Origin: Alphaproteobacteria bacterium
GTDB lineage: Bacteria > Pseudomonadota > Alphaproteobacteria > Micavibrionales > CSBR16-224
Direction: 5' to 3'
NCBI GenBank assembly: GCA_021775895.1
Contig: JAJFGX010000014.1
Location: 1 to 34,918, forward strand
Length of the DNA: 34,918 nucleotides
In this document: positions 1 to 34,918 of the stretch, piece after piece
Layout: the number at the start of each line of letters is the position of its first letter
Numbering within the stretch: the first letter of the stretch is position 1
Made by a program: the position numbers and the translations under genes
Notes under the pieces: generated by a model
Told to the model about the DNA's origin: nothing
Database searches by the model: none
Seen by the model: only the letters and a program-made list of their open reading frames with translations

Positions 1-1
1 A

Positions 2-577
2 CTTGATTCTGCAATTGCAGATAGTTTTGCTGATGATTTTAACCGCTGTTATGGTGGCAACCGAGGTCTGTCCGTCCAAAATGGAAACCTAACATTAAAT
101 GGTGATATTTTAATAGGGGCTGAGCAATCTCAGATAAAAACCATCTATCTTCCAGACTTAACCACGATGGGGAGCAACTGTCTTTTCTACGCTTATGGAT
201 TGACGCAGTTTGAAGCACCAGCACTTACTACAATGGGAAATTACTGTCTATCATATGTCAATGCGTTGAGACAATTTGAAACCCCAGCACTTGAAACGAT
301 GGGAAACACTTGTCTTTATCGAGCCAATGCATTGATGCAATTTGAAGCACCAGCACTTACCTCCATGGGCGACTGTTGTCTTTATAATGTCCCTACATTG
401 ACGCAGTTTGAAGCTCCTGCACTTACTACAATGGGCAGCTTATGTCTTTACTATAATAATGCACTAGTGCAGTTCAAAGCACCTCTTCTAGAAGATGTTC
501 CACCTCACCTTGAGAGTTTTAATAACCCAATTAGGCGTGTAGCTAAGAAAATCTACCGTACACTAGTGGGGTTGTGA
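2..577 (+). CDS. BspA-like leucine-rich repeat protein, 3' end only
   Basis: The reading frame is open from the first complete codon of the window, so the gene begins upstream and the ATG at 167 is only an internal Met. From 167 to 496 there are five consecutive 22-residue repeats, each starting MGxxCL and ending QFEAPALTT or a close variant, preceded by a half repeat (IKTIYLPDLTT). The spacing and the hydrophobic/Pro pattern resemble BspA/TpLRR (LRR_5) repeats, here with one conserved Cys per repeat. The tail after the last repeat (HLESFNNP, then VAKK) has no membrane segment or sorting motif. A related C-terminus lies at 34592-34918 on the other strand. Such repeats usually mediate protein or surface binding; the partner is unknown. 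The N-terminus, and so any export signal, is not visible. Confidence 0.8.
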   Translation, partial: LDSAIADSFADDFNRCYGGNRGLSVQNGNLTLNGDILIGAEQSQIKTIYLPDLTTMGSNCLFYAYGLTQFEAPALTTMGNYCLSYVNALRQFETPALETMGNTCLYRANALMQFEAPALTSMGDCCLYNVPTLTQFEAPALTTMGSLCLYYNNALVQFKAPLLEDVPPHLESFNNPIRRVAKKIYRTLVGL

Positions 578-601
578 GAATAAAGCATGGCAAAGATAAA
601 A

Positions 602-1576
602 TTAATTGGAGTTACTATATAAGCCATCAATATGAAGACATGCCGTATCAAATTTCTCTGACCAGTCTCCAGATAATGTAATATATTTTCGTTTGTGTAG
701 CTCTAGTTTTTCTATGCATCTTTGTTGGAAGAAGCTTTGTGTTTCTAGTGAATAGCGATGTATATCATCAACCCACTCGGTGTTTGTATCCATCATAAAA
801 GTTATATCATAGTGACCTTTACCAGCTTCATTCTCAAGCCATTCTGGACAATCACCAAAGAGAATTTCATGCCAGATAGATGTTGTGATTATATCAGTAT
901 CACAAATTAAAAGTTTGTTAGCATACCTAACAAGGGCATTTTCTGAAGATATTTGACCTTTAGCGATTGTCTTCATATCATTCTTTGATAAATCTTTGCC
1001 TTTACTATTAATTAGGCTATATGCATATTCTGGCACATGAATTGTTTCAAAATGCTTTGCTAGCTTTTCTGTAAGCATTGTCTTACCAGTTGATTCTGCA
1101 CCAATTAAGCAAACTTTCTTAACAAAATAAGGTCGTATAGTTTCAGGAATATAATGCCAATTTTTAAATGGCTGATTACGAATATCCGTACCACTGGTTG
1201 GAATAAGTTCTCTGCCCATATTTGCAGGTATAAATTGAGCGCCTAATGTTTTGGCCAAGTTTTCACCATAATCTTCGCCAGCGAAAACATAATCTAAACT
1301 TTTAGGTAGAATATTTGTTAAAGCATCATGCCAAAGTTGCCAGAAATCTGGGTGTTCTTCTGGTAGCTGTGGTAATTCTTCTTGCAGGTGCAGAACTGTA
1401 GAATTTGGAAACATCTCGCTCATCCATTTAAATCGTATGTCTCCTGAGATAGGTTCATTTTTTAATGATCCAACCACAATAAATAACTCATCAACGTAGT
1501 TTTCTGCAAAATAAGCTAGAACTGCGTGACCTTTATGTGGAGGCATGAACTTACCTAAAAATAATCCTGTCGTCAT
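602..1576 (-). CDS. nadR: NadR-type NMN adenylyltransferase / ribosylnicotinamide kinase
   Basis: A 324-residue bifunctional enzyme. The N-terminal nucleotidyltransferase domain has GKFMPPHKGH (residues 8-17, the HxGH-type site) and SGTDIR (128-133). The C-terminal kinase domain has a P-loop GAESTGKT (159-166) and a lid-like GDWSEKF near the end. NadR enzymes phosphorylate nicotinamide riboside and adenylylate NMN to NAD+ in the cytoplasm. The helix-turn-helix domain of enterobacterial NadR is absent, so no repressor role is expected. It is the last gene of the 7203-to-602 operon, and its start overlaps the preceding NRPS-like gene by 4 bp, implying translational coupling. That placement is odd for a salvage enzyme: it may serve a pyridine-nucleotide step of the pathway or act on an analogue. 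The family call is firm; the role in the cluster is inference. Confidence 0.88.
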   Translation of the reverse strand: MTTGLFLGKFMPPHKGHAVLAYFAENYVDELFIVVGSLKNEPISGDIRFKWMSEMFPNSTVLHLQEELPQLPEEHPDFWQLWHDALTNILPKSLDYVFAGEDYGENLAKTLGAQFIPANMGRELIPTSGTDIRNQPFKNWHYIPETIRPYFVKKVCLIGAESTGKTMLTEKLAKHFETIHVPEYAYSLINSKGKDLSKNDMKTIAKGQISSENALVRYANKLLICDTDIITTSIWHEILFGDCPEWLENEAGKGHYDITFMMDTNTEWVDDIHRYSLETQSFFQQRCIEKLELHKRKYITLSGDWSEKFDTACLHIDGLYSNSN

Positions 1577-4368
1577 CTCAGCTCCTTAATATATATGCTT
1601 AGTAATTCATCAGTTACTTTTGGGCATGATTCATGATAATCATTATCAGTGTTTTGTGTATCAAAATATATATCTGTTGCTTGAAATAAATCCATAGTAC
1701 GGTGCTGAATATAGCTGTCATTATTTCTACATAAAGATAGATATGTCGCTGCCTCATTTGCTTCTAAATCCCTATTTTCAAAATATAAATCCCAATCCAT
1801 TTCAGATAGAGTTTTAATATCTGGGCATTCTTTTTTAATGGCTTTAAGTAATTTAGTTAAGGTTAGAGGCTCTTTATTAGCTATATGATAAATTTTATTT
1901 TTGCCATGTAGAGATAAATGAGCCATAGCCTTAGACGCATAATCAATTGGAGTTATATCAACTGCGATTTTCGGTGCAATCTTTGGCATTACTCCCAAAG
2001 ATTTTATGCCTTTAATAAACATACCAAATAAATCATTTTGTGGAGCTTTACCTGTTTTAGTGTCGCCAGTTATAAGTCCAAATCGATAATTAGTTATTGT
2101 ACAAACATTTTCTGGCACTTGTAGTAACATGTATTCTGCTGCCCATTTTGTTTGTGCATAACCACCATACACATATTTTGTATTTTGCAGTTTATCTGCC
2201 TCCATTGCCGTGCCTGTATTTTTATCTGTAGCGACAAAAACAGACAAAGTTGATGCATAGTGAATATGTTTGCGTTGCCCTGTACAAGCCAACCTTAAAA
2301 CCTCTAATGTACCAGATATATTGCTAGAACGCATAGCCTCATAAGGCTGCACTATATTAACCCATGCAGCACAGTGGTAAATGGTATCGATTTTCTCTGT
2401 AAGCTCTTCCCACTTATTTTTATCTAGCCCAAAATGTGTTTTTGCTAGGTCTCCAGATATAATATGTATTCGCTTATTTGTATTTGAAAGTCGTGCATAT
2501 GCTTTAGCATCATTTTCAGCACGGATAAGGCAGTAAATTTCAGCCGTTGTTTGATCTAATAATTCTTTTAATAAATAACCGCCTAAAAATCCAGTCGCAC
2601 CAGTTATAAAAATATTCTTTGGCTCTGGCATATCGTTAGTTTTGCGTTTACTTGCTGATGAAAATAAAGATAACCACTCATCATTGAAAGCAACATCTTT
2701 CTTTAGCGTATCACAAGCAATTGCACCATTATAATCATTACCATTATCTATAGATTTAGCCATATTATGAATAGATTGTTTTGAGATTATTAAAGGAATT
2801 GGCAGAAATACATCCTGTTTTTCAGCCTCTATGGTTAAGTTCATAGCATTTAGAGAATCCCCGCCAACACTGAAGAAGCTATCATTAATTCCAAAATCAT
2901 CATGTTTTAAAATCTTCTTCCAAATATCATATAATATTTGTTCTGTTTTAGTTGTCGGCATTGTTTTATTTTTTACAACATAATTCAAAGCCTTGGTTTT
3001 TAAAGCCGTATAGTCTATTTTTCCTGTTATTGTCTCTGGTAGCTTTTCAACCATCTCAATATGCTGTGGTATCATCCAAGATGGCAATGACTTTTTTAAA
3101 AAATCATCTAAGTTTTTAGGTTTCTTCTTAACTGTAATAAATGCAATTAAAGCATCTGCTCCGTTCTTTTTTATAGACCTTTTTAAAACTGCAATTTTAT
3201 TAATATCTGAATGTTGCTTTAAGCACATCTCAATTTCTTCTGGCTCAATTAATTGCCCTCGCAATTTAAATTGCCTATCTATGCGTCCTAGAAATTCAAT
3301 TGAATTATTACTATGTTTTAAAACTTTATCACCTGTTTTATAAAAACGCTCATTATCTAATAGAACAAATTTCTCATCGGTTAATATTGCTTCATTTAAA
3401 TAGCCCCTAGCTAGACAATTGCCACCAATATAAAGCTCCTCATTCATAGTACGATATTTAACATGAGCCATTGGTTCTCCAATTAATGGCTTATCCCACG
3501 TATTAGCAGAGCATAAAATAAGGCTAGTGCAAACAGTTGCCTCCGTTGGGCCATAAACATTAATAATACGGTGTTTATTAGCCCAATTTCGTATGGTTTC
3601 AGGCGGGCAAACCTCACCACCAATAATAATTGTTTCAAGGCAACTAGGCATTTTTACTGGGTCAATAATCTTTAATAAAGCGGGCGGAATATCAGCATGA
3701 GTAATTTCTTGTTCATGCATTAAGTTAATCAGCTCAACACCATCTTTTAATTTTTCTGGCTCTGCAATGACAAGGGCAGATCCTGATAAAAGAGTAACTC
3801 CTATATCAGAAATAGATGCATCAAAACCAATAGATAGATAAAATAAATAACGGCTATTTTCATCGGTCTGGAATGCTTTTTTTTGCTCATTTATAAATGG
3901 TACAATACCACGATGCTCAACCATCACACCTTTTGGCTTTCCTGTTGAACCAGAGGTGTAAATAATATAGGCAAGTGTATCATCTTTAACTGCCACAGGA
4001 GCAAAAGACTTTAATTGATACCCAGTACTGTCAATATCTTGGGCAGTTAGAATATGCTGCATATTAGTTTCATGTTTAATTATTTCTTGTCTATCTTTAG
4101 GAAGACAAGTAGGCATAGGAACAAAAGCTCCTCCAGCATACCACACAGCTAAAAGAGCAATAATATATTCAGCAGATTTATCAATAGATAAACCTACAGG
4201 TGTTTCATAAGTAACCCCATTTTGCTTTAGTTTTTCGCCAAGTTTAGCTGCAAGCTTAGCAAGCTCAATATAGGTGAGCGTTTTATTATTATCAACAATA
4301 GCAGGTCGTTCTGAATACTTATCGACAATTTTCAGAAACTCACCCCAGAAATATGTAGTCTTGTTCAT
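1573..4368 (-). CDS. NRPS-like adenylation-PCP-thioester reductase
   Basis: A 931-residue single-module protein with no condensation domain. The adenylation domain (about 10-460) shows A3 TSGSTGKPKG (138-147), A5 NVYGPTE (270-276), A7 YKTGD (343-347), A8 GRIDRQFKLRG (361-371) and the A10 Lys in TGKID (K450). A carrier domain follows, with VGGDSL (501-506) and phosphopantetheine site S505. A Rossmann thioester-reductase domain starts at ITGATGFLG (588-596) and has a YAQTK active site (Y737, K741). The architecture matches Lys2-like and carboxylic-acid-reductase-like enzymes, which release an aldehyde or alcohol using NAD(P)H. A by-eye specificity code of about D-A-S-D-I-G-V-V-C-K keeps the Asp that binds an alpha-amino group and has a second acidic residue, suggesting a basic amino acid; this is tentative. 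It overlaps its neighbours by 4 bp on both sides. No PPTase gene is seen here. Confidence 0.9.
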   Translation of the reverse strand: MNKTTYFWGEFLKIVDKYSERPAIVDNNKTLTYIELAKLAAKLGEKLKQNGVTYETPVGLSIDKSAEYIIALLAVWYAGGAFVPMPTCLPKDRQEIIKHETNMQHILTAQDIDSTGYQLKSFAPVAVKDDTLAYIIYTSGSTGKPKGVMVEHRGIVPFINEQKKAFQTDENSRYLFYLSIGFDASISDIGVTLLSGSALVIAEPEKLKDGVELINLMHEQEITHADIPPALLKIIDPVKMPSCLETIIIGGEVCPPETIRNWANKHRIINVYGPTEATVCTSLILCSANTWDKPLIGEPMAHVKYRTMNEELYIGGNCLARGYLNEAILTDEKFVLLDNERFYKTGDKVLKHSNNSIEFLGRIDRQFKLRGQLIEPEEIEMCLKQHSDINKIAVLKRSIKKNGADALIAFITVKKKPKNLDDFLKKSLPSWMIPQHIEMVEKLPETITGKIDYTALKTKALNYVVKNKTMPTTKTEQILYDIWKKILKHDDFGINDSFFSVGGDSLNAMNLTIEAEKQDVFLPIPLIISKQSIHNMAKSIDNGNDYNGAIACDTLKKDVAFNDEWLSLFSSASKRKTNDMPEPKNIFITGATGFLGGYLLKELLDQTTAEIYCLIRAENDAKAYARLSNTNKRIHIISGDLAKTHFGLDKNKWEELTEKIDTIYHCAAWVNIVQPYEAMRSSNISGTLEVLRLACTGQRKHIHYASTLSVFVATDKNTGTAMEADKLQNTKYVYGGYAQTKWAAEYMLLQVPENVCTITNYRFGLITGDTKTGKAPQNDLFGMFIKGIKSLGVMPKIAPKIAVDITPIDYASKAMAHLSLHGKNKIYHIANKEPLTLTKLLKAIKKECPDIKTLSEMDWDLYFENRDLEANEAATYLSLCRNNDSYIQHRTMDLFQATDIYFDTQNTDNDYHESCPKVTDELLSIYIKELR

Positions 4369-6272
4369 AATTTAAAAGCCTTTTGCAGGAGACCTGCGGT
4401 TAACACTGTCATTAAAACAGGCTCTATTGCTATACGGTCAATGACACTCATATCTTTTATACTATCTAATAATTCTCCTAATTTCTTATTATCAAAAAAA
4501 GGTATATTTTTGAATTCTAAGCTACGTAAATTATCTTGAACAAAACCATTAAAAGTATTGTCACTATCATTAGCAATTGGCGGAGCAATAAAAGGGTGCT
4601 TTTGTCGCTTATAAATCTCCTCTGTAACATATGGTTTTACAGCCTCACGCAAGATATATTTTTCCACTCCATCTTTAATCTTCATAGATATTGGAAGTTT
4701 TTTGGTAAAATCGAAAAAATTATGATCCAAAAATGGCAAGCGACCTTCTATTGAATGAGACATTTCCATACCGTCACCAAGCGTACGTAGAATATAATTA
4801 GTCAACGCAAGTTTAGTCCATAAATAAAGTGATTGATTAACTACATGACGAGAATCTAATTGTTTTGGAATATCCACTGTATTCATTAATTCGCTGTAGC
4901 TATCTGTTTTTGCAAAACGCTGCAAATAATCCTCTGATAATATACTGTGCAAACGATAACCTAAAGATGCTTTTGCTTGTAGGAAACTTGGCACGTAGCC
5001 TAACTCCTGATTAACTGCAGTTAAAGGAAGCTCCTGACCAAGAGCAAGCATTAAGCCAGCAGATAATTTATTGCTGTTTTTAAGTGTGGCTATTTCATGC
5101 TTGTTGTTATCTAGCTGCAATAAGTCCTGCCTTAAATGTGGGTAGCCTGCAAGAACTTCGTCTGCGCCCTCACCTGTAAGAGCGACCTTAAAACCAGCCT
5201 TGTTAATCGCTTTATTCAATAAATATTTAGCCGCAATATGCCCATTAATAGCTAAACCCTCACCATGATAAACAGCATCTGGTAGAGCTTGCAATAAATC
5301 TGTTGGTGAAGCATTTACAACATGTAGCCTAGCATTTGCATGACCTGCCATATTTTGTGCTAGTGCTAGCTCATCATAATCATCATTACCCGTAAAGCTT
5401 ACTGTAAAAGCATCTAGTGGTTCATCGCTAATATCAGAGGCCATGCCCAGAATAGCACTAGAATCAATCCCACCGCTTAAATGAAAACAAACAGGAACAT
5501 CAGCTTGCATGCGGTCTTTTATTGAGTTTAATAATTTATCATGACATTCAGAAATTAAATCTTTCTCATTGAAATCAGTAATAACATCTTGTTCTTTTGG
5601 GTAATCCATATCCCAGTACGTGTGTATGCGTACATTATTATTTTCTACTAATAATAAATGACCTGCCTCTAATTGAGCAACATTCTTAAATAAAGTCTTG
5701 TTCTGTGGAGTATACTGCAAGCTCATTGAATGATAAAAAGAATCTTCGTCCCATTTTGCCATGATGCCCATTTCAAATAATGCTTTTGCCTCAGAGACAA
5801 TATAAACTCCATCATCAGTCACACTGTAACATAAAGGTTTAATACCAAACCTATCACGAGCTGCAAATAAGCGTTGTTTTCGTTTATCCCATAGAACAAA
5901 AGAAAACTCACCGCGTAAGTGTTTTAAACAGTCGACACCATATTCTTCATAAAGATGAATAAGTATTTCACTATCAGATAAAGTATTAAAACTATGTCCT
6001 TTGGCGATTAGCTCATCACGTATTTCTTTGAAGCCATAGAACTCCCCATTAACAATTGCGGTTATGGACTTATCTTCACTAAATAATGGTTGAGCTCCAT
6101 TATCAACATCAATAATACTTAAGCGAGCATGACCTAACCCTATATTCTTGCTCTCAGAAATCCATATTCCATGACCGTCAGGGCCACGATGAGTTATTGC
6201 ATTTAGACCTTGTTGTATGGAGTTGCCACTAACTTGTTTGCCCCATGAAATTACTCCAACAAGACCGCACAT
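4365..6272 (-). CDS. asnB: Asparagine synthetase-like glutamine amidotransferase
   Basis: A 635-residue member of the class II amidotransferase/asparagine synthetase family. It begins MCGLVGV with nucleophile Cys2, followed by ITHRGPDGHG (26-35) and a complete glutaminase domain. The synthetase domain has the PP-loop SGGIDSS (266-272) and the TGEGADEVLAGY motif. The family uses glutamine and ATP to amidate an adenylylated carboxylate; some relatives in biosynthetic clusters form other amides or beta-lactams. It is longer than E. coli AsnB (554). It sits second in a small-molecule operon, 7 bp after the dehydrogenase and overlapping the NRPS-like gene by 4 bp, so it may amidate a pathway intermediate instead of aspartate. 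The family call is firm; the substrate is unknown. Confidence 0.88.
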   Translation of the reverse strand: MCGLVGVISWGKQVSGNSIQQGLNAITHRGPDGHGIWISESKNIGLGHARLSIIDVDNGAQPLFSEDKSITAIVNGEFYGFKEIRDELIAKGHSFNTLSDSEILIHLYEEYGVDCLKHLRGEFSFVLWDKRKQRLFAARDRFGIKPLCYSVTDDGVYIVSEAKALFEMGIMAKWDEDSFYHSMSLQYTPQNKTLFKNVAQLEAGHLLLVENNNVRIHTYWDMDYPKEQDVITDFNEKDLISECHDKLLNSIKDRMQADVPVCFHLSGGIDSSAILGMASDISDEPLDAFTVSFTGNDDYDELALAQNMAGHANARLHVVNASPTDLLQALPDAVYHGEGLAINGHIAAKYLLNKAINKAGFKVALTGEGADEVLAGYPHLRQDLLQLDNNKHEIATLKNSNKLSAGLMLALGQELPLTAVNQELGYVPSFLQAKASLGYRLHSILSEDYLQRFAKTDSYSELMNTVDIPKQLDSRHVVNQSLYLWTKLALTNYILRTLGDGMEMSHSIEGRLPFLDHNFFDFTKKLPISMKIKDGVEKYILREAVKPYVTEEIYKRQKHPFIAPPIANDSDNTFNGFVQDNLRSLEFKNIPFFDNKKLGELLDSIKDMSVIDRIAIEPVLMTVLTAGLLQKAFKL

Positions 6273-6279
6273 TATATTA

Positions 6280-7203
6280 TTATCCTATTTCAAAAAATAT
6301 CTTTTTACTCTCATTCCTCTTAGCATAAGCAAAAACCATTTCAAAATCATTAAGCGAGAAAACCTCACCTAATAAATCATCAATATTAAAGTCATCATCG
6401 GCGAATAGTTCTAGAACGTCTTTAAAAGAAGCGTAGTTCACAGCAATAAGTTGTAGTTCTTTCATTACAGCCTGCTGAAAATTAATACCAACATTCTCAT
6501 ACTTACGGCTTTTAAGGATAAGTTTTCCCTGGGGTTTTAGAGCCTTAAATATTTGCTGCATAATGTCTTCCGTAGCCGAAGTTTCAATTGCAAAATCAAA
6601 ATTATTTGCAGGTAATTCCTCACCTAAATCAGGGTTATAAACTGTAATATTGGTAAAACCTTTGTATCTTAAGATGCGAGCAATTAAATCAGCAAACCTG
6701 TTATTGCCGTAAATTAAACCTTTATCTTGTGGCTTAATACCAGCCTTTAATATAGACAAAGAGGCCGCCATAGGTTCACTATAAGCACCTAGTTTAAAAG
6801 AAACATTGGCAGGTAGCTTATGAACAGAAGATGCAGGAACAGAGATATATTCTGCAAAAGCACCATTACTATCAATTCCAAGCATTGTAGTATGAGGGCA
6901 AATATCAGATTTGCCTTTAAGGCAAAACTCACACTCACCACAAGCAATAACAGGCATTACTGTTACATGATCACCAGATTTTAAACCATTAACATGATTA
7001 CCAACACTGTCAACAACACCAGAGAATTCATGTCCTAAGACCAACTTATCTTTGCTTTCAACAATATTCTCAGCAACATAAATATCAGTTCGACATAAAG
7101 CTGCCATCTTTATTTTAATAATTACATCATTACTATTTTTTATAACAGGTTTCTCAATATCTGTATAAGAAACTCCATTTATATCTTTATAAAGTGCCTT
7201 CAT
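6280..7203 (-). CDS. Zinc-dependent MDR-family dehydrogenase
   Basis: A 307-residue medium-chain dehydrogenase resembling threonine and sorbitol dehydrogenases. The likely catalytic-zinc ligands are C37 (in ALCRTD) and H58-E59 (in LGHEFSG). The structural-zinc cysteines are C88, C91, C94 and C102. A YSEPMA stretch follows at the start of the cofactor domain. The protein is shorter than the usual 340-350 residues, and the nucleotide-binding turn reads IYGNNRF where a GxGxxG loop is expected, so cofactor binding may be altered. It is the first gene of the four-gene operon, with an AGAGGA ribosome site before the ATG at 7203. It could reduce or oxidise the aldehyde or alcohol released by the NRPS-like reductase. 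That role is inference. Confidence 0.85.
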   Translation of the reverse strand: MKALYKDINGVSYTDIEKPVIKNSNDVIIKIKMAALCRTDIYVAENIVESKDKLVLGHEFSGVVDSVGNHVNGLKSGDHVTVMPVIACGECEFCLKGKSDICPHTTMLGIDSNGAFAEYISVPASSVHKLPANVSFKLGAYSEPMAASLSILKAGIKPQDKGLIYGNNRFADLIARILRYKGFTNITVYNPDLGEELPANNFDFAIETSATEDIMQQIFKALKPQGKLILKSRKYENVGINFQQAVMKELQLIAVNYASFKDVLELFADDDFNIDDLLGEVFSLNDFEMVFAYAKRNESKKIFFEIG

Positions 7204-7232
7204 AATCGCTTATATCCTCTACGAATCGTTTA

Positions 7233-7249
7233 ATACTCCATATGAGTAT
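7233..7249. promoter_or_regulatory. Operator-like dyad O1
   Basis: A perfect inverted repeat, ATACTC-CATAT-GAGTAT, lies over the predicted transcription start of the leftward operon. The same half-sites recur 22 bp away in O2. Two dyads in phase on the helix suggest paired binding of a dimeric repressor. No regulator gene lies next to it in the window. Confidence 0.6.
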
Positions 7250-7251
7250 AT

Positions 7252-7280
7252 AATATACTCACTATGAGTGTATCTGTCAA
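7252..7280 (-). promoter_or_regulatory. Sigma70-type promoter of the dehydrogenase-to-nadR operon
   Basis: On the minus strand, TTGACA (7280-7275) is followed after exactly 17 bp by TATATT (7257-7252). This predicts a start near 7245, about 40 bases before the ATG at 7203. One dyad fills the spacer and another spans the predicted start, so the promoter is probably repressed by a dimeric regulator. Confidence 0.7.
7255..7271. promoter_or_regulatory. Operator-like dyad O2
   Basis: An inverted repeat, ATACTC-ACTAT-GAGTGT, with one mismatched arm position. It has the same 6-5-6 layout as O1 and starts 22 bp (about two helical turns) from it. It overlaps the -10 box and most of the spacer of the leftward promoter. 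Confidence 0.55.
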
Positions 7281-7316
7281 CAGGCAGTCTTTAAGCCAAT
7301 CTATCAAAATATTTAC

Positions 7317-7345
7317 TTGACATATGTTATGCCGCCTTGTACAAC
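7317..7345 (+). promoter_or_regulatory. Promoter of the 7381 membrane-protein gene
   Basis: TTGACA (7317-7322), a 17-bp spacer, then TACAAC (7340-7345), which matches four of six consensus bases. It sits back to back with the leftward operon promoter; the two -35 boxes are only about 36 bp apart. Confidence 0.45.
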
Positions 7346-7380
7346 ATAGTTATTCAATAATTAATAGAGAGTAATAAGAT

Positions 7381-8139
7381 ATGTCTATACGCCAAAAATT
7401 TGCCGAAATGGCTCTTGATTATCTACCAGACGAGGGTGAGATAACTATAAGAAACCCCGCTGTTGTACCCGGAGCATTTATGATAGCTCTGCTAGGTGCT
7501 ATTGCTGGTGGCATTATTGGTATTGTAAATATTGGAGAATCAGGGAATCAATATGCAGATAAATTTGCTGATGACTATGAAGTTGTATTAGAAAATCTAA
7601 TAGAAGAAAAAGCTTCTTATAATAGCATATATAAAGGAACACATGGTACTAATGATAACACTGATAAATCTTATATAATGGATCTTATTGATGGAACTAA
7701 TAATGTAAGCAATGAAGTTAGTGTTGATGCTGATACAGCAGCAAGTAGGCTTATGCATCACTATAAATTATTTGCAGATGCTGTGCAGAAAGACCCTAAT
7801 ATCGATGAAGATGATGCAGGTGACTTAATCGAAGCATTTGAAGAAAATATAATACCGCTAAAAGACCTTGGTTATGCTACCTCTCCTAATTCTGACTTTC
7901 TAAGAGAGTGTCAAATTAATAACAACACATCTTTTGAAATAAATAGTTGTGCTAAGGACTTAAATTCAAGTAATTCTAGACCTAACAATGAAGTAGAATT
8001 GTTTATGTTATACGGTGCAATTGCTGGAGTTTCTTTATGGCCAATATTGCCAATCATGCTTGATACTGGGGTTTCAATGAACCGCAATCGTTTGGAGAGT
8101 TGGAAAAAGAATAAAAACCATGGACGAAACCCTTATTAA
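7381..8139 (+). CDS. Hypothetical two-helix membrane protein
   Basis: A 252-residue protein I do not recognise. One hydrophobic segment lies at about residues 30-50 (Gly/Ala/Ile-rich) and a second at about 208-230. Between them is an acidic, Asn- and Asp-rich region with two Cys (in RECQ and SCAKD) that could form a disulfide if it is periplasmic. The Lys/Arg-rich C-terminal tail suggests that end is cytoplasmic, which would put the central domain outside the inner membrane. It has its own promoter, an AGAGAG-like ribosome site, and it converges on trmFO with a 4-bp gap. It is divergent from the biosynthetic operon; whether it belongs to that pathway cannot be told. Confidence 0.7.
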   Translation: MSIRQKFAEMALDYLPDEGEITIRNPAVVPGAFMIALLGAIAGGIIGIVNIGESGNQYADKFADDYEVVLENLIEEKASYNSIYKGTHGTNDNTDKSYIMDLIDGTNNVSNEVSVDADTAASRLMHHYKLFADAVQKDPNIDEDDAGDLIEAFEENIIPLKDLGYATSPNSDFLRECQINNNTSFEINSCAKDLNSSNSRPNNEVELFMLYGAIAGVSLWPILPIMLDTGVSMNRNRLESWKKNKNHGRNPY

Positions 8140-8143
8140 GTTT

Positions 8144-9505
8144 CTATAGCCAACTTTTTAGAGCATTTAATGCCCTTGTTGTATAATATTTCTTACGATC
8201 AAGCCCTTTGAGTTTTTTCTTTTTACCATTAGGTAGAATTTCAATTGGAACAGGTGGAAATAGGCCAAAATTTATATTCATTGGCTGGAATGTTGAACTT
8301 TCTGCTCCGCCTGTAATATGCGATAGCATTGACCCCATCGCAGTTTCTACAGGTGGCGTATCTATATCTAGACCCAAAATTTCAGAGGCTGCAAACCTAC
8401 CTGCCATTAAACCAACAGAGGCACTTTCAACATAGCCCTCGCAACCTGTTATTTGCCCTGCAAAACGTAATCTTTTCTCTGTTTTTAAGCATAGTTTATC
8501 ATCAAGCAATATAGGGCTATTAATAAAAGTATTTCTATGTATTCCGCCTAATCTGGCAAATTCTGCATTTTCAAGTCCTGTGATTGATTTAAAAATTCTC
8601 ATTTGCTCGCCATATTTCAACTTTGTTTGAAAACCAACAATATTATAAAGCGTGCCAAGCTTATTGTCTTGTCGAAGCTGTACAACTGCATATGGTATTT
8701 CATCACTATGTGGATTTGTCAGCCCAACTGGTTTCATTGGCCCAAAGCTTAATGTTTCAATTCCTCGCTCTGCCATTACCTCGATTGGCAAGCAACCTTC
8801 AAAATATGGAGTATCTTTCTCCCAGTCTTTAAACTCTGTTTTATCACCTGTAATCAAGGCATCAATAAAATCATAATACTGCTCTTTACTCATTGGACAA
8901 TTGATATAATCTTTACCATCGCCACCTTCACCAATTTTATCATATCTCGATTGAAACCATGCTTTGCTCATATCTATGCTGTCTTTATGGACGATTGGAG
9001 CAAGAGCATCAAAAAAAGCTAAAGAATCTTCACCTGTTAGTTTTCTAATCGCCTCTGATAGGGCTGGCGATGTTAATGGGCCTGTTGCAATAATTACATG
9101 CTCCCATTCTTTTGGTGGCAGAGCATCAATCTCTGCTTTATCAATGGAAATTAAAGGGTGCTCAGATAAAGTTTTTGTAATTTCCTCAGAAAATATATCA
9201 CGATCAACCGCAAGGGCAGAGCCTGCAGGAACTCTAGCATTAGAGCCAGCACGCATGATAATTGAATTACAACGTCTCATTTCTTCATGTAAAAGCCCAA
9301 CTGCGTTATGCTCCCAATCATCAGATCTAAATGAATTAGAGCAGACAAGCTCCGCAAAACCATCGGTTTTATGAGCATCTGTCATTTTAACTGGACGCAT
9401 TTCATGTAAAACAACTTGAACACCCATTTCAGCTGCTTGCCATGCAGCCTCACTTCCAGCCATACCAGCACCAATAATATGAAGCTCTTTGTCTTTATTT
9501 GTCAT
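8144..9505 (-). CDS. trmFO: Methylenetetrahydrofolate-tRNA-(uracil-54-C5)-methyltransferase TrmFO
   Basis: A 453-residue flavoprotein of the GidA-related TrmFO family, which makes ribothymidine-54 in the T-loop of tRNAs from methylenetetrahydrofolate. Visible are the FAD-binding [10 protein letters not shown] (12-21), the family-typical HEMRP and [11 protein letters not shown] around C55, and [12 protein letters not shown] around C203, matching the two redox/catalytic cysteines of the family. The C-terminal FAD region includes [13 protein letters not shown]. Its start lies 11 bp inside the end of the upstream fusion gene, so it is probably coupled to it. Length and motifs are normal, and the call is secure. 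Confidence 0.96.
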
Positions 9506-11549
9506 TTTTTAAATGTCCTATTAATTTATTATCAATTTCTGGCTTTTTATTAAACCATTTTTTAAAAGCAGGAATAGCCTGATTAATTAGCATGCCAATA
9601 CCTGTTACAATTTTACATCCTTTATCCTCTGCATCTTTTAATAGCTTGGTATAAAGTGGAGTATATACAAGGTCATAAACGATGGCGGTTTTAGGAAGTT
9701 TAGATATTATATCAAGCTCTATTCCAGAGTTATTATTCATACCTAAAGATGTTGTATTAATTAATAAAGATGTGCTTTCAAATAGATCATAATCGTTGCT
9801 CCATTCTTTAGCATATATGGTGCAATTATTCCCTATTTTAAAGTCCTCTGCCAAAAGCTGTGCTTTTTCCAGCGTACGATTAAGGATATAGATCTCTGGA
9901 ACTCCACTTTGTATTAGGGCGTATAATACAGCTCTTGAAGCTCCACCAGCCCCCAATATTATAGCCTTTGTATCCTTAGCTTGCCAATCTGGCACAGTAT
10001 TATATAGGTTCTGGATAAAGCCATAGGCATCGGTATTAATACCATGGAATTTTTTATTCTCATCAATTACAACTGTATTTACAGCCCCGATAGCTTTGGC
10101 AGTATCGTCTAGACTATCCATTAATTTGAAAGCATCTTCTTTATAGGGAATAGTTATATTACAACCAGCATAGCCCTTATCTCGCAAATTATTTAAAGTC
10201 TCTTCAAGCATTCCTTTCGGCACGGGTATTTTCTTATACTTGCCTAATATATTATATTTTTCTAACCAATAGCCATGCAGTTTAGGAGATAATGAATGCT
10301 CTATTGGCCAACCAATTACTCCCGCCTTAATAGTTTTGTTGTCTACTGCTTCTTTTAAGCACATTAAACACTCTGTGCGACCTGCTGTAAAATTATCATC
10401 AGCCCACCATTTTTCAACAGTTTTTAATATTTCGCCTACTTGTTTTCCTTGTCCTATACCTAAAGCTAGAACATCACCTCCAATTAATTGAAACTTAGGT
10501 ATTCTACAAGCTGTTGCCATTTGATATAGATTTTTATAATCATTTTTATATTCTATATTATTTGCTCCAGACAATAAAATCATGTCTAGAGTAATATCAC
10601 GCCCTAAATCATGTACCATACGCCTTAAATCTATCTCCGAAGTATCAGGCAGAATATCTTTTGAATTTATTAAAATATTACGATGTGTTTTTTGAGCCTT
10701 AGATAAACGGAATAAAGGTATATCTCCACAACTCAAAGCAACTAAGCTACGAATATTATCATGACTAGTGTAGCATATTTGCTCTAGTGCAATTAAGCTC
10801 TCTAATTTATCTACCGATACATCACCAGTTATAATCTCAGTCATAACACCAGCCTCTAACATATACTTACAAGATAATGGTGCTTGCTTTGATTCTAATA
10901 GTCTCAAAAATTCATTAGTAATGCGTTCTTTAGATAGGTTAGGTATTTTATTTGCAAAAATAGAGCATGCTTTTAATGCAGTATCATCAACAGGTTCTCG
11001 TCCATAATGAGCAAAAAAGCGAAAAAAACGCAAGATACGCAGAATGTCTTCTTTAATTCTATCCTCGGCAGAGCCAATAAATTTTACAATCCCATTATGA
11101 AGATCAGAGACTCCATCAAAATAATCATAAATATTACCATCAATATCACAGAACAAAGCATTCATAGTGAAATCACGCCTTGCTGCATCTTCCTCCCAAT
11201 TATCGGTAAAAGAAACTTTCGCATGTCTGCCATCTGTTTCTATATCTTTTCTTAATGTCGTTATTTCAAAAGGCATTTTATTAATAATTGCAGTGATAGT
11301 GCCATGCTCAATTCCTGTCGGCACATATTTTATATTAGCCTTAACTAAACAGTCTATCATTTGCTCTGGTTTCAGCGGTGTTGCGATATCAATATCGCAT
11401 ACGCTACGATTAACCAAGCTATCACGTACACAACCCCCGACAAAACGTGGAGCATCAACACCTGAAATACTTAAAGCTTTCATAAGCTCTAAAGTTTCAG
11501 GATAAACCATCCATGCGGGAAAACTATTTAAACGTTGGGTAATTGCCAT
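9495..11549 (-). CDS. Fused CCA-adding tRNA nucleotidyltransferase - shikimate dehydrogenase
   Basis: A single 684-residue frame containing two unrelated enzymes. Residues 1 to about 403 are a class II CCA tRNA nucleotidyltransferase: GGCVRD (38-43), catalytic DID (52-54), RRDFTMNAL (124-132) and [12 protein letters not shown]. Its usual C-terminal end, with QGKQVGEIL, is present. Residues about 408-684 are a full Aro[12 protein letters not shown] (412-422), NITIPYK with catalytic K470, NTDAYGF (505-511) and a [12 protein letters not shown] loop (533-540). AroE makes shikimate from 3-dehydroshikimate. The join is near position 10335, with only a few linker residues and no Met at the AroE start. 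Both halves look complete and active. An assembly error that erased a stop is possible but would have to keep the frame. The gene overlaps its upstream neighbour by 22 bp. Confidence 0.92.
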
Positions 11550-12532
11550 TTGTCTATTAAAACACTAAATTGTTCATGTGTAAATCTAACTGCAGCAGAG
11601 TTAGCATGACCACCGCCATTTATTCCATATTTTGTAGCTATTTCTTCTGCAACAGAGCTAACATCTATATCATTATCACTACGCAAGCTAAGTGACACCA
11701 TTTTGTGATCAGGATCGTATTTGCATGCCATGAATATTTTTGGCTCATAACTACTTTGTTTCTCAAATTGATACCAGAATTCACGACTAAGGTATTTAAC
11801 TTTTCTCCAAACAAAGCCAACCTTACAATCTCCTAAGGATTGAATGCCTTTACAAGAGATTGGTTTCATTTCATCTAAAGCAATGTTGATTCTTTTTATA
11901 TAAATTTTCCGTTGTTTTAAGCCTCGCTCTTCAAGAATTCTGATTGTATCATTTGTAGCTACAAGCTCAGAAATTTCTTTGGAAAATTGCTCAAAATCAC
12001 TATTATCAAAAGTATCTACCCCAGCCGCCAGAGTAAAAAACTCCTCGGGTGTTGACATGAAATCACTATTAGCTAAATCCATCGCCTCAACCAAATCAAT
12101 AAGAAATGGTCTGGTTTTCCCTTTATTAAATATATCCCAACTAAGCCCTGCACCTGAACGATTCATATCAAGAACAATTTCACAATTGGGGTGTGAGAAG
12201 TTTTTTAAATGTTTATGTGAGGTTATATGGTGATCGTAAATACTAACTTTATGCCCAACATCTAGAAGTTTTTCCAAAATTGATGGTAAAGGTGATATAT
12301 CACAGAAATAAACATGAGCATCTGCATATAATAAACATGTCTCTAAAATATTCCCATCATCATGATTAATGCCAATATATTCTGTATTTTCAGTGCCTAA
12401 AGCTTGCAAGGCTGCCCAAGCTGAAACACTGCCGTCCATACAAGGGTGATGATAAAATATAACATTGTGAATTTCTTTTTTAGAGCTTTTGATATTATGC
12501 AAGGTCAAAATTTTCTGTTTTAGCATCACCAT
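11528..12532 (-). CDS. DHH-family phosphoesterase
   Basis: A 334-residue DHH/DHHA1 phosphoesterase. The N-terminal HHPCMDGSVSAW holds the first metal ligands, YFCDISP a further Asp, and YDHHITS is the DHH motif. The C-terminal substrate domain has GGGHANSAA near the end. Relatives hydrolyse short oligonucleotides, 3'-phosphoadenosine phosphate or cyclic dinucleotides; which applies here cannot be read from the motifs. The annotated ATG lies 38 bp inside xseB and has no clear Shine-Dalgarno site, so a slightly later TTG (12508 or 12502) is possible. It also overlaps the CCA-AroE gene by 22 bp, and translation is probably coupled. Confidence 0.87.
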   Translation of the reverse strand: MVMLKQKILTLHNIKSSKKEIHNVIFYHHPCMDGSVSAWAALQALGTENTEYIGINHDDGNILETCLLYADAHVYFCDISPLPSILEKLLDVGHKVSIYDHHITSHKHLKNFSHPNCEIVLDMNRSGAGLSWDIFNKGKTRPFLIDLVEAMDLANSDFMSTPEEFFTLAAGVDTFDNSDFEQFSKEISELVATNDTIRILEERGLKQRKIYIKRINIALDEMKPISCKGIQSLGDCKVGFVWRKVKYLSREFWYQFEKQSSYEPKIFMACKYDPDHKMVSLSLRSDNDIDVSSVAEEIATKYGINGGGHANSAAVRFTHEQFSVLIDKWQLPNV

Positions 12533-12725
12533 TAGGAGATAAAGTGATTTTCTCTATTTTTGCTTGAGCATCTTTTAATTTGCTCTCACAATATTGTTTT
12601 AGAACCATACCCTTCTCATATGCTTCTATCGACGTTTCAAGGTCACCTTTACCGCTTTCTAATTGCTTTACTATAGACTCAAGCTCAATTAATGCCGCTT
12701 CAAAACTAATATTATTTTCTGTCAT
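12495..12725 (-). CDS. xseB: Exodeoxyribonuclease VII small subunit
   Basis: A 76-residue protein with the typical XseB pattern: SFEAALIELESIVKQLESG, then DLETSIEAYEKGM and LKQYCESKLKDAQAKIEKI. The small subunit forms a long helical hairpin that binds XseA for degradation of single-stranded DNA. XseA is not in this window. It follows the lipoprotein gene by 4 bp, with a GGAAA site about 12 bases before its ATG. Confidence 0.93.
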   Translation of the reverse strand: MTENNISFEAALIELESIVKQLESGKGDLETSIEAYEKGMVLKQYCESKLKDAQAKIEKITLSPNGDAKTENFDLA

Positions 12726-12729
12726 TTTT

Positions 12730-13242
12730 CTAATTTCCTTTATTTTCTGGTTTTAATTGAAGTCCAAAAACAATTTTATATAGCCCCGCATGCTCAATTC
12801 TTGCAAGTGGTATATTATGTTCGATTTCCTCTGTTAAAACTCCAACCCCAGCATCTTCATCTAATGCAATTGTCGCAGGGAATATCTTTTTAGCCAGAAT
12901 TTCATTCGTTGGCGATAAAATAGTTACAAAATACTCAAAACTTTGCTCATTAATAAAGGAAGCATCAGGGCTACGCTCCGCATAGAAAAATAACTTTGCA
13001 TCAATCATAACAGAAAGACCATCATTATTATCGAAGGAACATTGCCCAGAAAAATCTTTAATCATAACATAAGCCTGTTTTGTGCCGTCCTTGGCAAAAA
13101 TTTGCATATCTTCGGCTTCATGAATTAATCCTGTTTCGGGACAGGTAAGTTTAGAGGTATCTATCGCAGGCTTTAGTAATGCACAGCCATGCATTAACAA
13201 TACAAACCCAACTAAAAAAAAGATACGAACGATACTAAACAT
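12730..13242 (-). CDS. Putative lipoprotein
   Basis: A 170-residue protein with an N-terminal hydrophobic segment (about 3-18) ending in LLMHGC. This is a lipobox-like sequence with Cys20, so it is probably lipid-anchored to a membrane. The remainder is soluble and beta-rich (AYVMIKDFSGQC, VMIDAKLFFYAER, FEYFVTILSP), as in small conserved proteins of unknown function in alphaproteobacteria. It is the first gene of the leftward xseB/DHH/CCA-AroE/trmFO operon and divergent from ispH, with an 82-bp gap to the longest ispH frame. No function can be assigned. Confidence 0.75.
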   Translation of the reverse strand: MFSIVRIFFLVGFVLLMHGCALLKPAIDTSKLTCPETGLIHEAEDMQIFAKDGTKQAYVMIKDFSGQCSFDNNDGLSVMIDAKLFFYAERSPDASFINEQSFEYFVTILSPTNEILAKKIFPATIALDEDAGVGVLTEEIEHNIPLARIEHAGLYKIVFGLQLKPENKGN

Positions 13243-13289
13243 AAAACTTAACTTTTGTTATTTTTTAAACTCTACGGTAAAAACATGAC

Positions 13290-13318
13290 TTGATACAAGT
13301 ACAAAATATAACTATATA
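13290..13318 (+). promoter_or_regulatory. Possible ispH promoter
   Basis: TTGATA (13290-13295), a 17-bp spacer, then TATATA (13313-13318). The predicted start is almost at the ATG at 13325, which argues for starting translation at the later ATG (13346). Confidence 0.35.
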
Positions 13319-13345
13319 GTATCTATGACAAAAATACAGGTAAAA

Positions 13346-14296
13346 ATGCAAGCAGAAAAGAAATTGAAAATTATATTGGCAAATCCCAGAGGGTTTTGTG
13401 CAGGGGTTGATCGTGCGGTTTTAATTGTTGAGAGAGCTTTACAGAAATATGGAGCTCCCGTATATGTTCGTCATGAGATAGTTCATAACAAACATGTTCT
13501 AGAATCTTTAATGGCTAAAGGTGCTGTTTTTGTAGAGGATCTTGATAATATTCCAGATGATGTGCCTGTAATTTTTTCTGCGCATGGGGTTGCTAAATGC
13601 GTCACGGCAGAGGCTACAAGTAAAAAGATATTTTATATTGATGCAACCTGCCCATTAGTTAGTAAAGTACACAGAGAAACCGAACTGCACCATAAAAATA
13701 ATAAACATGTTTTATTGATAGGTCATAAAGGACACCCCGAAGTAATAGGCACAATGGGACAAATTTCAGCAGATTCTATATCACTTATTGAGAATATAAA
13801 AGATGCAGAGAAATATGAAACCAACACCCCTGATAAGCTTGCATTTGTTACGCAAACTACACTATCTGTAGATGATACTAAAGATATTATAGAAGTTTTA
13901 AAAAGACGCTTTCCTAAAATTGTTTCACCCAAAAAAGAAGATATATGCTACGCAACAACCAACAGACAAGCCGCAGTTAAAGAGATTGCGACTAAATGTG
14001 ATACGGTTGTGGTTATAGGCTCTAATAATTCATCGAACGCTAATCGTTTGGTAGAGGCCGCAAAACAGCATGGCTGTAATAAGTCATTTTTAGCACAAAA
14101 TAGCTCTGCGATTAACTGGCAAGATATAATAGACAATACAAATATTTTAGGCATCACTGCGGGAGCATCAACGCCTGAAGTACTAATTTCTGAAGTAATG
14201 GACACTGCTAATGATATATTCTCTGAGGTTGAAATTGAATATATTTCTGTAGCAGATGAGAATATCACCTTCAAACTTCCAAAGGTGGTGGCTTAG
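13346..14296 (+). CDS. ispH: 4-hydroxy-3-methylbut-2-enyl diphosphate reductase
   Basis: The last enzyme of the MEP isoprenoid pathway, converting HMBPP to IPP and DMAPP with a 4Fe-4S cluster in the cytoplasm. The three cluster cysteines appear in RGFCAGVDRA, DATCPLVSKVH and DICYATTNRQ. The substrate-contact motifs SAHGV and SNNSSNANRL are present. The start at 13346 is preferred because an ACAGG sequence precedes it at good spacing and the product then begins a few residues before the conserved ILANPRGFCAG; an in-frame ATG at 13325 would add seven residues. thrB follows after 3 bp, so ispH-thrB-rnhA is one operon. Confidence 0.95.
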   Translation: MQAEKKLKIILANPRGFCAGVDRAVLIVERALQKYGAPVYVRHEIVHNKHVLESLMAKGAVFVEDLDNIPDDVPVIFSAHGVAKCVTAEATSKKIFYIDATCPLVSKVHRETELHHKNNKHVLLIGHKGHPEVIGTMGQISADSISLIENIKDAEKYETNTPDKLAFVTQTTLSVDDTKDIIEVLKRRFPKIVSPKKEDICYATTNRQAAVKEIATKCDTVVVIGSNNSSNANRLVEAAKQHGCNKSFLAQNSSAINWQDIIDNTNILGITAGASTPEVLISEVMDTANDIFSEVEIEYISVADENITFKLPKVVA

Positions 14297-14299
14297 GGT

Positions 14300-15256
14300 A
14301 TGGCAGTTTATACAGATATAACAACTGATGAATTAAGTAATTTACTTACTGATTATAATATAGGTTCTTTAGAAGAACTTACACCGATTGCCAATGGCGT
14401 TAGCAATAGTAACTATATAATTACTACAAATAAAAATAAGTATATTTTAACCATGTTAGAAGATTTTTCCGTGGGGAGAGAAGCTCTACCATTTATTGTC
14501 TCATTTATGCAGCACTTAAGTAATAATGGAGTACCTTGCCCCGAGCCAATAAAAGATAATAATGGAAATATTGTTAAATATTATAAAGAAAAGCCACTGC
14601 TTATTTCATCATTTATATCAGGTCACCACCCAGATATTATTACGCCAAAGCATTGTAAAGTGCTTGGCAATGCATTAGCTAAACTACATATCACAGGACA
14701 GAGCTTTGAACAACTGAGACCAAATCCAAGATCAGTTCTAAAATTAATTGAAACCAAAGATATATATCTTGGCTATGCAGAAAAATTTCAAACAGGTCTA
14801 AAAGATACACTAGAAAAGCTTTTTGAGCATTTATTAATAAACTATCCAAAAGAACTACCGTCAGGTGTTATTCATGCTGATTTATGGCCTGATAATGTAT
14901 TATTTGATGCTGATTGTGAAATAAACGGCATTATTGATTTTTATCTGTCGGGACAAGATTTCTTAGCTTTCGACCTTGCAATATGTATTAACGCTTGGTG
15001 TTTTGACGGTAATATATTAAATCAAAATAAACTACATAGTTTAATATCTGGATATCAAAAAATTCGCTCTTTAACCGAAGATGAAAAATCAGCCCTACAA
15101 ATACTACATCAAGCTGCTTGTTTGCGTTTTTTATTAAGTAGATTGCAAGAATGGTATGAAGCTCCAAAAGATGCACTAGTCACGCCCCACGATCCGACAG
15201 AATGTATTGATAAATTAAAATATCACCAGACATATAATATAAAGGATATGATATGA
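14300..15256 (+). CDS. thrB: Homoserine kinase, APH-fold type
   Basis: A 318-residue kinase of the aminoglycoside-phosphotransferase fold, the ThrB type found in alphaproteobacteria and pseudomonads. It phosphorylates homoserine for threonine synthesis. Key motifs are [13 protein letters not shown] near the N-terminus, [15 protein letters not shown] with the catalytic Asp, and [17 protein letters not shown] with the metal-binding Asp. Its last codons overlap the rnhA start by 4 bp. The place between ispH and rnhA is the usual one in alphaproteobacteria and supports the homoserine kinase call over other APH enzymes. Confidence 0.93.
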
Positions 15257-15678
15257 AAGAAGTTGAATTATTTACGGATGGTGCTTGTAGTGGTAATCCT
15301 GGCCCAGGTGGTTGGGGGGCTATTTTGCGTTATAACTCGACTGAAAAGGAGCTTTCAGGCGGGGAACAAGAGACAACCAATAACCGTATGGAGCTTATGG
15401 CAGTAATTGAAGGTCTAAAAGCACTTAAAAGTAAATGCAATGTCACAATTTACACTGATAGCAAATATGTTATGGACGGTATGATGAAGTGGCTAGAGGG
15501 CTGGAAAGCCAAAGGCTGGAAAACTGCAAACAAGAAACCAGTTAAAAATGTTGATTTATGGTTAGAGCTAGACGCGGAAGCCATAAAACACCAGATATCA
15601 TGGCAGTGGGTTAAAGGTCATAGCGGCCATATCGAGAATGAAAGAGCCGATGAGCTTGCCAGATTAGCTATTCCTTAA
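15253..15678 (+). CDS. rnhA: Ribonuclease HI
   Basis: A 141-residue type 1 RNase H that cuts the RNA strand of RNA-DNA hybrids. The catalytic residues are visible: the Asp in [16 protein letters not shown], the Glu in [13 protein letters not shown], the Asp in [10 protein letters not shown], and the His and last Asp in [17 protein letters not shown]. The length is standard. The stop codon (15676-15678) lies inside the 9-bp target repeat of the MITE-like element that follows, so the insertion happened exactly at the gene end without changing the protein. Confidence 0.97.
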
Positions 15679-15683
15679 ATATA

Positions 15684-15816
15684 CCCAAATCTCAACTTCA
15701 TATAAGCCATTGAAAAATAAGTCCCCTTAAACCCCCCTTGTTTATTTTACATAATACAGAGCTTATTATATATCAATTAGTTAGATTACAATTATGATAT
15801 GAAGTTGAGATTTGGG
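15684..15816. mobile_element. MITE-like element with 20-bp TIRs and 9-bp target duplication
   Basis: A 133-bp non-coding element with perfect 20-bp terminal inverted repeats: CCCAAATCTCAACTTCATAT at 15684-15703 and its reverse complement at 15797-15816. It is flanked by identical 9-bp direct repeats, TTAAATATA (15675-15683 and 15817-15825). It encodes nothing, so it would need a transposase in trans; a 9-bp duplication is known for several IS families (for example IS903-type IS5 and IS4 members), but the parent is not identified. The left repeat includes the rnhA stop codon. The folded TIRs could also act as a hairpin after rnhA. Confidence 0.75.
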
Positions 15817-15840
15817 TTAAATATATATAGTTCCATAAAA

Positions 15841-15869
15841 TTGACAACGTTATGAAAATTTGTTACAAT
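15841..15869 (+). promoter_or_regulatory. Promoter of the metallopeptidase pair
   Basis: TTGACA (15841-15846), a 17-bp spacer, then TACAAT (15864-15869) with an extended -10 TG at 15861-15862. It predicts a start near 15876, just before the weak ATG at 15880. This supports translation from 15910, which has AAGG in front of it. Confidence 0.7.
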
Positions 15870-15909
15870 ATAAATGTAATTGAATTTAATAACAGATAGA
15901 ATTAAGGTC

Positions 15910-16818
15910 ATGGATACAAAAGAAGATATCATAAAACTATGGCATGAAAATGTTGATAGTATCTTGGCTCAACAAAGTCCTAAAAGACGTCAACATGAAC
16001 AAGAGCGTATACAGGTAATTCGTGAATTAATGTCTGATAGTGCCTTGGGTAAGGATTTACTGGATTGGGCAGATGATAACGATATTGTTATTTTAATGGA
16101 TAAGGAAATTATGGTTGGTGGATACCACCTTAGTGGTCTAAAAACCATTGCTTTGTCTACACATATTCCAAATGGGCAGCTTATAAATACACTTGCTCAT
16201 GAGATACGCCATGCTTGGCAAGACGGCCAAGGATTCTTGCCTTTATTTAACAACAATCTAGATAAGAATTCTGTGCAAACAGCTACAGAATATATGTTGC
16301 AAGTACGTTTTCTTGAGGCTGATGCCACAGCTATTGGAAATAAAGTACTTAAAGATGTAATTGAAAAACGTGGCAAACTAGCAATGCTTAAACATCTACC
16401 AATGACTAGCATTATATCACACACTATAGAATTTAAAACAAGCTTAGTAGAAAAGTTTAATGACTTTTTCTATGATGATGCTAGGAAAAATGCCTATGAT
16501 GAGCGTAGTTTAAAAATATATGCAGCATATATGGGTATATCAAATATTATAATACCTTATAGTGAATTAGAATATGATGATGAGAAGTTCAGTGATCAAC
16601 ACAATATGCCTTTTAATATTGGCATTAATGTTCATGATGAAGCATCGATTAGAAAATTGGGGGAAATCTTTAACCAAGGTAATTATATGGACAACCTACC
16701 TGAAGGCTTCCATAAAGCCCCTTTCTATTCTGCAGGTTTTTCACTTGAGAATGAAACATTTGAGGTACTAAAAAAAGCCAATACTTTACGAAATAGTTAC
16801 AAGCCCAGAAAATTATAA
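15910..16818 (+). CDS. Putative HExxH zinc metallopeptidase, copy 1
   Basis: A 302-residue protein with the zinc-binding motif HEIRH in TLAHEIRHAWQ, followed about 40 residues later by VRFLEADATAIGN, whose acidic residues could supply the third ligand. It resembles the DUF6782-type putative metallopeptidases as I remember them; this was not searched. The start at 15910 is chosen because AAGG precedes it and the neighbouring paralogue aligns from there, while the ATG at 15880 falls at the predicted transcription start. No signal peptide or membrane segment is seen, so it is cytoplasmic or exported without a classical signal. It is followed by a close paralogue after 22 bp. The substrate is unknown. 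Confidence 0.72.
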   Translation: MDTKEDIIKLWHENVDSILAQQSPKRRQHEQERIQVIRELMSDSALGKDLLDWADDNDIVILMDKEIMVGGYHLSGLKTIALSTHIPNGQLINTLAHEIRHAWQDGQGFLPLFNNNLDKNSVQTATEYMLQVRFLEADATAIGNKVLKDVIEKRGKLAMLKHLPMTSIISHTIEFKTSLVEKFNDFFYDDARKNAYDERSLKIYAAYMGISNIIIPYSELEYDDEKFSDQHNMPFNIGINVHDEASIRKLGEIFNQGNYMDNLPEGFHKAPFYSAGFSLENETFEVLKKANTLRNSYKPRKL

Positions 16819-16840
16819 TTTATTTGAATTTAAAATTGGT

Positions 16841-17761
16841 ATGAATAAAATTATGGATAAAAAAGAAGATATCATGAAACTATGGCATGAAAATGTTGAT
16901 AGTATCTTAGCCAAACAAAGTCCTAAAAGACGAGAACGAGAACAAAAACGTATACAGATAATTCGTGAATTAATGTCTGATAGCTCCTTGGGTAAGGATT
17001 TACTAGATTGGGCAGATGATAAAGGTATTACCATTCTAATGGACAAACAAGTAAGGTCTAATGGTTATTATTGTGATGGTTTAAAAACTGTTGTTTTGTC
17101 TACAAATGTTCCAAATGGAGAACTTATAGGCACCCTTGCCCATGAAATACGCCATGCTTGGCAAGATGATCAAGGGTTGTTGCCAACTCTTAATAAAAGC
17201 ATGGATAATAATTCTGCACAAACGGCTATAGAATACATGGTTCAAGTGCGTTTTCTTGAGGCAGATGCCTCAGCGGTTGGAAATACAGTGTTAGAAGATG
17301 TAATTGAAAAACGTGGTAAATTAGCAATGCTTAGACACATGTCAGTTGCTGCGATGATATTGCATGTAACAGAGGCTAAAGTAAGCCTGGAAGGAAAATT
17401 CAAAAATTTCTTTTCTGACACCCCTAGAAAAGATGCTTATGATGAGCATAGCTTAAAAAACTACGCCACATATATGGATATACCAAATATCGTAATGCCT
17501 TCTGGTAAAATGGAATATGATGATAGTAAATTCCATAGAAAGCACAATATACCTTCTAACATTGGTCTTAATGTTTATGATGAGGCATCAATTAGAAAAT
17601 TAGGTGAGATTTTTAATCAAGATAACTATATGAACAACCTACCTAAGAACTTTCATCAGGATCCCTTCTACTCTGCAGGATTCTCACTTAGAGCAGATGA
17701 TTCACGACTACTAAAAAGGGTTAACACTATAAAAAACAGGCATAAGACAAGAAAATTATAA
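16841..17761 (+). CDS. Putative HExxH zinc metallopeptidase, copy 2
   Basis: A 306-residue paralogue of the preceding gene. It has the same N-terminal block (IMKLWHENVDSILAKQSPKR), the same HEIRHAWQ zinc motif and RFLEADASAVGN, and the same C-terminal LGEIFNQ and FYSAGFSL. The two proteins are similar along their whole length, and the DNA is nearly identical near the 5' end, so this is a fairly recent tandem duplication with both zinc sites kept. The ribosome site is weak; the ATG at 16841 or 16853 may be used, and expression probably depends on read-through from copy 1. The last bases form TTATAA, shared with the stop of the convergent Sel1 gene. Confidence 0.72.
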   Translation: MNKIMDKKEDIMKLWHENVDSILAKQSPKRREREQKRIQIIRELMSDSSLGKDLLDWADDKGITILMDKQVRSNGYYCDGLKTVVLSTNVPNGELIGTLAHEIRHAWQDDQGLLPTLNKSMDNNSAQTAIEYMVQVRFLEADASAVGNTVLEDVIEKRGKLAMLRHMSVAAMILHVTEAKVSLEGKFKNFFSDTPRKDAYDEHSLKNYATYMDIPNIVMPSGKMEYDDSKFHRKHNIPSNIGLNVYDEASIRKLGEIFNQDNYMNNLPKNFHQDPFYSAGFSLRADDSRLLKRVNTIKNRHKTRKL

Positions 17762-19237
17762 CTTATTTGCATTTAAGTTTAATGAGTCAAAGATTCTTCT
17801 TGAAACAAAATTATTAGTTTCTTGAGGTTTTGCATTTGCATCAAGATAGAAGCGCAACGCTGTATCATCAGGATTCTTAATTTCGACGTATTGACCAGCA
17901 TTTATTTGCTCATTCATAATATTACAGTTTGCCTTATTGCTTTCGTTAAACAGTTCACATGAAGCGACCATATCACCATCTACCAAATTATCCTTTGGCT
18001 GTAATAGAGATTCACTACCAACCCAACCACGCCCCAGTTCTTTGATTGTTTTTAAAGCCTCTTTCTGATTAGTCTCTATGCCATGTAGACCATGGTATTG
18101 AAAATATGCTAGGTCAATTTGTGCTTTCTCATAGCCGTTTTCTGCAGATTTTTGTATTAACTCTATTGCTACATTATCGGGCAAGTTAGGTAGTCCATAA
18201 CTACCATTCAGTATACCTGTGCCAGCACTTTCTAATGCCCAACTTTCATTTAATAATAGGCCATCATATATTTTTTGTGCTTGCGGGGGCAAATCTTGAG
18301 AATCCATAGCTGTAATTAGCTCTTCTATAGCCTGCCCTGTATTATATACCGGCTCTATAGTTTCTTTAACTATATCTGGCTCAGTAGCTATCCAACCTCT
18401 CATTTCAAGGTAATCAAGGTCATTTTGTGCTGGAGCATAACCCATATCTGCTGCTTGTTGATATAATTGGATTGCAATTTCTTTGTTTTGTGCAATTCCT
18501 TCAAATCCATGTTGCATAGCAGGTGGCATGGCATTTGTTCCATTAAATAAATAGACGGCAAGATCTTTAATTGCACTAGCATCGTTATTCTGAGCTTTAT
18601 ACAATGTTTCCATCGCTTTTGCACCAAGATCACCTTGTTCTAAGAAAATATTCTCAAGCTCTGCCAGTGGTGTTAATTTTATAGGTGCAGGCTCCATGGG
18701 AGTAGGTTCTGGAACAATAGATTCAGTAATAACAGGTTCTGTGGTAGTTTTAAGCTCAATATCTGGGACAGAATTATGAATCACTTGCTCGTTATTTACA
18801 GTCAAATTATTATCACCCCATAAAGAGGAGAATAAATCTTTTGCGAGATCTTTTATCCAAAGCCCAGTTGCCGTATTATCTAAGAGAAAATCAACACCAA
18901 TAAATGATAAAGCACCAACACCAGCACTTGCTGTATTAAAAAGCATTCTCATACCATGCTTTTTTAAATTTTGTTTTGATAATAAGTTATCCAATGCTTC
19001 CGAAGCTTCTATTTTCTTACGCATTTTTCTATATTCTGACACCATACCAAGGGCGGTTAAGCCAACACCTACGCTAACCGCAGTTAGAATCATTCCGTTT
19101 GTATCAGTTAGACCCGCCATGCTTGCCGTTGATATAGCAAGATACCTCATAGAGCCAGCTACTATAGCACCTGTAAATGCAGCCTTTAAAAAGCCTTTTA
19201 TATTCTTTTTTGATTTATTGTTTTCTTTTACATTCAT
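17756..19237 (-). CDS. Membrane-anchored Sel1-like repeat protein
   Basis: A 493-residue protein with three hydrophobic Gly/Ala-rich stretches in the first 120 residues (about 12-35, 40-62, 97-120). A Pro/Glu-rich linker follows (VPEPTPMEPAPIKLTP), then Sel1/TPR-like helical repeats. Clear repeat units include AIQLYQQAADMGYAPAQNDL and AIELIQKSAENGYEKAQIDL. Sel1 repeats form protein-binding superhelices, and the N-terminus would tether them to the inner membrane. It converges on the metallopeptidase pair, and the two genes overlap by 6 bp with interlocked stop codons. A working link to those peptidases is conceivable but only by position. The overall family is clear; the function is not. Confidence 0.75.
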   Translation of the reverse strand: MNVKENNKSKKNIKGFLKAAFTGAIVAGSMRYLAISTASMAGLTDTNGMILTAVSVGVGLTALGMVSEYRKMRKKIEASEALDNLLSKQNLKKHGMRMLFNTASAGVGALSFIGVDFLLDNTATGLWIKDLAKDLFSSLWGDNNLTVNNEQVIHNSVPDIELKTTTEPVITESIVPEPTPMEPAPIKLTPLAELENIFLEQGDLGAKAMETLYKAQNNDASAIKDLAVYLFNGTNAMPPAMQHGFEGIAQNKEIAIQLYQQAADMGYAPAQNDLDYLEMRGWIATEPDIVKETIEPVYNTGQAIEELITAMDSQDLPPQAQKIYDGLLLNESWALESAGTGILNGSYGLPNLPDNVAIELIQKSAENGYEKAQIDLAYFQYHGLHGIETNQKEALKTIKELGRGWVGSESLLQPKDNLVDGDMVASCELFNESNKANCNIMNEQINAGQYVEIKNPDDTALRFYLDANAKPQETNNFVSRRIFDSLNLNANKL

Positions 19238-19343
19238 TAATTACACACACAATATTAGGTTATAGTTTTAGTCATATTTATTAGATATAGCTTAGTATAG
19301 TATTTTCACATATTGTGCAAGCTTATTTTAGAAAATAAATACC

Positions 19344-19372
19344 TTGACATAGTTTTTAAAGGCTTGTATATA
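19344..19372 (+). promoter_or_regulatory. Promoter of the repeat-containing secreted protein
   Basis: TTGACA (19344-19349), a 17-bp spacer, then TATATA (19367-19372). It leaves an 80-base leader before the ATG at 19461. An AGAGGG ribosome site lies 9 bases before the ATG. Confidence 0.55.
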
Positions 19373-19460
19373 TTCGAGCCTATTGTTTTAAAGGTATCTA
19401 AGAATCCCGATAAAGCAATATAACAAAAATAAAAATAACTTTAATAGAGGGTAAATAATT

Positions 19461-20531
19461 ATGAATTCTAAAAAACTATCAATATCGGCACTTTTTTTCG
19501 TGGCATGTCTTGCAACTACCAATGCAGGAGCAAATGGAAACCATGAACGCAATTCACATGGGCATGATGATGACCATACTACAACCACAACTACTGTTGA
19601 TAATAGTCTTACTTCTAAGCCAACGCTTATTGCAACACCAACAGCTATTGCAGGCGCAGATCTAGATGCTAGCTTAACTAATATTTCTGGTTCTAGAGCT
19701 ACTTCTGGTTCTAAAGCTACTTCTGGCTCTGAGTCATTATCATTATCTAAAGTTGGTGACATTGATGCAGCTTCTAGAGCATCTGCTATAAATGGAAGTA
19801 ACAAGCAAACAGTTGAAGTTCCTGTTAAGCAAGATAATAAGCAAGTAGCAAGCCAAAGAACAACAGTTGGTGACAATACACAAAGAACAACAGTTGGTGA
19901 CAATACACAAAGAACAACAGTTGGTGACAATACACAAAAAACAACAGTTGGTGACAATACACAAAGAACAACAGTTGGTGACAATACACAAAAAACAACA
20001 GTTGGTGACACAACTCAAACAACAAGGACATCAGCTGATGGCAACAAAACCCTTGTTGGAGGACAAAAAACTAGTTATAACCACCAAACAAAAATCGGTC
20101 ATATGACTGGAGCGCCAAACCTTGGTTCACAAAATGTTATGGGCGAATGTAAAGATGGTTGGGGAGTAACTCTAGGCGGAGGTCACCCTTTCTATGGTAG
20201 TGGTGGTGTTGGTGCTCAAGTAGTGAATAAAGATGATGAGTGTTTAAAAGATAAACGCGCCCATGAAAAAGAAATTAAAGGCATGGTAATTGAACATAAT
20301 GAAATTATCAATGAAAACACTTTATCTAGCAATGAACTTATCAAGCAAATGGAAGTAACAAGTAATGAAAATGTAGCTCGTATTGAAGGTGCTACAAAAA
20401 TTGCTAACACTGGTGTAAAGGCACAATGTAATCAAGCTGCATCTAATAAATCAGCTAGTCAAGCTTGTGAAAACAACACAAGCCAAGCAATGGGATTCTT
20501 ATTTCCTAGCGCACCAGTAAATAGAAGATAA
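19461..20531 (+). CDS. Secreted His-rich protein with 9-residue tandem repeats
   Basis: A 356-residue protein I do not recognise. It begins with a signal peptide (MNSKKLSISALFFVACLATTNAGA, hydrophobic core about 6-18), and cleavage after NAGA is likely. The mature N-terminus is His/Asp-rich (HERNSHGHDDDH) and then Thr-rich, which could bind metal. A Ser/Thr/Ala-rich region leads to six 9-residue units of [RK]TTVGDNTQ. The C-terminal part has a Gly-rich stretch (TLGGGHPFYGSGGVGAQ), an acidic/Asn-rich helical region and two Cys near the end. There is no outer-membrane anchor motif. It has its own promoter and a terminator, so it is a single-gene unit. A surface or periplasmic role is likely. 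Confidence 0.7.
   Translation: MNSKKLSISALFFVACLATTNAGANGNHERNSHGHDDDHTTTTTTVDNSLTSKPTLIATPTAIAGADLDASLTNISGSRATSGSKATSGSESLSLSKVGDIDAASRASAINGSNKQTVEVPVKQDNKQVASQRTTVGDNTQRTTVGDNTQRTTVGDNTQKTTVGDNTQRTTVGDNTQKTTVGDTTQTTRTSADGNKTLVGGQKTSYNHQTKIGHMTGAPNLGSQNVMGECKDGWGVTLGGGHPFYGSGGVGAQVVNKDDECLKDKRAHEKEIKGMVIEHNEIINENTLSSNELIKQMEVTSNENVARIEGATKIANTGVKAQCNQAASNKSASQACENNTSQAMGFLFPSAPVNRR
19857..20018 (+). repeat. 27-bp in-frame tandem repeat
   Basis: Six head-to-tail copies of a 27-bp unit (start AGAACAACAGTTGGTGACAA) lie inside the secreted-protein gene. The first five are almost identical apart from an AGA/AAA (Arg/Lys) change, and the last is degenerate. A unit of 27 bp keeps the frame, so copy-number change would alter protein length without breaking it. 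Confidence 0.9.
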
Positions 20532-20564
20532 TAATAACATTATAACTTATATTATACTTAATTT

Positions 20565-20599
20565 AGGGGCTGCGATATTTACGTGGCCTCTATTTTTTT
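20565..20599 (+). terminator. Intrinsic terminator after the secreted-protein gene
   Basis: AGGGGCTGCG and CGTGGCCTCT can pair (with three G-U pairs) around a 7-base loop, followed by A and seven T. It reaches into the 3' end of the convergent corC-like coding region. Confidence 0.6.
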
Positions 20600-21877
20600 A
20601 ATTTTACTGTCAGCAGATGGAATAATTCGAACCAAAACAATTTGATTACGTTGACGACGTAGAATTTCAAAACGAAAACCATAAAAAATAAAAGTCTGAC
20701 CAATTTTGGGGATAGATTGACTTTCAAACAAAACCAAGCCAGCTAAAGTTGAATAATTATCATCTGGTAATTGCCAATCAAACTGACGATTTAAATCACG
20801 AATTGTAACTTTTCCATCTATAATATAACTACCATCGGGTTGTGAACGCATTGCAGTTGCATCAATATCATATTCATCTGTTATTTCACCAACAATTTCT
20901 TCTAAAATATCCTCTAAAGTAACTATTCCCATTAGGCTACCATATTCATCTACAACTAGAGTGAAATGCTCTCCACGTTTGCGAAACTCCTGCAATTGAT
21001 CAAACAAAGTGGTGGATTCTGGTATAAACCATGGATCAAATAGACATGATTTTATATTAAAGTCCTTCATATTGCTATCGCAACGCTTAAGCTCTCTTAA
21101 AAGTAGCTTTGTATGCAATACACCAACTATATTATCTGGAGAACCTTTATATATTGGCAGTCTAGTATAAGGGCTTCCTAGAACTTCATCAATTAGGCTA
21201 TCAATATCTTGTTCTATATCAATCATCATGATACTTCGCCTATGTATCATAATTGCCTCAACCCCAACATCGGCCAAATCTAGGATAGAGCTTAACATTG
21301 CACGTTCTTCAGAGGTTTCATCTTCGACTGTTTGATTACGGTGTAGGTCTATTGCTCCACGCAATTCCGTATGTTCATCATCATGTTCGTCAATATTTAA
21401 TTGCACCCCAAATAATTTAAATGTTGTTTCAACAATTTTAGTCACCATATCGGTGATTGGTGCTAGCACAAATACTAATACACGAATAAATGGAGAAATA
21501 GACAAAGCCATGCGATTTGAATAACTTAATGCATAGGTTTTAGGCAATACTTCGGCAAATATTAAAACCAATGCAGTCATAGCCATAGTCGCATAAATCA
21601 TTCCAGTTTTACCAAATAATGACATCATAACCGAGGTCATTAAAACGGATGCTAGAATATTTACAAGGTTATTCCCAAGTAATAAAGCACCTATCATTCG
21701 TTCTTTTTGAGCTTGTAATTTATTAACTATACCAGCTCTTTTATTACCTTTTCTTTCTAAGGCGTGCATTCTTGCTTTAGAAGATGCGGTTAATGCAGTC
21801 TCAGAGCCTGAAAAAAAACCAGATAACCCCAATAAAACAAAAATTGCTCCGACAGAACCCCAAATTTCTAAATTCAT
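20579..21877 (-). CDS. HlyC/CorC-family CNNM transporter-like protein
   Basis: A 432-residue membrane protein of the DUF21(CNNM)-CBS-CorC_HlyC architecture. It starts with a hydrophobic segment and GFFSGSETALTASSKARM, the family signature. Several more transmembrane helices follow, up to about residue 145. The paired CBS region contains RRSIMMIDIEQD, YTRLPIYKGSPDNIVGVLH and VVDEYGSLMGIVTLEDILEEIVGEI. The C-terminal transporter-associated domain has DGSYIIDGKVTIRDLNRQ. Family members are linked to magnesium/cobalt efflux or sodium-coupled ion handling; the ion is not shown by the sequence. It follows aroB by 3 bp, and aroK-aroB-corC is a common alphaproteobacterial order. Confidence 0.92.
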   Translation of the reverse strand: MNLEIWGSVGAIFVLLGLSGFFSGSETALTASSKARMHALERKGNKRAGIVNKLQAQKERMIGALLLGNNLVNILASVLMTSVMMSLFGKTGMIYATMAMTALVLIFAEVLPKTYALSYSNRMALSISPFIRVLVFVLAPITDMVTKIVETTFKLFGVQLNIDEHDDEHTELRGAIDLHRNQTVEDETSEERAMLSSILDLADVGVEAIMIHRRSIMMIDIEQDIDSLIDEVLGSPYTRLPIYKGSPDNIVGVLHTKLLLRELKRCDSNMKDFNIKSCLFDPWFIPESTTLFDQLQEFRKRGEHFTLVVDEYGSLMGIVTLEDILEEIVGEITDEYDIDATAMRSQPDGSYIIDGKVTIRDLNRQFDWQLPDDNYSTLAGLVLFESQSIPKIGQTFIFYGFRFEILRRQRNQIVLVRIIPSADSKIKKIEAT

Positions 21878-21880
21878 ATT

Positions 21881-22987
21881 TTAAATTATCCCCTTTAAAA
21901 ATAGTGCCAAGTTTTCTGCATCAATATTATTCTTCACAACGGCTATGCCTATATCTTCTAATAACACTAAATTAATCATATCATTTTTATTCTTCTTATC
22001 AAACTTCATAGCATTTATTATGTCTTCTGGCTTTAACTTAAATGGAATTTCTGTGGATATATCAAGGCTATTTAAATGATTCTCTATATCTCTTGCGACA
22101 CCTAATGGACATATTTTCATTTTTTCAGAGAATTTAGCTGCCATAACCATTCCGATTGCAACGGCTTCTCCATGTTTTAATACATCATTATAACCTGCAA
22201 GATATTCTAATGCATGCCCGAAACTATGCCCAAAATTTAATAATGCTCGAAGATTTGAAGTTTCTTTTTCATCTTTAGCCACTATCTCTGCTTTTATTTC
22301 ACAACTACGCAAAATTGCATATTTCAGAGCCTCAGTATCATTATCTAAAACTTTGCTGCCATTTTCTTGAAGCCACTGCCAAAAATCAATATCATACATT
22401 ATTCCATATTTAATAATTTCTGCATAACCCGATTTTAATTCTCGTATTGGTAAAGTTTTAAGTGTCGAGGTATCTATAATAACAGAGCTAGGTTGATAAA
22501 ATGACCCAATTAAATTTTTCCCTGTCGATACATTAATTCCAGTTTTGCCGCCAACAGAGCTATCAACTTGAGCCAAAAGACTTGTAGGTATTTGAACAAA
22601 CTCTATACCACGTAGTAATATAGAGGCTAAAAAGCCAGATAAATCACCAACAACGCCACCACCAAGAGCAAAAATCATTGTTTGTCTATCAATTTTATGA
22701 CTTAAAATTTTGCTAGCTAAATCCTCTACTATATTAAATGATTTACTGCTCTCACCAGCAGGCACAACTAAAATATCATCAATAGACCAACCAGCATCGG
22801 ATAGAGCATTTCGTACAATTGCTCCATAATGAATGCTAACATTATTATCTGATATTATTATTGCTTTTCTTTTATTCGGTGTGTGTAATAAATTTACAAG
22901 ATTTTTTAGAAGATTGTCACCTAAATAAATAGGATAACTACCAGAGGGTGTATTTACATTAATTGTATCATACTCCATTAATTTCAA
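21881..22987 (-). CDS. aroB: 3-dehydroquinate synthase
   Basis: The second enzyme of the shikimate pathway, converting DAHP to 3-dehydroquinate with NAD+ and a divalent metal. At 368 residues its length is normal. Visible are the nucleotide-binding GGGVVGDLSGFLAS, SSVGGKTGIN, and the metal and substrate residues in LLNFGHSFGHALE and KHGEAVAIGM. Its start overlaps the end of aroK by 4 bp, so the two are coupled. A second in-frame ATG three codons in (22978) could also be the start. Confidence 0.97.
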   Translation of the reverse strand: MKLMEYDTINVNTPSGSYPIYLGDNLLKNLVNLLHTPNKRKAIIISDNNVSIHYGAIVRNALSDAGWSIDDILVVPAGESSKSFNIVEDLASKILSHKIDRQTMIFALGGGVVGDLSGFLASILLRGIEFVQIPTSLLAQVDSSVGGKTGINVSTGKNLIGSFYQPSSVIIDTSTLKTLPIRELKSGYAEIIKYGIMYDIDFWQWLQENGSKVLDNDTEALKYAILRSCEIKAEIVAKDEKETSNLRALLNFGHSFGHALEYLAGYNDVLKHGEAVAIGMVMAAKFSEKMKICPLGVARDIENHLNSLDISTEIPFKLKPEDIINAMKFDKKNKNDMINLVLLEDIGIAVVKNNIDAENLALFLKGII

Positions 22988-23514
22988 TATCCCATATATT
23001 CTATAATTTCATCTTTGACTTTATGACCCATAGCTCGTGGGGAGATATTCTCAACACAGTTAATAATCACATCAGCTTCACTATAGATTGGATAACGTTT
23101 ATCCATTAATGATGTTAAAACTTTACGTGGATCAGTATTTTGCAGTAATGGTCTATGATTCGTTCGCCCTGTTCTTTCTAATAATAGTTCAATATCTGCT
23201 TTCAGCCATATAGAAATGGCGTCATTCTTGATTCGACTTCTAGTCTCTGGATTTATAAAAGCCCCACCACCTGTTGCCAAAACAATCGGGCCTTCTTTTA
23301 ACAGGCGTTCAATCACTCGACTCTCACCCTCTCTAAAGCCTTGTTCACCATATAGTTCAAAGATTTCTTCTATAGAGCAACCAGCAGAAATTTCTATCTC
23401 TCTATCAGCATCAATGAAAGGCATATGGAGTATCTTGGCAATTTCACGACCGATTCGTGTTTTACCGACACCCATTAACCCAACTAGTACAATATTTTTA
23501 TCAATTTTATGCAT
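22984..23514 (-). CDS. aroK: Shikimate kinase
   Basis: A 176-residue P-loop kinase that phosphorylates shikimate at the 3-OH. The motifs are the Walker A GLMGVGKT, the shikimate-binding DADREIE, the GGGAF loop, and RTGRTNHRPLL in the lid region. It is the first gene of aroK-aroB-corC and is divergent from the 23862 miniprotein and xerD. No convincing promoter was found in the AT-rich sequence upstream of it. Confidence 0.95.
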   Translation of the reverse strand: MHKIDKNIVLVGLMGVGKTRIGREIAKILHMPFIDADREIEISAGCSIEEIFELYGEQGFREGESRVIERLLKEGPIVLATGGGAFINPETRSRIKNDAISIWLKADIELLLERTGRTNHRPLLQNTDPRKVLTSLMDKRYPIYSEADVIINCVENISPRAMGHKVKDEIIEYMGY

Positions 23515-23656
23515 TTTTTAACCTTAAATGGCAGTTTAATGTTTTTTCATCGCTAAACAAAGAAAAAAAAACGCTCCAAATCGTAAGTGTAACTATTTGA
23601 AATCTAAGGGTTTTTATTTTTTCTTGAAATAAAGTTAGTTTTTTATGAAAAAAATG

Positions 23657-23685
23657 TTGACTTTGTTTAGTGGTTATGTCATAAC
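23657..23685 (+). promoter_or_regulatory. Possible promoter of a structured RNA
   Basis: TTGACT (23657-23662), a 17-bp spacer, then CATAAC (23680-23685), with TGT just before it as an extended -10. The predicted start is near 23692. Positions 23515-23656, between aroK and this site, are A/T-rich and show nothing else I can support. Confidence 0.35.
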
Positions 23686-23691
23686 TAATAG

Positions 23692-23835
23692 AGAAGAAAA
23701 GTAGGCGTTTATGCTTTCACGCTTTAAACATTAGAAACTAAGCGTATAAACATAGCCCCCTACACCCGACGAAGCTAATTATAGTTATTGTCGTAGACAA
23801 ATGAGAAAAGATAGATAGAATGCCTAAAGCATTTT
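23692..23835 (+). ncRNA. Candidate structured non-coding RNA or leader
   Basis: No reading frame is seen here, but there is a strong nested hairpin. GTAGG (23701-23705) pairs with CCTAC (23759-23763), GTTTAT (23707-23712) with ATAAAC (23746-23751), and ACGCTT (23719-23724) with AAGCGT (23740-23745). A small hairpin, AATGC-CTAAA-GCATT, followed by four T (the last T of the stem plus three) ends the segment at about 23835. With the promoter-like site upstream this would make an RNA of about 145 bases. It could be an sRNA or the leader of the miniprotein gene. I could not match it to 6S, SRP, RNase P or tmRNA. Confidence 0.35.
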
Positions 23836-23861
23836 AAAAAAATATAAGGACACGGTAAATT

Positions 23862-24029
23862 ATGCGTTTTTTTATAACTTTCTTTTTTTTAGTCTTGATA
23901 GGATTATTTATTAGCTTCGGAGTACTGGCAGTATGGGATATGCCGCAACCAAAAGAACACTTTGAAAAACAAATTGAAAATGAAGTTTTTTTTGGTACAG
24001 AAGGCGAACAATTTAAATCGGTTAAATAA
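23862..24029 (+). CDS. Small single-pass membrane protein (55 residues)
   Basis: A 55-residue frame with one N-terminal hydrophobic helix (about residues 3-25, Phe/Leu/Ile-rich, with MRFF at the start) and a short charged tail (PKEHFEKQIENE, ending QFKSVK). An AAGGA sequence lies about 11 bases before the ATG. It is too short to identify by motif and may be a small regulator or a stress-related membrane peptide. It lies between the candidate RNA and xerD on the same strand. The intact frame, the ribosome site and the typical single-pass composition support it being real, but only moderately. Confidence 0.5.
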   Translation: MRFFITFFFLVLIGLFISFGVLAVWDMPQPKEHFEKQIENEVFFGTEGEQFKSVK

Positions 24030-24094
24030 TAATCGAATCGCTGATGTTTAATTGAGGTCTCATACTTCTGTAAAGTGCGTTGTGGAGCAATAAA

Positions 24095-24133
24095 TGTGTT
24101 ATAGAAAATAGGTTTAAAACAAACTGTAACACA
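24095..24133. repeat. Inverted repeat upstream of xerD
   Basis: TGTGTTATAG (24095-24104) and CTGTAACACA (24124-24133) form a 10-bp stem with one G-U pair and a 19-base loop. No T run follows, so it is more likely an operator or RNA hairpin than a terminator. The rest of 24030-24293 shows no gene. Confidence 0.4.
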
Positions 24134-24293
24134 TTGAAAATAAAAGAATGAAATATTTTCATATATTGCCCTTGCATTTTATGCCAAAATACGGCTTTAT
24201 GTCGTATAAGAACTTTTTGGGATTATATGTCTTTAAATAAGAATGTATAATTTAAATGTAAATGAGAAACTAAATATAAGAAGGAGAGTACAA

Positions 24294-25292
24294 ATGGCAC
24301 GTCCAGGTCGTCCACGTCAAGAAAGGCCCGCACTTCCGGAAACGGTAGATGCATTTTTAGAAATGTTAATAACAGAGCGAGGAGCAGCAATGAACACCAA
24401 GCACGCATATGAGCGTGATCTTGCAGATGTTTGTGTATTCCTAAGAGCTCAAGACAAAAAAATTGAGACAGCGTCTACAGAGATCCTAGCTGAATACCTA
24501 GCTGATCTTGGAACACGTCACAATGCAAAAAGCAAAAGCAAACATATTACAGGCGGAAAAACAGCAGCACGTACGATTGCTCGTCGTATTTCAGCACTAC
24601 GTCAATATTATGGCTTTATGATTACAGAAGGAAAACGTGAAGATGATCCAACATCTGGTTTAGAAAGCCCTAAACAAACACGTGCATTACCTAGAGTTCT
24701 AACAGAAGAAGAAGTAACTATTCTGATTAGCACTGCTGCTGGTAGAGGAACTCCTGAGAATATCCGTTTGGTATCTCTTTTGGAAATCCTGTATGCAACT
24801 GGTTTGCGTGTTTCTGAACTTGTTGGTCTTGAACTTACAGCTGTTGGTGAAGGAAATCGTTTCATCATGGTTGAAACAAAAGGTGGCCGTGAGCGTATGG
24901 CTCCATTGTCAGAGCCTGCTCAAAAAGCTCTTGCAAACTACCTTCGTGTTCGCCCACGCTTCCTATCACATGAACGTAAAGATTTGTTGGCAAAATGGTT
25001 GTTCCCATCTAGAACATCAGAATCTGGTCACTTGACACGTCAGCGTTTTGCTCAGCTTTTAAAAGAGCTAGCACATCAGTCTGATCTTGATCCTGATAAA
25101 GTAAGCCCACATGTATTGCGTCATGCATTTGCAACACATTTGTTAAAACATGGTGCGGATTTGCGTTCTGTTCAAAAAATGCTTGGACATGCAGATATTG
25201 CAACAACACAAATCTATACACAAATATTGAATGATCAAACTGTTGGTACAGTAACAGAAAATCATCCTTTAGCTGAAAAAACTGCTGAATAA
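24294..25292 (+). CDS. xerD: Tyrosine recombinase XerD
   Basis: A 332-residue site-specific recombinase that would resolve chromosome dimers at dif with XerC. The N-terminal SAM-like DNA-binding domain covers about 15-110. All catalytic residues are present: R172 (TGLRVSE), K196 (ETKGGRE), H273 and R276 (HVLRHAFATHLL), H299 (LGHADIATTQ) and nucleophile Y308. The start at 24294 follows a strong AAGGAG (24281-24286); the longer frame from 24243 has no such site. It lies upstream of and divergent from aroK, a usual alphaproteobacterial arrangement. Codon use (many CGT and GCT) looks more like groEL than like its other neighbours. Confidence 0.92.
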   Translation: MARPGRPRQERPALPETVDAFLEMLITERGAAMNTKHAYERDLADVCVFLRAQDKKIETASTEILAEYLADLGTRHNAKSKSKHITGGKTAARTIARRISALRQYYGFMITEGKREDDPTSGLESPKQTRALPRVLTEEEVTILISTAAGRGTPENIRLVSLLEILYATGLRVSELVGLELTAVGEGNRFIMVETKGGRERMAPLSEPAQKALANYLRVRPRFLSHERKDLLAKWLFPSRTSESGHLTRQRFAQLLKELAHQSDLDPDKVSPHVLRHAFATHLLKHGADLRSVQKMLGHADIATTQIYTQILNDQTVGTVTENHPLAEKTAE

Positions 25293-25322
25293 GAGTTAAT
25301 ACTCTAATTTAGACGAAAAAAT

Positions 25323-25371
25323 ATCTAGGCTGAGAAAAACTTTATAGTTTATGCTCAGCCTAGATTTTTTT
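25323..25371 (+). terminator. Intrinsic terminator after xerD
   Basis: A perfect 12-bp stem, ATCTAGGCTGAG (25323-25334) and CTCAGCCTAGAT (25354-25365), is followed by six T. An A-run precedes the left arm, so it could also stop transcription on the other strand. Confidence 0.9.
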
Positions 25372-25392
25372 GCCCAGAACCCTATATTTTGC

Positions 25393-25421
25393 TTGAATAA
25401 CACCAATCTTTCTGCTATAAA
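25393..25421 (+). promoter_or_regulatory. groESL promoter
   Basis: TTGAAT (25393-25398), a 17-bp spacer, then TATAAA (25416-25421), with TGC before it as an extended -10. CTTGAA overlapping the -35 also fits a sigma32-type -35 box, but no clear sigma32 -10 is seen. I found no CIRCE inverted repeat. The leader is about 130 bases long. Confidence 0.55.
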
Positions 25422-25559
25422 TTTGCCTGATTGCATATATTTACTCTTGATGCTACGTACAAGGTCAAGCGTATTAATCTCTGCAATGGCTAAGGTAATT
25501 TGCATATGGGCATGATGCTAGTATGCGATAACATTAACTAAAACTAGGAGGAATAGAAC

Positions 25560-25871
25560 ATGAAGTTCCGTCCATTACATGATAAAGTATTACTACGCCG
25601 TCTTGATAACGAAGCTAAAACATCAGGTGGTATAATTATCCCAGAAACAGCACAAGAAAAACCTATGGAAGGGCAAGTAGTTGCCGTTGGTACAGGTATT
25701 ATTGATGACAAAGGAAATGTACTTCCTTTAGCTGTTAAAGAAGGTGATTTTGTCTTATTCTCTAAATGGTCAGGCACAGAGGTCACTATAGATGGTGAAG
25801 ATCTGTTGGTTGTCAAAGAAAGTGACATTATGGGGATTATTGAAGGCCAAAAAAAAGCTAAAGCAGCTTAA
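25560..25871 (+). CDS. groES: Co-chaperonin GroES
   Basis: A 103-residue Hsp10 that caps GroEL. It begins [15 protein letters not shown], has the mobile-loop region [15 protein letters not shown], and the GQVVAVGTG and [11 protein letters not shown] segments of the beta-barrel. Its length is slightly above the 95-97 usual in many bacteria because of a Lys/Ala-rich tail. AGGAGGA lies 7 bases before the ATG, which suggests strong expression. groEL follows after 70 bp. Confidence 0.98.
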
Positions 25872-25929
25872 TATAGGTCATTGATAGAATAGATCTCTAA
25901 AATTAAAGATCATTTAAATTTATTATTAA

Positions 25930-27600
<1,671 letters not shown>

Positions 27601-27633
27601 TTTTTACATCTCCTAAACTACTTAGGCTGAATT

Positions 27634-27670
27634 AAAAGAAGGTCGTTGTTTTGTACAGCGGCCTTTCTTT
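27634..27670 (+). terminator. Intrinsic terminator after groEL
   Basis: AGGTCGTTG (27640-27648) pairs with CAGCGGCCT (27656-27664), including two G-U pairs, around a 7-base loop. Flanking AAAAGA and TTCTTT extend the stem and give the T-rich tail. Confidence 0.7.
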
Positions 27671-27706
27671 ATTGATATAAAGCAGTATTTATGATTCTAT
27701 ATATCT

Positions 27707-28024
27707 ATGAATATTGCACTGTCACAATATATTTCCATTTTTTCTAAGAGGCGCACAAAAACTTTTTTAGTGTTCCTTGTATTTCTATATTTCATATTCC
27801 ACCTTCTACAAGGGGAGCGTGGATATATAAAACTGCAAGAATTAGAATTAAAACAAATATCAATAGAAAAACAATACGAACAAGTGCATAAGGAACGTTT
27901 AATCTTGGAGCAACGTGTAAATTTACTAAATGCACAAAGCCTTAATAAAGACATGCTTGATGAGCAGGTTAGGCGTGTATTAGGCTATACAAATGAAAAA
28001 GACATTATAGTGCTAATTGATTAA
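27707..28024 (+). CDS. FtsB/DivIC-like septum formation initiator protein
   Basis: A 105-residue protein with one transmembrane helix (about 19-36), a periplasmic coiled coil (LQELELKQISIEKQYEQVHKERL in outline) and the conserved end LDEQVRRVLGYTNEKDIIVL. This pattern matches the FtsB/DivIC family, which joins the divisome through FtsL and FtsQ. Alphaproteobacterial members usually sit near eno or pdhA; here it follows groEL behind a terminator, so it must have its own promoter, not identified. Its 3' neighbour has a separate promoter. Confidence 0.8.
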   Translation: MNIALSQYISIFSKRRTKTFLVFLVFLYFIFHLLQGERGYIKLQELELKQISIEKQYEQVHKERLILEQRVNLLNAQSLNKDMLDEQVRRVLGYTNEKDIIVLID

Positions 28025-28046
28025 TTTATATATTACATAATATAAC

Positions 28047-28075
28047 TTGACATATCCTCAAGAAACTTGTATGCT
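28047..28075 (+). promoter_or_regulatory. Promoter of the 28122 gene
   Basis: TTGACA (28047-28052), a 17-bp spacer, then TATGCT (28070-28075), which matches four of six consensus bases. Confidence 0.45.
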
Positions 28076-28121
28076 ATAAAATATATAGTGTAATTTATTA
28101 TAATTAATTGAGGAAATGAAA

Positions 28122-28688
28122 ATGGTAGATAAAACTGATTCTGATAATGCTAATAATAAGAAACGTTATTTCTGGTATTCTGCAGAGTATGCAAGAAGTA
28201 AAAAAATATCCCACCCTTACATAAACCGCCCTTACAAAGAAGAGCCTTTAGAAAAAGGTTTTAGTCAGATTAAAACTGGTTCTAGAATTGAACCTAATAT
28301 ATTTGATAAACATTATAACTTACAAGAAGTTTTCACTGACAAAAGCCCTATCATTAATAACAATCTAAGAATCAATACAGAACGTGGTTACTTAATTGGT
28401 CTGGGTGATGATGGTGTACCATTCCCTTTTACAGAATCAACGGATAATGACAAACCAACAATCAAAAATAAAGATGTAAAGTTAGTAGCTGAGGCTAAAG
28501 GTAATAATATTTTAGTTTATGCTGATGGTCTTATATCAAATCTGGGTTTAGATTTTTGTAAAGGAAATAAAATTCAGCAAAACGCATCAGCAATTATTCA
28601 TAAAATGTCCATGGAAAATAAAATGCTTTTGTATACAGAAACAACCGATAAAGGTTTGAAGAATAAAAATAACAATAAATTCACATAA
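28122..28688 (+). CDS. Hypothetical soluble protein
   Basis: A 188-residue protein I do not recognise. It is hydrophilic, Asn/Lys-rich, with an aromatic N-terminal patch (KRYFWYSAEYARSKK), a Pro-rich stretch (HPYINRPYKEEP) and a segment GYLIGLGDDGVPFPFTES. No signal peptide or membrane helix is present. The start at 28122 fits the GAGGAA ribosome site; an ATG two codons earlier (28116) is too close to it. It has its own promoter and a hairpin after it, so it is probably a single-gene unit between ftsB-like and cheA. Confidence 0.6.
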   Translation: MVDKTDSDNANNKKRYFWYSAEYARSKKISHPYINRPYKEEPLEKGFSQIKTGSRIEPNIFDKHYNLQEVFTDKSPIINNNLRINTERGYLIGLGDDGVPFPFTESTDNDKPTIKNKDVKLVAEAKGNNILVYADGLISNLGLDFCKGNKIQQNASAIIHKMSMENKMLLYTETTDKGLKNKNNNKFT

Positions 28689-28692
28689 CAGA

Positions 28693-28714
28693 AAACAAGG
28701 CTATGCGCTTGTTT
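28693..28714 (+). terminator. Hairpin after the 28122 gene
   Basis: A perfect 7-bp stem, AAACAAG (28693-28699) and CTTGTTT (28708-28714), with an 8-base loop, starts 5 bases after the stop. The following sequence is only moderately T-rich, so termination is uncertain. Confidence 0.4.
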
Positions 28715-28726
28715 AGGTTCTTTGCT

Positions 28727-28765
28727 TTAACTTACAATGTGTTAGCTTATATTATTGTAAGTTAA
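28727..28765. repeat. Perfect 12-bp inverted repeat upstream of cheA
   Basis: TTAACTTACAAT (28727-28738) and ATTGTAAGTTAA (28754-28765) are exact reverse complements with a 15-base loop. No T run follows. It may be an operator, an RNA hairpin or a second terminator arm. The rest of 28766-28973 shows no gene and no promoter I can defend. Confidence 0.6.
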
Positions 28766-28973
28766 CATATCTATCAACCTGTAGTCTCTATTAAATTAAG
28801 TATATAATTTAAAATACCCCGTTGCTTTTTTATTTATAACACTGCACAATACAATTACAAGGTGTGTCCACCTTTATCTTTTGTAACTATAAACTAAATA
28901 TTAATTATTATTGTGATACTTTTAATGTATAGTAAGAGGAATATTTTAACTAAAAGAATAGGTAATATATATT

Positions 28974-31694
28974 ATGGATGATGATCTAATTGAAGAATTC
29001 CTAGCTGAAACATCTGAGGCTCTATCTGAGTTAGATGTTGATATTGTATCTTTAGAGCAAAACCCCAATGATGAAGACTTAATTGGTAAAATATTTAGAT
29101 TAGTTCACACAGTTAAGGGAACTTGTGGATTTCTAGGATTACCAAGACTTGAAACAGTCGCACACCATGGGGAAAATGTTCTTGGTCGTTTTCGTGATAA
29201 AGATCTTCAAGTAACGCCAGAATATGTAACACTTATTCTAGAGGCTTTCGATCGTATTAAGGATATTGTGGCTGCTATCGCAGAAACTGGCTCTGAACCA
29301 GAAGGCGATGATAGCGAATTATTACAAAAACTAGATGATGCATATAATTTTGGTAAAGGTGAAGTTATGGATGATGGTATGGTAGATTTAATGCAAATGT
29401 CTATGGAAGATTTAGCAGCTCAAGCAGATGCAGATAAGAACAATATTGCAAACACTGAAGAACCTATTGAAGCTAAAGAATCTAACGACATTGAAGAAAA
29501 AGATGATGCTTCGAAATCTAAAGATGTAGCATCTCCTGCAAATCAATCACTACGTGTAAATGTTCAAGTTCTAGAAGACTTAATGACTATGGTCTCAGAA
29601 CTTGTATTAACACGTAATCAATTAATACAAATCCTACGCTCTCACACAGATAGTGAATTTAGTGCGCCACTGCAAAGACTAAATCAAGTTGTATCTGAGC
29701 TACAAGAAGGCGTAATGAAAACCCGTATGCAACCAATTGGTAATGCTTGGGGAAAACTACCTCGTATTATTAGAGATATTGGCGTTGAGCTTAATAAAAC
29801 AATTAATCTAGAAATGCGTGGTCAAGATACAGAACTTGACCGCCAAGTGCTTGACCTAATTAAAGATCCATTAATGCATATGGTTCGTAATTCTGGTGAT
29901 CATGGTATAGAAACTCCAGAAGAAAGGCTTGCGGCAGGAAAATCTGAGGCTGGTCATATCCTTTTAAATGCATACCATGAAGGTGGGCATATAATTATTG
30001 AGATATCAGATGATGGTAAAGGTCTTTCTACAGACAGAATAAAAGCAAAAGTTCTTGCAAATGGTTTGGCTACAAAAGAAGAGCTTGAACAAATGTCAGA
30101 CCAACAAATTCATCAGTATATATTTAATGCTGGACTATCAACCGCAGAAAAAGTGACTTCTGTTTCTGGTCGTGGTGTTGGCATGGATGTTGTTCGTAGT
30201 AATGTAGAGAAAATCGGTGGTACTATAGAGCTGAAATCTATTGAAGGGAAAGGCTCAGTTTTTACAATTAAAATCCCACTAACTTTAGCTATCGTATCAG
30301 CATTAATTGTTGAGGTCGCAGGTGAGCGTTACGCAATTCCTCAATTAAGTGTACAAGAACTAGTTAGAACCTCAGAAAACAGCTCTCAAAAAATTGAAAA
30401 AATTAAAGGAACAGCAGTGCTTCGCTTAAGAGATCGCTTGCTACCTTTAATAACTCTGTCAAAATTACTCAAATCAGCTTCAGGTGATATTAGTAGTAAC
30501 GATAATGATGAACAAATAATTGACGAGTATGGAAACACAAAAGAAGTAGAAGCAGAATTAGATGACATTAAAGGACAAAACTATATTGTTGTGACCCAAG
30601 TTGGCTCTTATTCTTTTGGAATTGTAGTGGATAAAGTATTTGATACCGAAGAAATAGTTGTAAAACCAGTTCCGCAAATTTTAAAAGATATTGGTATTTA
30701 TGCAGGAAATACAATATTAGGGGATGGTAGCGTCATTATGATCTTAGATCCAAATGGTATTGCTACAGCATCTGCTAGTGAAGCATCATTCTCAAATGAT
30801 TTGGATATCGATGCTGGTGGAGCAGATGAAAATATAACAACAAGCGAACGAAAAACATCATTGCTAGTATTTAGAGCAGGACAAGGAGCTTTAAAGGCTG
30901 TGCCTTTATCACTAGTTTCTCGTCTTGAAGATATTGATGTTGCCATCATTGAAGAAATAAATCATTGCAAAGTTGTTCAATATAGAGGGCAATTAATGCC
31001 TATTGTTCCTTTCAACGATAAAATACCTTTTAAAGATAAAGGTCATCAGTCAATCCTTGTGTTTTCTGAAAACAACAAATCTATGGGATTGATGGTAGAT
31101 GAAATTGTAGATATTGTTGAAGAAGTTATAGATGTTCAATTAGGTGGCATGCAACCAGAAATTCTTGGTAGTGCAATTATAGACAAACAGGCTATGGATG
31201 TTATAGATGTCGGTCATTTCTTAGGAACATCTAATCAAGATAATTTCGCAGCTAGTGGAAGCTCTGGGGTATTAGCAGAACAAGGGCATGAACAGAGTTA
31301 TAAAGTACTGGTTGTAGATGACAGTAATTTCTTCCAAGAAATGTTAACCCCTTTATTAAGTGTTGCTGGGTATAAAGTAGTTTCTGTTACAAATGCAAAA
31401 GAAGCATTATCCCTACATAATGCCAATGAAGTTTTTGATGTTATCATAAGCGATATTGAAATGCCTGAAATAAATGGATTTGAGTTTGTTCAGAAAATTA
31501 AGTCTGCGGATAGCAAATGGAAAGATATACCTGCAATTGCTTTATCTGCACATACATCTCCAAAAGATGTTGAGAAAGGTCTAAATTCTGGGTTTGATAG
31601 ATATATTATGAAATTTGATAAAGATGGTCTATTAAATGCTATTAAAGAAGTTATGACAGAGGTAGAACAGTCAAAAATGGGAGATGCAGCATGA
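28974..31694 (+). CDS. cheA: Hybrid chemotaxis histidine kinase CheA with second CheW-like and receiver domains
   Basis: A 906-residue kinase that couples receptor arrays to flagellar control. The order is: an Hpt domain with phospho-His H45 (VHTVKGTCGFLG); an acidic linker (about 105-190) with no obvious CheY-binding P2; the dimer helices (SLRVNVQVLEDLMTMVSEL); and the ATPase with HMVRNSGDHGIE (302-313), DDGKGL and GRGVGMDV. A CheW-like P5 comes next (about 436-600), then a second CheW-like region (about 628-750). A C-terminal receiver completes it, with phospho-Asp D827 (SDIEMP). The extra receiver may be a phosphate sink or internal brake. The ribosome site is weak (AGG). cheW follows with a 4-bp overlap. 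Confidence 0.95.
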   Translation: MDDDLIEEFLAETSEALSELDVDIVSLEQNPNDEDLIGKIFRLVHTVKGTCGFLGLPRLETVAHHGENVLGRFRDKDLQVTPEYVTLILEAFDRIKDIVAAIAETGSEPEGDDSELLQKLDDAYNFGKGEVMDDGMVDLMQMSMEDLAAQADADKNNIANTEEPIEAKESNDIEEKDDASKSKDVASPANQSLRVNVQVLEDLMTMVSELVLTRNQLIQILRSHTDSEFSAPLQRLNQVVSELQEGVMKTRMQPIGNAWGKLPRIIRDIGVELNKTINLEMRGQDTELDRQVLDLIKDPLMHMVRNSGDHGIETPEERLAAGKSEAGHILLNAYHEGGHIIIEISDDGKGLSTDRIKAKVLANGLATKEELEQMSDQQIHQYIFNAGLSTAEKVTSVSGRGVGMDVVRSNVEKIGGTIELKSIEGKGSVFTIKIPLTLAIVSALIVEVAGERYAIPQLSVQELVRTSENSSQKIEKIKGTAVLRLRDRLLPLITLSKLLKSASGDISSNDNDEQIIDEYGNTKEVEAELDDIKGQNYIVVTQVGSYSFGIVVDKVFDTEEIVVKPVPQILKDIGIYAGNTILGDGSVIMILDPNGIATASASEASFSNDLDIDAGGADENITTSERKTSLLVFRAGQGALKAVPLSLVSRLEDIDVAIIEEINHCKVVQYRGQLMPIVPFNDKIPFKDKGHQSILVFSENNKSMGLMVDEIVDIVEEVIDVQLGGMQPEILGSAIIDKQAMDVIDVGHFLGTSNQDNFAASGSSGVLAEQGHEQSYKVLVVDDSNFFQEMLTPLLSVAGYKVVSVTNAKEALSLHNANEVFDVIISDIEMPEINGFEFVQKIKSADSKWKDIPAIALSAHTSPKDVEKGLNSGFDRYIMKFDKDGLLNAIKEVMTEVEQSKMGDAA

Positions 31695-32173
31695 GTGCAG
31701 AACAAAGCATTATTAACCAAGAATATTTAGATAACGATGTAAGTAAAGAATATCTTACGGTCACAATTGGTGGGCAACCTTTTGGTATCCCAGTATTAAA
31801 AATCCAAGATGTCCTGCAGAAACAAATCGTTACAAGGATACCTTTGTCTCAAGCTGAGGTTGCTGGATCTTTGAATTTGCGTGGACGAATTGTAACTGCA
31901 ATTAATATGCGAAAACTTCTAAATATAGAAGAATCAGATAATGTTTCTAAAGATATGAATGTTGTTGTTGAACATGGAAATGAGCTATACAGCCTAATGG
32001 TTGATAGTGTCGGAGATGTATTACTTTTATCTGATGATACTTTTGAGAAAAACCCCTCAACAATGGAGAAACATTGGAACAACATATCTTCGGGCATTCA
32101 TAGGCTTGATAATTTATTATTAGTTATTATTGACGTCGAGGGATTATTCCAGTCTTTTGATGTAGATGAATAA
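31691..32173 (+). CDS. cheW: Chemotaxis adaptor CheW
   Basis: A 160-residue single CheW domain that links receptors to CheA. Characteristic stretches are YLTVTIGGQPFGIPVLKIQDVL, RIPLSQAEVAGSLNLRGRIV and LLVIIDVEGLF. It overlaps cheA by 4 bp, so the two are made together, as suits a signalling complex. A 46-bp gap separates it from cheY. Confidence 0.96.
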   Translation: MSAEQSIINQEYLDNDVSKEYLTVTIGGQPFGIPVLKIQDVLQKQIVTRIPLSQAEVAGSLNLRGRIVTAINMRKLLNIEESDNVSKDMNVVVEHGNELYSLMVDSVGDVLLLSDDTFEKNPSTMEKHWNNISSGIHRLDNLLLVIIDVEGLFQSFDVDE

Positions 32174-32219
32174 GGATATATGGTTTATATACAAAAAAAC
32201 GTGAGGATTATAAGAAATA

Positions 32220-32585
32220 ATGAAAACTTGTTTAATCGTTGACGATAGCCGCGTTGTAAGAAAAGTTGCAAGAAAGATTATAGAAGAATTGCAATTTCAA
32301 TGCTCTGAAGCAGAAGATGGTCAAGTTGCACTTGATGCCTGTAAACAAGCAATGCCAGAGGCTATTTTACTTGACTGGAATATGCCTGTAATGAATGGCA
32401 TAGATTTTTTAAGAGCTTTGCGTTCTTTGCCAAATGGTGGCGAACCAAAAGTAGTTTTTTGTACGACTGAAAATGAATTCTCCTTTATTCAAGAAGCACT
32501 AAGTGCCGGCGCTAATGAATATATAATGAAACCTTTCGATAAAGATATTGTCGAAGGAAAGTTCTCACAAATTGGTTTAATATAG
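32220..32585 (+). CDS. cheY: Chemotaxis response regulator CheY
   Basis: A 121-residue single receiver domain. The acidic pocket D8-D9 and phospho-acceptor D52 (LLDWNMPVMNG) are present, with the switch Thr in FCTTEN and the conserved Lys in IMKPFDK. When phosphorylated by CheA it should bind the flagellar motor switch. Its position between cheW and cheB and the lack of an output domain support CheY over other single receivers. Confidence 0.95.
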   Translation: MKTCLIVDDSRVVRKVARKIIEELQFQCSEAEDGQVALDACKQAMPEAILLDWNMPVMNGIDFLRALRSLPNGGEPKVVFCTTENEFSFIQEALSAGANEYIMKPFDKDIVEGKFSQIGLI

Positions 32586-32595
32586 ATATAAGTTT

Positions 32596-33720
32596 ATGGA
32601 GTTTAAGGTCATTAGCAGTACATCAACATTATCACCACCAGTTAGCGTACTTATCGTTGATGATTCTGCTGTCATTAGGGGGTTTTTAAGGCGTTTCCTT
32701 GAGGAAAGTAATGATATCAAAGTAACCGCTACAGTTTCTAATGGTGAGGCTGCTATAAAAAAGGTTGAAAATGAAAAATTTGATGTAATAATTCTTGATA
32801 TTGAAATGCCTGTTATGGACGGTCTAACAGCACTACCTATTATTTTAGAAAAAGACCCAGATGTACATGTAATTATGGCATCAACTTTAACACAGAAAAA
32901 TGCGGCTGTAAGTTTCCAAGCCCTTCAATTAGGTGCCACAGAATGCTTGCCTAAACCATCAAGTGCTTTAGGTATGACAGGAACAGATAGCTTTCGATAT
33001 GATATAGTTACAAAAACTAAAGAACTTGCTGTTTTAACTAGGAAAAAAAGAGGCAATCCTAATGTTAAATTAGTATCACAATCAGCGTTAAATACAAACG
33101 ATACCCAACAAACTAGCATTAGCTTAAAACCTATGCCAGCATATTTTAATCCTGCAGTCATTGCTATAGGCTCATCAACTGGTGGGCCCAAAGCATTAAC
33201 AAGTGTTTTTTCAGCACTTAAAGGTGCCAGTTTTAAGAAACCAATATTTATTACACAGCATATGCCTGAAAAGTTTACAACTATCTTAGCAGAAAATTTA
33301 GCAAAGCATTCTGGAATTGATTGCCATGAAGGAATAGATGGAGAAGAAGTACGTGCTGGAGTTATTTATGTCGCACCAGGTAATTATCATATGTGTTGTA
33401 AAAAAGATAATGGAAGAATCTTAATTAGCCTTAATCAAGCAGCACCCGAAAACTTTTGTCGTCCATCAGTTGACCCGATGATAAAAAGCCTTACTTCTGT
33501 TTATGGTGGGCAAAATGTATTGGGCGTAATGTTAACGGGTATGGGACACGATGGTTTAGGTGGTTACAGAGATTTAGTAGATAATGGCGGTGTTGTATTT
33601 GCACAAGATGAAGATAGTAGTGTTGTTTGGGGAATGCCAGGTGCTGTTGCAGAAAATGGTTTATGTAGCAAATTGCTGCCTTTAGAAGATATTCCAAACA
33701 ACATGCGAAACTACTTATAA
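32596..33720 (+). CDS. cheB: Chemotaxis methylesterase CheB
   Basis: A 374-residue protein with a receiver domain (VLIVDDSAV, phospho-Asp D68 in LDIEMPVMDG) and a C-terminal methylesterase domain. Its catalytic triad is visible as S194 (IGSSTGGPKA), H222 (TQHMPEKF) and D319 (GMGHDGLGG). It removes methyl groups from receptors, or deamidates them, to adapt signalling. It starts 10 bp after cheY and lies 23 bp before cheR. Confidence 0.97.
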   Translation: MEFKVISSTSTLSPPVSVLIVDDSAVIRGFLRRFLEESNDIKVTATVSNGEAAIKKVENEKFDVIILDIEMPVMDGLTALPIILEKDPDVHVIMASTLTQKNAAVSFQALQLGATECLPKPSSALGMTGTDSFRYDIVTKTKELAVLTRKKRGNPNVKLVSQSALNTNDTQQTSISLKPMPAYFNPAVIAIGSSTGGPKALTSVFSALKGASFKKPIFITQHMPEKFTTILAENLAKHSGIDCHEGIDGEEVRAGVIYVAPGNYHMCCKKDNGRILISLNQAAPENFCRPSVDPMIKSLTSVYGGQNVLGVMLTGMGHDGLGGYRDLVDNGGVVFAQDEDSSVVWGMPGAVAENGLCSKLLPLEDIPNNMRNYL

Positions 33721-33743
33721 GAAAGTACAAGAGGAGCAAGCTA

Positions 33744-34589
33744 GTGGAAGACCATATTTTTAGTATCTATGAAGGCTTGTTAAAGTCAAGATCTGGTATA
33801 ATTATTACAAAAGAGAAAGAATATCTATTAGAAGCTAGGCTTTTACCAATTGCTAAAAAAGCAGAATGTAGCAATCTTGCTGAATTAGCCAATAAAATAA
33901 AAACCTCTTTAGATGGGGATTTAGCAAAGTCCATTATTGAAGCTATGACAACTAATGAGACGTCGTTTTTCCGTGACACACGTCCGTTTGATAATCTACG
34001 TGATGTTATTATGCCTTATTTCGTAAAAAGCAGAGCGACAACAAAAAGACTGCGTATATGGTCTGCCGCATGCTCTAGTGGTCAGGAAGCATACTCAATT
34101 AGTATGATTTTAAAAGAAATGGAAGCGAAACTATCAGGCTGGACAATTGAAATTGTTGGTACAGACTTATCACAAGATATTTTAGAGCAAGCAAAAGGCG
34201 CTAAATATACACAATTTGAAGTTCAACGTGGCTTACCTGTTCAGTTTTTGGTTAAATATTTTGAGCAACAAGGTGAAAAATGGTACCTAAAAAGTGATAT
34301 TCGTAACATGGTAACATTTAGACAGTTAAATCTATTAGAAAGTTATGCATCAATGGGTACTTTTGACATTATATTCTGTCGTAACGTTTTAATTTATTTT
34401 AATCAAGAAACAAAAGCCAGTATTTTGCAAAAACTATCTAGCTGTATACAAAAAGATGGCATTTTAATGCTTGGTGGTGCAGAAACTGTCATAGGAATTA
34501 ACAGCGACTTTAAAAGTCTTACTGGTCATAGAGGAATGTATATACCTACAGAAGGCACTTTTATTCCAGAAGGTAGCGTCGCTGCCTAG
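33744..34589 (+). CDS. cheR: Chemotaxis methyltransferase CheR
   Basis: A 281-residue receptor methyltransferase that uses S-adenosylmethionine. The N-terminal helical domain ends in MTTNETSFFRD, followed by the SAM-binding RIWSAACSSGQEAYS, VGTDLSQDILEQA and FDIIFCRNVLIYF. The start is GTG at 33744, supported by GAGGAG (33731-33736). It is the last gene of the che operon. Its stop is 2 bp from that of the convergent LRR gene, with no terminator between them. Confidence 0.96.
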   Translation: MEDHIFSIYEGLLKSRSGIIITKEKEYLLEARLLPIAKKAECSNLAELANKIKTSLDGDLAKSIIEAMTTNETSFFRDTRPFDNLRDVIMPYFVKSRATTKRLRIWSAACSSGQEAYSISMILKEMEAKLSGWTIEIVGTDLSQDILEQAKGAKYTQFEVQRGLPVQFLVKYFEQQGEKWYLKSDIRNMVTFRQLNLLESYASMGTFDIIFCRNVLIYFNQETKASILQKLSSCIQKDGILMLGGAETVIGINSDFKSLTGHRGMYIPTEGTFIPEGSVAA

Positions 34590-34591
34590 GT

Positions 34592-34918
34592 TCATGGAGT
34601 AATGCTTCTTTTGGCTACACACTTGGGTGGATTATTAAAGTGCTCAAGATGAGAGGGTGTAGAGTTCAGAAGGGGAGCTTCAAACTTGGTTAATAAAGAA
34701 GTATAGCGAAAACAATTGTCGCCCATGATGATAAGTACTGGAGCTTCAAAACTTGTTAATACAATGGCGTTATAAAGACATCGGTCACCCATCGTAGTAA
34801 GTGCTGGAGCATCAAGCTGCTTCAATCCAGAGACATATTGAAAACAGTTGCCACCCATGCTGGTAAGTGATGGAGCTTCAAATTTGGTTAATTTATCGAC
34901 GTTACAAAGGCTGTCATT
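34592..34918 (-). CDS. BspA-like leucine-rich repeat protein, 3' end only (second copy)
   Basis: The frame stays open to the window edge, so the start lies beyond 34918 and the ATG at 34858 is internal. Three complete 22-residue repeats (34661-34858) and most of a fourth follow the same MGxxC ... FEAPALTT pattern as the gene at 2-577. The tail HLEHFNNPP, then CVAKR, matches the tail of that gene (HLESFNNP, then VAKK). It is convergent with cheR with a 2-bp gap. The repeats point to a binding protein of the BspA/LRR_5 kind; the N-terminal part, including any export signal, is not visible. Confidence 0.78.
   Translation of the reverse strand, partial: NDSLCNVDKLTKFEAPSLTSMGGNCFQYVSGLKQLDAPALTTMGDRCLYNAIVLTSFEAPVLIIMGDNCFRYTSLLTKFEAPLLNSTPSHLEHFNNPPKCVAKRSITP

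Follow-up and report, generated by a model that had tools for sequence, protein, structure and literature searches.

An operon pairing a stand-alone NRPS-like reductase with a NadR-type protein recurs across phyla and carries predicted NadQ-type operators

We describe a four-gene operon from a draft alphaproteobacterial genome of the order Micavibrionales, in which an NRPS-like enzyme of adenylation, carrier and thioester-reductase domains (A-T-R, also written A-PCP-R) is joined to a NadR-type protein. Common operators, conserved gene sets and the fusion of a NadR-type kinase to the A-T-R enzyme in one lineage link NAD homeostasis to the NRPS-like enzyme. The reading we favor, to which we give a probability of a little under one half (about 0.45), is that the operon encodes a dedicated pathway under NadQ control, leading from an amino acid through an amino alcohol and its phosphate to an NAD-like dinucleotide. 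If this holds, such a dinucleotide would represent a new kind of cofactor analogue or an antimetabolite not seen before. The enzyme families are themselves known, whereas we did not find their combination, the A-T-R–kinase fusion or the NadQ link described.

Operon layout and distribution of the gene set

The window, the whole stretch of 34,918 nucleotides that was analyzed, is an entire contig of a 2.0 Mb draft genome. Four complete minus-strand ORFs encode, in order, an MDR (zinc) dehydrogenase (6280–7203, 307 aa), an AsnB-like glutamine amidotransferase/amide synthetase (4365–6272, 635 aa), the A-T-R enzyme (1573–4368, 931 aa) and a two-domain NadR-type protein with an NMNAT-like nucleotidyltransferase and a P-loop kinase (602–1576, 324 aa). 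This is exactly the arrangement given in a preliminary description of the region, and the spacings it reported (+7, -4 and -4 bp) are borne out. A common promoter had also been supposed, and the best promoter-like site of the region, a single strong predicted sigma70-like sequence (TTGACA-17-TATATT, 7252–7280, minus strand, 11 of 12 matches), lies just 5' of the MDR gene. The next gene past NadR (167–577, plus strand) is convergent, which places the end of the operon there.

The upstream intergenic region is shared with a divergent gene (7381–8139, plus strand) for a 252-aa membrane-like protein that has no Pfam, NCBIfam or PADLOC match; for the five proteins tested, the PADLOC anti-phage defense models gave 0 matches. 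Elsewhere in the window we noted a 684-aa ORF (9495–11549, minus strand) that by eye resembles a fusion of a tRNA nucleotidyltransferase (CCA-adding/polyA polymerase type) with a shikimate dehydrogenase, two tandem paralogous ORFs sharing an HEIRHAWQ motif (15880–16818, 312 aa, and 16841–17761, 306 aa, plus strand), and a protein with TTVGDNTQ repeat units (19461–20531, plus strand) that is probably secreted or displayed on the surface.

The expectation that these genes act as one set gains support from their distribution. Searches of 142 genomes of the same order recovered the A-T-R enzyme (E < 1e-100) in 16 and a NadR homologue (E < 1e-10) likewise in 16, with NadR present in 15 of the 16 A-T-R genomes and in one of the 126 others, an association far above chance (Fisher p = 4e-18), although the p value overstates the association, related genomes being non-independent; yet the 15 genomes of co-occurrence span four families. 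The A-T-R gene of the sole genome lacking NadR (G001) is truncated at a contig end, and the sole NadR-positive genome without A-T-R (G048) shows a partial, weak match. Those relatives that have a name are MAGs of Micavibrio or of unclassified Alphaproteobacteria. Of 385 genomes sampled across the class, none but the window's own matched A-T-R (E < 1e-120), and no A-T-R relative was found in viral contigs. The cluster is missing from G006, a near relative in the same genus, and is therefore accessory.

Beyond the Alphaproteobacteria, a genome scan with a methyltransferase alignment located clusters of MDR, AsnB, A-T-R and, variably, methyltransferase and 2OG dioxygenase genes in Myxococcota, Verrucomicrobiota, Cyanobacteriota and Gammaproteobacteria, most of them with NadR. 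The lineages comprise Myxococcales/Lujinxingiaceae, Verrucomicrobia, Obscuribacterales, one Prochloron-labelled MAG and one gammaproteobacterium. The preliminary description would have been refuted by an arrangement peculiar to this genome or by closest relatives in unrelated housekeeping neighborhoods. Neither check refuted it: gene set and order are kept across several lineages in at least four phyla, and the NadR and A-T-R of the set are unlike those of ordinary NadR/PnuC and siderophore A-T-R contexts.

The full cluster runs MDR, AsnB, methyltransferase, PhyH-type 2OG dioxygenase, A-T-R and NadR. The methyltransferase and dioxygenase genes, which are often present in relatives, had not been foreseen; some relatives lack the dioxygenase, and in L011 the two form a single fused protein. 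MDR and AsnB are also found in L025, L026 and L032. The set occurs without methyltransferase and dioxygenase in the window, L023 and L027–L029, as far as the contigs extend, and a genome search found neither gene elsewhere in the window's genome. No NadR lies in the stretch covered for L037 and L039, while the sequence of L040 and L046 stops within or soon after A-T-R (in L046 just after). Flanking the cluster in L032 is a pair (11773–14190) made up of a protein of about 640 aa with no Pfam match and an adjoining small ORF that ends in repeated GGK motifs (SSSYGGKSSSYGGK). A 41% identical copy of the larger protein is found in the window's genome (L115:2–1833, G000:C58), where the small GGK ORF is preceded, at a distance of about 30 bp, by a perfect NadQ-type site; the two proteins are possibly a peptide-modification pair.

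Enzyme features, adenylation code and kinase fusion

The A-T-R protein matches AMP-binding, PP-binding and NAD_binding_4/Thioester-redct models (Pfam/NCBIfam), and its carrier (PCP GGDSL) and reductase (TGATGFLG and YxxxK) motifs are intact; AMP-binding, PP-binding with GGDS and thioester-reductase domains together are those of an NRPS-like carboxylate reductase. With the code positions assigned by hand against GrsA numbering, the specificity code of the A domain reads DASDIGVVCK. The pattern DASD[IV]G[VC][VI]CK was present in 25 of 25 cluster A-T-Rs and in none of seven control A-T-Rs, which are plasmid-borne proteins whose surroundings are siderophore/NRPS or unrelated and contain neither NadR nor AsnB. 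The cluster A domains share this code despite pairwise identities down to 32%, and the controls (31–37% identity to the window protein) are just slightly more distant from it than the most divergent of the cluster members (37–58%). Two of the controls gave DVGEIGSIDK and DILQLGLIWK, the textbook codes for Orn and Gly, which serves as a check on the extraction method. DASDIGVVCK is presumably nearest to the Gln, Glu and Lys codes, does not single out one substrate, and was absent from the literature searched. As at least four phyla keep the one code, it is probable that the same undescribed metabolite is widely produced.

The MDR protein has an ADH_N domain (Pfam, 4e-28) with conserved zinc ligands (CRTD, GHE, EP), and its best NCBIfam match, L-threonine 3-dehydrogenase, falls under the cut-off; in its homologues a GxNRFxxL-like Rossmann motif stands in place of GxGxxG. 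From these features, it is the probable enzyme of an aldehyde/alcohol step. The AsnB-like protein combines GATase_7 and Asn_synthase domains (Pfam), passes the asparagine synthase model TIGR01536 (447 bits, cut-off 267) and conserves both the Cys2 glutaminase residue and SGGxDS (SGGIDSS in the window). A second AsnB-type enzyme in the genome (L054) has the higher asparagine synthase score. The idea that the AsnB-like enzyme substitutes for NadE was rejected, as NAD-synthase-type genes were found in eight of eight genomes tested, including the window's.

In the NadR-like protein, CTP_transf-like and AAA_28 domains (Pfam) carry intact GKFMPPHKGH, SGTxIR and P-loop ESTGK motifs, and the nearest PDB entry is the NadR structure 1LW7. 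It nevertheless scores below the cut-off of TIGR01526 (264 bits against 341), as do eight cluster homologues (154–275 bits), making nine of nine cluster NadRs under the threshold. Two kinase glycines, in EYGR and DDGxR, are invariant in 17 ordinary NadRs and both lost in 15 of 15 cluster proteins (A185 and I272 in the window), which makes an altered kinase substrate likely. The tree of cluster NadRs needs three changes for a single clade and does not settle monophyly. Since the genome holds NadA and NadD, and also a gene of NadE type whose long-type NAD synthase frame is cut off by a contig end, the operon NadR is unnecessary for ordinary NAD; the NMNAT half retains ordinary NadR features and so could still make it.

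In seven loci of one lineage (L023–L029), A-T-R continues at its C-terminus into a NadR-type kinase domain (AAA_28), and wherever the contig goes on, a free-standing NadR-like protein is encoded downstream; L033 and L045 have the additional kinase as a protein of its own. Such a fusion suggests the A-T-R product as the substrate of the kinase. The free-standing NadR has a destroyed P-loop in L027 and L029 and has lost the lid of its kinase half in L045, the extra kinase being intact in each case, so it seems that the A-T-R product is served by a single kinase activity. At L044, conversely, the NMNAT half is degenerate and the kinase half intact, with a tandem NadD just upstream on the same strand, from which nucleotidyl transfer seems to be needed too. 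Taken together, this pattern of decay suggests a requirement for one activity of each kind, kinase and nucleotidyltransferase. The upstream NadD protein of L044 (4505–5809) carries two NadD domains fused in tandem, with two matched stretches and a score above the NadD cut-off for the protein.

Predicted NadQ-type operators

Two palindromes 22 bp apart lie on the operon promoter. Operator 1 (7233–7249, ATACTCCATATGAGTAT) has no mismatches to ATRCTCNNNNNGAGYAT, and operator 2 (7255–7271, ATACTCACTATGAGTGT), between the -35 and -10 elements, has one, counting over the 12 core positions of the consensus. According to PMC5343134, NadQ is a predicted regulator of nadABC in Alphaproteobacteria, with the consensus ttATRCTCannntGAGYATaa. 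The same spaced pair is present upstream of nadA in the window's genome (L117, sites 650 and 672, nadA at 733) and again 5' of an ORF that opens with 34 residues resembling the FAD-binding start of NadB; the contig ends there, and we tentatively assign this ORF as nadB.

Sites are found upstream of the cluster in eight of 13 alphaproteobacterial loci with upstream sequence and are absent in the other five; none was seen in other phyla. The 16 sites over these 13 loci compare with 0.24 in dinucleotide shuffles (maximum 3). Genome-wide, allowing up to three mismatches, 86 sites stand against 54 for the reversed pattern, which is near background, and for this reason only the near-perfect nadA/nadB pairs were used. 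Judged by these motifs, the operon appears to be under an NAD-supply repressor of the NadQ type, which ties it to NAD metabolism.

A proposed pathway and its alternatives

In our model, the A domain would activate a polar amino acid (the Gln/Glu/Lys-like code), the R domain would release the thioester reductively, and the MDR enzyme would complete or adjust the reduction to give an amino alcohol, while the AsnB-like enzyme would introduce a carboxamide into either substrate or product. Next, the kinase of NadR type could phosphorylate the new hydroxyl, the amino alcohol replacing nicotinamide riboside as substrate, and the NMNAT-like domain would join the phosphate to ATP, generating an NAD-like dinucleotide (X-CH2-O-PP-adenosine). 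In relatives, the methyltransferase and 2OG dioxygenase would decorate X, and a NadQ-type repressor would control the whole operon by NAD supply. The preliminary description had proposed reduction, processing, amidation and phosphorylation or nucleotidylation, in a pathway it did not recognize; this is still the best-supported logic, with each chemical step, the order of steps and the product being what we infer from the observed linkage, conservation, A-domain code, kinase fusion and decay, and operator sites, although it missed the two extra genes of relatives, the A-T-R–kinase fusion and the NadQ-type operators. Our literature search likewise returned no match to the pathway and no description of such a cluster. 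It is possible, if somewhat doubtful, that the product is a true NAD mimic, in which a carboxamide-bearing, amino-acid-derived amino alcohol replaces nicotinamide riboside. Made on demand by the NadQ-controlled operon, such a mimic might be an alternative cofactor or an antimetabolite aimed at the NAD enzymes of competitors, prey or phages.

A kinase and a nucleotidyltransferase following a small-alcohol pathway are also the usual logic of surface decoration, as with CDP-choline or CMP-aminoethylphosphonate, and natural products otherwise seldom undergo nucleotidyl activation. The operon might then supply a nucleotidyl-activated phospho-amino alcohol for transfer to a glycan or lipid, the nucleotide serving as a leaving group only, and the weak match of the methyltransferase profile to phosphoethanolamine N-methyltransferases would be in keeping with this. 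We consider such a role unlikely, as no transferase, flippase or glycan gene is conserved among the neighboring ORFs inspected at the cluster flanks, the predicted NadQ operators are ill-suited to an envelope pathway, and NadR/NadD-type domains are pyridine-nucleotide adenylyltransferases.

Two further readings stay within NAD metabolism. In ordinary NAD salvage, the NadR-like protein would handle nicotinamide riboside and merely share its operon with the three genes of an unrelated, NAD(P)H-consuming amino-aldehyde pathway; intact NMNAT and kinase catalytic motifs, a homologue at L041 that is up to 47% identical to a phage NadR beside PnuC, and the control of NAD genes by NadQ are all compatible with this. 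It becomes quite improbable in the face of a kinase fused to A-T-R, co-occurrence in 15 genomes against one weak NadR match without A-T-R, an operon lacking PnuC, two class-specific kinase substitutions, and the decay of one half where a second kinase is present. We give very little credence to a new route to NAD or a pyridine precursor, in which an amino-acid-derived aldehyde cyclizes, AsnB adds the carboxamide and the operon is switched on with nadA under NAD shortage. Predicted NadQ operators common to nadA and the apparent nadB, a carboxamide-forming enzyme and NadR-type final steps would suit this scheme, but NadA, NadD and a NadE-type gene are already in the genome, the cluster has no phosphoribosyltransferase or nucleosidase, and the methyltransferase and dioxygenase of most relatives would be unexpected.

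The favored pathway to an NAD-like dinucleotide draws on several known systems and departs from each. As in CMP-activated phosphonate pathways (PMC6697681), a nucleotidyltransferase would activate a small amino compound; here, however, no PEP mutase was recognized in the cluster, and a NadR-type kinase and A-T-R are present instead. The operon shares the operator ATRCTCNNNNNGAGYAT with nadA of the published NadQ regulon, whose core comprises nadABC, joined in some orders by nadD/nadE, and for which the available text of PMC5343134 mentions no NRPS-like operon. The AsnB-like enzyme has its nearest solved structure in the hydroxyamidotransferase 7ylz and resembles the AsnB family in its class II glutaminase with Cys2 and its Asn-synthase domain, but is operon-bound. 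Ordinary NadR (NMN adenylyltransferase/ribosylnicotinamide kinase) has the same domain order, HxGH, SxTxIR and P-loop, at about 30–47% identity to the cluster proteins, yet occurs in a PnuC context, whereas the operon partner of the cluster protein is A-T-R. Finally, myxochelin MxcG, RenF and cyanobacterial siderophore-type synthetases possess the same adenylation, carrier and thioester-reductase domains (28–33% identity), from which the cluster A-T-R differs as a stand-alone single module with its own code, no C domain and no siderophore context, and, in one lineage, a C-terminal NadR-type kinase.
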